Origin: Antarctobacter heliothermus
Lineage (GTDB): Bacteria > Pseudomonadota > Alphaproteobacteria > Rhodobacterales > Rhodobacteraceae
NCBI RefSeq assembly: GCF_900188425.1
Contig: NZ_FZON01000012.1
Span: forward strand, 1-64,000
Direction: 5' to 3'
Length of the DNA: 64,000 nucleotides
The notes beneath the pieces are model-generated. The model was not told the origin of the DNA and searched no databases. It worked only from the letters and a program-made list of their open reading frames with translations. The position numbers and the translations under genes were made by a program. Positions 1 to 64,000 of this stretch are shown piece by piece. Numbering within the stretch: the stretch's first letter is position 1; every line of letters starts with the position of its first letter.

Positions 1-1
1 C

Positions 2-292
2 GTCATACCGCCGCGCAAGAATGCCAAGCCGTGGAAGCCATCGACTGCAGGGGCTATCGCTCGGAACGAGGCGCTGCGCGCTTCGAAATACCTTGGCCGC
101 GCCATCTGGAGAAAATGGAGCGGATACCACCGACGAAGCCGCGCCGAGACGAAGATGCATTGCGTGAAGCTGCTGGGGCAGAGCCTCATGGCGCGCGACT
201 TCGATCGTCAGGTCGCCGAACTTCAGATCCGCGCCGCCGTGCTCAACGGCTACACCGCGCTCGGCATACCCGTCACAGAGCCTGTGGGATAA
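2..292 (+). pseudogene. IS5-family transposase, C-terminal 96 codons (cut by window edge)
   Basis: The open frame entering from the left edge encodes the tail of an IS5-type DDE transposase. Recognisable stretches are IPPRKNAKPWK, RNEALRASKYLGRAIWRKWSGYHRRS, read here in two parts, and the final segment LNGYTALGIPVTEPVG, which is the usual C-terminus of alphaproteobacterial IS5 transposases. The frame is intact from base 2 to the TAA at 290-292. The upstream part of the element lies outside the window, so whether the whole transposase is intact cannot be judged. It is followed by a terminal inverted repeat at 330-346. Confidence 0.8.
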
Positions 293-329
293 TTGCGTCC
301 GGGGAAAGGGGAACTCCGGACGTTACCGA

Positions 330-346
330 CTTTGCGCAACAAAGCC
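330..346. repeat. Right terminal inverted repeat of the IS5-type element
   Basis: The sequence CTTTGCGCAACAAAGCC matches, in reverse complement, the GGCTTTGTTGCGCAAAG end common in alphaproteobacterial IS5/IS427-like elements. It lies 37 bases after the transposase stop, where the right end is expected. The left end and the target duplication lie outside the window or cannot be identified. Confidence 0.6.
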
Positions 347-389
347 GTCCCGGACTCGAAGGTTTGACGCTAAATAGCGGCAGAAAACG

Positions 390-421
390 CAAAAGCCCCG
401 CAGGAAATGCGGGGCTTTGTG
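390..421 (-). terminator. Rho-independent terminator of ecm
   Basis: An 11-bp perfect stem (392-402 with 409-419) is built from AAAGCCCCGCA and its complement around a short loop. It lies 27 bases beyond the ecm stop codon. Read on the minus strand, the stem ends in a short T run. Confidence 0.8.
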
Positions 422-446
422 TCGAAGACAGGGCGTTTGACGTCTT

Positions 447-2420
447 TTACTCTGCGGCGACAGAGGCAGGATCGGCAAGAGTAACAATATCGCGCATGAT
501 CGTGTTCAACTCAAAATCCTTGGGAGTATAGACTTGTGCAACTCCCATCGCTTTCAAGCGCCGCGCGTCTTCATCCGGAATGATGCCGCCGACGATCACC
601 GGCACATGGCCTAGCCCGTCTGCCCGCATCCGCTCCATCAGGTCTTCGACCAGTGGAATATGGCTGCCGGACAGAATCGACAGACCGACCACATGCGCGC
701 CCTCGCGCGCCGCTTCGACGATCTGTTCCGGTGTCAGGCGGATCCCTTCGTAGTCGATCTCCATGCCGCAATCCCGCGCCCGGAACGCGATCTGTTCAGC
801 GCCATTCGAATGCCCGTCGAGCCCCGGCTTCCCCACCAAAAACCGCAGCCGGGTGCCCAGCCGGTCGCTCACCATGTTCACCGCTTCGCGCAGATCCTCC
901 AGCCCTTCTGTCTTGTTGGACACCGATCGCGATACCCCTGTGGGGCCTCTGTATTCGCCAAATACAGAGCGCATCTGCGCCGCCCATTCGCCGGTGGTCA
1001 CGCCCGCCTTGGCGCAGGCAACAGAGGCGGGCATCACGTTGCGCCCTTCGGCAGCGGCCGCGCGCAGGTCTGCCAGTGCTGCACGGACCTCACCGTCGTT
1101 CCGCGCGTGCCGCCATCCATCCAGTCGGTCGATCTGATCCTGTTCCATCGCCGGATCGACCGTCATGATGCCGCCGTCCGCGTCCATCAGCGGGCTGGGT
1201 TCGCCGTGGGTGAACTTGTTGACGCCCACCACCACGGTCTCTCCACGTTCGATGCGGTTCAACCGTTCGGCATTGCTGTCGACCAGCCGCCCCTTCATGT
1301 ATTCTATGGCCTCGACGGCGCCACCCATGCTGTCGATATTGGCCAGTTCGGCGCGCGCCCCCTGTTTCAACACCTCGACCTTGGCATCCACCGCCGGGTT
1401 GCCGTCAAACAGATCGTCGAATTCCAGCAAGTCGGTTTCATAGGCCATGATCTGTTGCATGCGCATCGACCATTGCTGATCCCAGGGCCGGGGCAGGCCA
1501 AGCGCTTCGTTCCACGCGGGCAATTGTACGGCGCGCGCGCGGGCATTTTTCGAAAGGGTGACAGCCAGCATCTCGATCAAGATGCGGTAGACGTTGTTTT
1601 CCGGCTGTTGCTCGGTCAGGCCAAGGCTGTTCACCTGCACACCATAGCGAAAACGACGGTACTTTGGGTCTTCCACGTCATAGCGGTCGCGACAGATTTC
1701 ATCCCAGAGATCCACAAAGGCGCGCATCTTGCACATCTCGGTCACAAACCGGATACCGGCGTTCACAAAGAAACTGATCCGCCCGACCAGTGTCGGGAAA
1801 TCCTCTGCCGGGACGCGGGTCTTCAGTTCATCCAGAACCGCCGTGGCCGTGGCCAGTGCAAAGGCCAGTTCCTGTTCGGGTGTCGCGCCCGCCTCTTGCA
1901 GGTGATAGGAACACACGTTCATCGGGTTCCACTTGGGCACATTGGTATAGCAGTACTCTGCGACGTCGCCGATCAGTTTCAGGCTGGGTTTCGGCGGGCA
2001 GATATAGGTGCCCCGGCTGAGGTATTCCTTGATCAGGTCGTTCTGCACAGTGCCTTGCAGTTTTGACACATCCGCGCCCTGTTCCTCGGCCACAGCGATA
2101 TACAGCGACAGCAGCCAGGGGGCGGTCGCATTGATCGTCATCGAGGTGTTCATCTGTTCCAGCGGAATATCCTGAAACAAAGCTCGCATGTCGCCCAGAT
2201 GGCAGACTGGCACGCCAACCTTGCCGACCTCGCCGCGTGCCAGAATGTGGTCACTGTCATAACCCGTCTGTGTCGGCAGATCGAAAGCGACCGACAGGCC
2301 GGTCTGTCCCTTGGCCAGATTGCCGCGATACAATTCGTTCGAGGCTTTGGCCGTCGAATGACCTGCATATGTGCGGATTAGCCAGGGTTTGTCGCGTTGC
2401 GGCATCTGGGTTTCGGTCAT
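447..2420 (-). CDS. ecm: Ethylmalonyl-CoA mutase, B12-dependent
   Basis: This 657-residue protein converts (2R)-ethylmalonyl-CoA to (2S)-methylsuccinyl-CoA with adenosylcobalamin, the mutase step of the ethylmalonyl-CoA pathway for acetyl-CoA assimilation. The N-terminal two-thirds is a mutase barrel with FRTYAGHSTAKASN-like (here IRTYAGHSTAKASN), FDLPTQTGYDSD and TSMTINATAPW blocks. The C-terminal B12 domain (about 520-650) carries the cobalt-ligand motif DGHSNG with His near 537, then GLSILSGSH and VIVGGI. The ATG at 2420 was chosen over an upstream extension because a GGAGG ribosome site lies just before it and family members start there. The ccr gene 1.9 kb away supports Ecm rather than methylmalonyl-CoA mutase; the two are hard to separate by motif alone. 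Confidence 0.93.
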   Translation of the reverse strand: MTETQMPQRDKPWLIRTYAGHSTAKASNELYRGNLAKGQTGLSVAFDLPTQTGYDSDHILARGEVGKVGVPVCHLGDMRALFQDIPLEQMNTSMTINATAPWLLSLYIAVAEEQGADVSKLQGTVQNDLIKEYLSRGTYICPPKPSLKLIGDVAEYCYTNVPKWNPMNVCSYHLQEAGATPEQELAFALATATAVLDELKTRVPAEDFPTLVGRISFFVNAGIRFVTEMCKMRAFVDLWDEICRDRYDVEDPKYRRFRYGVQVNSLGLTEQQPENNVYRILIEMLAVTLSKNARARAVQLPAWNEALGLPRPWDQQWSMRMQQIMAYETDLLEFDDLFDGNPAVDAKVEVLKQGARAELANIDSMGGAVEAIEYMKGRLVDSNAERLNRIERGETVVVGVNKFTHGEPSPLMDADGGIMTVDPAMEQDQIDRLDGWRHARNDGEVRAALADLRAAAAEGRNVMPASVACAKAGVTTGEWAAQMRSVFGEYRGPTGVSRSVSNKTEGLEDLREAVNMVSDRLGTRLRFLVGKPGLDGHSNGAEQIAFRARDCGMEIDYEGIRLTPEQIVEAAREGAHVVGLSILSGSHIPLVEDLMERMRADGLGHVPVIVGGIIPDEDARRLKAMGVAQVYTPKDFELNTIMRDIVTLADPASVAAE

Positions 2421-2473
2421 CGGGGCCTCCGTCAGGCATGAATCGTGTTCGGCAATCTTGTTGCGTTTTGACT

Positions 2474-2503
2474 GGGATACGCGAAAGATTATGTCTCTGT
2501 CAA
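2474..2503 (-). promoter_or_regulatory. Candidate sigma-70 promoter of ecm
   Basis: On the minus strand a perfect TTGACA (2498-2503) is followed after 18 bases by TATCCC (2474-2479). It lies 50-80 bases upstream of the ecm start. The -10 match is weak, so this is only a candidate. Confidence 0.35.
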
Positions 2504-2715
2504 TTCGCCGCGTCGCAGCGCGAGCAGATGCAGCATGGGCCGACTTCGGGACAAGCGCAATCTGCTGCGGCGCGGCGGAGCTTGGGTTTAGGGGTGATGC
2601 GGTCGGTTTTGACCAAATCGACACGGGTTGAGGTTAAACCGCCTCGTTTGTAAAAACACCGCTCGGCGATACCTGCCCCTTGCCGCCTGGACACGCCCCT
2701 GCAAGAGTTTCCGCA

Positions 2716-4059
2716 ATGACGTCGCAAGTATCCCTGCCGTTTTGGCTCTTTGCCTTGATCCTCGCCTTTGCGGTGGTCAGTTTTGCGACGCACTTTCTGT
2801 TTCCATCGGTGCGTTGGGTTCTGCGGCGTCGGCTTGAACGCGCCGTGGCGCAGTTGAACCAACGGTTGGAGCGTCCGATCGAACCCTTTCGCCTGCTGCG
2901 CCGATACGATCTGATCCAGCGCCTGTTGTATCATCCGGACGTCACTCAGGCGATTGTCGAACATGCCGCTGAACACGGGTTGCGCGAGGATGTCGCCTTT
3001 GAGCAGGCCCGTCGGTACGCGCGTGAGATTGTACCGTCGTTTTCCGCTTTTGCCTATTTCGGCCTTGGCCTGCGCTTTGCGCGTTGGTTGTCGAATACCT
3101 TGTATCGCGTTCGGCTGGGGCGTCATGACGGCGAAGGGCTTGCCGCAATCGACGCGGAGGCCACGGTGGTTTTTGTCATGAATCACCGATCCAACATGGA
3201 TTATGTGCTGGTCACGCATCTGGCCGCCAACCGGTCGGCCCTGTCCTATGCAGTGGGTGAATGGGCGCGTGTCTGGCCCCTGTCGCGGCTTATCCGCTCT
3301 ATGGGGGCGTATTTCATCAGGCGGAAATCGCGCGATGGGCTGTACCGCAAGGTTTTGCGACGCTACGTCCAAATGGCGACCAGCGGCGGCGTGACCCAGG
3401 CGATTTTTCCTGAAGGCGGGCTAAGTCTGGATGGCGCACTTGCGCAGCCGAAACTGGGGCTGCTGGCCTATCTTCTTGACGATCTCGATCTTACAAGCCG
3501 CGATGTCGTATTTGTTCCGGTGGGACTGAATTATGATCGCGTCTTGGAAGACAAGGTGTTGATTGCCGCCGATCGTCGAGGGCCGCGCCGGTTTGATGCC
3601 TCCGTCACGCGCGTCATTCGGTCTGTCCTTCGTCAAGTTTGGCTGCGCCTGACCGGGCGGTTCCACCGTTTTGGCTATGCGGCGGTCAGCTTTGGTCCTC
3701 CCTTGTCATTGCGCGGTCATCCGGCGCTTGCCGAAGATGCCGCGACTTTGGCTGAGACACTTATGGCGCGGATAGCGGCCATTATCCCGGTCCTGCCGGT
3801 GCCCCTTGTCGCACATCTTCTTTTGCGTGGCCCGCAAAGCCGCGCCGAACTGGAACGAGGCTTTTCCGACGCAGTGGCCGACCTGCCGGAGGCGCATGTC
3901 CATCTCGCCCGGAACAACCGTGATTACAGCGTCGAGTTTGGCCTGCGCGCCATGATAGAGCGTTGTTTGGTGGAGGAACGGGACGGACTGTTCCATCTCA
4001 CGCCGCAGGGGGCGCCCTTGGCCGCCTACTACGCGCGTTCCATCGACCACCTGTTCTGA
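2716..4059 (+). CDS. Glycerol-3-phosphate acyltransferase-like protein (PlsB/PlsC superfamily)
   Basis: This 447-residue protein probably transfers an acyl group to glycerol phosphate or lysophosphatidate in membrane lipid synthesis. The acyltransferase signature HX4D is present as NHRSNMD (His near 157), followed by the glycerophosphate-binding block FPEGG near 231. A hydrophobic segment, LPFWLFALILAFAVVSF, at residues 6-22 suggests membrane anchoring. It is much shorter than E. coli PlsB (about 800) and longer than a typical PlsC (about 250). The C-terminal region after the acyltransferase domain has no motif I recognise. The ATG at 2716 is preferred over an in-frame start at 2680 because the hydrophobic N-terminus begins there. 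The gene lies between divergent ecm and co-directional ccr. Confidence 0.8.
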   Translation: MTSQVSLPFWLFALILAFAVVSFATHFLFPSVRWVLRRRLERAVAQLNQRLERPIEPFRLLRRYDLIQRLLYHPDVTQAIVEHAAEHGLREDVAFEQARRYAREIVPSFSAFAYFGLGLRFARWLSNTLYRVRLGRHDGEGLAAIDAEATVVFVMNHRSNMDYVLVTHLAANRSALSYAVGEWARVWPLSRLIRSMGAYFIRRKSRDGLYRKVLRRYVQMATSGGVTQAIFPEGGLSLDGALAQPKLGLLAYLLDDLDLTSRDVVFVPVGLNYDRVLEDKVLIAADRRGPRRFDASVTRVIRSVLRQVWLRLTGRFHRFGYAAVSFGPPLSLRGHPALAEDAATLAETLMARIAAIIPVLPVPLVAHLLLRGPQSRAELERGFSDAVADLPEAHVHLARNNRDYSVEFGLRAMIERCLVEERDGLFHLTPQGAPLAAYYARSIDHLF

Positions 4060-4182
4060 ACAACCACATCCGCCTTGTTCGCGAGGCATTTGGCGAAGTG
4101 TGCTGACGACACGTCGGTGGCTGGATGCTGCGCTCGCATTGGTCTTTCTGCATGCGCAGGGTCATAAAATTACAAAAACGAA

Positions 4183-4204
4183 GCAACTGATGTTGCAATG
4201 TTGC
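4183..4204. promoter_or_regulatory. Repeated GCAAC/GTTGC element upstream of ccr
   Basis: GCAAC, four bases, then GTTGC forms a small inverted repeat at 4183-4196, followed by another TTGC at 4201-4204. It lies about 90 bases upstream of ccr in a spacer of 233 bases. TTGC half-sites are a feature of RamB-type regulators of C2 metabolism in other bacteria, but no match to a defined operator is claimed. Confidence 0.25.
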
Positions 4205-4292
4205 GTGGCGCCGAATATTCCGATGGTCAGACGCCGCGATTCTGCACCGCAGAACCGGTCAACCCGTCCACTCTGGCCTACAGGAGACCGAT

Positions 4293-5579
4293 ATGGCTCT
4301 GGATACGCAAACGAACATCGCTCAATATGATGCGCCGGAAAAAGACCTCTACGAAGTCGGCGAAATGCCCCCGATGGGCTACGTCCCCAAAAAAATGTAC
4401 GCGTGGGCGATCCGCCGTGATCGTCATGGCGAGCCCGATCAGAGCTTTCAGCAGGAAGTGGTCGATGTCTGGGACATCGACAGCCATGAGGTGCTGGTTC
4501 TGGTGATGGCGGCAGGCGTCAATTACAACGGCGTTTGGGCCGGTCTGGGTCAGCCGATTTCGCCGTTTGACGTGCATGGTCAGGACTACCACATCGCCGG
4601 GTCCGACGCCGCCGGAATCGTCTGGAAGGTGGGCGACAAGGTCAAGACCTGGAAAGTCGGCGACGAGGTTGTCATCCACTGCAATCAGGACGACGGCGAC
4701 GATGAGGAATGCAACGGCGGCGACCCGATGTTTTCCCCCACCCAGCGGATCTGGGGGTATGAAACCGGTGACGGGTCGTTCTCGCAGTTCACAAAGGTGC
4801 AGGCACAGCAGCTGATGCCGCGTCCCAAGCATCTGACCTGGGAGGAAAGCGCCTGTTACACGCTGACGTTGGCCACCGCGTACCGGATGCTGTTCGGCCA
4901 CCATCCGCATGAGCTGAAGCCGGGCCAGAACGTCCTGGTCTGGGGCGCGTCGGGCGGCCTGGGATCTTACGCGATCCAACTGGCGAACACGGCGGGTGCA
5001 AATGCGATCGGTGTGATCTCGGACGAAAGCAAGCGTGAGTTCGTGATGGCACAGGGCGCCAAAGGCGTGATCAACCGCAAGGATTTCGATTGCTGGGGCC
5101 AACTGCCTATCGTGAATTCGCCCGAATACAACGCGTGGCTGAAAGAGGCGCGCAAGTTCGGCAAGGCGATCTGGGAGATCACCGGTAAGGGCGTCAGCGT
5201 CGACATGGTGTTCGAACACCCCGGTGAGGCGACCTTCCCGGTCTCCACGTTGGTGGTCAAGAAGGGCGGCATCGTCGTGATCTGTGCTGGCACGTCCGGG
5301 TTCAACTGCACCTTTGACGTGCGGTACATGTGGATGCACCAGAAGCGCCTGCAAGGTTCTCACTTTGCCAACCTCAAGCAAGCGGCATCGGCCAACCGGC
5401 TGATGATCGAGCGGCGTCTTGATCCCTGCATGTCCGAGGTGTTCCCCTGGGCCGAGATCCCGGACGCCCACATGAAGATGCTGCGCAATGAACACAAGCC
5501 TGGCAACATGTCGGTGCTGGTGCAGGCACCCAAGACCGGACTGCGTACACTTGAGGATGCATTGGCCGCCCGCAAGTAA
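4293..5579 (+). CDS. ccr: Crotonyl-CoA carboxylase/reductase
   Basis: This 428-residue medium-chain dehydrogenase/reductase performs NADPH-dependent reductive carboxylation of crotonyl-CoA to ethylmalonyl-CoA, the defining step of the ethylmalonyl-CoA pathway. The Ccr-specific N-terminus (PPMGYVPKKMYAWAIRRDRHG), the active-site asparagine block AAGVNYNGVWAG and the insert rich in acidic residues and ending QRIWGYETGDGSF are all present. The cofactor loop is VWGASGGLGSYAIQLA near 214-229, and the late active-site histidine lies in LQGSHFANL. An AGGAGA ribosome site precedes the ATG. The Ecm substrate made here is used by the mutase encoded at 447-2420. Confidence 0.96.
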   Translation: MALDTQTNIAQYDAPEKDLYEVGEMPPMGYVPKKMYAWAIRRDRHGEPDQSFQQEVVDVWDIDSHEVLVLVMAAGVNYNGVWAGLGQPISPFDVHGQDYHIAGSDAAGIVWKVGDKVKTWKVGDEVVIHCNQDDGDDEECNGGDPMFSPTQRIWGYETGDGSFSQFTKVQAQQLMPRPKHLTWEESACYTLTLATAYRMLFGHHPHELKPGQNVLVWGASGGLGSYAIQLANTAGANAIGVISDESKREFVMAQGAKGVINRKDFDCWGQLPIVNSPEYNAWLKEARKFGKAIWEITGKGVSVDMVFEHPGEATFPVSTLVVKKGGIVVICAGTSGFNCTFDVRYMWMHQKRLQGSHFANLKQAASANRLMIERRLDPCMSEVFPWAEIPDAHMKMLRNEHKPGNMSVLVQAPKTGLRTLEDALAARK

Positions 5580-5607
5580 TCTTTGGCCGCCGATCCCGGT
5601 CTGTCTG

Positions 5608-5645
5608 ACGCCCGCGAATCGCCTTTGGCATCGCGGGCGTTTTGC
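5608..5645 (+). terminator. Rho-independent terminator of ccr
   Basis: A perfect 10-bp stem, ACGCCCGCGA (5608-5617) with TCGCGGGCGT (5631-5640), is followed by a short T run. It starts 29 bases after the ccr stop. Confidence 0.85.
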
Positions 5646-5794
5646 GTTTGAGACCCGGTTTGAACAGATTCAGATACTTGCCGAAACGCCCCCTCGCTAT
5701 TTCTGGGGAGGAAGATTCCGCGAATTTCGGCATGTTCGGCTGCGTGCTAAGGTTGTTTTAATGAAGCGTTAACCATCTATACACGAGGCTGATC

Positions 5795-6004
5795 ATGGGA
5801 CATGACTGGATTTTGGACGTTCTCACTGACCTGAAATCATTCGCTCGGGCAAATGGCATGCAGTCGTTGGCCGCGCAGCTGGATGATGCATCTTTCGTCG
5901 CGCAGGCAGAGATTGCGTCCCAGGCCGAGGGTAATGGCATTGGGCTTTTTGTCGGGAAACGCACTGCGACTGGACGGACTGATCGAGCGGCTCGAATCCG
6001 CTGA
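5795..6004 (+). CDS. Small conserved protein encoded upstream of and overlapping luxR
   Basis: This 69-residue ORF begins MGHDWILDVLTDLKSFARAN and is followed by a Leu/Ala/Asp-rich helical stretch. From memory, similar short ORFs beginning with a D-W-I-L-D-V-L-x-D-L pattern occur in front of luxR genes in roseobacters; this was not checked. A GAGG ribosome site lies 7 bases before the ATG. No signal peptide, membrane segment or catalytic motif is visible. The 3' end overlaps the proposed luxR start by 71 bases in another frame. Its function is unknown; a role tied to LuxR is inferred only from position. Confidence 0.65.
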   Translation: MGHDWILDVLTDLKSFARANGMQSLAAQLDDASFVAQAEIASQAEGNGIGLFVGKRTATGRTDRAARIR

Positions 6005-6671
6005 GGGACTCGAGGATCTGCAAATCCTGATCGAGGAATTGCGGGACAGCTATGGGGTCGACCACATTGTCTATCACTGGGTCAACAGCAATGGCGAACA
6101 GTACGGTTGCGGCACCTATGACCTGGAATGGGTCAACCGCTACGTCGAGAAAGGCTATTTGCGTGTCGATCCGGTGGTGGTGGGCTGCTATCAGCGGTTT
6201 CACCCTGTGGACTGGAAGCGGCTCGACTGGTCTGGCAAGGCTGCGCGCGCGCTCATGCAGGATGCCATCGCCTATGGCATCGGCAACCAAGGGTTTTCGA
6301 TTCCTCTTCGTGGTCCCAACGGTCAATTCGCCCTGTTCTCGCTTTCGCACAATTGCAATGACACCGAATGGGAGGATTTCACCGTAACCAACCGGCGCGA
6401 TCTGATCCTAATTGCGCATTACTTCAACCAGAAGGCGCTGGAATTCGAACCTGGTCGCACGCCAGAGGCCTCACAGTCCTTGTCCCCGCGTGAGATCGAA
6501 GCCATGACGCTGCTTGCAGTAGGCTACAGCAGGGCGCAAGCTGCTGATACTCTTTCGATTTCTGAGCATACCTTGCGGGTCTATGTCGAAAGCGCCCGAC
6601 ATAAACTGGGCGCACTGAACACCACTCATGCGGTCGCACGGGCCCTTAGTCGGGGCGTGATCGTGGTCTGA
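5934..6671 (+). CDS. luxR: LuxR-family quorum-sensing transcriptional regulator
   Basis: This 245-residue protein should bind an acyl-homoserine lactone and control transcription. The N-terminal autoinducer-binding domain (about 15-160) keeps the signature residues in DLEWVNRYVEKGYLRVDPV (Trp, Tyr, Asp-Pro), the later Trp in PVDW and the glycine in GIGNQGFSIPL. The C-terminal helix-turn-helix begins at LSPREIEAMTLLAVGYS and continues through HTLRVYVESARHKLGA. The ATG at 5934 follows a GAGG site and is chosen over an upstream in-frame ATG at 5853 that adds an arginine-rich tail unlike the family. luxI starts 114 bases downstream on the same strand, so the two are probably co-regulated. Confidence 0.9.
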   Translation: MALGFLSGNALRLDGLIERLESAEGLEDLQILIEELRDSYGVDHIVYHWVNSNGEQYGCGTYDLEWVNRYVEKGYLRVDPVVVGCYQRFHPVDWKRLDWSGKAARALMQDAIAYGIGNQGFSIPLRGPNGQFALFSLSHNCNDTEWEDFTVTNRRDLILIAHYFNQKALEFEPGRTPEASQSLSPREIEAMTLLAVGYSRAQAADTLSISEHTLRVYVESARHKLGALNTTHAVARALSRGVIVV

Positions 6672-6682
6672 AAACGCGTTTT
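6671..6682. promoter_or_regulatory. Perfect 12-bp palindrome between luxR and luxI
   Basis: AAAACGCGTTTT begins at the last base of the luxR stop codon and lies about 100 bases upstream of luxI. A weaker inverted pair, GGTTGA (6715-6720) and TTAACC (6727-6732), follows. Neither matches a canonical 20-bp lux box, but this spacer is where LuxR control of luxI would act. Confidence 0.3.
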
Positions 6683-6785
6683 GGTAAAGCGTGTGTTCGG
6701 GCTGCGCGCGCTCAGGTTGAATCTCGTTAACCAGTTCGTCGGCAATCTCTCCTCATCGAATTTACATTCCGAGGGGAAATCGAAA

Positions 6786-7424
6786 ATGATCCGCTACATC
6801 TACGGCACCGACCTGCACAAGTTCCCGAAGCTCGCCGAAGCGATGTTCCGCGACCGCGCCGACCAGTTCAAAACGCGTCTGGGCTGGGAAGTGTCCGTCG
6901 ACGAGCATGGTCTTGAGCGCGACGAATACGACAATGAGAACCCGCTGTATGTCATCTGGGAAAACGCTGACGGCACTCATGGTGGCTCGATGCGGTTGCT
7001 GCCCACAGTGGGCCGCACCATGGTCAACGATCATTTTGTTCACCTGACCGACGGCGTGCGCATCCAGTCGCCGTTGATCTGGGAATGCACCCGGTTCTGT
7101 CTGGCCCGTGGTGCCACTCCGGGCGTTGCGGCGGCGCTGATGTTGGCCGGGGGTGAGGTCATGCAGGAATTCGGCGTAGAGCACTATGTCGGTGTCTTCG
7201 ATGCACGCATGGTGCGGATCTACCGTCGCATCGGCTCTTCGCCGGAAGTGCTCGGCCAGCAGGGCGAGGGCCGCGAACAGATCAGTGTCGGACTGTGGGA
7301 GTTTACCCCGGCTGCACAGGCGCAGGTGTCAAAAAGCGCAGGTATCACGCCGGAGATGTCCAAGCGGTGGTTCGCGCGGTCGTTTGGCGACATCGTGGTG
7401 CCCAAGGAACTGGAAGCGGCCTGA
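6786..7424 (+). CDS. luxI: Acyl-homoserine-lactone synthase
   Basis: This 212-residue enzyme makes an acyl-homoserine lactone from S-adenosylmethionine and an acyl donor. Conserved LuxI residues are visible: Arg, Phe and Trp in RADQFKTRLGW (about 23-33), the acidic run ERDEYDNE, the arginine in GGSMRLLP, and Glu/Arg in WECTRFCL near 99-106. The start at 6786 follows the strong GAGGGGAAA site, whereas the longer in-frame extension from 6681 lies in the promoter spacer. It is paired with luxR immediately upstream. The acyl chain specificity cannot be read from the sequence. Confidence 0.94.
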   Translation: MIRYIYGTDLHKFPKLAEAMFRDRADQFKTRLGWEVSVDEHGLERDEYDNENPLYVIWENADGTHGGSMRLLPTVGRTMVNDHFVHLTDGVRIQSPLIWECTRFCLARGATPGVAAALMLAGGEVMQEFGVEHYVGVFDARMVRIYRRIGSSPEVLGQQGEGREQISVGLWEFTPAAQAQVSKSAGITPEMSKRWFARSFGDIVVPKELEAA

Positions 7425-7460
7425 GGAACTTTGGACACAGGTAAATCCAATTGATGCTTC

Positions 7461-7495
7461 AAAACGCGCGTAGGGTGATCCCTGCGCGCGTTTTC
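7461..7495 (+). terminator. Rho-independent terminator of luxI
   Basis: A long stem pairs 7461-7475 (AAAACGCGCGTAGGG) with 7480-7494, with one mismatch and a four-base loop, and it ends in TTTT. It lies 36 bases after the luxI stop. Confidence 0.8.
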
Positions 7496-7604
7496 CATTC
7501 CCGGCCAAGGCGGCAGGGCCGTCAGCGGCAGAAATGAGTATTTGAACCAAGAAGAAGATGTAAAGGGTTCTGGTGGCCCTCAGCCCGGCGCGGTATTGTC
7601 CGGC

Positions 7605-9146
7605 ATGACCTTGCCCTCCCTTGTATTTTCCGACGATCAGGCCGCTGCTTATGACAGCGTGACAGATCTCTTGCGCGCCGCCGGCGTCGACCTGGACGAG
7701 GGGCTGTGCCTTCCGGCGCAGGAGGGGCGGGCGCGTGTCATGGCCTTGATGGGCAAAGCAGGCAGCGGCAAGACGCTGCTACTGGCTGAATTGGTCAAGG
7801 CGTTGGAGGCAGTCGGGGTCGAAACAGTCTCTGGCGATTACGAAAGCAGGCGGTCACGCGACAAGCGCACTCTTGCGGTGCTGGCACCCACCAACAAGGC
7901 GGCCAGCGTGCTTCGGATGCGTGGCGTCCCGGCGACAACAATCCACCGGATCATCTATACGCCAGTTTATGACCCCGAGTACGAAAAGATCGCCGAATGG
8001 CTCATGGGCAATGAAGACGAGCGGCCACAGATAGAGGGGCTGACCGATGTGGCACTGGAACGCGCGCTGGCAGTTTATGCCCTGCACAAATCGGTTCCGG
8101 CCGCATTGGCGGCGGCAGGCCTGAGGGGAAGCGATTTCATCACCGGCTGGAAGCGGCGCGAAGAGCCGTTGGACATAGGCTTTGTCGACGAATCCTCGAT
8201 GCTGGACGAACGTCAGTTCGAGGATTTGCAGGAGATTTTTCCTAACCTTGTCCTGTTTGGCGACCCGGCGCAGTTGGCGCCCGTCAACCAATCGGGCAAG
8301 ATGGTGTTTGACGGATTGAAAGACAGCCAGAAACGCGAGCTGAGCCGCGTGCACCGGCAGGCGGCCGATAACCCGATCCTTGATCTGGCGCATGCGCTGG
8401 CCGATCCCGCCCTTGGGTTCGAAGATTTTGAACGTATGGTCGAGGATGCGTCGCGGCGCGACGACCGGGTTGTGTTTGCCAATCGGGTCGAGGTTGACCT
8501 GATGGCACGCTCTCCCGTGTTGGTCTGGCGCAATGCCACGCGCATTCGGCTGATCAACGCCTTCCGCCGCGTGCATGACGCCCCCGCCGATAGCCTGTTG
8601 CCCGGTGAACCGCTGATCTGTGACGGGCTGGAACTGCCGCTGAAACACCGCAAGAAACGGCTGGATCTTGAGGCGCGCGGCCTGATCAAGGGCGCGCAGG
8701 TGATTTATCTTGGACCCGGCAAAAAGCCGGGGTTTTCGCGCCTGCATGTGGTTGGCGCGATGGAGCCGCAGGTGTCCGCAGCGTCCATCGTCAAGATCGA
8801 GATGCCTGACGAGGAAGAACCGTTCCTGCCCTATGCGGCGCGGATGGGGGCGACCTTTTTGCACGGGGCGGCGGTGACGATTCACAAGGCGCAGGGTAGC
8901 CAGTGGGAGGCAGTGCAGGTCTTTGCCCCCGATCTGTTTGCCGCAGCAAGGGCTGGTCGCAACGAGGCCGGGCAACCCTTGTGGAAGCGGCTGGCCTATG
9001 TGGCGATCACACGGGCACAGTCGCGGCTTTTCTGGGTGGTGCGCAACCGGCTGGCGCGGCCTTCGGGGCCGCTGCGGGTAGATGATCTGGCGGGTGCACC
9101 GGCACCACTGGCGCTAGAGGCCGAGGTGGACGGCCCCGCTGTTTGA
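7605..9146 (+). CDS. RecD-like superfamily 1 DNA helicase/ATPase
   Basis: This protein of about 513 residues is a UvrD/RecD-type superfamily 1 ATPase, probably a 5'-3' helicase in DNA repair. Motifs in order are Walker A GKAGSGKT (about 50-57), motif Ia VLAPTNKAA, Walker B DESSML near 195, motif III GDPAQLAPV, motif IV/V ATFLHGAAVTIHKAQGSQW near 426 and motif VI YVAITRAQSRLF near 465. The start is uncertain: a TTG at 7542 would add 21 residues, but no convincing ribosome site is visible for either, and the conserved FSDDQAAAYD start fits the ATG. It follows luxI but is separated from it by a terminator, so linkage to quorum sensing is not implied. Confidence 0.85.
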   Translation: MTLPSLVFSDDQAAAYDSVTDLLRAAGVDLDEGLCLPAQEGRARVMALMGKAGSGKTLLLAELVKALEAVGVETVSGDYESRRSRDKRTLAVLAPTNKAASVLRMRGVPATTIHRIIYTPVYDPEYEKIAEWLMGNEDERPQIEGLTDVALERALAVYALHKSVPAALAAAGLRGSDFITGWKRREEPLDIGFVDESSMLDERQFEDLQEIFPNLVLFGDPAQLAPVNQSGKMVFDGLKDSQKRELSRVHRQAADNPILDLAHALADPALGFEDFERMVEDASRRDDRVVFANRVEVDLMARSPVLVWRNATRIRLINAFRRVHDAPADSLLPGEPLICDGLELPLKHRKKRLDLEARGLIKGAQVIYLGPGKKPGFSRLHVVGAMEPQVSAASIVKIEMPDEEEPFLPYAARMGATFLHGAAVTIHKAQGSQWEAVQVFAPDLFAAARAGRNEAGQPLWKRLAYVAITRAQSRLFWVVRNRLARPSGPLRVDDLAGAPAPLALEAEVDGPAV

Positions 9147-9180
9147 TCGGCGTGCTCTTGAACGTGAGGCAAAAAAAAAT

Positions 9181-9999
9181 ATGGCAAAATGCACTCTCAA
9201 GGTGGCCGTGGGCGGCTTTGGTGCCATTGGCAAGGCGGTCGCGGCGGCACTGGATCAAGGCATCGACGGGCTGGAGCTTGTCGCGGTCTCAGCGCGCGAT
9301 GCCACCAAGGCCAAGGCCCACATGGCCAGGCATTTCCGGAGCAGTTACGATGTGCTTTCACTGGACGCACTGGCCGCGACCGCCGATGTGGTCGTCGAAT
9401 GCTGTCCGGCACATCTGTTGGATCAGGTTGCCCGACCCACGCTTGAGGCTGGCAAGATCGTCGTGGTGGCAAGCGTTGGCGGGCTGCTTGGCGCGCCACA
9501 TCTCACGGAGATCGCCACCCGAACAGGCGGACGTATTCTGGTGCCATCGGGCGCATTGTTGGGGCTGGATGCGGTGCAGGCCGCCGCGCAGGGCAAAATT
9601 GACAGCGTGACGATTGTCACCCGAAAACCGCCCGCCAGCCTGAAAGGAGCTCCCGCGATTGAAAAGATGGGACTGGATCTGGACGGCCTGACCGCCCCGG
9701 TTCAATGCTTCACCGGATCGGCGCAGGACGCGATCAAGGGGTTTCCCGCGAATACAAACGTCGCCGTGGCGCTAGGCCTTGCCGGAATCGGCACCGAACG
9801 CACGCAGGTCGAGGTGTGGGCCGACCCGACCGTGGACCGCAATACGCACAGCATCACTGTCATTTCCGACAGCGCCAACATGAACATGACAATTGAGGGC
9901 ATTCCGTCCGACGACAACCCAAGGACGGGCCGGATCACGCCGCTTAGCGTGATCTCGACCCTTCGGCGGTTGGTGGCCCCGATGGTGATCGGGGCCTGA
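9181..9999 (+). CDS. nadX: L-aspartate dehydrogenase
   Basis: This 272-residue enzyme probably oxidises L-aspartate to iminoaspartate with NAD(P), as an alternative to NadB in NAD synthesis or in aspartate catabolism. The N-terminal Rossmann loop is VGGFGAIGKAVAAAL (about 10-24). The C-terminal DUF108-type domain carries the family block FPANTNVAVALGLAG and the conserved histidine in DPTVDRNTHSITV, followed by an NPRTGRITPLSV segment. The start codon overlaps an A-rich run after GAGG. No nadA or nadC lies nearby, so a catabolic role is as plausible as NAD synthesis. Confidence 0.85.
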   Translation: MAKCTLKVAVGGFGAIGKAVAAALDQGIDGLELVAVSARDATKAKAHMARHFRSSYDVLSLDALAATADVVVECCPAHLLDQVARPTLEAGKIVVVASVGGLLGAPHLTEIATRTGGRILVPSGALLGLDAVQAAAQGKIDSVTIVTRKPPASLKGAPAIEKMGLDLDGLTAPVQCFTGSAQDAIKGFPANTNVAVALGLAGIGTERTQVEVWADPTVDRNTHSITVISDSANMNMTIEGIPSDDNPRTGRITPLSVISTLRRLVAPMVIGA

Positions 10000-10010
10000 G
10001 CGCGGCAAGA

Positions 10011-11033
10011 TCAGTCTGCGATCTTGACGATCTGCTTGCCCGTGTTGCCGCCCTTCAACATGGCCATGAAGGCGTCTGGCGCGTTCTCCAACCCCTCGGC
10101 GACATCCTCAAGGAACGACAGTTCGCCCGCCGCGACCTTGGGGCCGACCTCTTGCAGGAAGGCGGGGAAATTGCCCCAGTGGTCAAAGATGATAAAGCCG
10201 TTCACCGACAATCGCTTGACCAGAATGGATCGCCAGACTGCGGGCAGGCGGTCGGCGCAATCCTCGGTCCCGCCATACCATGAAATCGCGCCGCAGATCG
10301 GGATGCGGCCATGCACGTTCATCAGCGGCAGCACCGCTTCCAGCACCTTACCGCCGACGTTCTCCCAGTAGATGTCGACGCCGTCAGGTGCCTCTGCCGC
10401 AATCGCCTTGCGCAGGGCAGAGGCGTCGTCATAGGCGCGGTGGTCGATGGCGGCGTCAAAGCCGAAGGTTTCAACCGCAAGGCGGCACTTTTCGGCCCCG
10501 CCTGCAATCGCAACGGTGCGCAGGCCCGCCGCCTTGGCCAGTTGACCGACCAGCGATCCCACCGGACCAGTGGCTGCCGCCACGACCAGCGTTTCACCCG
10601 CCTTGGGGCGACCGTATTCGCGCAGCCCGGTCCAGGCGGTGAAGCCCGGCATGCCCAGCACGCCTAGGGCTGTCGATGGGGGCAGGGCGTCGTCAAGGCG
10701 ACGCACCTCTGCCGCGGGCAGAACGGTGTGGCTGGCCCATCCGGTCATGCCTGTGACCATGTCCCCGGGTGCAAAATCCGTGCCGGGGGCCGTGACCACG
10801 CGACCAACGCCCTGACCGGTCATGGTGCCGTCGATCTGGACGGAGGGCGCATAGCTTTTCACGTCATCCATGCGGCCGCGCATGTAGGGGTCAAGGGACA
10901 GGTGTGTGACCTCAATCAGCACCTCACCCTGTGCGGGGACGGGCGTCAGATCGGTCTTGAGCGCGAAATCTTCGGCCACTGGATGGCCCGACGGCCGTCG
11001 GGCAAGGGCAATGCGCTGCATCTGGCTGGTCAT
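10011..11033 (-). CDS. NADP-dependent oxidoreductase of the zinc-independent MDR family
   Basis: This 340-residue protein belongs to the leukotriene B4 12-hydroxydehydrogenase/CurA-like branch of medium-chain reductases, which reduce the alpha-beta double bond of enones and enals. Visible marks are the family start MQRIALARRPSGHP, the PYMRGRMDD block near 60, the cofactor loop VVAAATGPVGSLVGQLAKAAGL near 150 and DIYWENVGGKVLEAVLPLMN near 225. No zinc-binding cysteines are present. The start at 11033 is supported by an AAGGA site 6 bases upstream. It is convergent with nadX and divergent from the acyl-CoA cluster. The substrate is unknown. Confidence 0.85.
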   Translation of the reverse strand: MTSQMQRIALARRPSGHPVAEDFALKTDLTPVPAQGEVLIEVTHLSLDPYMRGRMDDVKSYAPSVQIDGTMTGQGVGRVVTAPGTDFAPGDMVTGMTGWASHTVLPAAEVRRLDDALPPSTALGVLGMPGFTAWTGLREYGRPKAGETLVVAAATGPVGSLVGQLAKAAGLRTVAIAGGAEKCRLAVETFGFDAAIDHRAYDDASALRKAIAAEAPDGVDIYWENVGGKVLEAVLPLMNVHGRIPICGAISWYGGTEDCADRLPAVWRSILVKRLSVNGFIIFDHWGNFPAFLQEVGPKVAAGELSFLEDVAEGLENAPDAFMAMLKGGNTGKQIVKIAD

Positions 11034-11131
11034 GGGGAATCCTTGCGTCACAATTTGGGAAAAACGGTTGCACGCGGGGCGCGCTCTCGCACAGTCTAGC
11101 GGGACGTGAGGTATCGGCAAGGGAGGGCTGG

Positions 11132-12766
11132 ATGCAAGGCATGATGATGCATATGCCGCTGAGGATCATTGAGATTCTTGATTACGCGGCGCAGGCGCAT
11201 CCGGGGGCGGAGATCGTCTCGGTGCGGACTGAAGGGGATATTCACCGTGAAACCTATGCCCAGGCCTATGCCCGCGCTGCGCAACTGGCGCATGGGTTGT
11301 CCGGGCTGGGTGTCGAACAGGGCGACCGGGTGGCGACGCTGGCCTGGAACGGCTACCGCCACTTTGAACTGTATTATGCGATCTCTGGCATGGGGGCGGT
11401 CTGTCACACGATCAACCCGCGCCTGTCGGCAGAGCAGATGGTTTATATCATCCAACATGCCGAGGATGAGGTTCTGTGTGTCGACCTGACCTTTGTGCCG
11501 CTGGTCGAAGCCCTGGCTGAACATTTGCCCGCCGGGATAAAGCTGGTGGCCATGACAGACCGGGCGCATATGCCGGAGGGCAAGCTGGATTGGCTGTGCT
11601 ATGAGGACGTGTTGGCCGGGCAGGCGGAGGCGTTTGATTGGCCGCTGGTGTCAGAGGATGCGGCGGCGGCGCTGTGCTATACATCGGGCACCACAGGGCA
11701 TCCCAAAGGCGCGCTGTATTCGCATCGGTCCACGGTTCTGCACGCGCTTTTTCTGTCAGTGACAGTGCCACGGTCGCTTCACGATGGCGCGCGCATCCTG
11801 CCGGTGGTGCCGATGTTTCACGTCAATTCATGGGGGCTGCCCTATGCCGCGCCTTTGGTCGGCGCATCCTTGATCATGCCGGGCGGCAAGCTGGACGGGG
11901 CATCCATCTTTGACCTGATGGAAGGTGAACAGGTCACAGCCGCGTGGGGGGTACCCACCGTCTGGCTGGGCCTGCGGGCCGAGATCGAGGCGCGCGATGC
12001 CATGCCATCCGCGCTGGATCAGCTGGTGATTGGCGGGTCCGCCGCGCCGCGCGCCATGATTGCGTTTTTCGAAGGTCGGGGGGTGGACGTCTGCCACGCC
12101 TGGGGTATGACAGAAATGAGCCCGGTGGGCACCCATGGCCAATTGTCGCCGCCGATGCAAAACCTGCCGTTCGAAGATCGCATGGCGGCCAAGTCCAAGC
12201 AAGGACGACGATTGTTCGGTGTCGAGCTGAAGATTTCCGATGAGGATGGCGTCAGACAACCTCATGACGGCAAGGCGGTGGGCGAACTTTATGTGCGTGG
12301 CAATGCCGTCATCGCAGGGTATTTCAACAATGAGGCGGCCTCAAAGGGGGCCTTCGATGCGGACGGCTGGTTTGGGACCGGGGATGTGGCCAGCATCGAC
12401 CCGCACGGCTTTCTGTATATTCAGGACCGGGCCAAGGATCTGATCAAGTCCGGCGGTGAGTGGATCAGTTCGCTGGATCTGGAGAACATCGCCATTGCCC
12501 ATCCAAAGGTGGCCAATTGTGCGGTGATCGCTGTGCCGCATCCAAAATGGGATGAGCGACCTCTGCTGATTGTTGTGCCGCGTGACGCGGGCGATCTTCC
12601 CACGCTGGAGGAGATACACGGGATGCTGCTGGAACACCTGGCGAAATGGCAATTGCCCGATGCCATGGAATTTGTCGAGGATCTGCCGCTGACAGCCACC
12701 GGCAAGGTGTCAAAGCTGACTCTGCGGCAGCGGTTCGCAGATTATGTGTTGCCCGATGCTGGCTGA
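11132..12766 (+). CDS. AMP-forming acyl-CoA synthetase
   Basis: This 544-residue ANL-superfamily ligase activates a carboxylic acid to its CoA thioester with ATP. The P-loop motif YTSGTTGHPKGALYSH is near 183-198, the A5 motif is HAWGMTEMSPVGT, the hinge region is DRAKDLIKSGGEWIS, and the C-terminal catalytic lysine is in LTATGKVSK. It resembles the fatty-acyl and methylmercaptopropionyl (DmdB) ligases of roseobacters, but the exact substrate cannot be told from motifs. A GGAGGG site precedes the ATG. It overlaps the next gene by 11 bases and opens a five-gene same-strand cluster. Confidence 0.9.
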   Translation: MQGMMMHMPLRIIEILDYAAQAHPGAEIVSVRTEGDIHRETYAQAYARAAQLAHGLSGLGVEQGDRVATLAWNGYRHFELYYAISGMGAVCHTINPRLSAEQMVYIIQHAEDEVLCVDLTFVPLVEALAEHLPAGIKLVAMTDRAHMPEGKLDWLCYEDVLAGQAEAFDWPLVSEDAAAALCYTSGTTGHPKGALYSHRSTVLHALFLSVTVPRSLHDGARILPVVPMFHVNSWGLPYAAPLVGASLIMPGGKLDGASIFDLMEGEQVTAAWGVPTVWLGLRAEIEARDAMPSALDQLVIGGSAAPRAMIAFFEGRGVDVCHAWGMTEMSPVGTHGQLSPPMQNLPFEDRMAAKSKQGRRLFGVELKISDEDGVRQPHDGKAVGELYVRGNAVIAGYFNNEAASKGAFDADGWFGTGDVASIDPHGFLYIQDRAKDLIKSGGEWISSLDLENIAIAHPKVANCAVIAVPHPKWDERPLLIVVPRDAGDLPTLEEIHGMLLEHLAKWQLPDAMEFVEDLPLTATGKVSKLTLRQRFADYVLPDAG

Positions 12767-13193
12767 CGATCTGCGCGATCTTGCCCCGCGCGAAAGCGCT
12801 TGGGTGTCGTTGGATGCGGCGCGGGTCAAGGCATTTTCGGATGCGACGGAGGACTGGCAATTCATCCACCTGGACGCGGAACGGGCATCTAGGACCGCCT
12901 TTGGCGGCACCGTGGCGCATGGGTTCCTGACGCTGTCGATGTTGTCGATGATGTCCTATCAGGTGATGGAGGGGATCCCGGGCATTCTGTCCAGTGTGAA
13001 CTATGGTTTTGACCGCATCCGCTTTGTCTCACCCGTGCGGGTGGGGCTCCGGGTGCGAGGGCGGTTTGCCGTGGCCAGCGTGGATGAGGGGGATGGATGG
13101 CTGGACGTGCATTGGGACGTCGAGGTCGAAATCGAGGGCGCGGCGCGGCCGGCGCTTGTCGCCAACTGGATCACACGAATGTACTTGAGGTGA
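12756..13193 (+). CDS. MaoC-like hotdog-fold dehydratase/enoyl-CoA hydratase
   Basis: This 145-residue hotdog-fold protein probably hydrates an enoyl-CoA or dehydrates a 3-hydroxyacyl-CoA. The hydratase-2 signature is visible as DATEDWQFIHLDAERA followed by GTVAHGFLTLS, with Asp/His in the catalytic positions. The start codon lies inside the ligase gene (11-base overlap), indicating translational coupling. It sits between an acyl-CoA ligase and an acyl-CoA dehydrogenase, so it most likely handles the same acyl-CoA chain. Confidence 0.85.
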   Translation: MLADDLRDLAPRESAWVSLDAARVKAFSDATEDWQFIHLDAERASRTAFGGTVAHGFLTLSMLSMMSYQVMEGIPGILSSVNYGFDRIRFVSPVRVGLRVRGRFAVASVDEGDGWLDVHWDVEVEIEGAARPALVANWITRMYLR

Positions 13194-13196
13194 GGC

Positions 13197-13264
13197 GCCG
13201 CGCGCGCATTTTTCGGCGCGACGCCCCACGCCCACCCGCGCGCGCCGAAAAGTGCACGCGCGGC
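13197..13264. repeat. 24-bp imperfect inverted repeat in the spacer before the acyl-CoA dehydrogenase
   Basis: The arms 13197-13220 and 13241-13264 are reverse complements at 22 of 24 positions and are separated by 20 bases. Each contains a CGGCGCG or CGCGCCG core next to an A/T run. The structure occupies nearly the whole spacer, starting right after the MaoC stop. It may be an mRNA processing or stability hairpin, or an extragenic palindromic repeat. It is not followed by a T run, so it is not a classical terminator. Confidence 0.7.
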
Positions 13265-13287
13265 TTGGGACAATTTGGGAGGGATCC

Positions 13288-14523
13288 ATGGATCTTGGAC
13301 TGACGGAGCGGGTGAAACCGCTGGTGGCGCAGGTGCGCCGGATGATTGAGGACGACATTGCTCCGCTGGATGCGGAGTTTCACGCGCTGGTCGGGACACA
13401 TCCTTCGGGTGATCGGTTCAAGCATGTGCCTCGCCAATTGGAGATCCTGAACGGGCTCAAGGCTTTGGCGAAAGAGCGTGGGTTGTGGAATTTCTGGCTG
13501 ACCGGGTCGGACCGCGGCTATGGGCTGACAACCGTGGAATATGCCTATCTGGCCGAGGAGATGGGCAAGGTCAGCATCGCGGCGGAGGTCTTTAACTGTA
13601 ACGCGCCCGACACCGGCAATATGGAAGTGCTGGAGCGCTACGGCGACGACTGGATGAAAGAGCGTTGGCTGACTCGCCTCCTGGAGGGGGACATCCGATC
13701 AGCCTATGTAATGACAGAGCCGGATGTGGCGTCATCCGATGCGGCACAACTGGCGTTTGAGGCGAAGAAGGACGGCGATGATTATGTCCTGAACGGTGAG
13801 AAATGGTGGATCAGCGGCGCGGGAGATCCGCGCTGTGGTCTGTACATCGTGATGGCCAATACCGATCCACAAGCGGCGAAACATGCCCGCCACACGATGT
13901 TCGTTATGGATGCGGACACGCCGGGGATAGAAATCCTGCGCCCCATGCAGGTCTTTGGGCAGGATGACGCGCCGCACGGGCACATGCACCTGCGGTTTAC
14001 TGACGTGCGCATTCCCGCATCCCATGTTGTGCTGGGTGAGGCACGCGGGTTCGAGGTGGCGCAGGGGCGGTTGGGACCGGGGCGTATCCACCACTGCATG
14101 CGCGCCATTGGACAGGCGGAAAAGGCGCTGGAGATGATGTGCAGGCGCGGATTGTCGCGCGAGGCTTTTGGCAAGCGCATCGCCGATCTGGGGGCCAACC
14201 ATGACATTATCGCCAATGCCCGCATGGAGATTGAGATGGCGCGCCTTCTGTGCCTCAAGGCGGCCTGGATGATGGATACCGCCGGTGTGCGTGCCGCGCA
14301 GCCGTGGATTTCCAAGATCAAGGTGGTGGCCCCCCTGATGGCGGGCAAAGTTGTGGATGAGGCGATGCAGCTGCATGGCGCGGGCGGGATCAGTCAGGAC
14401 TATGATCTGGCCTTTATGTGGACGCATATCCGTACGCTGCGGTTCGCCGATGGTCCCGACGCGGTGCACCGCCGTCAGGTGGCGCGGGCCGAATTGCGCA
14501 AATACGCCAACGAGAAAATCTGA
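13288..14523 (+). CDS. Acyl-CoA dehydrogenase (ACAD10/11-like branch)
   Basis: This 411-residue FAD enzyme introduces a double bond in, or otherwise processes, an acyl-CoA. Family blocks are LTGSDRGYGLTTVEYAYLAEEMG, read here in pieces, YVMTEPDVASSDAAQL near 140, the GEKWWISGAGDPRC strand, GPGRIHHCMRAIGQAEKA, and HGAGGISQDYDLAFMW near 363. The LTGSDRGYGLT start and GRIHHCMR block are typical of the ACAD11-like clade rather than short-chain enzymes. The catalytic base is not evident to me. GGGAGG lies 5 bases before the ATG. A kinase-fold gene follows directly, the same pair of domains that is fused in mammalian ACAD11. Confidence 0.88.
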   Translation: MDLGLTERVKPLVAQVRRMIEDDIAPLDAEFHALVGTHPSGDRFKHVPRQLEILNGLKALAKERGLWNFWLTGSDRGYGLTTVEYAYLAEEMGKVSIAAEVFNCNAPDTGNMEVLERYGDDWMKERWLTRLLEGDIRSAYVMTEPDVASSDAAQLAFEAKKDGDDYVLNGEKWWISGAGDPRCGLYIVMANTDPQAAKHARHTMFVMDADTPGIEILRPMQVFGQDDAPHGHMHLRFTDVRIPASHVVLGEARGFEVAQGRLGPGRIHHCMRAIGQAEKALEMMCRRGLSREAFGKRIADLGANHDIIANARMEIEMARLLCLKAAWMMDTAGVRAAQPWISKIKVVAPLMAGKVVDEAMQLHGAGGISQDYDLAFMWTHIRTLRFADGPDAVHRRQVARAELRKYANEKI

Positions 14524-14573
14524 AATCTGCTGTCGCAAGTTGAGTATTTTCAAAGAAAAATTAGGGGGACGGC

Positions 14574-15596
14574 ATGGACAAGGGCGAGCTGGCGCGGGTG
14601 GGAACGTGGATGAAGGCCCATGTGCCGGGGTTTCAAGGGCCTGTCAGGGCCGAGAAATTCGTGGTGGGCCAGTCCAATCCGACATTCCGGCTGGACAGTC
14701 CCTCGGGCGCCTATGTGCTGCGGCGCAAGCCCACCGGGACCCTGTTGAAATCCGCCCATGCGGTGGACCGGGAGTTTCGTGTGCAACGGGCGCTGGTCGG
14801 AACATCCGTGCCGGTTCCGCACATGTTCGCGCTGTGCGAGGACGACACAGTTCTGGGGTCGATGTTCTATGTCATGGAACATATCGACGGGCGCAACCTC
14901 GTCGATCCTTCATTGCCTGACGACACGCCAAGGGGGCGTGCGGCGATTATGGACGAAATGAGCCGGGTTTTGGCCGCGATTCATGACGTTGATCTGGCTG
15001 CAGCCGGGTTGGAGGATTTCGGCGCGCCGGGGAATTATCACACCCGCCAGTTGGGGCGCTGGACCAAACAATATCGCGCATCGGAGACAGAGGAACTGCG
15101 CGATATGGAAACGCTGATGTCGTGGCTGGATGAGGCGCTGCCCGAAGAAGACGGGCAGCGGACGTTGGCGCATGGCGACTACCGGATCGACAACTTGCTG
15201 TTTGCCGCTGACGGGCCCGCCTGTGTCGCGGTGCTGGATTGGGAATTGTCGACGCTGGGACATCCCTATGCCGATCTGGCCGGCGTTTTGATGCAGTGGC
15301 AGCTTCCGCCGGGGGCCGACGGGCGCGGGTTGGCGGGGGTGGACCGGGCGGCGCTGGGCCTGCCGTCGGATGAGGATTTTGTGGCGGCCTATTGTGGGCG
15401 GCGCGGCATCGACGGGATCGACAGTCTTGGCTTTTACGTCGCCTTTGCGTTTTTTCGCATGGCGGCAATCCTGCAGGGGGTCAAGAAACGCGCCCTTGAC
15501 GGCAATGCGGCGAACCCGGAAAAGGCATTGAAACTGGGTGCTTATGTGCCGTTGTTTGCGAAACTTGGGTTGGAGGCACGGCACCGTTATGGATGA
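14574..15596 (+). CDS. Phosphotransferase (APH/choline-kinase fold), ACAD11 N-terminal-like
   Basis: This 340-residue protein has an aminoglycoside-phosphotransferase fold. The N-lobe glycine-rich strand is VGQSNPTFRLDSPSGAYVLRRKP, cited in parts (GQSNPTF, then YVLRRKPTG). The catalytic loop is HGDYRIDNLLF near 199-209 and the metal-binding motif is DWE near 222. This form is the one fused to acyl-CoA dehydrogenases in ACAD10/11, and it is homologous to LvaA, which phosphorylates 4-hydroxyacyl-CoA during levulinate catabolism. Its gene follows an acyl-CoA dehydrogenase gene and overlaps the following thioesterase by 8 bases. An antibiotic-resistance role is unlikely in this context. Confidence 0.85.
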   Translation: MDKGELARVGTWMKAHVPGFQGPVRAEKFVVGQSNPTFRLDSPSGAYVLRRKPTGTLLKSAHAVDREFRVQRALVGTSVPVPHMFALCEDDTVLGSMFYVMEHIDGRNLVDPSLPDDTPRGRAAIMDEMSRVLAAIHDVDLAAAGLEDFGAPGNYHTRQLGRWTKQYRASETEELRDMETLMSWLDEALPEEDGQRTLAHGDYRIDNLLFAADGPACVAVLDWELSTLGHPYADLAGVLMQWQLPPGADGRGLAGVDRAALGLPSDEDFVAAYCGRRGIDGIDSLGFYVAFAFFRMAAILQGVKKRALDGNAANPEKALKLGAYVPLFAKLGLEARHRYG

Positions 15597-15984
15597 GGCT
15601 TTTCGCGAGGATGCTTATGCCTTTGCCGCACACCTTGGGATGACGATGACCGATTGGCGCGAGGGTTATGCCGCGTTTGATGTACCGCTTGAGGCGTTCT
15701 TGATGAACCGGCACGGCAATCCACATGGCGGGGTCCACGCATCCTTGCTGGACACGGTCATGGGCTATGCTGGGTGCTGGACGGGCGACCCGGAGCGGCG
15801 GCAGATGTGCCTGACGCTGAACCTGAACGTGCAGTATCTGTCACGTCCTCGGGGTGTGATGCTGAAGGGTGAGGGGTGGAAGACCGGCGGCGGCAAGAGT
15901 ACGTTTTTTGCTGAAGCTCAGATTGCCGATGAAACGGGTGAGGTGATCGCCAAGGGGACGGGCGTGTTCAAGTATCGGTCGTAA
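15589..15984 (+). CDS. PaaI-family hotdog thioesterase
   Basis: This 131-residue protein should hydrolyse acyl- or aroyl-CoA thioesters. The hotdog helix with the family motif HGGVHASLLDTVMGYAG lies near 43-59, with an asparagine and histidine before it (NRHGNPHGG). The following strand contains LNLNVQYLSRP. The ATG overlaps the end of the kinase gene (ATGGATGA). It closes the acyl-CoA cluster and could recycle CoA from dead-end thioesters. Confidence 0.85.
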   Translation: MDEAFREDAYAFAAHLGMTMTDWREGYAAFDVPLEAFLMNRHGNPHGGVHASLLDTVMGYAGCWTGDPERRQMCLTLNLNVQYLSRPRGVMLKGEGWKTGGGKSTFFAEAQIADETGEVIAKGTGVFKYRS

Positions 15985-16128
15985 TCTCGGGCCAAGCCTG
16001 TGCGAATCATGGTTAGTGGCCAGAAAGGAAAGCGTTTTTCCTGGTCACAATGCGTGCACTTCTGATGTGCAATCCATGTGCATCGATGTGCGACACCGGC
16101 AGGCTAACAGCGCGCCCGCCGGGGGCCG

Positions 16129-16773
16129 TTACAGATAACGCTGCACCAGCGCGAGAAGGTCTGTGAAGTCCGAAAAACGTGCCGTATGCGGCAGTGCCTC
16201 GACCGGGGTCTTGCGGTAGCCTTCGGTATACAGCAGAAAGGCGACCTTGCCGCGCTGCGCGGTTTCGGCGTCCGTCTCGCTGTCGCCCACATAAAGCGCG
16301 TTTTCGGCCCCATCAAGCGCGGCAAATAACATCTCGGGATCGGGTTTGCGGGTGGACAGGCTGTCACCGCCCACGACGATGTCAAAGAACCCGTCCAATC
16401 CGGTGTCGCGCAGCGCGGCGCGCGTGGCCTCGATCGGTTTGTTGGTGCACAGCGTCAGGCGATATCCCTGCGCCTTGAGCGCGCTCAGCGCGTCGCGCGC
16501 ACCGGGATAGACCGAGGCCGGGTCCGATGGCGTGCCGACGTAGTGTTCCATGGTGCGGCGTGACAGTTCGGCGTGGTGTGCCTGTGGCGCGCCGATGTGG
16601 TCCAGCACCTGTTGCAGCAGAATGGGCAGGCCGCGCCCAACAAACCCCTGCGTGTCGTCACGGCTGATCGGCGGCAGGTCCATTTCCTCCAGCGCCTGAG
16701 AGACGCCGTGATGAATATGGCCCACGCTGTCGATCAACGTGCCGTCAAGGTCAAAGGCGATGGTGGCGTTCAT
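16129..16773 (-). CDS. gph: Phosphoglycolate phosphatase (HAD superfamily)
   Basis: This 214-residue HAD hydrolase removes phosphate from 2-phosphoglycolate. The nucleophile motif [10 protein letters not shown] is at residues 6-15, motif II is LCTNKP, and the metal-binding motif is [12 protein letters not shown] near 165-176. Its ATG overlaps the rpe stop by 4 bases, so it is translationally coupled to rpe, an arrangement common in proteobacteria. It is the last gene of the minus-strand run. Other small phosphate esters are possible substrates. Confidence 0.85.
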
Positions 16774-17459
16774 GCGGCCACCGCAGTGGCGGCCATGCGG
16801 ATGGCGCGGATGTTGTCACCGTAGGGCGTGGGATTGTCGACCGAGCCGCCCTTGAACACGGCAGATCCCGCCACCAACACGTCTGCGCCCGCGTTCACCA
16901 CCAGTGGGGCTGTGTCGGGCGTCACGCCGCCGTCGATTTCGATATGCACGGGGCGGTCACCGATCATGGCGCGCAGGGTGCGGATCTTGTCAGTCAAGTT
17001 GATGAACTTTTGCCCGCCAAAACCGGGGTTCACGGTCATGACGCAGACAAGATCGGCAAGGTCCAGCAGGTGTTCGACCGCCTGTGCGGGCGTGCCGGGG
17101 TTCAGCGCCACACCTGCCTTCATCCCGGCGGCACGGATGGCTTGCAGGGTGCGGTGGGTGTGGGGACCGGCCTCGACATGGGCGGTCAGGATGTCGGTGC
17201 CCGCCTCGGCGTAGGCATAGATGTAGGGATCGACGGGGGCGATCATCAGATGCACGTCCATGACCGTCTTGACGTGTTTGCGGAACGCTTTGACGGCGGG
17301 CGGGCCGAAAGTGAGGTTCGGCACGAAATGACCGTCCATCACGTCGACATGAATCCAGTCGGCGCCTTGCGCCTCGACCGCCTGGATCTCGCGCCCGAAG
17401 TCGGCGAAATCGGCGGAGAGGATGGAGGGGGCGATTTTCACGGTGCGGTCAAAGGGCAT
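16770..17459 (-). CDS. rpe: Ribulose-phosphate 3-epimerase
   Basis: This 229-residue TIM-barrel enzyme interconverts ribulose 5-phosphate and xylulose 5-phosphate. Metal and phosphate ligands are present in [11 protein letters not shown] (about 12-22), [29 protein letters not shown] and EIDGGV, with VAGSAVF near the end. The ATG at 17459 ([13 protein letters not shown]) is preferred over an in-frame upstream start, because the extra 9 residues do not fit the family. It overlaps gph by 4 bases. Confidence 0.94.
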
Positions 17460-17489
17460 GGGGCATCCTGAGGTCTGGGCGGTCACACG

Positions 17490-17560
17490 CCCCGGACCTG
17501 ATCCGGGGCCTTTGGCCTCTGGCTTGTGGCGTCTGGGAGGTCCCGGGTCAAGCCCGGGAC
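17490..17560. repeat. Two short GC-rich palindromes (REP-like) between ghrA and rpe
   Basis: CCCCGGA, five bases, TCCGGGG occupies 17490-17508 and GTCCCGGG, five bases, CCCGGGAC occupies 17540-17560. Both read as small hairpins and together fill most of the 122-base spacer. Similar CCGGACCTGATCCGG and CCCGGGTCAAGCCCGGG units are common as dispersed extragenic repeats in Rhodobacteraceae; this is recalled, not checked. Confidence 0.6.
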
Positions 17561-17581
17561 AAACCCGAGACTGGGCGCGCG

Positions 17582-18514
17582 TCAGTATCCGGCGCTGCGG
17601 TCCACGATATGCAAGAGCGCCTCGCCGTTCTCGGCACGGCGGATGTTGTCGGCGATGACGCGGGCCGCGGTTTCGGGCCGGGTGGTAGAGGCGATGTGCG
17701 GCGTTACCGTGACCTTGGGGTGGACCCAGTAGGCGTGATCGTCGGGCAGCGGTTCGGTGCGAAAAACATCCAGCGTGGCATGGCCGATCTGGCCGCTGTC
17801 CAGTGCGGCCAGCAGCGCGTCATCGTCGATCAGCGGACCGCGACCGGGATTCAGGATCATGGCACCCGGAGCCATCAGGGCCAGGGTTTCGGCATTGATC
17901 ACGTTGGTTGTGGCGGGCGTGTCGGGCAGCAGCAGGATGACGATCTGCGCGTCGCGCAGTGCCTTATGCAACCCTTCGTCCCCGGCATGGGTCGTGATGC
18001 CGGGCAGGTCTTTGGCTGACCGGCTCCACCCGCTGACGGGAAAGCCCAGCGTGATCAGCGCGCGGGCGCAGGCCTGACCCAGCGTGCCAAGGCCAAGAAT
18101 CGTGACCGGGCGGTGCGCCGACAGGGGTGGCGGGGTCGCGTCCCAGGTGCGGTCCGGGTTCACGATATGGGCGTCCATGCCAAGATGATGGCGCAATGTG
18201 TGGCCCGCCACCCATTCCACCATGCCCTGCGTCAGCCCGTCTTCGTCGACCATGCGGGCCAGCGGAACGGCCAACGTGGTATTGCCCACCACATCCTCGA
18301 CCCCGGCCCAGAGGTTCAGCACCGCCTTCAGTCGTGTGAAAGGAGTGAAATCCTGCACGTCAGAATTGGGGGCATAGACGATATAGTCGACCTCCTCGGG
18401 GGGCATATCCGTGCCCAGAGTGTAGGACAGTCCAGCGGCGTCAAGCGCCGTGCTGAGTGGCGTCTCGTAGTCATTCCAGCTTTCAGAGCGGGCGGCGAAT
18501 AGGATGTTGGGCAT
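17582..18514 (-). CDS. ghrA: D-2-hydroxyacid dehydrogenase, glyoxylate/hydroxypyruvate reductase A type
   Basis: This 310-residue protein probably reduces glyoxylate or hydroxypyruvate with NAD(P)H. The cofactor loop is [15 protein letters not shown] near 138-150, the catalytic arginine lies in [10 protein letters not shown], the glutamate in FRTEPLPDD and the histidine in TPHIAS near the C-terminus. The truncated substrate domain, starting [17 protein letters not shown], matches GhrA rather than longer phosphoglycerate dehydrogenases. It lies 63 bases downstream of rodA and upstream of rpe/gph, the latter linked to glycolate metabolism. Confidence 0.82.
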
Positions 18515-18577
18515 GAATTTGCTCCCTTGCTGTGTCGCCGAACGGCTTAGATGAGGATCGGGGGGAAAGGAAAGCTG

Positions 18578-19723
18578 TCAGGCCTGCCTCGGGCGATGGA
18601 TATGCGCGCTTTGCACCATGCCGAAGGCCAGCATCAGCACCAGCATCGCGGATCCGCCATAGCTGACCATCGGCAGCGGCACGCCCACAACCGGCGCCAG
18701 CCCCATGACCATCGACATGTTGACGGCGAAGAACAAGAAAAAGGTCAGCCCGACGCCCAGGATCAGCAAGGATGAGAAGCGGTCACGATTCTGGACCGCC
18801 GCAACGATGCAGAACAGCAGGATCAACACATAGAGCGCCAGCAGGGAGACACCGCCGACAAAGCCGAACTCCTCCGCCAGCGTGTTGAAGATAAAGTCGG
18901 TGTGCTTTTCCGGCAGAAAGTTCAGACGGCTTTGTGTGCCCTGCATGAACCCCCGACCGGTCCAGCCGCCCGAGCCCATGGCGATCTTGGCCTGGGTGAT
19001 GTGGTAGCCCGCGCCCAGCGGGTCCGACGACGGATCAAGAAAGGTGTCGATACGGCGGAATTGGTAGTCCTCCAGCAACTGCCATTCGGTTCCCCGCGAT
19101 TGGAACACCGCCCAGATGCCGCCGCAGGCCGCACTCAGAACGGTTGCGAAATAGAGCCAGTGGACCCCTGCGAGGAACATCATCAACCCGCCCGCCGTCA
19201 TCAGCAGGATCGCCGTGCCCAGATCGGGCTGGGTCAGCACCAGTCCGGTGGGCAGCAGGATGATCAGGATGGGAACAAGCACCCACAAGGGGCGCGAGGT
19301 GCGGCTGAGCGGTAGCCGGTCGTAGTAGGCGGCCAGCAGCATCACCATGGCGATCTTCATCACCTCGGAAGGTTGCAGGCGCATAAAACCAAGGTCGATC
19401 CAGCGCTGAGCCCCCATACCGACAGCGCCAAAGAATTCGACCAGGACAAGCAGGCCCAGCGATCCGACATAGGCGACCAGCGCCATGTTGCGCCAGAAAT
19501 AAATTGGCACCATGGCTACGACGAACATCAAAACCAGTCCCAGGCCAAACCGCTTGATCTGCGGTTCCGCCCAAGGGCTGAAAGAGCCACCGGCAACCGA
19601 GTAGAGCATCAGAAAGCCGACACCCGCCACGGTGGCCAGCAGCACCACGAGCGGCCAGTTCAGATGTAGGATCTTGCGCCAGCCGGTGGGGACCGTCTTT
19701 ACGTTGTATTCAAGATAGGTCAC
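18578..19723 (-). CDS. rodA: Rod-shape-determining protein RodA (SEDS glycosyltransferase)
   Basis: This 381-residue polytopic membrane protein polymerises peptidoglycan during cell elongation together with PBP2. Ten or so hydrophobic segments are visible. SEDS signatures include AQRWIDLGFMRLQPSEVMKI, QPDLGTAILL, GWTGRGFMQGTQSRLNFLPE, split here as GRGFMQG and LNFLPEKHTDFIF, and the end block VVGVPLPMVSYGGSAML. The ATG overlaps the mrdA stop by 4 bases. Confidence 0.96.
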   Translation of the reverse strand: MTYLEYNVKTVPTGWRKILHLNWPLVVLLATVAGVGFLMLYSVAGGSFSPWAEPQIKRFGLGLVLMFVVAMVPIYFWRNMALVAYVGSLGLLVLVEFFGAVGMGAQRWIDLGFMRLQPSEVMKIAMVMLLAAYYDRLPLSRTSRPLWVLVPILIILLPTGLVLTQPDLGTAILLMTAGGLMMFLAGVHWLYFATVLSAACGGIWAVFQSRGTEWQLLEDYQFRRIDTFLDPSSDPLGAGYHITQAKIAMGSGGWTGRGFMQGTQSRLNFLPEKHTDFIFNTLAEEFGFVGGVSLLALYVLILLFCIVAAVQNRDRFSSLLILGVGLTFFLFFAVNMSMVMGLAPVVGVPLPMVSYGGSAMLVLMLAFGMVQSAHIHRPRQA

Positions 19724-21663
19724 GCGCTGTCGCTCCCGCCGGCGCGGCGTGCGTCGCGTTCGCGGGCGAGCCGTTCCTGCAACGCCTTGACGCGGCGGCG
19801 GTCGGCTGTGGGATAGGCCTCTAGCGGCGGGTCCTCACCGTACAGCGCCTGGAGCGTGATGTCGCGTGCGATGGGGGCGGCGGCGGTGCTGCCGCCGCCG
19901 CCGTGTTCGACGACCACGGCCACCGCGATGCGCGGATTGTCAAAGGGCGCAAAGTTGACGAACAGCGCGTGGTCTCGGCGATCCCACGGCAGATCGTCGT
20001 TCGATGTCACACCGCGCGCCCGTTCAGCGGCGGTAATGTTGCGGACCTGGCTGGTGCCGGTCTTGCCAGCCATGCGCAGCCCCTCGGCGACGATACGCGA
20101 CCGGTAGGCGGTGCCGTGGCGGTGGTTCGACACGGCAAACATGGCGCGGCGCACCTGAAGCAGGTGATTGGGATTCAGGCCCAGATCCGGCGCTTCGCGG
20201 CGCGGTGTTTCGATCCCGTCCGCGCTTTTGACCAGACGTGGAGTGATCGCGCGCCCGGTGGCAATCCGCGCCGACATGACCGCCAGTTGCAGCGGCGAGG
20301 TCAGCACAAAACCCTGACCGATGGCGGCGTTGACGGAATCGCCGATCACCCAGTCCGCGCCGCGTTCGCGCAGTTTCCACGCCTTGTCGGGCACCAGCCC
20401 GCTGGTCACAGCCGACATGGGGATGTCATGCGCTTCGCCCATGCCCAGCTTGCGCGCCATGGCGGCGATGCGTTCGATCCCGACCTTCAGCGCCAGCTCG
20501 TAATAATAGACATCACAGCTTTCGCGCAGGCTTTGTTCCAGGTTCATGTGGCCGTGGCCGACACGTTTCCAGCAGTGGAACTTGCGCCCGCCGACCTCCA
20601 GGTGGCCGGGGCACCAGACGGTATCGTCTGGCGTCATCAGGCCAGCATCCATCGCGGCAAGCGCCGTCACCATCTTGAAGGTCGAGCCGGGTGGATAGGC
20701 GTCCTGCACCGTCTTGGAGGCTAGTGGACGGTGATCGTTGTCGCGCAGCTCTCCATAGTCCTTGACGGTAATGCCGCGCACGAATTTGTTGGGATCGTAA
20801 GACGGCGACGAAGCGATGGCCAGCAGATCGCCGTGTTCCAGATCCATCACCACGACAGAGGCGCTGTCGGGGCCCAGCCGCGCCTGCACATAGTCCTGCA
20901 ACGCGGTATCGACGGTCAGTTGCAGATCAGCTCCGGCCACGCCCTCGCGGCGGTCAAGTTCGCGCATGACGCGGCCCACGGCGTTGACCTCGACCCGCTT
21001 GGCCCCGGCGCTGCCGCGCAGCTTTTCCTCGTATTTCGATTCGACCCCGACCTTGCCGATCTGAAAGCGCGGGATGCGCAACACCGGCGGCGGATCCTCA
21101 TAGCGGCTCAGGTCGCGCTCGGAAACCGGGCCGACGTAGCCCGCCACATGGGCGTAAAGTTCGCGACCCGGGTAAAACCGGCTGAGGCCGACCTCTGTTG
21201 TCACGCCGGGCAGGGCGGGGGCGTTCACGGCGACGCGGCTGATGTCCTCCCATGTGACACGGTCGGCCACCGTGACGGGAAAGAACGGTGGCGTCCGTTC
21301 CATTTCCGCCAACGCGCGGTTGAGGTCGCCCTCATCCAGTTCCACCAGTTGGCCCAGACGCTGGATGACAGTGGCGACATCGCCTGCATCCTCTCGTGTC
21401 AGGGTGATCCGGTAGGTCTGTTCGTTTTCGGCGATCACCCGCCCCTCGCGGTCAAAGATGCGGCCACGGGCGGGCGGGATCAGCCGGATATTGATGCGGT
21501 TCTCTTCGGCCAGCAGGCGAAACTCATCCGCCTGATCGACCTGCATGTGGCGCATTCGCAGCGCCAGAACCCCGGCAAAGACCAGTTGACCACCGCCAAG
21601 GATCAGCCCGCGCCGGGTGATCCGGCGGGCGCTTTCCTGGGTTTCGCGTGGCGTGCGTCTCAT
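19720..21663 (-). CDS. mrdA: Penicillin-binding protein 2, elongation transpeptidase
   Basis: This 647-residue membrane-anchored transpeptidase crosslinks lateral-wall peptidoglycan and partners RodA. An N-terminal membrane helix lies around residues 19-38 (LILGGGQLVFAGVLALRM). The dimerisation domain follows, then the penicillin-binding domain with SxxK as GSTFK near 326, SCD in RESCDVYYYELALKVG and KTG in AGKTGTSQV near 532. The start at 21663 overlaps the mreD stop by 4 bases. Confidence 0.95.
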   Translation of the reverse strand: MRRTPRETQESARRITRRGLILGGGQLVFAGVLALRMRHMQVDQADEFRLLAEENRINIRLIPPARGRIFDREGRVIAENEQTYRITLTREDAGDVATVIQRLGQLVELDEGDLNRALAEMERTPPFFPVTVADRVTWEDISRVAVNAPALPGVTTEVGLSRFYPGRELYAHVAGYVGPVSERDLSRYEDPPPVLRIPRFQIGKVGVESKYEEKLRGSAGAKRVEVNAVGRVMRELDRREGVAGADLQLTVDTALQDYVQARLGPDSASVVVMDLEHGDLLAIASSPSYDPNKFVRGITVKDYGELRDNDHRPLASKTVQDAYPPGSTFKMVTALAAMDAGLMTPDDTVWCPGHLEVGGRKFHCWKRVGHGHMNLEQSLRESCDVYYYELALKVGIERIAAMARKLGMGEAHDIPMSAVTSGLVPDKAWKLRERGADWVIGDSVNAAIGQGFVLTSPLQLAVMSARIATGRAITPRLVKSADGIETPRREAPDLGLNPNHLLQVRRAMFAVSNHRHGTAYRSRIVAEGLRMAGKTGTSQVRNITAAERARGVTSNDDLPWDRRDHALFVNFAPFDNPRIAVAVVVEHGGGGSTAAAPIARDITLQALYGEDPPLEAYPTADRRRVKALQERLARERDARRAGGSDSA

Positions 21664-22199
21664 AGCGGGCGTCCTGTGTGGTCATATTCTCCGGGCGTGC
21701 TGCGGCGCACACCCAGGGCCAGATAGCTGATCGCGGCAACCAGCGGGTAAACCGCAACCGTCATACCATATTGCATCACCCATAGAGAAAGCATTCCCGG
21801 CGTCACGATCAAGACCGCCAGAATGACGCGGTAAGTCACGGTGATGACAAATAGCGCGGTAGCGGCGGTGATCCACTCTGCGACAAAAGTGTTCTCGCGC
21901 ACATGCCGACCGCGTACCTTGAGCCATTCGGCCGCCAACAACACCAACAATGCCCACAACCCGGGTGGACGATGAAACAGAAAATCCGCCAACAGCATGA
22001 CCACGGCCACCGACAGCATCGGCACATAGCTGGGCCTGCGTAGCGCCCAGGCAAAGGTGAGCACGGTCAGCACATCCGGACCGGCGATGCGTGAGGGCAT
22101 GATCTGCAACGGCAACAGATGAAAGAAAAAGACCACAAACGCGAGGCCGAAATAGGTCGCTCGCATGCTCCAGAGCCGCGCGGGGCTGTTGTCAGCCAT
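21660..22199 (-). CDS. mreD: Rod-shape-determining protein MreD
   Basis: This 179-residue integral membrane protein has about five hydrophobic segments (for example ATYFGLAFVVFFFHLLPLQ and YVPMLSVAVVMLLADFLF) and fits MreD in size and position. The ATG at 22199 (MADNSPARLW) overlaps the mreC stop, and is preferred over the longer in-frame extension to 22253, which would run deep inside mreC. Sequence motifs of MreD are weak, so gene order between mreC and mrdA carries much of the call. Confidence 0.85.
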   Translation of the reverse strand: MADNSPARLWSMRATYFGLAFVVFFFHLLPLQIMPSRIAGPDVLTVLTFAWALRRPSYVPMLSVAVVMLLADFLFHRPPGLWALLVLLAAEWLKVRGRHVRENTFVAEWITAATALFVITVTYRVILAVLIVTPGMLSLWVMQYGMTVAVYPLVAAISYLALGVRRSTPGEYDHTGRPL

Positions 22200-23121
22200 C
22201 CCCGCCGTCCCCCGGGACCGCGTCAGGCGCTGTGACCGGCGGGACACCGGCATCCGGCAGGTCCTCGGGCAGGATCAGCGACGAGGGCGAATCGACCCGG
22301 CGTGTGCCGTGGTCCCGCAACACGCGCAGAAACTCCAACCGTTCGTAGTCTGCAGCCATACGGACCCGCAGACGCCCGCCGGGGTCTTCGGCCACTTGTC
22401 CGATCAACAGGCCCGGCGGAAACACCTCACCGTCGCCGGTGGTCACGATGCGGTCACCGGGGCGGACAAGGTCGGGGTTTTCCAGAAAGTCGATGGGTGG
22501 GGCGGATGTGTTGTCACCGGCGATCAGCGCGCGCTGGCCCGAGGGCTGGATCTCTGCCGGAATACGGCTGGTGGCGTCGGTGAGCAGGATCACGCGGCTG
22601 GTATTGGCCCCCACGCCGGACACGCGCCCGACAAGACCGATGCCATCCATCGTGGCCCAGCCGTCCACGATCCCATCGCGTGAGCCCACGTTGATCAGCA
22701 CCGATTGCCGAAACGGCGATCCGCTGTCCGCCAGCACCACGGCGGTGATAAAGGTCAGGCGAGGGTCCAACCGCACGTTGTTCAGGTCACGCAGGCGGGC
22801 ATTTTCCTGCTCCAGCTGCAAGGCCGCCTCTTTCCAGGCAGTCATCTTGCGCAGTTCGCGGCGCAGTTCCTCGTTCTGTTCGTAGAGGCGCTGGTAGCTC
22901 TGGAAATCGCGGACAAGCCGGACAGAGGCGGTGACGGGCGCCATCGCCCAGTCCATGCGTGGCACAACCGCATCCACCACCTGCGCACGAAACCGTTCGA
23001 CGCGCGGGCTGTCGATCCGCCAGAGCAGAAAGACGCCTGCCAGAGACAGCGCCAGCACGACCAGCAGCAACCGCTTGAGCGGGCCGGTGAAATCGTCTTG
23101 TGCATTGCGGTCGCTGGCCAA
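22192..23121 (-). CDS. mreC: Rod-shape-determining protein MreC
   Basis: This 309-residue protein is a periplasmic scaffold of the elongasome. It has one N-terminal membrane helix (RLLLVVLALSLAGVFLLW, about 17-34), then a coiled-coil rich in Glu, Arg and Leu (about 70-110), and a beta-rich domain with GSPFRQSVLINVGSRDGI and GDRIVTTGDGEVFPPGL. A Pro-rich tail follows. It lies 109 bases after mreB, with a palindromic element in between, and overlaps mreD. Confidence 0.93.
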   Translation of the reverse strand: MASDRNAQDDFTGPLKRLLLVVLALSLAGVFLLWRIDSPRVERFRAQVVDAVVPRMDWAMAPVTASVRLVRDFQSYQRLYEQNEELRRELRKMTAWKEAALQLEQENARLRDLNNVRLDPRLTFITAVVLADSGSPFRQSVLINVGSRDGIVDGWATMDGIGLVGRVSGVGANTSRVILLTDATSRIPAEIQPSGQRALIAGDNTSAPPIDFLENPDLVRPGDRIVTTGDGEVFPPGLLIGQVAEDPGGRLRVRMAADYERLEFLRVLRDHGTRRVDSPSSLILPEDLPDAGVPPVTAPDAVPGDGGDG

Positions 23122-23192
23122 GGGTCCCTCGCATCGGGTTTGGCGGATGTTACAGAATGCCTTGGATCAGATACAGCGGTTGTGGGAGGAAA

Positions 23193-23213
23193 CGATTTTT
23201 CGCCGAAAAATCG
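23193..23213. repeat. Perfect 21-base palindrome between mreB and mreC
   Basis: CGATTTTTCG, one central C, then CGAAAAATCG. It sits in the 109-base spacer between mreB and mreC. A copy differing only in the central base lies at 32900-32920, so it belongs to a dispersed family rather than being specific to mre genes. As RNA it would form a 10-bp hairpin with an A/T-rich stem. Confidence 0.8.
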
Positions 23214-23230
23214 CCTCACCTACAGTTTCG

Positions 23231-25023
<1,793 letters not shown>

Positions 25024-25428
25024 ATGAAACGATTTTTGACATTGGTTCTTGCCAGTCTGATTGCCAGCCAGGCCGTCGCCGATTCCTGCTGGGATCACAA
25101 CGGATCGGTCATGCGGTTGCAGGCACAGGGCAACAATCGCTGGCTCAGCTATGAGACGACACCGCACAGCTGGCAATGGCCAGCGGGCGTACGCCCCGGC
25201 ACATTGCTGTTCAACGGGGTCAAGAACGGCAACTGGTATTCGGGCACGGCGCGGGTTTTTTCCAGCGCCTGCCCCGGCAGCCCAAGTGAATACCATGTCG
25301 AGGGGCCGGTTGCGCCCAACCAGTTGCGCGTGCAGGTCAGCGGCAATCGTCAGGTTTTTCACAATTGCCAGCCCACCGGACAATGGAAGACCGATACGCT
25401 GGTCTTTACCTATCTCTACGACTGCTGA
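25024..25428 (+). CDS. Small secreted protein of unknown function
   Basis: This 134-residue protein begins with a clear signal peptide, MKRFLTLVLASLIASQAVAD, with likely cleavage after AVA. The mature part of about 115 residues is rich in Trp, Gly and Asn and has four cysteines (DSCWD, SSACPG, HNCQP and the C-terminal YDC), suggesting two disulfides in the periplasm. An AAAGGAA ribosome site precedes the ATG. I do not recognise the family. It stands alone, followed by a terminator. Confidence 0.7.
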   Translation: MKRFLTLVLASLIASQAVADSCWDHNGSVMRLQAQGNNRWLSYETTPHSWQWPAGVRPGTLLFNGVKNGNWYSGTARVFSSACPGSPSEYHVEGPVAPNQLRVQVSGNRQVFHNCQPTGQWKTDTLVFTYLYDC

Positions 25429-25477
25429 CCGCGTCTGACGGACTGCGCCGCACAGGCGTGATCGGTCATTTTTTGTC

Positions 25478-25513
25478 CGCCGCCCCGTGCCTTGCGCGGG
25501 GCGGCGTCGTTTT
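25478..25513 (+). terminator. Rho-independent terminator after the small secreted-protein gene
   Basis: A perfect 10-bp GC stem, CGCCGCCCCG (25478-25487) with its complement at 25497-25506, is followed by TCGTTTT. It lies about 50 bases after the stop. Confidence 0.7.
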
Positions 25514-25595
25514 CCCCACCTGAGATGTCGGGCGCGCGCGGCGCGGGACTTCGCGGCGCGCTATGCACTCTTTCAAAGAACGGGAGAGTCGTGTG

Positions 25596-28097
25596 ATGAA
25601 AACCCATGTCAAAGCTTTGGTCGTCGGCGGCGGGGCCGTCGGCACGTCGATTGCCTATCATCTGGCCAAGGCGGGCTGGGACGATGTCTTGTTGCTGGAA
25701 CGCGATGAGTTGACGTCCGGCAGCACATGGCACGCGGCGGGCCTATTGCCCTATTTCAACATGTCTTTTGCCACGACCCACATCCACGACTATTCGATCC
25801 GCTTCTACAAGACACTGGAAGAAGAGACCGGGCTGAACGCGGGGTTTTCCGTGGTTGGCAATCTGCGCATGGCGCAGACGCAGGATCGCATGGACGAGTA
25901 CATGCTCTACGCCTCGACCGCTGAAACCTGCGGCGTGCCCTATGAGTGGATGACGCCCGCGCAGATCAAGGACCGCTGGCCGCTGATCCGCACGGAGGAT
26001 CTGAAAGGCGCGCTGTATCACCCCACCGATGGCTACATTAACCCCGCTGACGTGACCATGGCCATGGCCAAGGGCGCGCGCCAGCGCGGCGTGGTGATCG
26101 AACGCAAGTGGCAAGTCGATGGCTATGAGTGGACCGGGTCCGAGTGGCAGGTCACCATCACCAAGATGGTCGAAAAGGGCGGCAACCTTGTCCCCGGCGA
26201 CGAACAAAAGGTCATCACCGCCGAACATGTGGTCACCGCCACCGGCAACCACGCACAGCGGACCGCGCACCTGCTGGGGATCAAGATCCCGGCCATTCCG
26301 GTAGAGCACCAGTTCATCGTGATGGAGCAGGATCCGGCGCTGGTCGACTACCGCAAGACGAACGCCGAACATCCCGTCATCCGCGATGCCGACGCGCAAT
26401 CCTATGTGCGTGAGGAACGCGGCGGCTGGATCCTGGGCGTGTATGAGAAAAACGCACCCGCCCGCTTTGCCTACGGTGTGCCGGACAGTTTCCGCGCCGA
26501 TCTGTTCCAGCTGGATCTGGAGCGGATCGAAGAGCAATACATGGCGATGATCCACCGGATTCCGTCCTGCGAAGACTGCGGCCTCAAGGACGATTTCAAC
26601 GGCCCGATCTGCTACACGCCGGATGGCAACCCGCTGCTTGGACCCGCGCCGGGCCTGCGCAACATGTGGCTGGCCGAAGGGTTTTCCTTCGGCATCACGG
26701 CGGCTGGCGGCACCGGATATTACCTTGCACAACTGATGGTCGAGGGTGAGGCAGAGATCGACATGGCCTCGCTGGACCCCAAGCGGTTCGGCGGCTGGAT
26801 GACCACCCAATACGCTGTCGCCAAGAACGAAGAGGCGTACGAACACGTCTACATCCTCCACCACCCGGATGAGGAACGCCCTGCCGCACGCCCGCTGCGC
26901 ACCGCCCCGGCCTATGACCGGCAAAAGGCGCGTGGCGCGCAGTTCGGCTGTGTGAACGGCTGGGAGCGGCCCAACTATTACGGCCCGCTGGATGCACCGG
27001 ACACGTTTGACCACGACGCGCGGTCGTTCCGACGCGGCGGCTGGTGGCAATATGCGGTGGATGAGGCCAGGGCCGTGCGGGAGGGCGTCGGCCTGATCGA
27101 CGCCACGGCATTCACCAAACATATCGTCGAGGGGCCGGGCGCGACGCAGTTCCTTGACTGGTTCACCTGCAACAAGCTTCCCAAGGTCGGTCGCATCAAC
27201 CTGACCTATGCGCTGACCACACACGGCACCACGCGCACCGAATACACCATCGTGCGGCTGGATGAGGACCGCTACTACCTTGTCTCCGCCGGGGCATGGA
27301 CGGCCTATGACAGCGACTTTCTGCAAAAGGCCATTGAGGACAAGCGCGCAGAATTCGGCTGGATCTCCTGCCATGACGTGACAACCCAATGGGGGGTCTT
27401 CGCCATCGCCGGGCCGAAATCTCGCGACGTCCTGCGTGAGATCGTAAAGGACGCCGACCCCGACACCGTGCTGTCCAACAAACGGTTCCCCTGGCTGACC
27501 ATGCGCAACATCGAACTGGGGATGGTGCCGGTCATGGCAATCCGCGTCGCCTATACCGGCGAACTGGGCTGGGAATTGCACCACCCGATCGAGATGCAGA
27601 ACAACCTGTGGGATCAGCTGATGACCGCGGGCGAAAAACACGGGCTGAAACTGGTCGGTGCGCGGGCGCAGAACTGGCTGCGGCAGGAAAAGAGCTACCG
27701 CGCCTTTGGCAACGAACTGGGCCGCGACGCGACGCCCCTAGAGGCCGACCTGCCGCGTTTTGTCGACCTCACCAAGGACTTCCACGGCAAGGCGAACCTG
27801 GAACAGACCGGCATCGGCTCCAAATGCGTGACCCTGCTGATCGACGGGCCACCGGACGCTGATCCTTGGGGGCGTGAGGCGCTGTATGCGCAGGACGGCA
27901 CCCGCGTCGGGCGGCTGACGTCCGGCGGGTACTCAGTGCATTTCGAGAAATCCATCGGCATGGGCTACGTCACACCCGAACACGCGATCGAAGGCACCCG
28001 GCTGAAGGTCAAGATGCTGGACCAACTCTGGGACGCCACAGTGACCCATGACAGCCCTTACGACCCCAAGAACGAGGTTATTCGCAAGGACGGCTGA
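25596..28097 (+). CDS. FAD-dependent dimethylglycine/sarcosine dehydrogenase family protein with C-terminal GcvT domain
   Basis: This 833-residue flavoprotein probably oxidatively demethylates dimethylglycine or sarcosine and passes the methyl group to folate. The FAD loop is VVGGGAVGTSIAYHLA (about 9-24). His46 in GSTWHAAGL matches the histidine that carries covalent FAD in this family. A DAO domain fills roughly 1-400, followed by a linker domain and a C-terminal GcvT/aminomethyltransferase-type folate domain (about 480-833) with GRINLTYALTTHGTTRTEYT, split as INLTYALT and RTEYTIVRL, and YTGELGWELHHP. The start at 25596 is preferred over 25563 because the FAD strand then begins near residue 7. 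The exact substrate is not determined by sequence alone. Confidence 0.88.
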   Translation: MKTHVKALVVGGGAVGTSIAYHLAKAGWDDVLLLERDELTSGSTWHAAGLLPYFNMSFATTHIHDYSIRFYKTLEEETGLNAGFSVVGNLRMAQTQDRMDEYMLYASTAETCGVPYEWMTPAQIKDRWPLIRTEDLKGALYHPTDGYINPADVTMAMAKGARQRGVVIERKWQVDGYEWTGSEWQVTITKMVEKGGNLVPGDEQKVITAEHVVTATGNHAQRTAHLLGIKIPAIPVEHQFIVMEQDPALVDYRKTNAEHPVIRDADAQSYVREERGGWILGVYEKNAPARFAYGVPDSFRADLFQLDLERIEEQYMAMIHRIPSCEDCGLKDDFNGPICYTPDGNPLLGPAPGLRNMWLAEGFSFGITAAGGTGYYLAQLMVEGEAEIDMASLDPKRFGGWMTTQYAVAKNEEAYEHVYILHHPDEERPAARPLRTAPAYDRQKARGAQFGCVNGWERPNYYGPLDAPDTFDHDARSFRRGGWWQYAVDEARAVREGVGLIDATAFTKHIVEGPGATQFLDWFTCNKLPKVGRINLTYALTTHGTTRTEYTIVRLDEDRYYLVSAGAWTAYDSDFLQKAIEDKRAEFGWISCHDVTTQWGVFAIAGPKSRDVLREIVKDADPDTVLSNKRFPWLTMRNIELGMVPVMAIRVAYTGELGWELHHPIEMQNNLWDQLMTAGEKHGLKLVGARAQNWLRQEKSYRAFGNELGRDATPLEADLPRFVDLTKDFHGKANLEQTGIGSKCVTLLIDGPPDADPWGREALYAQDGTRVGRLTSGGYSVHFEKSIGMGYVTPEHAIEGTRLKVKMLDQLWDATVTHDSPYDPKNEVIRKDG

Positions 28098-28131
28098 CCC
28101 TCAGTGCCTTCATCCGGCGTCTACTGTCCAG

Positions 28132-28168
28132 AAATATCCCGGGGGAGTCGACCGCAGGGAGACGGGGG
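28132..28168 (+). repeat. Dispersed 37-base intergenic repeat, copy A
   Basis: The unit reads AAATATCCCGGGGGAGTCGA, CC, three variable bases, then GGGAGACGGGGG. It lies 35 bases after the DMGDH-type gene. Copy B at 33525-33561 on the opposite strand is identical outside the three variable bases. Both copies are intergenic. Confidence 0.85.
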
Positions 28169-28286
28169 TCATGCAGCAAGCATCCCTTGGGCATGACGCC
28201 CTCACACCTTGCCACAGGCGCGAGGCCGGATATGTTGTCAGGAAACGGGGCGCAGATCGCGCCCTTTTTCATGGAAAGGAGCGGAC

Positions 28287-28736
28287 ATGGGACTGAACGT
28301 CTATCTTTCAGGAGAAATCCACACCGACTGGCGCGACCAGATCATCGAGGGCGCACAGGGGTTGGACATCACCTTCAACGCGCCGGTGACGGACCACGGA
28401 GCCAGCGACGATTGCGGCGTGGACATCCTCGGGGAGGAACCGAACAAGTTCTGGCACGACAACAAGGGCGCGAAAATCAACGCGATCCGCACGCGCAAGG
28501 GGATTGCCGATGCGGATGTTGTGGTCGTGCGCTTTGGCGACAAGTACAAACAGTGGAACGCGGCCTTTGACGCGGGCTGCGCCAGCGCGCTGGGCAAATC
28601 GCTGATCATCCTGCAGCCGCCCGAACATGACCACGCGCTGAAAGAGGTGGACGCCGCCGCTTTGGCCGTTGCCCGCACGCCAGAACAGGTGGTTCAGGTG
28701 CTGCGCTATGTCCTGACCGGGACGTTGCCGGCCTGA
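28287..28736 (+). CDS. YtoQ family protein
   Basis: This 149-residue cytosolic protein starts MGLNVYLSGEIHTDWRDQI and has the nucleoside-deoxyribosyltransferase-like features of the YtoQ family: a VYLSGEIH strand, an LDITFNAPVTDHGASD segment and a DADVVVVRFGDKYKQWNAAFD block near 75-95. The biochemical role of YtoQ proteins is not established. A strong AAGGAG site precedes the ATG. It follows the DMGDH-type gene on the same strand after 190 bases and is convergent with the gene at 28741. Confidence 0.8.
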   Translation: MGLNVYLSGEIHTDWRDQIIEGAQGLDITFNAPVTDHGASDDCGVDILGEEPNKFWHDNKGAKINAIRTRKGIADADVVVVRFGDKYKQWNAAFDAGCASALGKSLIILQPPEHDHALKEVDAAALAVARTPEQVVQVLRYVLTGTLPA

Positions 28737-28740
28737 GGCG

Positions 28741-30285
28741 TCAGGGCATCAGGTATTGCGCCGGGGTCCAGCCGCTGCGACCGTCAGGCAGGACGACGCT
28801 CCACCAGACCAATGACATATCTTTGCATGTCTGTACCATCTCGGGGGCCCGGTCCGCTTCGGGACTGGAGAATTTGCCGTCATGCAAATCGCACCAGTCC
28901 TTGCAGACCTTGCGATTGTTGTCGGGCCCGGTGAATCGTGTCTCTTCGGGGCCGATGGTCAGGGAAAGCCACTCTTGGGCCAGCGCGATCCTTTTGCGCG
29001 GCTTGTCCGTGCTGTCGACGATCTCCAGCCGCGGGCCTTCGGAAACCCGCACAAACCGGCCCTCCTTGGGGTAGCAGCTCGCAATTGTCCTGCGTGACTG
29101 TCCCATTTCAAATTCGGGCGAGACGCGGTCGATCTCGGCCACCTTGTCCGGCAGGTCGCGCAGTCGTGTCTCGGACGAAAATATCGAGAGCGGCGAGACC
29201 TCCAAGTAGATCCCCGCGTCGTCGCCGTCGTTGCAGCGCTGACCGAAACTCGGTCCAAAGACCGTGTCGCCCCCGCAGCCCATCACACTAAGCTTATCCG
29301 AGACATACTCTTCGTTGTAGTAGATCCCGATTTCGCAGATGCGCTCACCCGGCCCGGCTCCGAGATCGCTCACATCGTCGCGGCCCTGCACTTCGTAGAA
29401 GTAATAGATGCCGTCTTCGTTCTCGGGTTGCAGGTCCCGCGCACGCTTGTAGACGAGGCTGTCCAGCATTGCCTGGTTGGCGTCGATCACCGGCACCGGG
29501 GCAAGCCCCTTGAACCAGTTCGAGGTGTTGTCGCAGGCGTTCAGCGCCTCGCGAGCCCCGGCGTGGCGCGGCTCAGGATAGCCAAAGATCTCGATATCCC
29601 AGCGTCCGGCCTTGTCTACCGTGTCGATGTAGTAGAAATCCTGCCCCTTGTGCTGCAGGAGCTTCTCGATCAGGTCGGGCTTCATGGCGCCGGTCCCGTC
29701 CGAGGGCTTGTAGCTATTGGCCAGACGCATGAACTCCAGTGCGGCGTTCACCGCGACGTCAAAGGCGGCGCTCATGTCTTTGGCGCTGTAACTGCGCGAG
29801 GTATCCAGCGTCGGCGCGGGCCGGTGAAAGCCGAGCGTCCCGTTGACGTGCATCCGGCGGCTGAGCCCCATTTCGAGCCGCCGCGACCACTCGTCGCTGC
29901 CGACGCTCCCCAACTTCTTCGTGCCCAGCATGAAGATGAGAGAGCAGGCGGACAGGCAACTGTCCCCATCCTCGATGACCGTGCCAAGGTATCGGCTTTC
30001 GATAAACTCCGCGATCTTCGTGGCTTCGATCAGCGATCCGCCGGGACTGTTCAGGCATACGGCCCCGAATGAGCCTCCGGCCAACGCCTCCCCGAACAAT
30101 TCGAGGTCGCCGGGAACGATTTGACCTTCAAAGCGCAGGCTGCATATGCCCTCGTCCGTCCGCGTCAGCGTTCCGGCCTGCGCAAGGCTGGCAAGGCCGC
30201 AAAAAAGAACAACAAGAAAGTGCCGAAAAACGTTTATCCCCAAAGTGTTGAGGGGCAGGCTAACGGGCCGTTCAGGCGGGCACAA
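28741..30285 (-). CDS. Periplasmic ClpP/crotonase-fold protein with C-terminal SH3-like segment
   Basis: This protein of about 514 residues starts with a hydrophobic export signal (FRHFLVVLFCGLASLAQAG, about 20-38). Residues 40-140 form a ClpP/SppA-like domain: LNSPGGSLIEATKIAEFIE matches the family's GG loop, and GDSCLSACSLIFMLG holds a candidate nucleophile serine. The middle, about 200-440, has no motif I recognise. The C-terminus, WWSVVLPDGRSGWTPAQYL, resembles a bacterial SH3-like domain. No ATG exists upstream of the signal; a TTG at 30285 with AGGGG five bases earlier is the best start, but the exact start is uncertain. Substrate and function are unknown. Confidence 0.65.
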   Translation of the reverse strand: MCPPERPVSLPLNTLGINVFRHFLVVLFCGLASLAQAGTLTRTDEGICSLRFEGQIVPGDLELFGEALAGGSFGAVCLNSPGGSLIEATKIAEFIESRYLGTVIEDGDSCLSACSLIFMLGTKKLGSVGSDEWSRRLEMGLSRRMHVNGTLGFHRPAPTLDTSRSYSAKDMSAAFDVAVNAALEFMRLANSYKPSDGTGAMKPDLIEKLLQHKGQDFYYIDTVDKAGRWDIEIFGYPEPRHAGAREALNACDNTSNWFKGLAPVPVIDANQAMLDSLVYKRARDLQPENEDGIYYFYEVQGRDDVSDLGAGPGERICEIGIYYNEEYVSDKLSVMGCGGDTVFGPSFGQRCNDGDDAGIYLEVSPLSIFSSETRLRDLPDKVAEIDRVSPEFEMGQSRRTIASCYPKEGRFVRVSEGPRLEIVDSTDKPRKRIALAQEWLSLTIGPEETRFTGPDNNRKVCKDWCDLHDGKFSSPEADRAPEMVQTCKDMSLVWWSVVLPDGRSGWTPAQYLMP

Positions 30286-30294
30286 GCCTGCCCC

Positions 30295-30996
30295 TTACCC
30301 CTCCTGCGGCGGTATTTTCAACCCGCGCTGCACGGCCGGTCGGGCCAGAAAGCGGTCCAGATAGGCCACCGCATTGGGGTGGTCGAACCAGCGTACGGCC
30401 TCTTGTGTGCCGTAAAAGTCCAATGCCCGCAGCCAAGGCGCGATGGCGATATCGGCGATGGAATACTCTCCGGCGATCCACCCCTGCCCGTCCAGCTGTT
30501 TTTCCACGACGTTCAACAGACGCTTGCCCTCGACGACAAAACGGTCCCGCGGGCGGGGGTCTTCGATCTCGGCCCCGGCGAATTTCGAGAAATAGCCAAG
30601 TTGGCCCAGCATCGGGCCAAGCCCGCCCATCTGGAACATCAGCCATTGAGTGATCGTGTGGCGCTCACTTGCCGTCTTGCCGGTCAGCTGCCCTGATTTC
30701 TCCGCCAGATACATGAGGATCGCGCCGCTTTCGAACAAGGCCAGCGGGGTGCCGTCCGGCCCGTCCGGGTCAATGATCGCGGGGATCTTGTTGTTGGGGT
30801 TCAGGCTGAGAAACTCGGGGCTTTTCACATCCGCTTCGCTGAGCGTGACGCGGTGGGCCTCATAGGGCAGGCCGATCTCCTCCAGCATGATCGACACTTT
30901 CACACCGTTGGGCGTGGGAAACGAATACAGTTGGAGGCGGTCAGGGTACTGGGCGGGCCAACGGGTGGCGATGGGGTGGGTGGTGAGATCAAGCAT
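30295..30996 (-). CDS. Glutathione S-transferase, YghU/YfcG-like
   Basis: This 233-residue protein is a cytosolic glutathione transferase or glutathione-dependent disulfide reductase. The thioredoxin-like N-domain has [20 protein letters not shown], then [10 protein letters not shown] and [14 protein letters not shown], which supply the cis-proline and glutathione gamma-glutamyl contacts of the nu class. The helical C-domain contains [17 protein letters not shown], the usual GST N-capping box. The ATG at 30996 follows AGGAAAGG. It ends just before the TTG start of the ClpP-like gene, so the two may be cotranscribed. Confidence 0.88.
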
Positions 30997-31147
30997 GCTA
31001 TCGGGCCTTTCCTGCGGTTGGGGGAAAGCTAGGTGTCTTTTTCCCTGTTTCACAGGTCGGCGAATGTGCGATTGCGCAGATCTGATACGCAAGAAGAGCG
31101 CATGTTCCGGTGGAAAACCGGCGGCGCCGGAACATGGGAACCACGGA

Positions 31148-31576
31148 ATGATTCAGGAATTCAGGGATTTTATCGCCAAGGGCAATGTCATGGACATGGC
31201 CGTCGGCATCATCGTCGGCGCGGCCTTTACCGCGATCGTCGCGTCGCTGGTGGGCGACATCATCAACCCGATCATCGCGCTGTTCACCGGCGGTATTGAT
31301 TTCTCGGGCTGGTTCTATGCGTTGGACGGAAACGAATACGCGTCGATTGCCGTGGCGGAAGAGGCCGGCGCGCCGATCTTTGCCATCGGCCGCTTTGTCA
31401 TGGCGGTCATCAACTTTCTGATCATCGCCTTTGTGGTGTTTATGCTGGTCAAGATGGTCAATCGCATAAAGGACGCCGCAGCCAAGCCGGAAGATGCTGT
31501 CGAAGAAGCCCCCAAGGGTCCGAGCGAAGTTGACCTGTTGGTCGAGATCCGCGACTCGCTGAAGGCGCGCGGCTAA
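31148..31576 (+). CDS. mscL: Large-conductance mechanosensitive channel
   Basis: This 142-residue inner-membrane protein opens under membrane tension to release solutes at osmotic downshock. It begins with [20 protein letters not shown], the amphipathic N-terminal helix and start of TM1, followed by the pore-lining [19 protein letters not shown]. The periplasmic loop and TM2 ([20 protein letters not shown], about 83-102) and a charged C-terminal helix complete the normal MscL layout. The start is internal to a longer frame and is fixed by the conserved N-terminus. Confidence 0.97.
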
Positions 31577-31643
31577 GTCCGCTATTCGGGCAGAGGGCAG
31601 AGCGTACCGCGCTCCGGTGCCTTTGATGTCGAAACTTGTCAGT

Positions 31644-31684
31644 TTGCCCCGGCGACGGTCAATGCGCTGCCGGGGCAATTTCCT
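31644..31684. terminator. Terminator between convergent mscL and ald
   Basis: A perfect 10-bp stem, TTGCCCCGGC (31644-31653) with GCCGGGGCAA (31669-31678), lies between the two convergent genes. T or A runs flank it, so it could serve both strands. Confidence 0.7.
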
Positions 31685-31695
31685 TGAAGTCAGGT

Positions 31696-32808
31696 CTAGA
31701 TCAGCGTTTGGGGGGGCGTGACATCCAGCCCTTGCGCTTCGCCGACCGCGGCATAGGTCAGCTTGCCCGCATGCACGTTCAACCCGTTCAGCAGGTGCGG
31801 ATCATCGGCGCAGGCCTGTTTCCAGCCTTTGTCCGCAAGTGCCAGCATGAACGGCATGGTCGCGTTGCCCAGTGCGATGGTCGAGGTGCGCGCCACCGCG
31901 CCCGGCATGTTGGCCACGCAGTAGTGCATGATGCCGTCGACCTCGTAGATCGGATCGGCGTGGGTGGTGGCGCGCGACGTCTCGAAACAGCCCCCCTGAT
32001 CAATGGCGACATCGACCAGAACTGCACCCGGCTTCATGGTGGGGAAATCGGCACGTTTGACCAGTTTTGGCGCCGCTGCGCCGGGGACCAGCACCGCGCC
32101 GATGATCATGTCCGCCAGCGTCAGATGCTCGGCCAGCAGACCGGCACTGGAATAGCCGGTGCGGAAAGTGCCGCCAAAGACGTCGTCGAGATAGCGCAGA
32201 CGGGGCAGCGAGCGGTCAAGAACGGTCACATCCGCGCCCATGCCTGCGGCGATGCGCGCCGCATGGGTGCCGACGACACCGCCGCCTATGACCAAAACCC
32301 GCGCCGGACCCACACCCGGCACGCCGCCCATCAGAACGCCACGTCCGCCGTTGGCCTTTTGCAGGGTCCAGGCGCCGACCTGCGGCGCCAGACGGCCCGC
32401 GACCTCTGACATGGGCGCCAGCAGGGGCAGGCCGCCGCGACCGTCGGTCACCGTCTCATAGGCGATGCAGGTGGCCCCGGAGGCCAGCAGGTCCTGTGTC
32501 TGGTCCGGATCGGGGGCCAGGTGCAGGTAGGTGAACAGCAATTGACCCTCGCGCAGCATGGCGCGCTCGGCGGCCTGCGGTTCCTTGACCTTGACGATCA
32601 TGTCGGCCTTGGCAAAGATTTCTTGCGCGGTATCCGCCATGCGTGCGCCGGCGTCGGTGTAATCGGTGTCGGTGAACCCGGCGCCCATGCCGGCCCCTGT
32701 TTGCACAATGACCTCATGACCGTGCTCAACCGCCTCTCGGGCAGCGTTGGGTGTCAGACCAACACGGAATTCCTGGGGTTTGATCTCTGTCGGGCAACCG
32801 ATCTTCAT
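31696..32808 (-). CDS. ald: Alanine dehydrogenase
   Basis: This 370-residue NAD enzyme reversibly deaminates L-alanine to pyruvate and ammonia. Typical features are [20 protein letters not shown] at the start, the pyruvate-binding lysine in VKVKEPQ near 74, the catalytic histidine in YLHLAPD near 95, and the NAD loop [17 protein letters not shown] near 170. The end [20 protein letters not shown] is also conserved. GAGGAGG lies 6 bases before the ATG. The divergent Lrp/AsnC gene, 136 bases away, is a likely regulator, as in other alphaproteobacteria. Confidence 0.95.
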
Positions 32809-32899
32809 GGCGAATCCTCCTCGCGGTGTGCTCGGGATTATGACACCGACGGCTTGCAATTGGCTCTCTACCTTGCTTTCACTTAGGCAGGGGGGCGCA

Positions 32900-32920
32900 C
32901 GATTTTTCGACGAAAAATCG
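32900..32920. repeat. Perfect 21-base palindrome between ald and the Lrp-type gene
   Basis: CGATTTTTCG, one central A, then CGAAAAATCG. It differs from the copy at 23193-23213 only at the centre. It lies 25 bases upstream of the Lrp-type start and about 90 bases from the ald start. It could be mistaken for a specific operator, but the second copy between mreB and mreC argues for a dispersed repeat. Confidence 0.8.
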
Positions 32921-32944
32921 GTTCTGACGGAGGTTCTTGCACAA

Positions 32945-33403
32945 ATGGCTCTGGACGAGACAGACAAGCGTATCTTGCGCGTGATCCAACGCACGGGTCG
33001 TATTTCGAACGCTGACCTGTCGGAGGCCGTCAATCTGTCTCCTTCGGCCTGTCACCGCCGGGTGCAGCGGCTGGAAACCGAAGGCTATGTGCGCGACTAT
33101 GTGGCGCTGCTGGATGCCCGGCGGATGGGACTGCCCGCGACGGTCTTTGTCGAGATCAAGCTAACTGCGCAGGCAGATGAGGTTTTGGATGCATTCGAGA
33201 AGGCGGTAGCGCGGGTGCCTTCGGTGTTGGAGTGTCATCTGATGGCGGGTACTGCGGACTACATCCTGAAGGTTGTGGCCGAAGACACCGAGGATTTCGC
33301 CCGCATTCACCGGCAATACCTGACTCGGCTGCCGGGGGTGGCGCAGATGCAGAGTTCCTTTGCTTTGCGCACGGTGTTTCGGACGACGGCGTTGCCGGTT
33401 TGA
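32945..33403 (+). CDS. Lrp/AsnC-family transcriptional regulator
   Basis: This 152-residue regulator has an N-terminal helix-turn-helix (MALDETDKRILRVIQRTGRI, then NADLSEAVNLSPSACHRRVQRLE) and a C-terminal ligand-binding RAM/ACT-like domain from about 65 to 145 (FVEIKL and HLMAGTADYILKVVAEDTEDF). The ATG at 32945 is chosen because the DNA-binding domain begins there; an in-frame upstream frame would overlap ald. Divergence from ald suggests it senses alanine or a related amino acid and regulates ald. Confidence 0.9.
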   Translation: MALDETDKRILRVIQRTGRISNADLSEAVNLSPSACHRRVQRLETEGYVRDYVALLDARRMGLPATVFVEIKLTAQADEVLDAFEKAVARVPSVLECHLMAGTADYILKVVAEDTEDFARIHRQYLTRLPGVAQMQSSFALRTVFRTTALPV

Positions 33404-33524
33404 GGCAGGGTGGGGGCAGACCTGCCGATGCGTGCAACGGGCCGGGTATGGCATGTTCAACCGCGATGTCTGTGCCCTGTCAGGGCCGCCGGTGCCAAGG
33501 TTCGCAAGGAGGAAGGGGGCGCTG

Positions 33525-33561
33525 CCCCCGTCTCCCATTGGTCGACTCCCCCGGGATATTT
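33525..33561 (-). repeat. Dispersed 37-base intergenic repeat, copy B
   Basis: In reverse complement this matches copy A at 28132-28168 at 34 of 37 bases; the only differences are the three central variable bases. It is followed on the left by a GGGGGC/GCCCCC hairpin (33515-33529). It lies between the Lrp-type gene and ccoS. Confidence 0.85.
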
Positions 33562-33583
33562 TCAGCCAGAAGAAACCCGCGGG

Positions 33584-33745
33584 TCAGTCCTGTTTGGGGT
33601 GGTCATCGTATTCGCCCGAGAGGATTCTTTGCGCGTCCCCCTCAGGATCGTCATACTGGTTCGACCGAAGGGTGAAGACGAAAAAGACCAGCCCGAGGCC
33701 GCCAAGGATCAGAGAGATCGGGATCAGGTAGGTCAGGATATTCAC
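33584..33745 (-). CDS. ccoS: Cytochrome cbb3 oxidase assembly protein CcoS
   Basis: This 53-residue membrane protein is needed for cofactor insertion into cbb3 oxidase. Translation gives a GTG start, then NILTYLIPISLILGGLGLVF and FVFTLRSNQYDDPEGDAQRI, the conserved CcoS pattern of one membrane helix followed by a YDDPEGDA-type motif. AGGAGA precedes the GTG, 6 bases away. It is the last gene of ccoGHIS, 15 bases after ccoI. Confidence 0.92.
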   Translation of the reverse strand: MNILTYLIPISLILGGLGLVFFVFTLRSNQYDDPEGDAQRILSGEYDDHPKQD

Positions 33746-33760
33746 CGCAGGTCTCCTGTG

Positions 33761-35947
33761 TCAGCGCAATCGCAGGGCGTTGAGCGAGACGGTAATGGAA
33801 CTGGCAGACATGGCCAATGCGGCAATCAGCGGCGAGCAGAGCCCCGCCACCGCCAGCGGTACGGCAATCACGTTGTACCATGTGGCGATAGTGAAATTTT
33901 CGCGGATACGGCGGGTCGCTTTGCGTGCGGTTGAAATGGCGTCAGGGATCGGCGCAAGCGTTCCGCCCAGCAGGACGATGTCCGAAGCCACACGCGCTGC
34001 GTCCAGCGCTGACGCGGGGGAGATCGAGGCATGGGCGGCGGTTAGCGCGGCCGTGTCGTTCAGCCCGTCACCCACCATCAGCACATGCGCGCCAGATTGA
34101 GTCAGCTTTTCGATCCGGGCGGATTTGTCTTGTGGCAGCGCCTCTGCCATCCATTGCGTGATGCCCAACCGGCCTGCCAGTGCCTCGACCGCAAGAGGCG
34201 TATCGCCAGAGATCAGGATGACTTTCAACCCGGCGGCTTGCAGGGCGGATACCGCCGTGTCGGCCCCTTCGCGCAGCCGGTCGGTGAACAGGAAGCCCTG
34301 TGCCGGTCCGTCACCTACGCGCAGCCATGCGGCTGTCTGTATGCCTGGGCCGGCGCCGACCCAGGCCGCGCGGCCCAGCCGCACGTCTTCTCCATGCCAG
34401 GTGCCTTGAGTGCCATGCCCGGGGATTTCCATCACATTTGTGATGGCGGCGGGTTTGATCCCGGCATCGCGCGCGGCGGCTGTCAGGGATTGTGAAAGCG
34501 GATGGCTGGACCCTTCGGCCAGCGCCAGGGCGATTTCCAGATCACGCCGGGAGAAGTCGCCGAGGTTGGTCAGTTCCGGCGTGCCCGCCGTCAATGTGCC
34601 AGTCTTGTCGAAGACCACTGTATCGACTTGTGCCAGACGTTCCAGCGCGGTGGAATCCTTGATCAGCAGGCCGCGTTTGAACAACCGGCCAGAGGCCGCA
34701 GTGGTCACCGCCGGAACAGCAAGGCCAAGCGCGCAGGGGCAGGTGATGATCAGCACGGCCGCGGCAATGTTGAGCGCCACGCGCAGGTCGCCGGTAAAGG
34801 CCAGCCAGCCAAGGAAGGCCAGCGCCGAAAGGATATGTACGCCGGGCGCGTAGAGTTTGGCGGCGCGATCCGCCAGCGAGGTGTAGCGCGAGCGACCGGA
34901 TTCGGCCACGGCCACCAGATCGGCCATGCGGTGCAATGAGCTGTCGCGGCCCACGGCGCTGGCCCGCACCACCAGCGGTCCGGTCAGGTTGACCTCTCCG
35001 GCGCTGACGGTGCGGCCGGGTTCCGCGAAGACCGGCAGAGTTTCCCCTGTCAGCAGGGAGCGGTCCAGTTCCGAGGTGCCTTGGGTGATCTCGCCGTCTA
35101 CCGGCATCCGTCCGCCCGGGCGCACGCGGATCAGATCGCCGACGGCCAGAGCGCTGACCGATACTTGTTCCTCGCCGTCGTCTGTTACCCGCCAGGCACG
35201 CGGCACCTCCAGCGCGGCCAGTTCTTCGGCGGCGGATCGGGCGACGGAACGGGTACGGTGATCCAGGTAGCGCCCGGTGAGCAGGAAAAAGGTCAGCGTG
35301 ATGGCGGCATCGAAATAGGCATGTTCGCCAGACAGAGACGTTTCCCAGAGCGATGTGCCCACCGCCAGCAGAATCGCCAGCGAAATCGGAACGTCCATAT
35401 TCAGGCGACGCGCCGACAGGGCGGTCCAGGCGTTGCGAAAGAAGGGCATTCCGGAAAAGGCCACGGTCGGCAGGACGATGGCGGCGGAAATCCAGTGGAA
35501 CAGATCGCGGGTCGGGCCCTCGGCCCCGGACCAGACCGCGACCGACAAAAGCATGACGTTCATCGAGGCAAAGCCCGCAACAGCCAGCCGCATCAGCAGA
35601 TCGCGCCCGGCCTTGTCCGTTGCTGTCGCTGACAAGGCGCTGTTGTCCAGCTCATGCGCCTCATAGCCTGCGCCTTCGACCACCGGGATGACATCGGCGG
35701 CGGTCAGGTCTGGCGCGGCCTCGATACTCACCCGCTTGAGCGTCAGGTTGACCCGTGCCGAGCGGATGCCCGGGAAAGCGTTCAGCGCACGTTCGACCGA
35801 TGACATGCAGGCCGCGCAGTGGATCGTTGGCAGCGAAAGGACGATATGGGCCTCTGTCGGGGCAGCCTGCGCGGCCAGCGCCTCTGCTGCGGGAGCAGCG
35901 GCGCAGGCGGGGCAGGCGGAGGCAGGCGGGCGCAGCGTGGCGGTCAT
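33761..35947 (-). CDS. ccoI: Copper-translocating P1B-type ATPase for cbb3 assembly
   Basis: This 728-residue ATPase exports copper across the inner membrane for cbb3 oxidase assembly. It has an N-terminal CPACAA motif (13-18) and a heavy-metal-associated domain with HCAACMSSVE near 43-52. The membrane translocation motif is TCPCALGLAVP. The phosphorylation motif is FDKTGTLTAGTPE, followed by GDGLNDTAAL and the HP motif in EGSSHPLSQSL. About eight membrane helices surround the ATPase domains. It starts one base beyond ccoH. Confidence 0.95.
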   Translation of the reverse strand: MTATLRPPASACPACAAAPAAEALAAQAAPTEAHIVLSLPTIHCAACMSSVERALNAFPGIRSARVNLTLKRVSIEAAPDLTAADVIPVVEGAGYEAHELDNSALSATATDKAGRDLLMRLAVAGFASMNVMLLSVAVWSGAEGPTRDLFHWISAAIVLPTVAFSGMPFFRNAWTALSARRLNMDVPISLAILLAVGTSLWETSLSGEHAYFDAAITLTFFLLTGRYLDHRTRSVARSAAEELAALEVPRAWRVTDDGEEQVSVSALAVGDLIRVRPGGRMPVDGEITQGTSELDRSLLTGETLPVFAEPGRTVSAGEVNLTGPLVVRASAVGRDSSLHRMADLVAVAESGRSRYTSLADRAAKLYAPGVHILSALAFLGWLAFTGDLRVALNIAAAVLIITCPCALGLAVPAVTTAASGRLFKRGLLIKDSTALERLAQVDTVVFDKTGTLTAGTPELTNLGDFSRRDLEIALALAEGSSHPLSQSLTAAARDAGIKPAAITNVMEIPGHGTQGTWHGEDVRLGRAAWVGAGPGIQTAAWLRVGDGPAQGFLFTDRLREGADTAVSALQAAGLKVILISGDTPLAVEALAGRLGITQWMAEALPQDKSARIEKLTQSGAHVLMVGDGLNDTAALTAAHASISPASALDAARVASDIVLLGGTLAPIPDAISTARKATRRIRENFTIATWYNVIAVPLAVAGLCSPLIAALAMSASSITVSLNALRLR

Positions 35948-35948
35948 G

Positions 35949-36413
35949 TCAGTGGGTCACCGTCATTTCCAGCCGCTGCTGAAACGGTGTTCCGTCCAGT
36001 GCCGTCGCGGTCAACCAGACGTCCCAGTTGCCCGGGCGCAGCGTTTCGTAAGCGACGTAAGCGTGGCCGTTGAAGGTAAATTCCGGTTCGCGGTCATCAC
36101 TGACATTGGTCGGGCGGCCGACCTTGGCATGCAGCCGCGACGCCTGAACAGGGCGGCCCTGTGTATCGGTGATGGTGAGGATCAGCATATCCTCTTGCAG
36201 GTGCGCCGCGACCGTCCATCCCAGGCTTTCCTGGTCGGCGCGGCGTTTGTCGAACGTCTGGCTGGCGACATAGGAATTGGCGACTTCAAGGCCGGGGAAT
36301 GTGCTGACGGCATTCACCGCCAACGCGATATTCACCCCAATGATCACTGCAAAGGCGCTGCAGAAGATCCCCAGGACATGCCAACCCTTGAGGGTAAATT
36401 CCTTGCCAGCCAT
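35949..36413 (-). CDS. ccoH: FixH/CcoH family cbb3 assembly protein
   Basis: This 154-residue protein has one N-terminal membrane helix (WHVLGIFCSAFAVIIGVNIALAV, split here as GIFCSAFAVIIGVNIALAV, about 15-33) and a periplasmic beta-rich domain ending LRPGNWDVWLTATALDGTPF. CcoH is thought to stabilise the CcoI copper pump or assembling cbb3 oxidase. Its ATG overlaps the ccoG stop (ATGA). Gene order supports the call strongly. Confidence 0.92.
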   Translation of the reverse strand: MAGKEFTLKGWHVLGIFCSAFAVIIGVNIALAVNAVSTFPGLEVANSYVASQTFDKRRADQESLGWTVAAHLQEDMLILTITDTQGRPVQASRLHAKVGRPTNVSDDREPEFTFNGHAYVAYETLRPGNWDVWLTATALDGTPFQQRLEMTVTH

Positions 36414-37846
36414 CAGTTCGCCCTTCCGTTGAAAAACGTGTCGTTGTGCGCGCGGTCGCCGTTTGTCAGATCCTCGACCCAGAACCGGAACTCGGTGCGT
36501 TCAGAGGCTGCCGGGGCGGAGGACGTTGGTGCAATGACATATACCTTTCGCAGGTAGGTCGCATTGGCCGGGACGTCCACGGTTTCATAGGGAGTGCCCT
36601 CCAGCTGGACCCGCAGGGTTGGATCGCCGGTCAGCGTGATGCGGAATGGCCTGTCCTCTCCGTGCTTGTTGAGCAGGCGCACGTCATAGGTGTTGCGGAT
36701 TGATCCGTCTGACAGGGTCACAAAGGTCGGGTTGCGCACCGGAGCGACCGTCATTTCGATTTCGGGTCGGATGAACAGGGCAAAGACGAGGCCGACACCC
36801 ACAAGGCTCCACAGCGTGGTGTACATGATCGTGCGGGGCCGAAAGACGTGTTTCCAGACCGGGCGGGGGTCATTGCCCGCGCGTTCGCCCGGTTCGTCCG
36901 AAAAGGCGAGATAGTCGATCAATCCGCGCGGCTTGCCGATCTTGGCCATCACGTCGTCACAGGCGTCGATGCACAGCGCGCAGGTGATGCATTCCATCTG
37001 CTGACCGTCACGGATGTCGATGCCCATGGGGCAGACGTTGACGCAGGCCATACAGTCGATGCAGTCGCCCAGATTTTCGGCTCCTTCGGACTTGCGATGT
37101 TTGCCGCGCGGCTCTCCGCGCCAGTCGCGATAGCCGACGGTCAGCGTTTCCTCGTCCATCATCGCGGCCTGGATGCGCGGCCAGGGGCAGGCATAGATGC
37201 AGATCTGTTCGCGGGCGAACCCGCCAAAGAAAAAGGTCGTCAGCGTCAGGATAAGCATGGTGATATAGGCCGCCGGATGTGCCTGCCCGGTGACGAGATC
37301 CATCAACAGGCTGGGCGCATCGGCAAAATAGAACACCCAGGCACCGCCGGTGGCCAGACCGATCAGGAACCAGACCACCCATTTGGTCAGTCGCAGACGT
37401 ATCTTGCGGAAATCCATCTTTTTCTGACGGTGTAGACGCAGCCGCGCGTTGCGGTCGCCCTCGATCCAGCGTTCCACGAGAATGAACAGATCGGTCCAGA
37501 CGGTTTGCGGGCAGGCATAGCCGCACCACACCCGTCCCAGCGCCGAGGTGAACAGGAACAGGCCAAGACCCGCCATGATCAGTAGGCCCGCGACAAAGTA
37601 GAACTCATGCGGCCAGATCTCGATCCAGAAGAAAAAGAAGCGCCGATTGGCAAGGTCGATCAACACCGCCTGATCCGGAAGTTGTGGTCCACGGTCCCAG
37701 CGCAGCCAAGGGGTGATGTAGTAAATTCCCAGCGTCACAATCATGATGATCCACTTGAGATTGCGGAAATTGCCTTTGACGCGCTTGGGAAAGATCGGTT
37801 CGCGGGATGCGTACAGGGAGGGAGGCGGGGAATTGCTGTCGGACAC
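36413..37846 (-). CDS. ccoG: Membrane-bound ferredoxin-like cbb3 assembly protein RdxA/CcoG
   Basis: This 477-residue membrane protein carries several transmembrane helices and two 4Fe-4S clusters. It is implicated in copper reduction for cbb3 assembly. The cluster motifs are CIDCMACVNVCPMGIDIR and ECITCALCIDACD, near 255-300, with an additional membrane cysteine in LFTSALGRVWCGYACPQTVW. A periplasmic Ig-like C-terminal domain follows residue 340. The start is a GTG at 37846. An FNR box is 64 bases upstream. Confidence 0.95.
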   Translation of the reverse strand: MSDSNSPPPSLYASREPIFPKRVKGNFRNLKWIIMIVTLGIYYITPWLRWDRGPQLPDQAVLIDLANRRFFFFWIEIWPHEFYFVAGLLIMAGLGLFLFTSALGRVWCGYACPQTVWTDLFILVERWIEGDRNARLRLHRQKKMDFRKIRLRLTKWVVWFLIGLATGGAWVFYFADAPSLLMDLVTGQAHPAAYITMLILTLTTFFFGGFAREQICIYACPWPRIQAAMMDEETLTVGYRDWRGEPRGKHRKSEGAENLGDCIDCMACVNVCPMGIDIRDGQQMECITCALCIDACDDVMAKIGKPRGLIDYLAFSDEPGERAGNDPRPVWKHVFRPRTIMYTTLWSLVGVGLVFALFIRPEIEMTVAPVRNPTFVTLSDGSIRNTYDVRLLNKHGEDRPFRITLTGDPTLRVQLEGTPYETVDVPANATYLRKVYVIAPTSSAPAASERTEFRFWVEDLTNGDRAHNDTFFNGRAN

Positions 37847-37909
37847 GGCGGATTCGCTCCGTTGGATTAGGATTTGGGCCGGTTTTCACAGAGCGCGGCC
37901 TGCGCAGCT

Positions 37910-37923
37910 TTGACCTGCATCAA
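37910..37923 (-). promoter_or_regulatory. FNR-type box upstream of ccoG
   Basis: On the minus strand this reads TTGATGCAGGTCAA, matching the FNR/CRP-type consensus TTGAT-N4-ATCAA at all but one outer position. It is 64 bases upstream of the GTG of ccoG, a usual distance for an activator site. Confidence 0.75.
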
Positions 37924-37938
37924 TTTTGAGTTTGAAAC

Positions 37939-38814
37939 TCAGCTTTTACGTGCTTCGCGGCGGAGCCAGTTCAGGAATGCCTTGAGCGGAGGGCGCGGGA
38001 CACCGGGGCGCGTGACGATGTGATACCCCTTTTCCTTGTTGTCTTCGAACAGTTTTCGCAGCCGACCGGCGCGGATGTCCGGTTCGACAAACACACCTGC
38101 GACGATGGCAATGCCCTGGCCCGCGCGGGCGGCCTCCAGCATCAGGTTCCCCGGCATGGCAGTAAAGCCGCGGCCCGCGTCCCGGTCCACGCCGTTCTTG
38201 GCAAACCAGTCGGTCGCCTCGTTGGTGCCCAGTTCCTGCAACCAGTGATAATCGCGCAGGTCGGACGGCGAGGTGATCTGGCGGTCGCCGACAAGATCCG
38301 GTGCGGCAACAACAACGATGGGCGACCGGATCAGCGGTTCGGACAGCAGGCCGGGCCATGATCCGTCGCCATAGCGCAGGGCAAGATCAATGCCGCCCGG
38401 TTCCAGCGTCTGAACCCTGGCTGAGGGGTCGATCATCAGGTTGATGTCGGGGTGTGCCTCGCGGAAGACACTCAGCCGCGGCATCAGCCAAGATGCCGCC
38501 AAGGTGGGTGTGACAGAAATCTGCAACGGACGAGAGGCATCGGCACCGGTCAGCGCCTCGATTGTCTGGGCAATGCCACCAAAGGCATCGGTCAGACTGC
38601 GGGCCAATGTTTCGCCCTCGGGTGTCAGCGCCAGCTTGCGGCCCGAACGGTCCAGCAACGCAACGCCCAGATGCGTTTCCAGCGCGCGCATCTGCTGGCT
38701 GATGGCAGCGTGACTAACATTCAGCAGATCCCCGGCCGCACTGACAGTGCGCGCCTGCGCATAGGCTGCAAAGGCGCGCATGGAGGAGAGGGGTGGGAGC
38801 GTTGACCAGTTCAT
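37939..38814 (-). CDS. LysR-family transcriptional regulator, GcvA-like
   Basis: This 291-residue LysR-type regulator has an N-terminal winged helix-turn-helix (LPPLSSMRAFAAYAQARTVS, then AAGDLLNVSHAAISQQMRALE) and a C-terminal substrate-binding domain from about 90 (LQISVTPTLAASWLMPRLSVF). The sequence LEPGGIDLALRYGDGSWPG resembles GcvA/AmpR-type proteins. No target is evident: it is divergent from two tiny ORFs starting 100 bases away and upstream of ccoG on the same strand. Confidence 0.88.
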   Translation of the reverse strand: MNWSTLPPLSSMRAFAAYAQARTVSAAGDLLNVSHAAISQQMRALETHLGVALLDRSGRKLALTPEGETLARSLTDAFGGIAQTIEALTGADASRPLQISVTPTLAASWLMPRLSVFREAHPDINLMIDPSARVQTLEPGGIDLALRYGDGSWPGLLSEPLIRSPIVVVAAPDLVGDRQITSPSDLRDYHWLQELGTNEATDWFAKNGVDRDAGRGFTAMPGNLMLEAARAGQGIAIVAGVFVEPDIRAGRLRKLFEDNKEKGYHIVTRPGVPRPPLKAFLNWLRREARKS

Positions 38815-38913
38815 CTGTAATTATGGCTTACATAATGGATTTATTCCTGAGTCGCATGAAGGCCGTGTTCGGGTCAAGTTACTTGCAGAGTTGAACACGT
38901 CATGGAGGCTTTG

Positions 38914-39069
38914 ATGTTCGGAATACTTGCAAGAAGTTTTCTCACCGCGACCCGGAATTCCCCGGACCCGCGCCCGCACCGGTCCGAGGCGCTGCCCAAG
39001 TTGAGCTGGATTGACGAGGATCTGCCGTTCCGCAGTCACGCCGGATCGCGGAGCGGGCGCGATGATTGA
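38914..39069 (+). CDS. Possible microprotein of 51 residues divergent from the LysR gene
   Basis: A GGAGG ribosome site lies 7 bases before the ATG. The protein begins MFGILARSFLTATRNSPDPR and continues with a Pro/His/Arg-rich middle, then LPKLSWIDEDLPFRSHAGSR. No signal peptide, membrane helix or known domain is visible. The reading frame overlaps a second small frame at an ATGATTGA junction. The good ribosome site favours expression, but length and lack of homologues in memory keep the call tentative. Confidence 0.4.
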   Translation: MFGILARSFLTATRNSPDPRPHRSEALPKLSWIDEDLPFRSHAGSRSGRDD

Positions 39070-39187
39070 TCCGGTGGCCTATCTGCCGGATCTCTGGCGC
39101 GCGCCGGATCCGGCACGGCGCATCTTTGCCAACGCGCGGGGCAGGGTGTTCCCGGAAAAGCGCCGGGCCGGCGTCTGTTTTCGGTGA
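39062..39187 (+). CDS. Possible second microprotein, 41 residues, overlapping the first
   Basis: The ATG lies 8 bases from the end of the previous ORF (ATGATTGA), which would allow translational coupling. The product starts MIDPVAYLPDLWRAPDPARR and ends RRAGVCFR. It is basic and has no recognised domain. There is no separate ribosome site. A stem-loop follows 10 bases after the stop. Confidence 0.3.
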   Translation: MIDPVAYLPDLWRAPDPARRIFANARGRVFPEKRRAGVCFR

Positions 39188-39454
39188 AGGAGAAAGGGGC
39201 GCTGGCGTCCTAGGAAACGCGCGAACAGGACAGGACACCAGCGCCACACCCCGTCCTACAAGGGCGGGGTACTGTGCGTCGGAATGTGTTTCCCGACGAC
39301 CTTGTCCTCAATCTACAGGCCGGTGAATCGCGCGCCTTGACTTGGGTCAAGCGGCGGCGTCCCGAGACGATTAATTGCGGTCGGGGCAGGGCGTCGCGCA
39401 GGCAAAAAGAAACCCCCGCCAATGGCGGGGGTTTCATGTTCGATCGAAAGAGGA
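39188..39454. other. Non-coding spacer between the microORFs and ccoP
   Basis: The spacer starts with a 14-bp imperfect stem (39198-39211 with 39232-39245, one G-T mismatch) around a 20-base loop. It is not followed by a T run. The right end holds the ccoP terminator. No additional gene is apparent. Confidence 0.55.
39403..39436 (-). terminator. Rho-independent terminator of ccoNOQP
   Basis: The stem GAAACCCCCGC (39409-39419) pairs with GCGGGGGTTTC (39425-39435). Read on the minus strand it ends in a TTTTT run. It lies about 20 bases beyond the ccoP stop. Confidence 0.85.
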
Positions 39455-40342
39455 TCAGTCTTCGGAGGCTTCGCCACCGCCAAGCCCGTGGACATAGGTC
39501 GCCACGGCGCGGATTTCTGCCTCGCTCAGCTCGGCCCCGCCCATGGGCGGCATCACGCCAAAGCGCGAGTTGTAGACGGTCTGATACAGCGAGTCGTAGT
39601 CACCGCCGTACAGCCAGATCGCATCCGTCAGGTTGGGCGCGCCCTGGTAGCGGTCGCCGGTGCCGTCTTCCATGTGGCAGCCCGTGCAGTTGATCTCAAA
39701 GACTTCGGCACCCGCTTCGGCGGCGGCCGCATCCTTCGGGGTCTGCCCGGAAAGTTGCATCACATAGTTGACGGCCTGCACGACCTCTTCCTCGGCCAGC
39801 AGCTCGTCACGGCCAAAGGCCGGCATCTCGGACCAGCGGGCCATGTCATCCACTTCGTTGCGGATGCCGTGGCTGATCGTTTCGTGGATCGCCTCGATCG
39901 AGCCGCCCCAGAGCCAATCATCGTCCAGCAAGTTGGGATAGCCCTTGGCCCCCGCGGCCCCCGAGCCGTGGCACTGGGCGCACCAGGTCAGAAACACCGC
40001 TGCGCCTGCGTTGTTGGCGTAGGTCAGCAATTCCTGATCATCGGGAATCGCACCCAGATCAGCCGCCGCCAGTTTGGCGTTGATCGGGGCCAGCTCTGCC
40101 TCGTGCGCCTCGATCGCCTTGGCGACGTTGACGCGTGTGGAAAAGCCCAGCAGACCCGGTGTCGCCGCCTTGATGCCCGGCCACGCGGGATAGGCGATGG
40201 AATAGCCGATCGCCCAGACGATGCAGGCATAAAAAGTATACAGCCACCATTTTGGCAGCGGCTTGTTGTACTCCTTGATGCCGTCCCATTCGTGGCCCGT
40301 CGTCTCATAGTCGAGATCGTCGTGATTTTTGTTGTCACTCAT
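39455..40342 (-). CDS. ccoP: cbb3-type cytochrome c oxidase subunit III (CcoP)
   Basis: This 295-residue diheme cytochrome c passes electrons to CcoO/CcoN. One membrane helix (WWLYTFYACIVWAIGYSIAY, about 32-51) anchors it. Heme-binding motifs are CAQCH (121-125) and CTGCH (219-223), and methionine ligands lie in SEMPAFG and GVMPPMGG. The layout fits CcoP. It is the last gene of the oxidase operon, 12 bases after ccoQ. Confidence 0.97.
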   Translation of the reverse strand: MSDNKNHDDLDYETTGHEWDGIKEYNKPLPKWWLYTFYACIVWAIGYSIAYPAWPGIKAATPGLLGFSTRVNVAKAIEAHEAELAPINAKLAAADLGAIPDDQELLTYANNAGAAVFLTWCAQCHGSGAAGAKGYPNLLDDDWLWGGSIEAIHETISHGIRNEVDDMARWSEMPAFGRDELLAEEEVVQAVNYVMQLSGQTPKDAAAAEAGAEVFEINCTGCHMEDGTGDRYQGAPNLTDAIWLYGGDYDSLYQTVYNSRFGVMPPMGGAELSEAEIRAVATYVHGLGGGEASED

Positions 40343-40354
40343 GTCCTGGGCTCC

Positions 40355-40546
40355 TTATTGCGCAGGGTCGTCCCCGGGGGACGCGGCAGGTCTGTCGTCA
40401 TGACGAAACGGGATGTTGGCAATATCCTCGTGGACCTTTCGTGATCCGGGCCGAAAGGCCCAGATCACGATCCCCACGAAGATTGCGAACATTGCAAGCA
40501 GCGCCCAGCTGTCGGCCAGTTGACGGAGAAAGGAATAGGTTTCCAT
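40355..40546 (-). CDS. ccoQ: cbb3 oxidase subunit CcoQ
   Basis: This 63-residue single-pass protein begins METYSFLRQLADSWALLAMF and has one membrane helix (LLAMFAIFVGIVIWAF) followed by a charged tail, as in CcoQ/FixQ. It stabilises the oxidase. It lies between ccoO and ccoP, as expected. Confidence 0.93.
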   Translation of the reverse strand: METYSFLRQLADSWALLAMFAIFVGIVIWAFRPGSRKVHEDIANIPFRHDDRPAASPGDDPAQ

Positions 40547-40557
40547 GTCTTTCCCCC

Positions 40558-41286
40558 TTACCGGCTTGCGTCAGGCGTGAAGGTCGAGAAATCGACCAGC
40601 GTGCCCAACATTTGCAGGTAAGCGATCAGCGCGTCCGCCTCAGAGATGCCGGGAGCACCGTCAAAGTTTCGGACGTTGACCTTGTCGCCATAGCGCTCCA
40701 GCAGGCCGTCATAGTCGCTGTCGGGGTCTGCCTGTGCCATGAAGTCCGCCTGAGCGGCTTCGATCATCTCGTCCGTGTAGGGGACGCCGACAAAGCGGTT
40801 GGTCTTGATCAGATCTGCGACATAGGTGCCCTCGATCAGCTTGGCTTCGAGAAAGCCGTATTTGGGCATGACCGATTCCGGCACCACTGACTGCGGGTTG
40901 CGCATGTGGTCAACGTGCCATTCGTCGGAATACCGGCCACCCACACGGGCCAGATCCGGCCCGGTGCGTTTGGACCCCCACTGGAACGGGTGATCGTACT
41001 TGCTTTCCGCCGCAAGGCTGTAGTGGCCATAGCGTTCGACCTCGTCCCGCATGGGGCGGATCATCTGACTGTGGCAGACGTAACAGCCCTCGCGGACATA
41101 GATGTCACGCCCGGTCAGTTCCAGCGGAGTGTAAGGGCGCATGCCTTCCACGTCCTCAATGGTGTTTTCGAGGTAGAAGAGCGGCACGATTTGCACCAGC
41201 CCGCCGATGGCCACCACCAGAAAGGCAAAGATGGCCAGCAGCGTGACGTTCCGTTCAAGGATCGCGTGTTTGTTGAGAATGCTCAT
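40558..41286 (-). CDS. ccoO: cbb3-type cytochrome c oxidase subunit II (CcoO)
   Basis: This 242-residue monoheme cytochrome c subunit has an N-terminal membrane helix ([21 protein letters not shown], about 14-34) and a heme motif CYVCH (68-72) followed by [10 protein letters not shown]. The methionine ligand is likely in the C-terminal part. It lies 12 bases after ccoN. Confidence 0.97.
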
Positions 41287-41298
41287 GGTCCGGTCTCC

Positions 41299-42909
41299 TT
41301 ATTCGGCCGGAGTGGCATGGGCCACGGCAGCGTCGGCCTCTACGGCAGGTGAACGCGTGGCGGTCATCCACAGGTTGTAGCACATGATCAAGGCACCAGT
41401 GAGGAAGAGCCCACCGCCCGTCGCACGCACGACATACATCGGGAATTTCGCAGCCACAGTGTCGGCGAAAGAGTTCACGAGGAAACCGTTTGCATCCACT
41501 TCGCGCCACATCAGGCCCTCCATGATGCCGGTCACCCACATGGACGCCGCGTAGAGCACGATGCCGATTGTGGCGAGCCAGAAGTGCCAGGACACCATCG
41601 ACAGCGAATACAGACGCTCACGGTTCCACAGTTTCGGCACCAGATAGTAAAGCGCACCAAAGGTGATCATGCCGTTCCAGCCAAGCGCGCCGGAATGAAC
41701 GTGACCAATGGTCCAGTCGGTGTAGTGGCTGAGGCTGTTGACCGCGCGGATCGACATCATCGGACCTTCAAAGGTCGACATGCCGTAAAAGCCGACAGAG
41801 ATCACCATCATCCGAATGACCGGATCCGTGCGCAGCTTGTCCCAAGCGCCGGACAGCGTCATCAGGCCGTTGATCATGCCCCCCCAGGACGGCATCCACA
41901 GCACGATCGAGAACACCATGCCAAGGGTCGAGGCCCAGTCAGGCAGAGCGGTGTAGTGCAGGTGGTGGGGACCGGCCCAGATGTAGAGGAAGATCAGCGC
42001 CCAGAAATGGATGATCGACAGTTTGTAGCTGAATACCGGGCGTTCGGCCTGCTTGGGCACAAAGTAGTACATCATGCCCAGAAAGCCGGCCGTCAGGAAG
42101 AAGCCAACGGCGTTGTGGCCATACCACCACTGGGTCATCGCATCTTGCACGCCCGAGAAGACCTGCACAGATTTCGAGCCCCAGATCGATACCGGGATCG
42201 ACATGTTGTTGAAGATATGCAGCATCGCGACTGTCAGGATGAAGGACAGGAAGAACCAGTTGGCGACGTAGATGTGCGGCTCTTTCCGTTTTACCAGAGT
42301 GCCGACAAAGACCGCCAGATACGCAACCCAGACCAGCGTCAGCCAGAGGTCTACATACCATTCCGGTTCAGCGTATTCCTTGGACTGGGTGGACCCCAGA
42401 ACATAGCCGGTCGCGGCCAGCACGATAAACAGCTGGTAGCCCCAGAACACAAACCAAGCCAAGCCACCGCCCCAGAGGCGGGCCGCCGAGGTGCGCTGTA
42501 CCACATAGAAGGAGGTGGCAATCAGCGCGTTGCCGCCAAAGGCAAAGATCACAGCACTGGTGTGCAGCGGACGCAGGCGGCCAAAGTTCATGTACCCTTG
42601 TGCCCACTCGTAGTTCAGCGAGGGAAAGGCCAGCTGCGTGGCAATCCAGGTGCCGACGAGAAAGCCGGTCACACCCCAAAAGGCGGTGGCGATCACGCCA
42701 TATCGGATCACGCCGTCCATGTATTCGTTTTGAGGAGCCGGTGTCACCGGCTCATCTGTGTGGCGCAAGACCCACACGAACAATCCGGCGGATACCGCCA
42801 GAATGATGATCGCGTGAATCATGTAAGCCACATCGCGTGCGTAATTGATTGCGATCATCGAGAAGATCGCAATCAGTCCCAGCACGATGAGCTTGAGATA
42901 ATTCAACAT
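41299..42909 (-). CDS. ccoN: cbb3-type cytochrome c oxidase subunit I (CcoN)
   Basis: This 536-residue catalytic subunit of the high-affinity terminal oxidase has about 12 membrane helices. Heme and copper ligands are in [53 protein letters not shown] and [19 protein letters not shown]. The ATG at 42909 is chosen over 42933 because an AAGGGACG site precedes it and the protein then starts [11 protein letters not shown], a membrane-helix start. An FNR box is about 93 bases upstream. Confidence 0.97.
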
Positions 42910-43001
42910 TTTTCGTCCCTTCGTCTGACCCAAACGATTCTATGACCGCGAGGGCGTCATTTGACTGCGCCCCTGTTAGCTATGTAACGCGAAAGGCATC
43001 C

Positions 43002-43015
43002 TTGATCTGCATCAA
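43002..43015. promoter_or_regulatory. FNR box 1 between ccoN and the stress-protein gene
   Basis: TTGATCTGCATCAA is a perfect palindromic FNR-type box. It lies 93 bases upstream of ccoN (minus strand) and 88 upstream of the divergent Usp gene. It is nearly identical to the box before hemN. Confidence 0.85.
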
Positions 43016-43033
43016 TGGAACAAGATGGATATG

Positions 43034-43047
43034 TTGACCGGCGTCAA
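43034..43047. promoter_or_regulatory. FNR box 2 between ccoN and the stress-protein gene
   Basis: TTGACCGGCGTCAA matches the TTGA-N6-TCAA core. It lies 56 bases upstream of the Usp ATG and 125 from ccoN, so it probably acts on the Usp promoter while box 1 acts on ccoN. Confidence 0.65.
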
Positions 43048-43102
43048 AGTGCGACGAAAGGCGCAACGATAGCTTGTGCGCATGAAGCCGACGGAGACGC
43101 AC

Positions 43103-43942
43103 ATGTACTTCAAATCCATCCTGACCGTGGTATCGGACACTGATTTGCTACCTTCCACGATTTCGCACGCGGCGAGTCTGGCCGAAGCCTACGACGCACA
43201 TTTGACTGCCCTTTGTTTCGGCGTCGACCGAACCCAGACCGGCTACTACTATGCCGGTGCCAACGCGATGGTTCTACAGGAAACGCTGACTCGTGCCACC
43301 AAGGAGTCCGAGGCGTTGGCCGCCGACGTCCGCGAGGCACTGGGACGGACCAATGCCGTGTGGGGCGTGGACCACGGGGTTGCGCAACTGGCCGACATCG
43401 GTCGCCACGTTGCATCGCGCGCCCGGTTCTCTGACCTCGTTGTATTGCCGCAACCCTATGGCGACGGCAAAGGGGTGGAACTGGAGCCCGTGCTTGAGGG
43501 CGCGCTGTTTGACGGTCAGGTGCCGGTGATGGTTGTGCCTGACAACGTGGAACCCAAAGCTCGGCCCAAACGCGTGGTCGTTGGCTGGAACGAGGGCAAC
43601 GAGGCGCTGCGCGCCCTGCGCTGCGCCATGCCGCTGCTGACCGCAGCCGAAAATGTCCATGTTGTTGTGATCGATCCACCGAAGCACGGGCCGAACAGAT
43701 CCGATCCAGGGGGCATGGTGTCCGAATTCCTCGCACGTCACGGGGTCAAGACCGAGGTGGACGTTCTGGCCAAGACGCTGCCACGGGTCTCGGATGTTTT
43801 GTTGCGGCATGTGTCGGACCTGGACGCAGACATGGTTGTCATGGGGGCCTACGGGCATTCGCGGTTCCGCGAAGCCATCCTTGGCGGCGCAACGCGCAAC
43901 ATGCTGGAACAGGCGGGCGTACCGGTCTTCATGGCGCACTGA
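43103..43942 (+). CDS. Universal stress protein with two Usp domains
   Basis: This 279-residue cytosolic protein has an N-terminal Usp unit beginning MYFKSILTVVSD and a second with KRVVVGWNEGNEALRALRCA near 160-180. The ATP-binding end motif appears as GAYGHSRFREAILGGATRNM near 252. The ATG at 43103 has GGAG six bases upstream and begins at the conserved Usp strand; GTG 43076 and ATG 43082 are alternatives. Divergent transcription from ccoN and shared FNR boxes suggest oxygen-limited induction. Confidence 0.85.
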   Translation: MYFKSILTVVSDTDLLPSTISHAASLAEAYDAHLTALCFGVDRTQTGYYYAGANAMVLQETLTRATKESEALAADVREALGRTNAVWGVDHGVAQLADIGRHVASRARFSDLVVLPQPYGDGKGVELEPVLEGALFDGQVPVMVVPDNVEPKARPKRVVVGWNEGNEALRALRCAMPLLTAAENVHVVVIDPPKHGPNRSDPGGMVSEFLARHGVKTEVDVLAKTLPRVSDVLLRHVSDLDADMVVMGAYGHSRFREAILGGATRNMLEQAGVPVFMAH

Positions 43943-43962
43943 AATTCGGCACACTCAATCAT

Positions 43963-43995
43963 AAGACGGCGCTCTTTCAGGGCGCCGTCTTGTGT
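43963..43995 (+). terminator. Terminator after the Usp gene
   Basis: A perfect 10-bp stem, AAGACGGCGC (43963-43972) with GCGCCGTCTT (43982-43991), lies between the convergent Usp and PhzF-type genes. It could serve both strands, though T runs are short. Confidence 0.7.
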
Positions 43996-44018
43996 CGTCG
44001 ATGTGAAATGGTCTTGGT

Positions 44019-44954
44019 TCAGTCGGTCGGCGGTGAGATGTGGCCCTCACTGATCGGCACCGCAGATCCGCTGACATAAACCGCCTGAAGCGTACCGCCC
44101 GTGGTCACGATGCGCAGGTCGATCCGACTGGGTCGGCCCATATCGGCCCCTTGAAGCAGGCTCAGGCAGGTTTCCCCCTCGGCCAGGGTTCCGGCGTTCA
44201 ACAGCTGTGCCGCAAGAATGGCAGAGGCCGATCCCGTTGCCGGGTCTTCGGGAATGCCATCGCCGGGGGCGAACATGCGGGCGGACAGATCGACACCGTC
44301 CCCCTTGGTGTAGATATAAAGCGCGTTCACCCCGGTGGCTTTGGTCAGCGCCTCCCATGCGGCCCCGTTTGGACGTGCAGCGGTCAACGCATCGTGATCG
44401 CACACCGGCGCATAGGCAAACGCCGGTCCGCCCTGCCAAAGGCCGGGCCGGTGCGTGTCAAAACCGATTTGCGCCGTTGACAGGCCAAGAGCGGCGGCAA
44501 AGGCCGCATCATCCGGCAATTGGCCCGTTTCGACCGCATGCGGCAGGACCGGCGCGCGAAACTCTGCCGCAACCCTGCCGTCCTTGCGCCAGACCCGCAC
44601 GGGAACCAGCCCAGCGACCTCTTCCAGCGTGATCACGGTGTCAAAGTCGCCCAAGGGCGCGGATTTCAGCGCCAGATGAATGGCGCAGCCGATGGTCGGA
44701 TGACCGGCAAAGGGGATCTCTGCGGTCGGAAAAAAGATCCGCACGCTGGCGGAATGTGCCGGGTCCACAGGACGCCGAACAAAGATCGTCTCTGACAGGT
44801 TGAATTCCCGCGCGATGATCTGCATCGCGGCGTCGCTCAACCTGTCCGCGTCTTCGACAATGGCCAGCGGATTGCCCGCGAACGCCGTGTCCGTAAACAC
44901 ATCGCAGGTGACAAAAGGCAGCCTGTCAGACAAGCATTCCACCGTCCGCGTCAT
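44019..44954 (-). CDS. PhzF-family isomerase/epimerase
   Basis: This 311-residue protein is a PhzF-type isomerase with a two-lobed diaminopimelate-epimerase-like fold. The start block VTCDVFTDTAFAGNPLAIV, the catalytic glutamate in REFNLSETIFV near 52, the AGHPTIGCA motif and the GDGIPEDPATGSA segment are characteristic. The natural substrate is unknown, and no phenazine genes are nearby. The ATG at 44954 lies inside fnrL (29-base overlap), and a later start would cut into the conserved first strand. Confidence 0.85.
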   Translation of the reverse strand: MTRTVECLSDRLPFVTCDVFTDTAFAGNPLAIVEDADRLSDAAMQIIAREFNLSETIFVRRPVDPAHSASVRIFFPTAEIPFAGHPTIGCAIHLALKSAPLGDFDTVITLEEVAGLVPVRVWRKDGRVAAEFRAPVLPHAVETGQLPDDAAFAAALGLSTAQIGFDTHRPGLWQGGPAFAYAPVCDHDALTAARPNGAAWEALTKATGVNALYIYTKGDGVDLSARMFAPGDGIPEDPATGSASAILAAQLLNAGTLAEGETCLSLLQGADMGRPSRIDLRIVTTGGTLQAVYVSGSAVPISEGHISPPTD

Positions 44955-45675
44955 CTCCCGCTTCTTCCATGAGGCGGGCCATGTCCGGCACCGTGACGTG
45001 CCGTTTGCCTTCCAGTTCGATCACCCCGTCCTTGCGCAGGGCTGAAATCTGACGGCTGACCGTTTCCAGTGTCAGACCCAAGTAATCGGCCATGGCCTCT
45101 CGCGTCAGCGGAAGGTTGAAAACAACGCTGCCCGTGCCCGGTCCGCGCATGTTCAGCGTGGCATCGCGGCGCGCGATGATCGACAACAGCGAGGCAATCT
45201 TTTCGCGCGCGGTCTTGCGGCCCAGCACCAGCATCCATTCGCGTGCGGCATCCAGTTCGTCCAGCGTCATCTCCAGCAGGCGCTGGGCAATATGCGGCGT
45301 GCGGTGCATCAGATCCTCGAATGGTGACCGCCGGAAACAGCACATGACGACATCAGTGGTCGCGACGACGTCGTAGGCCGCGATGTTGCGCCCCGGACGC
45401 CCGACAAAATCGCTTGGCAGCAACAGGCCCACCATCTGGGTGCGCCCGTCTTCCATCGCCTGGCTGAGCGTTGCGATACCCGAAACGACAGAGCCGACAA
45501 AATCCATCCGGTCACCTGCCCAGATAATCGATTGGCCTGCCTCGAATTTGCGGTAGTACTTTATCTGTTCAAGGCTTTCGAGTTCGTCGCTTTCACATCG
45601 CGCGCAGACCGCTCTGTGGCGGATCGGGCAGTCGGCGCAATCGGGCGCTATGGAAAAACTACGTTCATTCAGCAT
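44926..45675 (-). CDS. fnrL: Oxygen-sensing Crp/Fnr regulator FnrL
   Basis: This 249-residue regulator senses oxygen through a 4Fe-4S cluster. The N-terminal cysteines are C13, C16, C24 and C27 (CADCPIRHRAVCARC), and a further pair occurs near 121 (VVMCCFRRSP). The cyclic-nucleotide-like domain follows (about 45-160). The DNA-recognition helix is in DYLGLTLETVSRQISALRKDG, split here as LTLETVSRQISALR, which is the E-x-x-S-R type that binds TTGAT half sites. Divergent hemN is separated by one FNR box, 15 bases from this gene's start, consistent with autoregulation. Confidence 0.94.
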   Translation of the reverse strand: MLNERSFSIAPDCADCPIRHRAVCARCESDELESLEQIKYYRKFEAGQSIIWAGDRMDFVGSVVSGIATLSQAMEDGRTQMVGLLLPSDFVGRPGRNIAAYDVVATTDVVMCCFRRSPFEDLMHRTPHIAQRLLEMTLDELDAAREWMLVLGRKTAREKIASLLSIIARRDATLNMRGPGTGSVVFNLPLTREAMADYLGLTLETVSRQISALRKDGVIELEGKRHVTVPDMARLMEEAGDDADGGMLV

Positions 45676-45689
45676 CAGAGTTGCCTTTT

Positions 45690-45703
45690 TTGATCTGCGT
45701 CAA
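45690..45703. promoter_or_regulatory. FNR box between fnrL and hemN
   Basis: TTGATCTGCGTCAA is an FNR-type box of the form TTGAT-N4-GTCAA. It is 36 bases upstream of hemN and 15 bases upstream of fnrL. Its closeness to the fnrL start would fit repression of fnrL, while hemN would be activated or tuned. Confidence 0.75.
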
Positions 45704-45738
45704 GGCTTGGCGATTGAGCGCAGCCTAACCGTAAATTC

Positions 45739-47094
45739 ATGACGAAGCGAACACAACTCGCGCGGCTTGGCCTCTTCGATGCCAAAGTGCCGCGATACAC
45801 ATCATATCCTACAGCGCCCCACTTTGATGGGGATGTCGGACCCTCACAATATCAGGATTGGATCCGCTCCATTCCTGAAGATGGTAACATATCCCTGTAT
45901 TTGCATGTTCCATTTTGCCGCAGACTGTGTTGGTTCTGTGCCTGTCGGACACAGGGAACGGCCACCTTGGGTCCTGTAGAGGCGTATGTCGGCGATCTGC
46001 AACGGGAACTTGCGCTCTTGCGCAACGTTTTGCCGCAGGGCGTGCGACTGTCACGACTGCATTGGGGCGGGGGAACACCGACGCTGTTGTCGCCCGATCT
46101 GATGAAGCGGCTGTCGGCGTCGATTCGCGAAGTGGCCGACTTTGCCGAAGGGTATGAATTCTCGGTCGAGATCGACCCGAATGAAATCGACGAGGCGCGG
46201 CTGGATGCGCTTGCCGAAAGCGGGATGAACCGGGCCTCTATCGGGGTTCAGGATTTCGATCCCCAGATTCAGGCGGCCATCGGGCGTGAGCAAGGCTATG
46301 ATCTTACCCGCGATGCGGTCGAGATGATCCGGTCACGCGGGGTCCACAGCCTGAACGCCGACATTCTGTTTGGACTGCCTTATCAAACCAATGAGCGGAT
46401 CACCGAAACGGTGCAAAAACTGCTGAGTTTCGCCCCGGACCGGGTGGCGCTGTATGGCTATGCGCACGTGCCATGGATGGCGAAACGCCAGCAGTTGTTG
46501 CCCTCCGAGGCTCTGCCCACGCCGCAAGAGCGGCTTGAGCTGTTCGAAACCGCGCGGCGGCTGTTCGTCTGGGATGGTTACGATGAAATCGGGATCGACC
46601 ACTTTGCAACCAAGGAAGACGGGCTGTCGGTGGCAAATCGCGAAGGTCGGTTGCGGCGGAACTTTCAGGGCTATACCGACGACACGTCGGGCTATCTGAT
46701 CGGGGTAGGGGCCTCGTCGATCTCAAAGTTCCCGCAAGGGTTTGCGCAGAACGCGTCCGCCACGTCCAAACATGTGGCAGCAATTCGCGACGGGCAGTTT
46801 TCGACCGCCCGAGGGCATAAGTTGAAGGGCGAGGATCAGTTGCGCGCGCGGTTGATCGAGGCGCTGATGTGCGATTTCCGGGTCAATGCGGCTGAGATCC
46901 TGCGCGATTTCCCCATTTCGCGTGAGGCGCTGTTCGGGATGTTCCGTGACGCGAACGCATCGTTCGAGAACATCATGGAGATCACCGAGGACGGGCTCTT
47001 CATCCCCGAAGCGGCGCGCCCACTGACCCGCATGGTGGCGCGGGCCTTTGATGGCTATGAGCTTAGCCGGGCCGGGCATTCCAGCGCGATTTGA
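45739..47094 (+). CDS. hemN: Oxygen-independent coproporphyrinogen III oxidase
   Basis: This 451-residue radical SAM enzyme decarboxylates coproporphyrinogen III to protoporphyrinogen IX without oxygen, supplying heme for microaerobic respiration. The 4Fe-4S motif CRRLCWFC (C60, C64, C67) follows LYLHVPF. The GGGTPT motif is in LHWGGGTPTLLS near 112, and the HemN C-terminal part has GIDHFATKEDGLSVA. The typical HemN opening, VPRYTSYPTAPHF, is present, which separates it from HemW. The upstream FNR box supports its role. Confidence 0.96.
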   Translation: MTKRTQLARLGLFDAKVPRYTSYPTAPHFDGDVGPSQYQDWIRSIPEDGNISLYLHVPFCRRLCWFCACRTQGTATLGPVEAYVGDLQRELALLRNVLPQGVRLSRLHWGGGTPTLLSPDLMKRLSASIREVADFAEGYEFSVEIDPNEIDEARLDALAESGMNRASIGVQDFDPQIQAAIGREQGYDLTRDAVEMIRSRGVHSLNADILFGLPYQTNERITETVQKLLSFAPDRVALYGYAHVPWMAKRQQLLPSEALPTPQERLELFETARRLFVWDGYDEIGIDHFATKEDGLSVANREGRLRRNFQGYTDDTSGYLIGVGASSISKFPQGFAQNASATSKHVAAIRDGQFSTARGHKLKGEDQLRARLIEALMCDFRVNAAEILRDFPISREALFGMFRDANASFENIMEITEDGLFIPEAARPLTRMVARAFDGYELSRAGHSSAI

Positions 47095-47121
47095 ACAGGG
47101 GGCGGGGGGGCAATCCCCGCC

Positions 47122-48711
47122 CTATGCGATGTTGAGCGCGGCTGCCAAAAGAGTGCGGGTGTATTCGGTTTGAGGCGCGTCAAAGATGTCCTGCGCAGCG
47201 CCATACTCCACCACATCACCCTGTTTCATCACGATGACCTTGTGACTCATCGCGCGCACCACCTTGAGGTCGTGTGAAATGAACAGATAGGCGAGATTGT
47301 ACTTGCGTTGCAGGTCACGCAGCAGGTTCACGATCTGTACCTGTACCGTCATGTCCAATGCCGACGTCGGTTCATCCAGCACCAGAAGCCGCGGCCGCAG
47401 CACCATGGCGCGCGCAATGGCGATGCGCTGGCGCTGACCGCCGGAAAACTCATGCGGATAGCGGTGCATGGTCATCGGGTCCAGACCGACCTCGACCATG
47501 ACCTCGGCCACCAGTTCGCGGTGCGAGCGACCATCAGGCGCGCCATGCACTTGCAGCCCTTCCGCGATGATCTGTTCGCAGGTCATACGCGGGCTGAGTG
47601 AGCCGAACGGGTCTTGAAAGACGATCTGCATTTCCGAACGCAGCTTGCGCAGCCGCTTGGTGGACCAGGCGTTCACGTCCTGCCCCCGGTAGGTGATCTG
47701 GCCCTCAGAGCTGATCAACCGCATGATCGCCAGCGCAAGGGTTGTCTTGCCTGACCCGCTTTCGCCCACGATCCCCACGGTCTCACCGGCGCGCACCGCG
47801 ATCGAGGCATCGTTGACCGCCTTAACGTAGCCCACCGTGCGTTTCATCAGCCCGCGCTGGATAGGGAACCAGATCTTGAGGTTGTCGGTGCTGGCGATCA
47901 GTTCCGCGCCCTCATCCACCGGGTCCGGCGTGCCGGTGCTTTCCGCCGACAACAGCATCTGGGTGTAGGGGTGCTGCGGGTTGGCAAAGATTTCCGACGT
48001 CTTGCCCTGTTCGACGATCTCTCCGTCCTTCATCACGCAGACTCGGTCGGCGATTTTGCGCACGATGCCCAGATCATGGGTGATGAACAGCAGGCTCATA
48101 TCCTCGTCGTCCTTGAGGCCGGCCAGCAGGTCAAGGATCTGCGCCTGAATGGTCACGTCCAGCGCCGTGGTCGGTTCATCCGCGATCAGCAGTTCCGGTC
48201 CGTTGGCCAGCGCCATGGCGATCATGACACGCTGCCGTTGCCCGCCCGACAATTGGTGCGGATAGGCACCCAGCCGTGTTTCCGCGTCGCGGATGCCGAC
48301 CTTGGTCAGCAGTTCGATGATGCGGGTGCGGGCGGTATCGCCGCTGAGTCCCTGATGCAGTTCAAGGCTCTCGCGGATCTGCTTTTCCAGCGTGTGAAGC
48401 GGGTTGAGAGAGGTCATCGGCTCTTGAAAGATAAAGCTGATGTCGTTGCCGCGGACGTCGCGCAGACGCTTGTCCGACGCGCCGATCATCTCGACCCCGT
48501 TGTACAGCACCGATCCCTGGACTCGCGCGGAATCGCCCAGTAGGGACACGGTCGACAGCGCTGTGACGGACTTGCCTGACCCGGATTCCCCCACCAGCGC
48601 GACGGTTTCGCCCTTTTCGATCTCGAAACTGACGCCCTTGACGGCAGGGACGGTGACACCGTCCTGACGAAAGCCAACCTGTAGGTCGCGGACCTGAAGC
48701 AATGCGCTCAT
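47122..48711 (-). CDS. yejF: Peptide ABC transporter, fused twin ATP-binding protein
   Basis: This 529-residue protein carries two ABC ATPase domains and powers a YejABEF/Dpp-type importer. Domain 1 (about 1-250) has Walker [13 protein letters not shown] near 41, signature [15 protein letters not shown] and Walker [15 protein letters not shown]. Domain 2 (about 275-529) has [29 protein letters not shown] and [14 protein letters not shown]. It overlaps yejE by 4 bases. The double-domain form is typical for YejF. Confidence 0.93.
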
Positions 48712-49895
48712 GAGAAGGTTTTCCTGGGGTCAAAGGCGTCGCGCACCCCTTCAAAGATGAAGACCAGCAGCGACAGCATGATCGCGAAAACCGCGAAAGA
48801 GGTGAAGGCCAGCCAGGGCGCTTGCAGGTTCTGTTTCGCCTGTAGCGTCATTTCCCCCAAGGAGGGCGATGAAGACGGCAGACCGAAACCGAGGAAGTCG
48901 AGCCCCGCCAGCGTGCTGATGGTGCCGGTCACGATGAAGGGCAGGAAGGTCACGGTCGCTACCATGGCATTGGGCAACATGTGGCGGAACATGATTGTCA
49001 GGTTCGACACTCCCAGCGCCTTGGCCGCGCGGACGTATTCAAGGTTACGCGCACGCAGAAATTCTGCCCGCACCACGCCCACCAGCGCGGTCCAGCCAAA
49101 CAGGATTGTCAGTAAGACCAGCAGCCAGAAACTTCGCCCCAGGATCGCGAACAGGATGATGATGATGTACAGCGAGGGCGTCGCGCCCCAGACCTCGATC
49201 ACGCGCTGAAAGATCAGGTCCAGCCAGCCGCCGAAATAGCCTTGTAGCGCGCCTGCGGTGATGCCGATGAGAGAGGCGCAGACCGTCACGATCAAGGTGA
49301 AGATGATCGACAGGCGAAAGCCATAGATCACCCGCGCCACCACATCGCGTTTTGTGTCATCCGTGCCCAGCCAGTTCTGGTCGTTGGGGGGCAGGGGGGC
49401 GGCACCGGGACGGTCCACCGGGGTGTCATAGCTGTAGGGGATCGGCGGCCAGAGCAGCCAACCCTTTTGGAAGCCGTCGTCGGTCAGCGTGCCGGCCCTG
49501 GCGTCCTCGATCATGGCATCGGGGTCGTCGAAACAGCGTTCCAACCCGCCGGTTGTAATCAGGCAGCGTACCTCAGGGTCGCGATACGCGGCCTCAGTCC
49601 GGAAATCGCCGCCGAAGTCTGTTTCGGGATAAAAGTTGAAGATCGGCGCGTAATAGTCGCCTCGATAGTTGACCAGGATGGGTTTGTCGTTGGCGAGGAA
49701 CTCGGCAAACAGCGACAGACCGAAGAGAAACATGAAGATCCACAACGACCACAGCGCCCGGCGGTTGCGTTTGAAGTTGTTCCAGCGCCGTTTGTTGAGT
49801 GGCGAGAGGGTAAAGAAACCCTTCTTTGGCTCTGGCGGCACGGCAAAGCCGGGGGTCGGCTTGGGCGTCGTCTCAGGTTGAGGATTGGTAACCAT
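48708..49895 (-). CDS. yejE: Peptide ABC transporter permease, YejE-like
   Basis: This 395-residue permease has an N-terminal cytosolic stretch, one membrane helix (LWSLWIFMFLFGLSLFAEF, about 48-66), a long periplasmic loop and a C-terminal BPD_transp_1 domain with the EAA loop RARNLEYVRAAKALGVSNLT near 284-303. YGDYYAPIF-type text, here YRGDYYAPIFNFYPETDFGG read in part, is typical of YejE. The ATG at 49895 follows GGAGGG; the TTG immediately upstream is not needed. Confidence 0.92.
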   Translation of the reverse strand: MVTNPQPETTPKPTPGFAVPPEPKKGFFTLSPLNKRRWNNFKRNRRALWSLWIFMFLFGLSLFAEFLANDKPILVNYRGDYYAPIFNFYPETDFGGDFRTEAAYRDPEVRCLITTGGLERCFDDPDAMIEDARAGTLTDDGFQKGWLLWPPIPYSYDTPVDRPGAAPLPPNDQNWLGTDDTKRDVVARVIYGFRLSIIFTLIVTVCASLIGITAGALQGYFGGWLDLIFQRVIEVWGATPSLYIIIILFAILGRSFWLLVLLTILFGWTALVGVVRAEFLRARNLEYVRAAKALGVSNLTIMFRHMLPNAMVATVTFLPFIVTGTISTLAGLDFLGFGLPSSSPSLGEMTLQAKQNLQAPWLAFTSFAVFAIMLSLLVFIFEGVRDAFDPRKTFS

Positions 49896-49898
49896 CAA

Positions 49899-50987
49899 TC
49901 AACCCTCCCGCTTTTCAAAGTCGATGCGTGGATCAACGACGACATACATGAGGTCCGAGAGCAGACCGACGACAAGGCCTATCATCGACGTGATGAACAG
50001 GGTGCCAAAGATCACCGGATAGTCGCGCGCCACCGCCGCCTCAAACCCCAGACGCCCCAGCCCGTCGAGGCTGAAAATCGTCTCGATGATGATCGAGCCG
50101 CCGAAGAACACGCCGATAAAGACGCCCGGCAGACCGGCAATCACGATCAGCATCGCGTTGCGGAAGACGTGGCCATACAGCACGCCCTTTTCCGACAGGC
50201 CCTTGGCGCGGGCGGTCATGACGTACTGTTTCTTGATCTCGTCGAGAAAGCTGTTCTTGGTCAGCAGGGTCAGCGTGGCAAAGGCCGAAATGGTCGAGGC
50301 AAAGATCGGCAAGGCAATGTGCCAGAAATAATCGACCACCTTCATGAAGATGTTCATCTCTGCCCAGTTGTCAGAGGTCAGCCCCCGGATCGGAAAGATC
50401 TGCCAATAAGAGCCACCGGCAAAGAGCACCAGCAGCAGAATGGCAAAAAGAAAGCCGGGGATGGCGTAGGCCACGATGATTACGCCGCTGGTCCATGTGT
50501 CAAAGCTGGTGCCATCCTTGACCGCCTTGCGGATGCCCAGCGGGATCGACACCAGATAGGCGATCAGTGTCGACCACAGGCCCAGCGAGATCGACACCGG
50601 CATCTTTTCAAGCACCAGATCAATCACGCCGATGGAGCGGAAATAACTCTCTCCGAAATCCAGCCGCATGTAGTTCCACATCATGTTCAGGAACCGTTCC
50701 AGCGGCGGTTTGTCGAATCCGAACTGGCGTTCGAGATCGGCGATGAACTCGGGCGGCAGGCCGCGCGCACCGGCATAGGTATCGTTGCCCCCGCCCATCG
50801 CGCCGGCCTCTGGCGTCTCTGACGCGCCGGCGAAACCGCCGAACACATCGCCCTGACCCTCTATCTGGGCGATGATCTGTTCAATCGGGCCGCCGGGGAC
50901 AAACTGCACCAGCACAAAGTTGATGATCATGATCCCCAACAAGGTGGGGATGATGAGCAGGAGTCGGCGGAGAATATAGGCTCCCAT
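49899..50987 (-). CDS. yejB: Peptide ABC transporter permease, YejB-like
   Basis: This 362-residue inner-membrane permease opens with YILRRLLLIIPTLLGIMIINF, split here as YILRRLLLIIPTLLGI, the standard start of DppB-type permeases. About six helices follow, including ALPIFASTISAFATLTLL. The EAA loop is YVMTARAKGLSEKGVLYGHV. The periplasmic insertion (about 40-85) rich in Gly is usual for YejB. It sits 3 bases upstream of yejE and one base after yejA. Confidence 0.93.
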   Translation of the reverse strand: MGAYILRRLLLIIPTLLGIMIINFVLVQFVPGGPIEQIIAQIEGQGDVFGGFAGASETPEAGAMGGGNDTYAGARGLPPEFIADLERQFGFDKPPLERFLNMMWNYMRLDFGESYFRSIGVIDLVLEKMPVSISLGLWSTLIAYLVSIPLGIRKAVKDGTSFDTWTSGVIIVAYAIPGFLFAILLLVLFAGGSYWQIFPIRGLTSDNWAEMNIFMKVVDYFWHIALPIFASTISAFATLTLLTKNSFLDEIKKQYVMTARAKGLSEKGVLYGHVFRNAMLIVIAGLPGVFIGVFFGGSIIIETIFSLDGLGRLGFEAAVARDYPVIFGTLFITSMIGLVVGLLSDLMYVVVDPRIDFEKREG

Positions 50988-50988
50988 G

Positions 50989-52938
50989 TCAGTCCAGGTG
51001 ACCTTCCGCCTTGAGCGCAGCTGCCTTTTCGGGATTCACCCACCAGAAGCTCAGGTAGCCCAGGTCGTAGGGCGGGATCGTCTCGGGATGTTCGTACATG
51101 TCGAAATAGGCCACCCAGCTGTCCGCGATATAGCCCGTGGGGATCACGAAAAACTCATACCGCAGGGCACGGTCCAGCGCCATCAGCGCCACGTCGGTGT
51201 CATCCTGACTTTCGGCGACAAAGCTGGCGTCGATGATCGCGTCCACCAGTGGGCTGGCCAGCCCGGCGGGATTGAACAGGCTAAAGGCAGCCTCTTCTGA
51301 CCCGTACATCTGGGTCAGACCGCCGCCGGTCGACAGAAAACTGCCGTAGCGGGTGGAATACAGCATGTCATAGTCTCGTTCGCGGCGGCGCAGCGTATAC
51401 TGCGACGGATCAACCTTTTCAAAACTGGCGTCCACGCCGATCTGGCGCAGGTTCTGCACAAATATGTCGTGCATCCCCTCGACGGAGGATTCGATGTTCG
51501 ACGGGATCAACATGTTGACCTTGAGCGTCTCACCCTTGTCGTTGCGGGCCAGTCCGTCCTGTCCCACGGTCCAGCCTGCCTCTTGCAGCAGTCCCATCGC
51601 CTCTCGCCGTGTGCGGCGCGACGGAAGACTGTCAGAGGGATCAGAGACATGCATGGTCCAGACGTCTTCGGCCAGCAGTTCTTCGGGGACAACATCACCC
51701 AAGGATTCCAGGAACGCCAGTTCCGCGCCTGCGGGCTTTGCCTTGGCCTCGACATGGGTGCCTTCGACAAAGGAACTGCGGGAGGTGTAGAGCCCGTGCA
51801 GCAACGACTCGTTTGACCATTCAAAGTTGAAAGCCAGAGCAATCGCCTCACGCACACGTTTGTCCGCGAACTGCGGCTTGGCAAGGTTAAAGACAAAGCC
51901 GGTGGGGTTCGGCGGGCTGCCGTCTGGAATTTCCTCCAGTTTTACAATGCCCTGCTTGGCCTTGGGAAAATCGTAGGCCGTGGCCCACTGCTTGGGGTCG
52001 CTTTCAATCTTGAAAGTGTAAGCGCCCGCCTTGAACGCCTCAAACGACGCAGTCTGATCCGCGAAATACTCGACCTGGATGGTGTCGTAGTTATGGCGGC
52101 CAATGTTGTAGGGCCGGTCCTTGCCCCAATAATCCGGGTTCCGTTTGTAAACGATGCGGCGGTTCACCTCAAAGCTGTCCAGCTTGTACGGCCCGGACCC
52201 CATCGCAACTTCCAGCCGTGGCTCATCCAACCTGCGGTTTTCCAGATCCGCCTCGAACCATGCCTTGGAAAAAACCGGGGTAGAACCCACGGTTTCGATC
52301 CGCGACCGTTTGGTGAGTTCAGAGTTGAAGGTGAATTTCACCGTGTAGGTGTCCAGCGCCTCGACGCTGTCGATCATGCGTCCGACGGCCTGTGCATAGG
52401 ACGGCAGGCCCTGCGTGACGAACAACTTGTGGGAATAGATCACGTCCTCTGCCGTGACCGGGGAGCCATCCCAAAACGTCGCGTCCTCACGCATGTGAAA
52501 GATCACCCAGTCGCGGCTTTCGGGGTATTCGATGCTTTCGCACAGGATGCAGTAGTACTGTCCGACCGAATCCTCTGTCGATTCAATCAATTGGTCGTAC
52601 TGCAGGGTTGTCAGGGCACCGGGGCGCCCCTTGCGCGAATAGGGGTTGAGGCTGTCAAAGGTGCCGGTTGCCCCAAGCACCAGTTTGCCGCCCTTGGGCG
52701 CGTCGGGGTTGACGAAATCAAAGTGGCTGTAATCCGTCGGGTAGTCGAGATTGCCGAAGTAGGAATAGCCATGTGCGGTGGTGACGTTGTCGTCGCCGTC
52801 CTGCGCCAGGGATGCTGCCCCCCAGAGCGCAAGTCCGATGGCAAGCGTTCCGGTCGCCATGAGACGCATGTCCACGGCGGGGCGCGTTCGCGCAGCGCTG
52901 CGGTCTTGAGGACGTTTGGCCTGGATCGTCATCGTCAT
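50989..52938 (-). CDS. yejA: Periplasmic peptide-binding protein, YejA-like
   Basis: This 649-residue solute-binding protein delivers an oligopeptide or related compound to YejBEF. An N-terminal signal with MATGTLAIGLALWGAASLAQ lies after a charged stretch, so cleavage is near residue 46. The SBP_bac_5 fold is visible from GYSYFGNLDYPTDYSHFDFV and DAPKGGKLVLGATGTFDSLN to the C-terminus. In E. coli, YejABEF imports microcin C and peptides; here the substrate is open. The operon order A-B-E-F is conserved. Confidence 0.9.
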   Translation of the reverse strand: MTMTIQAKRPQDRSAARTRPAVDMRLMATGTLAIGLALWGAASLAQDGDDNVTTAHGYSYFGNLDYPTDYSHFDFVNPDAPKGGKLVLGATGTFDSLNPYSRKGRPGALTTLQYDQLIESTEDSVGQYYCILCESIEYPESRDWVIFHMREDATFWDGSPVTAEDVIYSHKLFVTQGLPSYAQAVGRMIDSVEALDTYTVKFTFNSELTKRSRIETVGSTPVFSKAWFEADLENRRLDEPRLEVAMGSGPYKLDSFEVNRRIVYKRNPDYWGKDRPYNIGRHNYDTIQVEYFADQTASFEAFKAGAYTFKIESDPKQWATAYDFPKAKQGIVKLEEIPDGSPPNPTGFVFNLAKPQFADKRVREAIALAFNFEWSNESLLHGLYTSRSSFVEGTHVEAKAKPAGAELAFLESLGDVVPEELLAEDVWTMHVSDPSDSLPSRRTRREAMGLLQEAGWTVGQDGLARNDKGETLKVNMLIPSNIESSVEGMHDIFVQNLRQIGVDASFEKVDPSQYTLRRRERDYDMLYSTRYGSFLSTGGGLTQMYGSEEAAFSLFNPAGLASPLVDAIIDASFVAESQDDTDVALMALDRALRYEFFVIPTGYIADSWVAYFDMYEHPETIPPYDLGYLSFWWVNPEKAAALKAEGHLD

Positions 52939-52992
52939 CTCCCTGTCAACCTGTCAACCGGCGGGTCTGCCCGGCAATTTGGCGGTAATCCT

Positions 52993-53006
52993 GCTTAGTT
53001 CTAAGC
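52993..53006. promoter_or_regulatory. 14-base palindrome upstream of yejA
   Basis: GCTTAGTTCTAAGC has two perfect 6-base arms and lies 55 bases upstream of the yejA start, where an operator would be expected. No regulator gene is adjacent. Confidence 0.35.
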
Positions 53007-53100
53007 TAAGTTTTCCGCGAGACCACATTCAAGTCGAGATTACGGAAACGTCAACGGCACGAAGACGCCGAACACAGGGTCTGCGCCCGGATCAGGCATG

Positions 53101-53130
53101 AAAAAAGGGCCGTCCGAACCGGACGGCCCC
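53101..53130 (-). terminator. Rho-independent terminator of the cytochrome c gene
   Basis: GGGCCGTCC (53107-53115) pairs with GGACGGCCC (53121-53129). On the minus strand the stem is followed by TTTTTT. It lies 35 bases beyond the cytochrome stop. Confidence 0.85.
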
Positions 53131-53164
53131 AATATCTGGCCAGCGATGGATCACGGAGTCGTAG

Positions 53165-53677
53165 TCAGCCGCCGGTGGTTTGGAGATAGGCGATCAGGTT
53201 CACGCGATCCTCGGCCTTGTTCAGCCCGGCAAAGCCCATTGTGGTGCCGGGGGCAAAGCCTCTGGGGTTTTCGAGGAAGGCAAAGAGGTTTTCCGGCGAC
53301 CAGACGTCTGCAACTTCGCTCAGTTTGCCCGAGTAGTTAAAGCCATCGACCGAGCCCACGTTGCGTGCCACAACCCCGTCAAGATGCGGGCCGGTTGCGT
53401 TGCTGCCATCCAGCTTGTGGCAGGCGCGGCACTTGCTCCAGACGCGTTCGCCCTTGTCGGCATCGGCTGCGGCCATGAGCGAGGCAAAGTCCACCTCGAC
53501 CTCTTCGACGGGTTCCGCCTCTTCGACCAGAATCGCAAACCCTGCGGCGTGCTCTTCGTCGCCGTGGCCGCCGCCCGTGTGATACAGGCCCTCTGCGGCC
53601 CATTTGCCCATCAGGAAGATCAGCAAGGCGCCGCAGACGCCGCCGACGATCTTGGTAAAGGTCATGGTATCGAACAT
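53165..53677 (-). CDS. Membrane-anchored c-type cytochrome (c552/CycM type)
   Basis: This 170-residue protein has an N-terminal membrane helix (KIVGGVCGALLIFLMGKWAAEGL, read in part as GVCGALLIFLMGKW), an acidic linker (about 35-65) and a class I cytochrome domain with the heme motif CRACH near 83-87 and the Met ligand in GTTMGFAGL. Such cytochromes carry electrons between the bc1 complex and terminal oxidases. The ATG at 53677 fits the anchor start. It stands alone, divergent from pheA. Confidence 0.88.
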   Translation of the reverse strand: MFDTMTFTKIVGGVCGALLIFLMGKWAAEGLYHTGGGHGDEEHAAGFAILVEEAEPVEEVEVDFASLMAAADADKGERVWSKCRACHKLDGSNATGPHLDGVVARNVGSVDGFNYSGKLSEVADVWSPENLFAFLENPRGFAPGTTMGFAGLNKAEDRVNLIAYLQTTGG

Positions 53678-53801
53678 GGGAAGCCCTGCTTGTTTTATGT
53701 CGGTGTCGGGCGCGTATCTATTGCTTTCCATCCCTCTGGGCAAGCGGTAGAAGGCGCGACCAATCGCCCGCTTGTGCGGGCCGTGTGACGAGGGGCCGGA
53801 A

Positions 53802-54635
53802 ATGACACAGCGGATTGCCTTCCAGGGAGAGCTGGGCGCCTATTCCCATCAGGCTTGCACAGAGGCCCGTCCGGGTGCCGAAGTGTTGCCTTGCCGGTCC
53901 TTTGAGGACGTCATCGCGGCGGTGCGTGGTGGACAGGCCGATCTGGCGATGCTGCCGGTCGAGAATTCGACTTATGGTCGGGTGGCCGACATTCACCGCT
54001 TGTTGCCCGAAAGTGGTCTGCGCATCGTGGGTGAGGCGTTTGTGCGGGTGCATATCAGTCTGATGGCTCTGCCCGGCGTTCAGGTCGAAGAGCTGGCGCG
54101 GGTGCGGGCGCATCCGGTGTTGCTGCCGCAGGCGCAGAGCTTTCTGACGAAATACGCCATTCAGGGCGTGGCGGCCCCCGACAGTGCCGGGGCCGCGGCG
54201 GATCTGGCGCGGGCCGAGGCGCGTGATGAGGGCGTTCTGGCCTCTGATCTGGCGGCGGAGATCTATGGGCTGCACATTCTGGCGCGTCATATCGAGGACC
54301 ACGCCCACAACACCACGCGATTCCTGTTGATGGCCCCCGATCCGGACACGTCGCGGCGGGGCAGCGCGCGGATGATCACGACTTTTGTCTTTCAGGTCCG
54401 CAACATTCCGGCGGCTCTGTATAAGGCGATGGGGGGCTTTGCCACCAATGGGGTCAACATGACCAAGCTGGAAAGCTACATGGTGGGCGGGTCGTTCACG
54501 GCGACGCAGTTCTATGCGGATATCGAGGGGCATCCTGATGATCCGGGCGTTCAGCGTGCGTTGGAAGAGCTGGATTATTTCACCGATATGCTGGAAATTC
54601 TGGGCGTTTATCCGCGTGATCCTCGGCGGGATTAA
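53802..54635 (+). CDS. pheA: Prephenate dehydratase
   Basis: This 277-residue enzyme converts prephenate to phenylpyruvate in phenylalanine synthesis. The catalytic domain begins IAFQGELGAYSHQAC and contains MLPVENSTYGRV near 55 and the NTTRFLLMA motif, the TRF signature. The C-terminal ACT domain, NIPAALYKAMGGFATNGVNM followed by TKLESYM, probably binds phenylalanine for feedback inhibition. The start at 53802 follows GAGGGGCCGGAA and gives the conserved N-terminus. Confidence 0.94.
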   Translation: MTQRIAFQGELGAYSHQACTEARPGAEVLPCRSFEDVIAAVRGGQADLAMLPVENSTYGRVADIHRLLPESGLRIVGEAFVRVHISLMALPGVQVEELARVRAHPVLLPQAQSFLTKYAIQGVAAPDSAGAAADLARAEARDEGVLASDLAAEIYGLHILARHIEDHAHNTTRFLLMAPDPDTSRRGSARMITTFVFQVRNIPAALYKAMGGFATNGVNMTKLESYMVGGSFTATQFYADIEGHPDDPGVQRALEELDYFTDMLEILGVYPRDPRRD

Positions 54636-54652
54636 GGCACCGGGCCTAGGCG

Positions 54653-54668
54653 TGTCCACGCGTGGACA
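54653..54668. repeat. Perfect 16-base palindrome after pheA
   Basis: TGTCCACGCGTGGACA is a perfect inverted repeat 18 bases after the pheA stop, in the spacer before the convergent ogt gene. It has no loop or T run and so is not a terminator. It may be a protein-binding site. Confidence 0.55.
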
Positions 54669-54757
54669 GAATTGCGGCCGTGAAAAATCAATGGGTTACA
54701 GAGGCGTTTTTACGTCCGCTTAACCTTTGGCCGCTGTGGAGGGCGAAGCTGCGCTCT

Positions 54758-55213
54758 TTAGATCAGCAGGCCGCCCGCGCCTTCGTGGCGGAGCAACCAG
54801 ACCTTTGTCTCGACCCCTGTGCCGCCGGAAAACCCGCCCAGCCCGGCAGAGCCCAGCACCCGGTGGCAGGGGATGAGCAGCGGAATGGGATTGCCGCCAC
54901 AGCCGCGTCCCACGGCCTGCGCAGGGGCACCCAGCGCCTTGGCGATCTCACCATAAGTTGTGGTGTCTCCAAAGGGGATGGCGGCGATCCGGGCGCAAAC
55001 CTGTTGCTGAAACTCGCTGGTCTCGACCGCCAGAGGCAGGTCGAAGTCGGTCAGCGTGCCGTTGAAATAGGCGGCCACCTGGGACGCGGCGCGGCGCAAC
55101 AGCGGTGTGTCGTCCGCCGCGTCGCTGGCGATCCATGTGGCGCGGGTGATCTGGCCATTCGTTTCGGTGATCTCGAACGGGCCGGTGGGCGTGGCCACGC
55201 ACAAACGGGGCAT
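54758..55213 (-). CDS. ogt: Methylated-DNA-protein cysteine methyltransferase
   Basis: This 151-residue suicide enzyme removes alkyl groups from O6-alkylguanine. The acceptor motif IPCHRVLG has Cys116, preceded by the helix-turn-helix FGDTTTYGEIAKALGAPAQA and the arginine/glycine finger VGRGCGGNP. It lacks the Ada N-terminal domain, so it is the stand-alone Ogt form. Its ATG overlaps the stop codon of the dehalogenase-like gene (ATGA). Confidence 0.93.
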   Translation of the reverse strand: MPRLCVATPTGPFEITETNGQITRATWIASDAADDTPLLRRAASQVAAYFNGTLTDFDLPLAVETSEFQQQVCARIAAIPFGDTTTYGEIAKALGAPAQAVGRGCGGNPIPLLIPCHRVLGSAGLGGFSGGTGVETKVWLLRHEGAGGLLI

Positions 55214-56379
55214 CAGCCGGCCCACCAGTTTTGCGGTTTGACCCGTGCGCCGTGGTCCCGCGACAGCCAGAGCGCGACACGGCGGAACCGCGACAGGGCC
55301 AGCCGCCGCCAGACCCGCGCGGTCCAGCGGGTGTAGTCCCGATTGAACGGGCAGACCCGCAGGCAAATGGCGCAGTCCGAGGCAAGTTTCGCCCAGAAGC
55401 CAAAACATTTTTCCGCGTCCGAGGTCCATTTGCGCACGCCCTTGATGGCCGAGCGGTTGGGGCGGTCGGTAGAGGGCGGCCCGAATGGCAGCGCCGCAAC
55501 CGGGCAGGCATCGGCGCATTTGGTGCAGATGTCGCAGAATGCGGCCACGCCCAAGGGTTTGGGGACATCATGGGACAGGGGCAGATCGGTGAAGATCTTG
55601 GAGAACCGCAGGCGCGGGCCCAGTTGCGGCGTGATGACCAACTGGTTGCGGGCGTATTCGCCAAGCCCCGCCTTGACCGCGTAGGGAATGACCAGCGCGG
55701 TATCATTCATAGAGGCCACCGCCTGATAGCCAAGGTTGCGGATATAGGCGGCCAGTTGCAGCACCACCGCCGCCTCATGGCTGTAGGCCTTGCCGGTCGC
55801 CGCCCCCGCCAGCGCCGAGGGGTAGGTGGCGACCAGATCGGCGTCCATTTCATGGCCCAGCACGATGACGTTGGTCAGACCCTCTGGCAGATCATGCGGA
55901 GCATCGGACATGTCGCGGGTGTCGACGCGGGCGGAGTACAGCCAGCGGCGGTCAAAATCGGTGATCCCGCAAAGCTGCGCGCCAAAGAACCGCGCGGTCC
56001 GTTTGACCTCTGCCGCCATGCGGGCCGGGTCATCGACGGGGACGCGATCGGGGGAGACGGGGGTATCGGCGCTGAGCGTGGCCTGAAACCCCTCACGTCG
56101 GCCTTGGGCGGCGTGGCGGTCGGTCATGATGTCGGAAATCAGCCACGCGGCGTTGCGCAGGGCAAAATCGCGCTGGGTAAAGCCATCGCCGCGCCGGGGG
56201 GCGGCCTCGATCCTGTAGGAGGCGAAAAACGCGTCGGTGCGCGGGGAGCGGACGGTGTCATCCCACATGGCGCGGCTGAAGATGTCGTCACGCTGGGCGA
56301 AGGGCTCAAACTCTTCGCTGACCTCGATGCCAGCGGCAGCGTCCTCGGTGCGTTTTGCGCTGTTGGCGGGCCATGTCAT
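55213..56379 (-). CDS. Reductive-dehalogenase-like corrinoid/iron-sulfur protein
   Basis: This 388-residue protein carries the core of the reductive dehalogenase family: VKRTARFFGAQLCGITDFDR (125-144) with RRWLYS, LPEGLTNVIVLGHEMD, YIRNLGYQA, KAGLGEYARNQLVITPQLGP, split here at 236-255, and FSKIFTDLPL. Two 4Fe-4S motifs follow: CDICTKCADACP (C282, C285, C288, C292) and C325 with CAICLRVCP (C336, C339, C343). This matches RdhA more than QueG. There is no Tat signal and no RdhB-like membrane anchor, so it is cytosolic. Whether it dehalogenates is open. Coupling to ogt may be incidental. Confidence 0.72.
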   Translation of the reverse strand: MTWPANSAKRTEDAAAGIEVSEEFEPFAQRDDIFSRAMWDDTVRSPRTDAFFASYRIEAAPRRGDGFTQRDFALRNAAWLISDIMTDRHAAQGRREGFQATLSADTPVSPDRVPVDDPARMAAEVKRTARFFGAQLCGITDFDRRWLYSARVDTRDMSDAPHDLPEGLTNVIVLGHEMDADLVATYPSALAGAATGKAYSHEAAVVLQLAAYIRNLGYQAVASMNDTALVIPYAVKAGLGEYARNQLVITPQLGPRLRFSKIFTDLPLSHDVPKPLGVAAFCDICTKCADACPVAALPFGPPSTDRPNRSAIKGVRKWTSDAEKCFGFWAKLASDCAICLRVCPFNRDYTRWTARVWRRLALSRFRRVALWLSRDHGARVKPQNWWAG

Positions 56380-56484
56380 GCGGCGACGCTAGGCGCGGGC
56401 GACGCTGGGCACAAGAAACATGTCGCTATCGGGATTGACCCCGGCGCGCCCGCGCCGAAGGTTGGGCGCAAACAGGAGGGCAGT

Positions 56485-57438
56485 ATGGCCACGGGATTTA
56501 TTGGATTGGGCGCGGTCGGCGCCAAACTGGCGGGCAACCTGCAACGCAATGGCGTGGCGCTGCGGGTCTTTGATCTGGACGCGGCCAAGATGGCCGATTT
56601 TGTGCAGGCGGGCGCAGAGGCTGGCACATCGGCGGCGGATGTCATGGCGGCCTGCGACATTGTCATTACGTCGCTACCCAGCCCCGCGGCGTCAGAGGCG
56701 GTGCTGTTGCAGATGTTGCCGGAAATGGGACCGGGCAAGACATGGGTCGAGATGTCGACCACCGACCCGGAGGTGATTCAGGAACAGGCGGCGCGGGTGG
56801 CGGCCAAGGGGGCCATCGCGGTCGAGGCACCGGTGTCGGGCGGCTGTCACCGGGCGGCGACGGGCAATATCTCTGTGTTTTGCGGCGCGCCGCGCGCGAC
56901 ATTCGAGGCGATCCTGCCGCTGTTGACGATTCTGGGGCGGCAGGTGTTGCACACCGGGGCGGTTGGCACCGCGTCCAAGCTGAAGGTGATGACCAACTAT
57001 CTGGCCACCGCCAACCTTCTGACGCTGTGCGAGGCGCTGACCACCATGCAGGCCGCCGGGCTGGACATGGCCACGACCTATGAGGCGATCCGGGTGTCCT
57101 CTGGCACGTCGTTTGTGCATGAGACGGAAAGCCAGTTGATCCTGTCGGGCAGCCGCGACGTGGATTTTGCGCTGGATCTGGTGATGAAGGACGTGGGCCT
57201 GTTTCAGTCGCTGGCCGATGCGCATGGCGTGCCTCTGGAGCTGTCGCCGCTGGTGATTTCGATGATCAAGGACGGGCAGGCGCGGTTCGGCGCGCAGGCG
57301 CAGTCCGACCGGATGATCGAGCGGCTGGAAGAGGCCACCGGCCTGTCGGTGCGCGCGCCGGGGTTCCCGCAGGAACTGGTCGACGATGAGCCGCCCGCGC
57401 GCGGGGCCGAGGTGGTTGTGCGCCGGGAGGCTGTGTAG
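56485..57438 (+). CDS. 3-hydroxyisobutyrate dehydrogenase-family NAD(P) oxidoreductase
   Basis: This 317-residue beta-hydroxyacid dehydrogenase has the cofactor loop GFIGLGAVGAKLAGNL (4-19), the substrate motif VEAPVSGGCHRAATGNISVF near 113-132 and the catalytic lysine in GTASKLKVMTNYL near 167. The family includes 3-hydroxyisobutyrate dehydrogenase and tartronate semialdehyde reductase. The substrate is uncertain. An AGGAGGG site 4 bases before the ATG fixes the start; the long upstream in-frame extension overlaps the divergent dehalogenase-like gene and is spurious. Confidence 0.88.
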   Translation: MATGFIGLGAVGAKLAGNLQRNGVALRVFDLDAAKMADFVQAGAEAGTSAADVMAACDIVITSLPSPAASEAVLLQMLPEMGPGKTWVEMSTTDPEVIQEQAARVAAKGAIAVEAPVSGGCHRAATGNISVFCGAPRATFEAILPLLTILGRQVLHTGAVGTASKLKVMTNYLATANLLTLCEALTTMQAAGLDMATTYEAIRVSSGTSFVHETESQLILSGSRDVDFALDLVMKDVGLFQSLADAHGVPLELSPLVISMIKDGQARFGAQAQSDRMIERLEEATGLSVRAPGFPQELVDDEPPARGAEVVVRREAV

Positions 57439-57532
57439 CGCCGCCAAAAATCCGGTGCAGCGGAGCGCGCCGGGGCTTTCCCCTGTGCGATGCGCCCAGT
57501 AGGAGGGGTGAGCGCAAAAGCGGGGAAGAGAC

Positions 57533-58012
57533 ATGGCACAGGAAGAACTGGCACGGATCACGGCCTCGGCCTCGCGGCGGGTGATCGGTGTAGGCTCGAT
57601 GATGGGGCTGGGGGCGCTGGTGGTTTATGTGGCGCTCAGCACGCCGGAGATGGCGCTGGGCTGGAAGGCCGTGTTGGTGGCGCTGGGCATCGTCGGGTTG
57701 GTTCTGGCGCAGTTGATGTGGCAGTCGACCGGCCATGTGCTGATCCTGACCGAAGAGGCGCTGACCGACAGCGACGGCACGGTTGTGGCGCGGCTGGAGA
57801 ATGTCGCCAAGGTGGACCGGGGCATGTTCGCGATGAAACCGTCGAACGGGTTTCTGGTGATCCTCAAGGAACCGGGGCCGCGTGCGTGGCGGCCGGGCCT
57901 GTGGTGGCGGTTGGGGCGGCGGGTGGCCGTGGGCGGTGTGACCGCCGGGTCGCAGACGCGCCCGGTGGCCGACGTCATGATCCATCTGCTGCATAACCGG
58001 GACAACGGTTAG
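57533..58012 (+). CDS. Small membrane protein of unknown function
   Basis: This 159-residue protein has two hydrophobic segments (VGSMMGLGALVVYVALS, about 20-36, and AVLVALGIVGLVLAQLMW, about 46-63) followed by a soluble part with VLILTEEALTDSDGTVVARL and HLLHNRD at the end. The arrangement suggests two membrane helices and a cytosolic beta-rich domain, but I do not recognise a named family. It follows the preceding gene after 94 bases and ends before a terminator. Confidence 0.7.
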   Translation: MAQEELARITASASRRVIGVGSMMGLGALVVYVALSTPEMALGWKAVLVALGIVGLVLAQLMWQSTGHVLILTEEALTDSDGTVVARLENVAKVDRGMFAMKPSNGFLVILKEPGPRAWRPGLWWRLGRRVAVGGVTAGSQTRPVADVMIHLLHNRDNG

Positions 58013-58054
58013 GAGCGATTGCCTGCGGTGTCGGGCTTGGGTTTTGTCCAACGA

Positions 58055-58088
58055 AAAAGGGCTGCGGTCGATGCCGCAGCCCTTTTTG
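58055..58088. terminator. Bidirectional terminator between the membrane-protein gene and the Tad-like cluster
   Basis: AAAAAGGGCTGCGG (58055-58068) pairs with CCGCAGCCCTTTTT (58075-58088) around a 6-base loop. The A and T runs on each side allow it to end both convergent transcripts. Confidence 0.9.
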
Positions 58089-58106
58089 TTTGGCGTTCGG
58101 GCCGGG

Positions 58107-58658
58107 TCAGGCCGATTGATCGAACACAACCTGCGGCGCATAGCGCGGGCGGGTAAAGCTGTAGGTGCGGATCTCAAAGGCATCGAGGCCGACACTGAGC
58201 GCCGGATTGTAGGCGTCCCAGGTTTCCACCATGATCAGCTGGTCGCCATTGGTGCCCGAGGGCAGTTTGTCGGCGTAGATGGCCAGGTCGCCGGTGTTGA
58301 GCACCGGTTTGTCGCCGCGTTCGTTCGACCACACCACGTTCCAGCCGCCGTGGCTGTCGCTGTACTGGACCACCGTGACGCGCAGGTCGCTATCGGCGCC
58401 GCTGGTCTTGGTCAGGTGGCGCAGCAGGCCCTGGGCGTTGGTGAGATAGTCCGGGGTGATCGCCGCCGTCTCGCGTGAGATCATGTCGCCGATCACGTAG
58501 TTGGCCTTTTGGTTGACGGCCTGCTGGCGGAAGGCGTCGAAGTAGGTCCAGCCGACGCCGAACAGAAAGAGCAGCGCGGGGAAGACGATGACCGCCTCGA
58601 CGTTGACGAAACCGCGGGTGTCAGAGGCGAAACGCTGGAGGAACGAAGGAAGGCGCAT
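58107..58658 (-). CDS. TadE-like pilus assembly protein
   Basis: This 183-residue protein has the short basic start and hydrophobic segment of TadE/TadF pseudopilins: RGFVNVEAVIVFPALLFLFG (16-35), with a Glu inside the hydrophobic stretch. The rest is probably periplasmic. It is the last gene of a three-gene minus-strand group with 58671 and 59201. It likely supports Flp/Tad surface fibres, although no tadABC genes are in the window. Confidence 0.78.
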   Translation of the reverse strand: MRLPSFLQRFASDTRGFVNVEAVIVFPALLFLFGVGWTYFDAFRQQAVNQKANYVIGDMISRETAAITPDYLTNAQGLLRHLTKTSGADSDLRVTVVQYSDSHGGWNVVWSNERGDKPVLNTGDLAIYADKLPSGTNGDQLIMVETWDAYNPALSVGLDAFEIRTYSFTRPRYAPQVVFDQSA

Positions 58659-58670
58659 GGCTGGATCTCC

Positions 58671-59204
58671 TCAGCTGGGTTCGTAGACAAAGGCAGAGGT
58701 CGACACGATGGCGGTATAGCCTTGGTCGTCCTTGGGCAGGCTGGCGTTCAGCGTGGCCGCCGGGGTGGCGGGGCGGAACTTGAAACAGGCGCGCAGGAAC
58801 ATCAGCTGCCCGCCGCTGCCATGGCTGAAGGCGCGTTGCGGCGTTGCGTCCTGGCTGACGTCGACACAATCGGCGGTGGCCGGCGGTTCGGCGTAGTTGC
58901 GCATGTTCAGCGGGATCATCTCGAGGTGCAGCATGGCGTTGCAGTTCTGCAGCACGGTGGTCTTGTCGCAGATCGCCGCCTTGAGCGCGTCATGGGTGGG
59001 GGCGGTCACGCCGATCTTGACCTCACGCACGGTCTGGTCCAGTGCGCGCTCAAGCTGGGTGTGGCGGACGGTGATCGTGCCGATTTCGACGGTCGAGACG
59101 ATCAGGCCGATGAACAACGGCAGCCAGAGCGCGTAGGGGACAACCGCATTGCCGGCCTCGTCGGCCCAGAAGCGGCGCAGGGGGGAAAGGAAGGCGCGGG
59201 TCAT
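58671..59204 (-). CDS. TadE/TadF-like pseudopilin protein
   Basis: This 177-residue protein resembles its downstream neighbour: a short basic segment, then EAGNAVVPYALWLPLFIGLI (15-34) as the hydrophobic segment. Four cysteines occur in the periplasmic part (AICDK, QNCN, DCVD and ACF). It overlaps the upstream TadG-like gene by 4 bases. Family membership is judged from the N-terminus and gene context. Confidence 0.75.
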   Translation of the reverse strand: MTRAFLSPLRRFWADEAGNAVVPYALWLPLFIGLIVSTVEIGTITVRHTQLERALDQTVREVKIGVTAPTHDALKAAICDKTTVLQNCNAMLHLEMIPLNMRNYAEPPATADCVDVSQDATPQRAFSHGSGGQLMFLRACFKFRPATPAATLNASLPKDDQGYTAIVSTSAFVYEPS

Positions 59205-60844
59205 TGGGTCAACCTCAGTTGGGTGATTGTGTTGGCGATGGAGGCAAAGGTTTCTTCGAGATCGGTTCCGTTGACGTCAAAAAAGTGGGCCGGGGAGGAG
59301 GCGCAGTTGCGCATGGCGTCCAGCCCCCTTGACGGTGCCTCAAAGCCGATGGCGAAGACCACGACACCCTGTGCCTTGGCTGCGTCGCAGATGCTTTCGA
59401 GGCGGTTGTCGGCCGGGTCCGCACCGACGGTGGCCTCATAGGCGTAGTAGATGTCACTGTAGGTGCCGTAGGACACATAGCCATCGTAGTAGGGGCGCTG
59501 GTACATCTTGCTGCCCACGGCGCGGGTGCCAAAGCGGGCAAACAGCTCGGCGTTGGTCATGCGGCGGGCGTTGGACCCCCCGTCAGGCGATCCGCGATAG
59601 CGATAGCTCTGCGAATACCCCTCATAGCGCTGCCAGAAATAGGTGTCGTTGTCGCTGCCAGAGTTGTCGACCACCCGCAAAGAGAAGCGGTCGTCGGACG
59701 GATCGCCGTTGCCGCGCTCGTCGATCCAGACATCCGAATACCCGTATTTATGATGCGGTTTCAGGTCGTATTGCGTGGTGTTTTCGCCGTCGGTCATGAT
59801 GACCACATATTTCGATGTCTCCGGGTCCGCGTAGGACGCCGGACGCGCGGCGAAACTTGCATCCACCAGCCCGTCATCGGACATGGCGGTGATCGCCGGG
59901 CGTGCGGCGGGGTCAAGCAGGGCAGCCCCCCATTTCATCCCCAGGTCAATGGCGGTGTTGCCGCCTGCGTTCAACGAGTCGATGTGGGCCTTGAGCGTCG
60001 CCGGATCAGACCTGTGCGCCATGACGGCGCTGGTGTCGCCGGTGCGGCACCACGGGCTGGCGATCTGTGTGGCGTTTGTATTGGTCGAATTCAGATCGAA
60101 ATGGGCAAGGCGGGTCAGTTCCTCGCTAGGCGAGATCGCCGCCTGATCAAAGTCGGACTGGTCGAAGGTCACGCAGTTCGAATAATCATGCAGGTCGTCC
60201 AGTGTGAAATAGCTGGCCGTCGTGGCGCCCAGATTCACGGTTGCGTTGTAGGGCACGATCGAAATCGTGGTCAGCGCCTGGCTGTCCGGGGGCATCATGA
60301 TGTCGACAAAGCTGCGCGCGGCGCTGCGCATGTTGACGATCTTGCTGTTCCAGCCCATCGAGCCGGACACGTCGAGCACCATGGAAATCTCGATGTTGGC
60401 GGTGGCGTGTTCGGCGGTGGCGCGTCCGAAGGCGTCGAGTGTGTCGACCCCGATCAGCGACATGAAGTCGGATGAGATCGCGGATTGACCGACGGCGGAC
60501 ACGCGTTTGGCGGTCATGCTCTGCTCGACGTCGATCGAGGTCAGCGCATCGCCCAGCCCCATGGCGGCAAAATACTCTTCGACCACCTGTTGCGGGGCGA
60601 TGGCGTTTTCGATGTTGGCGGCGGCCAGCACGGCGCGGTCCAGCGTGTTCTGCACTTTGATGCGCTTCAGCTCGGCGTGCATCATGTCGATGCCGACCCC
60701 GCCAAAGACCATCATGACCAACGAGCCTATGATGGCGATGTAGGACATGTTCCCGGAGGTATCTGCGGCAAACGCGCGAAGGCGCGATGTGAACGCGAGG
60801 CGGCTGGTAATGAAGCCGGTCAGACTGGTGGTCGATTTCAACAT
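59201..60844 (-). CDS. TadG-like protein with von Willebrand A domain
   Basis: This 547-residue protein begins with a TadE-type anchor (TSGNMSYIAIIGSLVMMVFG, 29-48), then the conserved KVQNTLDRAVLAAA segment. A von Willebrand A domain follows with MIDAS DVSGSMG near 160, a conserved MTDGENTT and the C-terminal ANTITQLRLTQ segment. A large region of Tyr, Asp and Gly in the middle suggests an insertion. It is likely a surface or periplasmic adhesion or fibre-assembly protein. Confidence 0.85.
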   Translation of the reverse strand: MLKSTTSLTGFITSRLAFTSRLRAFAADTSGNMSYIAIIGSLVMMVFGGVGIDMMHAELKRIKVQNTLDRAVLAAANIENAIAPQQVVEEYFAAMGLGDALTSIDVEQSMTAKRVSAVGQSAISSDFMSLIGVDTLDAFGRATAEHATANIEISMVLDVSGSMGWNSKIVNMRSAARSFVDIMMPPDSQALTTISIVPYNATVNLGATTASYFTLDDLHDYSNCVTFDQSDFDQAAISPSEELTRLAHFDLNSTNTNATQIASPWCRTGDTSAVMAHRSDPATLKAHIDSLNAGGNTAIDLGMKWGAALLDPAARPAITAMSDDGLVDASFAARPASYADPETSKYVVIMTDGENTTQYDLKPHHKYGYSDVWIDERGNGDPSDDRFSLRVVDNSGSDNDTYFWQRYEGYSQSYRYRGSPDGGSNARRMTNAELFARFGTRAVGSKMYQRPYYDGYVSYGTYSDIYYAYEATVGADPADNRLESICDAAKAQGVVVFAIGFEAPSRGLDAMRNCASSPAHFFDVNGTDLEETFASIANTITQLRLTQ

Positions 60845-61194
60845 TTTGGCACCTTTTCAACCGGGTCGCCCAGCACCCCCATGCCGCGACCGGTTCAGTT
60901 TGATGACAATTTTATGCCATTTCAAAATGGCCAAACTTGGGCAATCGAACGTAGGAATGCCTTGTTTCAGGTGTCGGCGGCGGCACAGTTCCCGGTGAAT
61001 CGAAGGATTTGTTTCAGGTTTCAGGGCTAATCCGGTGCCAATCCGGCTGTTCCTCTGTCCGGGCACGATTCGGGCAAAAGCAGGGTTGGGATGTGGCAGG
61101 GGCCGGGCTAGGCTTGGTTTTGCGGGTTCCCGTCAAGAGGAACCACAGGCGCAGGGCGGATAGCCCGCGCGCGCAATGGAAAGGAAGGAAACCC
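60845..61194. other. 350-base spacer between the TadG-like gene and gdhA
   Basis: The divergent spacer holds both promoters. An inverted repeat, GCCATTT, two bases, AAATGGC, is at 60916-60931. No gene, tRNA or recognisable riboswitch was found. The gdhA ribosome site AAGGAAGGAA is at its right end. Confidence 0.6.
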
Positions 61195-62649
61195 ATGTCC
61201 ATCGCAAAATCCCGGCCCGTCGTGCCGTTGAACGAGCCGACGTTTCGTCAGTCCGTCGATCTCATGTACAACCGCGCCGTGGCGCTGATGGACCTGCCCC
61301 CGGGGCTGGAGGAAAAGATCCGCGTCTGCAACGCCACCTATACGGTGCGCTTTGGCGTGCGCCTGCGCGGCAAGATCCAGACCTTTACCGGGTATCGGTC
61401 TGTGCATTCCGAACATATGGAGCCGGTCAAGGGCGGCATCCGCTTTGCCACCTCGGTCAATCAGGACGAGGTTGAGGCGCTGGCCGCGCTGATGACGTAT
61501 AAGTGCGCGCTGGTGGAGACGCCGTTTGGCGGCTCCAAGGGCGGCTTGTGCGTTGATCCGCGCCAGTATGATGAACACGAGATGGAGCAGATCACCCGCC
61601 GCTTTGCCTATGAGCTGATCAAGCGTGACCTGATCAACCCGTCGCAGAACGTGCCGGCGCCCGACATGGGCACCAGTGAGCGTGAGATGGCCTGGATCGC
61701 CGATCAGTACCGGCGCATGAACACCACCGACATCAACGGCAATGCCTGCGTGACCGGCAAACCCACCAATGCCGGCGGTATTCAGGGTCGGACAGAGGCG
61801 ACGGGGCGCGGCGTGCAATACGCGTTGAAAGAGTTCTTTCGCCACCCCGAGGACAAGGCCAAGGCGGGTCTGGACGGCGATCTGGACGGCAAGACGGTGA
61901 TTGTTCAGGGCCTCGGCAACGTGGGCTACCACGCGGCCAAGTTCCTGCAGGAAGAGGACGGCGCGCGGGTCATCGGCATCATCGAACGCGACGGCGCGCT
62001 GTTCAACCCGGCGGGCCTGAACGTCGAGGCGGTGCATCAGTGGATCGCCAAGCACGGCGGCGTGACGGGGTATCCCGATGCCAACCACACCGCCGAAGGG
62101 GCGGCCGTGCTGGAGGAAGAGTGTGACATTCTCATTCCGGCGGCGCTGGAGGGGGTGATCAACCTGGGCAATGCCCACCGGATCAAGGCCGCGATGATCA
62201 TCGAGGCCGCCAACGGGCCGATCACGGCGGGGGCCGACGACATCCTGCGCGAAAAGGGCACGGTGATCGTGCCTGACATGTATGCCAACGCGGGCGGTGT
62301 GACGGTGTCCTATTTCGAATGGGTCAAGAACCTCAGCCACATTCGGTTTGGCCGGATGCAGCGCCGCCAGGAAGAGTCCCGGCATGAGCTGATCGTGCGT
62401 GAGCTGGAGCGGCTGGACCGTTATCTGGGTGATGCGTGGTCCATGTCGCCGGACTTCAAGTCCAAGTATCTGCGCGGCGCGGGTGAGCTGGAGCTGGTGC
62501 GCTCGGGCCTCGATGACACCATGCGGATTGCCTACCAGTCGATGCGCGAGGTCTGGCACAGCAGGCCCGACGTGACCGACCTGCGCACCGCCGCCTTTAT
62601 CGTGGCGATTGGCCGTGTCGCGGCGAGCTATCGCGCCAAGGGGCTCTGA
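61195..62649 (+). CDS. gdhA: Glutamate dehydrogenase
   Basis: This 484-residue enzyme interconverts glutamate and 2-oxoglutarate plus ammonia. The substrate region is FTGYRSVHSEHMEPVKGGIR, followed by the catalytic lysine in PFGGSKGGLCVDP, and by PAPDMGTSEREMAW. The NAD(P) loop is VIVQGLGNVGYHAAKFLQ near 236. The C-terminal segment, NAGGVTVSYFEWVKNL, is conserved. The ATG at 61195 follows a good AAGGAAGGAA site; the upstream extension to 61009 is rejected. It lies between two Tad-like genes. The cofactor is not certain. Confidence 0.94.
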   Translation: MSIAKSRPVVPLNEPTFRQSVDLMYNRAVALMDLPPGLEEKIRVCNATYTVRFGVRLRGKIQTFTGYRSVHSEHMEPVKGGIRFATSVNQDEVEALAALMTYKCALVETPFGGSKGGLCVDPRQYDEHEMEQITRRFAYELIKRDLINPSQNVPAPDMGTSEREMAWIADQYRRMNTTDINGNACVTGKPTNAGGIQGRTEATGRGVQYALKEFFRHPEDKAKAGLDGDLDGKTVIVQGLGNVGYHAAKFLQEEDGARVIGIIERDGALFNPAGLNVEAVHQWIAKHGGVTGYPDANHTAEGAAVLEEECDILIPAALEGVINLGNAHRIKAAMIIEAANGPITAGADDILREKGTVIVPDMYANAGGVTVSYFEWVKNLSHIRFGRMQRRQEESRHELIVRELERLDRYLGDAWSMSPDFKSKYLRGAGELELVRSGLDDTMRIAYQSMREVWHSRPDVTDLRTAAFIVAIGRVAASYRAKGL

Positions 62650-62670
62650 CGCTGGTGCGGATTTGGTAAA

Positions 62671-62700
62671 GAGGGCGGCCCGGGAGGGTCGCCCTTTTCG
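62671..62700 (+). terminator. Rho-independent terminator of gdhA
   Basis: AGGGCG/GCCC pairs with GGG/CGCCCT across a four-base loop (62672-62695), followed by TTTT. It lies 22 bases after the stop. Confidence 0.75.
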
Positions 62701-62867
62701 TTTGCGGCAGGGGGATGCGGCAGGGGGGGATGCGGCGCGAGTTTGTCAAAAATCCTCGGCTTTCGCCGCAATTTCGCCGCAGTCCTGACCAGAGCCTTGA
62801 CCGAATCTTACCCGAAAACGGACTCCGTACCGCACACCGATCCCGGCGGCATCAACGGAGACCCATC

Positions 62868-64000
62868 ATGGCACGATTTGCATTCTCCCCCCGCCCGGCG
62901 CTGCTGCGCGCCTCCAGCGCAATCGGGCGCTTCTGCAAGGACGATGGCGGCAATATCACGATCTATTCGGTCTATATCGTGCTGCTCTCGCTGACCATCA
63001 TGGGGGCGTCGGTCGACCTGATGCGGCAAGAGGCGTCTCGCGCCCGGCTGCAGACCACGCTGGACCGTGCGGTTCTGGCCGCAGCGGACCTGGACCAGAT
63101 GCAGACGCCCGCCACAGTGGTGGGCGACTACGTCGCCAAGGCCGGACTGGACAGCTATGTCACCGGGGTCGATGTCACCCTTGGCCTGAACGAGCGCACC
63201 GTCAGCGCCGATGCCGCCTCCAGCCTGTCGACGATTTTCCTGCGGTTGTCGGGGCGCGACATGCTGCCGGCCAACGCGCTGGCCACCGCCGAGGAACGGA
63301 TCGCCAACGTCGAGATCAGCCTTGTCCTCGATGTGTCGGGATCGATGCGCTACGACGAGCGGATGGACAACCTCAAGCCGGCCGCCAAGGCCTTTGTGGA
63401 AAAGGTCATGTCCGGCGGCACCGAAAGTGTCACGACCCTGAACCTGATCCCCTTTGCCGGGCAGGTGAACCCGGGCGACATCATGTTCGACTATTTCCTG
63501 GGCAAACGGCCAAAGGTCAAAGGCAACAACGGCTGGGGCAACGGCGATCAGGACGCGCCCGGCGGATCGCTGTGCAACAACAACGCCGAAAACTACGACG
63601 AAGGACTGGCCGATCCGTCGTGCGCGGATGGCACGGACGGGCCGGTGGCGGGGGGCTTTTTCTCACCCTGGCCACAGGCGATTTCCAACGTGGTGGTCTA
63701 TTTCGACACCAATGGCGACGACATCTATGATGTCGCCCACAAGATCGAGGATTTCCCCGAGGACGCCCCGCGCGATGCGGATGACTTTTTCAAGGGGGCG
63801 GTGGCCTACCTGATGGCGCAGGACAGCGATCTCTCCGACCCGGCGCAATTCCTGGGTGTTTCGATCAAGGGCGGCAATGAGAAGAACCGTTATTTCCAGG
63901 TCAAGGGCAACCTGAACGGCGCCACCTCTGACCTTGGCCCGACCAAGAACAAGGGCAAGATCCCCGGCAACACCTATTCCTACAACCAGGTCGACTATCT
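62868..64000 (+). CDS. Second TadG-like von Willebrand A protein (cut at window end)
   Basis: The open frame encodes at least 377 residues and continues past the right edge. The start MARFAFSPRPALLRASSAIG is followed by the anchor DGGNITIYSVYIVLLSLTIM (27-46), then RLQTTLDRAVLAAADLDQ, as in the TadG-like gene at 59201. The MIDAS is VLDVSGSMRYDERMD near 156. A Gly/Asn/Asp-rich insertion follows from about 210. It is on the opposite strand from its relative, with gdhA between them. The end and full domain structure are not visible. Confidence 0.85.
   Translation, partial: MARFAFSPRPALLRASSAIGRFCKDDGGNITIYSVYIVLLSLTIMGASVDLMRQEASRARLQTTLDRAVLAAADLDQMQTPATVVGDYVAKAGLDSYVTGVDVTLGLNERTVSADAASSLSTIFLRLSGRDMLPANALATAEERIANVEISLVLDVSGSMRYDERMDNLKPAAKAFVEKVMSGGTESVTTLNLIPFAGQVNPGDIMFDYFLGKRPKVKGNNGWGNGDQDAPGGSLCNNNAENYDEGLADPSCADGTDGPVAGGFFSPWPQAISNVVVYFDTNGDDIYDVAHKIEDFPEDAPRDADDFFKGAVAYLMAQDSDLSDPAQFLGVSIKGGNEKNRYFQVKGNLNGATSDLGPTKNKGKIPGNTYSYNQVDY

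Follow-up and report, generated by a model that had tools for sequence, protein, structure and literature searches.

A probable cytosolic reductive dehalogenase of Antarctobacter heliothermus, orthologous to a roseobacter debrominase, and its apparent loss in congeners

Results

We analysed a stretch of 64,000 nucleotides of the Antarctobacter heliothermus genome (contig NZ_FZON01000012.1, positions 1 to 64,000; the window), whose minus strand carries an open reading frame, rdhA (55213–56379), that starts with ATG and encodes 388 residues. The initial annotation had given these coordinates exactly, without the strand. The open reading frame list, the translation, and the profile, phmmer and fold matches described below together point to a reductive dehalogenase without a Tat signal, which is probably cytosolic. 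On the same strand, ogt (54758–55213), encoding a methylated-DNA--protein-cysteine methyltransferase, follows rdhA; its start lies inside the rdhA stop codon (TGATG), and the two genes may therefore be translated in series. On the other side, a 105-bp divergent intergenic region (56380–56484), presumed to hold the rdhA promoter and partly kept in congeners that lack rdhA, separates rdhA from a plus-strand dehydrogenase gene (56485–57438) of the 3-hydroxyisobutyrate/tartronate-semialdehyde reductase type, whose product scores under every listed equivalog cut-off. A longer plus-strand frame that overlaps rdhA (735 aa) was set aside as an antisense extension of this dehydrogenase gene.

The rdhA product scored above the curated cut-off of TIGR02486, the NCBIfam reductive dehalogenase model (170.1 bits, cut-off 160.35, E 1e-49), and stayed far under that of the QueG model TIGR00276 (46.2 bits, cut-off 200). 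The Pfam model PF13486, which had also been proposed for this comparison, was by itself borderline, giving 23.3 bits against a cut-off of 24.3 in the protein search; in the genome search it reached 24.2 bits, or 24.7, over the cut-off, when its neighbours in frame were counted. Among solved structures, phmmer placed PceA chains first (8q4h, E 4e-47, and 4uqu of S. multivorans, E 1e-45; 164 and 159 bits), ahead of NpRdhA (4ras, E 4e-31, 111 bits) and then QueG (5d08, E 2e-9). Matches of this strength to TIGR02486 and to PceA rule out a chance open reading frame. The genome encodes its own QueG at another place (442.8 bits to TIGR00276), and this was the sole other match of the query protein in the genome; no second RdhA was found. 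It also encodes the cobalamin-synthesis protein CbiC/CobH (230.8 bits), one gene rather than a whole pathway.

The sequence blocks by which the protein had been recognized as RdhA-like (FFGAQLCGITDFDRRWLY, YIRNLGYQA and GLGEYARNQLVITPQLGP) were all found in the translation, as were the cysteines assigned to two clusters, namely C282, C285, C288 and C292 in the first [4Fe-4S] motif (55504–55536, minus strand) and C325, C336, C339 and C343 in the second group of ligands (55351–55407, minus strand); a ninth cysteine stands at residue 137. In the phmmer alignments Tyr199 (55783–55785, minus strand), Asn225, Arg258 (55606–55608, minus strand) and Trp329, which lies within the second ligand group, align with PceA Tyr246, Asn272, Arg305 and Trp376, the residues named around the substrate in PMC5500849, where the tyrosine is the proposed proton donor; NpRdhA has a lysine at the place of Arg258. 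The eight cluster cysteines and these four residues did not vary in any of the 93 aligned rows, made up of the query and 92 homologues; these rows are not 93 independent cases because they contain near-duplicates (L002 is the query itself, and L004 and L037 apparently come from the same strain). An active site lacking the RdhA tyrosine and Lys/Arg had been named in the initial annotation as an argument against this family; Tyr199 and Arg258 were present in every row.

An AlphaFold2 model of the product, built with 45 sequences, was of middling confidence (mean pLDDT 69.8, pTM 0.75), and residues 283–299 and 332–345, at the clusters, had pLDDT values below 50. The model nevertheless gave the RdhA fold over most of the chain. 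It matched PceA structures with Z scores of 26–29 (29.4 over 356 residues for 8q4h) and NpRdhA with 24–25 (24.8 over 328 residues for 4ras), as against 12.2–12.8 over 195–199 residues for QueG chains, and the Foldseek ranking likewise put RdhA structures above QueG. PceA of Sulfurospirillum multivorans and the 8q4h RdhA are thus the closest solved structures both by sequence and by fold, and the pocket Tyr, Asn, Arg and Trp of PceA are kept in the query; these two proteins differ from it in being membrane-associated and respiratory, and share only ~23–28% identity with it in the structure alignments.

To place the protein among its relatives we used a corrected tree of 40 rows (35 RdhA-like and 5 QueG), in which two rows cut wrongly at first (L004 and L009) were corrected, L163 was renamed L010_orth52 (the same gene), and the long-branch rows L146 (Dehalococcoides) and L160 were left out, so that one presumed respiratory row remained. 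The RdhA-like rows stood apart from the QueG rows with support of 100/100, in a tree without an NpRdhA row. The query's group (16 rows, 98/97) fell beside the presumed respiratory row, a Sulfurospirillum RdhA (93/82), and the BhbA/fused group (10 rows) was separate at 100/100. With a single respiratory row, the placing beside the respiratory type is weak, and the phmmer scores agree with it. A first tree was set aside because of the wrong cuts in L004 and L009; in it, the query's group formed an open fork with the fused group and two presumed respiratory rows.

We then looked for features of the respiratory type. A search with one pattern for a Tat-like RR motif found none within the N-terminal 50 residues of either the query or the 92 homologues, nor did any of these proteins have an N-terminal hydrophobic stretch; the most hydrophobic 19-residue window in the query (1.2, Kyte-Doolittle) begins at residue 325. 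The open frame extends just three codons upstream of the ATG (391 against 388 codons), too little for an overlooked signal peptide. Nor was an RdhB-like frame found beside rdhA among 37 open reading frames of 50–200 aa within ~3 kb on each side, ogt and the divergent dehydrogenase gene being the adjoining genes. The lack of a Tat signal and of an RdhB-like neighbour, both claimed in the initial annotation, thus stands, and supports its view that the protein is not of the respiratory type. Its further remark, that catabolic enzymes such as NpRdhA carry a reductase domain that is absent here, is right about the 388-aa product, whose Pfam matches included neither a flavin nor a 2Fe-2S domain, and wrong about NpRdhA: PMC10463259 lists it among the catabolic RdhAs without a fused reductase and gives JtRdhA as the fused one. 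What NpRdhA (4ras, 6zxu; 704–725 aa) does have is an extra N-terminal stretch, a second match to the same domain, which is absent from the query. Judged from sequence and model, the rdhA product seems to be a whole catalytic unit that lacks an export signal, an anchor, an N-terminal extension and a fused reductase.

Only one of the 37 small flanking frames has two hydrophobic segments. It encodes 159 aa (57533–58012), has no Pfam match, lies on the opposite strand beyond the dehydrogenase gene, and adjoins Tad-type genes (58107–60844).

Homologues of at least 47% identity and nearly full length were present in 10 of 61 genomes, including the query's own. In a sample of 394 genomes of the family, 53 matched with an E value of 5e-94 or lower, five of these matches being partial and one of the five carrying an internal stop; 177 had any match at E 1e-15. 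The remaining rows among the matches listed were mostly open frames of ~1050–1280 aa, as long as the fused type, and frames of this length with the same core are common in the family. No orthologue was found on plasmids in 72,556 records (14 matched, the best at below 60% identity). Scanning genome contigs yielded 153 relatives, and we kept the best 80. These 80 bore mostly names of Rhodobacteraceae and Roseobacter-group genera, apart from a few metagenome bins labelled otherwise (for example L066 Salaquimonas, L076 Nitratireductor, L095 Deltaproteobacteria, L101 Rhodobiaceae and L113 Cohaesibacteraceae).

One of these relatives has been characterized. The protein of locus L053, from Roseobacter sp. 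MED193, is 76% identical to the query over residues 1–386 and has CDICTKCADACP at 283 and CAICMRVCP at 337, the motifs printed at these positions for Ros_A3X954 of Roseobacter sp. MED193 (PMC13101508); the same strain and the same motifs at the same positions identify L053 as Ros_A3X954. According to that report, published in April 2026, the 395-aa protein was made in E. coli and purified, and debrominates 2,6-dibromophenol to 2-bromophenol (kcat 1.1 per s, KM 71 μM, kcat/KM 1.5e4 per M per s) in an assay that used Ti(III) citrate and methyl viologen. For each protein it contained 8.06 Fe, 5.64 acid-labile S and 0.11 Co; it is described as lacking a Tat signal and as losing activity in oxygen (the latter as data not shown), and the screen described there covered only six organohalides (PMC13101508). 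With so small a screen, the true substrate may be a compound other than 2,6-dibromophenol. The two orthologues share the cluster motifs and pocket residues and differ in genus and in the next gene downstream, which is ogt here and, at the Roseobacter locus, a member of a 308-aa family; activity was measured for the Roseobacter protein.

This 308-aa family is presumably pirin or pirin-like. It lies on the rdhA strand in 35 of the 80 loci (the best 80 of 153) and adjoins rdhA in 24. In the same 80 loci the dehydrogenase gene was found upstream of rdhA in 37 (26 of them with a distance of at most 600 bp), relatives of the 159-aa frame in 46, and ogt in only two, one of them in the same genus; all these neighbour counts are rough, since the open reading frames behind them were selected on length and on GC by codon position. 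When the 27 most frequent neighbour families were inspected by eye on their initial 60 residues, none was recognized as a ferredoxin, a ferredoxin reductase or an aromatic-degradation gene, and among the commonest families of the best 80 loci we saw neither a recurrent electron-donor gene nor a recurrent gene of phenol or halogen metabolism beside rdhA. In eight of the best 80 loci (L061, L067, L073, L084, L090, L094, L096 and L099) a frame of 291–302 aa lies directly upstream on the same strand as rdhA; it is LysR-like by eye and a possible candidate regulator. We had considered ogt as a link to alkylating substrates and dropped the idea, because the congeners that lack rdhA still have ogt at the same place.

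Within the genus, three of six genomes (G000, G001 and G002) carry rdhA, and in the other three (G003, G004 and G005) the rdhA product found only a weak match of QueG type. All six have ogt and the dehydrogenase gene, the latter with one internal stop in G003. In the three genomes without rdhA the gap between these genes is 207–234 bp and gives no rdhA protein match (loci L177–L179, at G003:C216:330688–330897, G004:C26:49006–49241 and G005:C27:334133–334341). Part of the upstream region is kept there, together with the ATG and the first codons, which read MTWP in G004 and G005 and MTSP in G003 (the family consensus start is MxWPxNxP), and the short frame that results, 33 codons long in G003 and G005 and 42 in G004, runs into ogt with the same TGATG overlap. 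DNA this rich in GC contains many short open frames, and an exact copy of the 12 bases that start rdhA is found twice in the window, once outside rdhA, so neither feature is proof alone. It is the combination of position, kept upstream stretch and ogt overlap that makes loss of rdhA in place the best reading of these three loci. The ogt genes of G003, G004 and G005 are 88–92% identical in bases to one another and 75–79% to the other three; this groups the three genomes, and a single loss would therefore be enough.

Discussion

Taken together, the results make it very probable that rdhA encodes a stand-alone, cytosolic, catabolic reductive dehalogenase, the orthologue of Ros_A3X954, that would debrominate or deiodinate phenols by means of B12 and two [4Fe-4S] clusters. 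Inside the marine bacterium, the enzyme most likely takes bromine or iodine off phenol-like compounds. The initial annotation had suggested a cytosolic B12/Fe-S enzyme acting on halogenated marine organics, which can now be called probable, given that Ros_A3X954 is reported to have such activity (PMC13101508). Debromination, about 8 Fe and some bound Co have been shown for that protein, and we infer the same chemistry for its Antarctobacter counterpart.

In the mechanism that we propose, a cobamide would be held in the nitroreductase-like domain, and electrons would pass from a low-potential cellular carrier, presumably ferredoxin or flavodoxin, through the two [4Fe-4S] clusters to cobalt. The reduced cobalt would drive the loss of bromide or iodide, most likely ortho to the phenolic hydroxyl, with Tyr199 donating the proton and Arg258 placed beside it. 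Whether RdhA enzymes form a cobalt–halogen bond or transfer electrons at a distance is described as debated for the family (PMC5500849).

Known catabolic enzymes offer two further comparisons. NpRdhA, which is close to the model in fold, acts on ortho-bromophenols (PMC5500849). JtRdhA and BhbA have the same catalytic core, and JtRdhA uses brominated and iodinated phenols (PMC10463259); unlike the query, however, these proteins are self-sufficient through a fused reductase part. BhbA and the fused rows form the separate branch of the tree, and JtRdhA works in air.

The rdhA product could be an RdhA-family enzyme with a real substrate other than a bromophenol, phenol debromination being a side activity. 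In respiratory PceA, the turnover of some bromophenols is up to 40 times as fast as that of tetrachloroethene (PMC5500849), which makes bromophenol activity a weak guide to the natural substrate; the 27 neighbour families viewed by eye held no recurrent aromatic-degradation gene; and oxygen sensitivity is reported for an enzyme whose roseobacter hosts are predominantly aerobic (PMC13101508). We nonetheless regard a different natural substrate as unlikely, because the kcat/KM of Ros_A3X954 is substantial, bromophenols are made by marine organisms (PMC13101508), and a homologue from Pararhodobacter aggregans (72.2% identical to Ros_A3X954) is cited as reducing 2,4,6-triiodophenol (ref. 21 of PMC13101508). 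A broader picture would join several of these points: rdhA as a single-gene module fed with electrons by general carriers, with a role other than on bromophenols (for example on algal signals or the cell's own halogenated metabolites), whose loss in one branch of the genus left a start-to-stop remnant of 33–42 codons that still couples translation into ogt. As a whole, this picture is speculative and rather doubtful.

A respiratory dehalogenase with an unusual export or anchor, conserving energy under anoxia, would fit the pairing of the query's group with the Sulfurospirillum RdhA rather than with the BhbA/fused group, the higher phmmer scores to PceA than to NpRdhA, and the recurrence near rdhA of relatives of the 159-aa frame with two hydrophobic segments. 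That frame, however, is on the opposite strand and adjoins Tad-type genes, the earlier tree with two presumed respiratory rows (and two badly cut ones) left a three-way fork, and neither an RR motif or hydrophobic N-terminus among the 92 homologues nor an adjacent RdhB-like frame was found, which makes respiration through this protein highly improbable. The other alternative raised in the initial annotation, a diverged paralogue of QueG (the tRNA epoxyqueuosine reductase) without dehalogenase function, shares with the query the build of a B12 domain plus a dicluster domain, and with it the weak TIGR00276 match, but we reject it as having next to no likelihood in view of 170 against 46 bits, the separate true QueG in the same genome, the 100/100 split in the tree, fold Z scores of 24–29 against 12–13, and the dehalogenation reported for the 76% identical orthologue (PMC13101508).

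The observation of a cytosolic reductive dehalogenase at this locus is real, but not new as a kind, since an orthologue has already been published with its activity. Cytosolic debrominases are common in marine roseobacters and have been characterized only recently; in the literature searched we found no report on this very gene, nor one on the activity in a living roseobacter. The present analysis adds to the family a further genus and a history of gene loss, and the three congeners without rdhA provide a natural comparison.

Two smaller sets of relatives emerged alongside the query's group. At the base of that group lie three homologues with 47–52% identity to the query and frames of 423–449 aa (L161, L162, which is L011, and L163, which is L010), one from the same family (G279) and two from other families (G043 and G037); L161, the only one of the three that was scanned, passes TIGR02486 with 174.8 bits. 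A separate clade (L147–L150, L154 and L157–L159) consists of short RdhA-like proteins from other Alphaproteobacteria, with frames of 329–380 aa and one of 493. The three of these eight that were scanned scored 97–113 bits against TIGR02486 (cut-off 160.35) and 44–55 bits against QueG (cut-off 200), passing neither, and the clade is possibly an uncharacterized third group.
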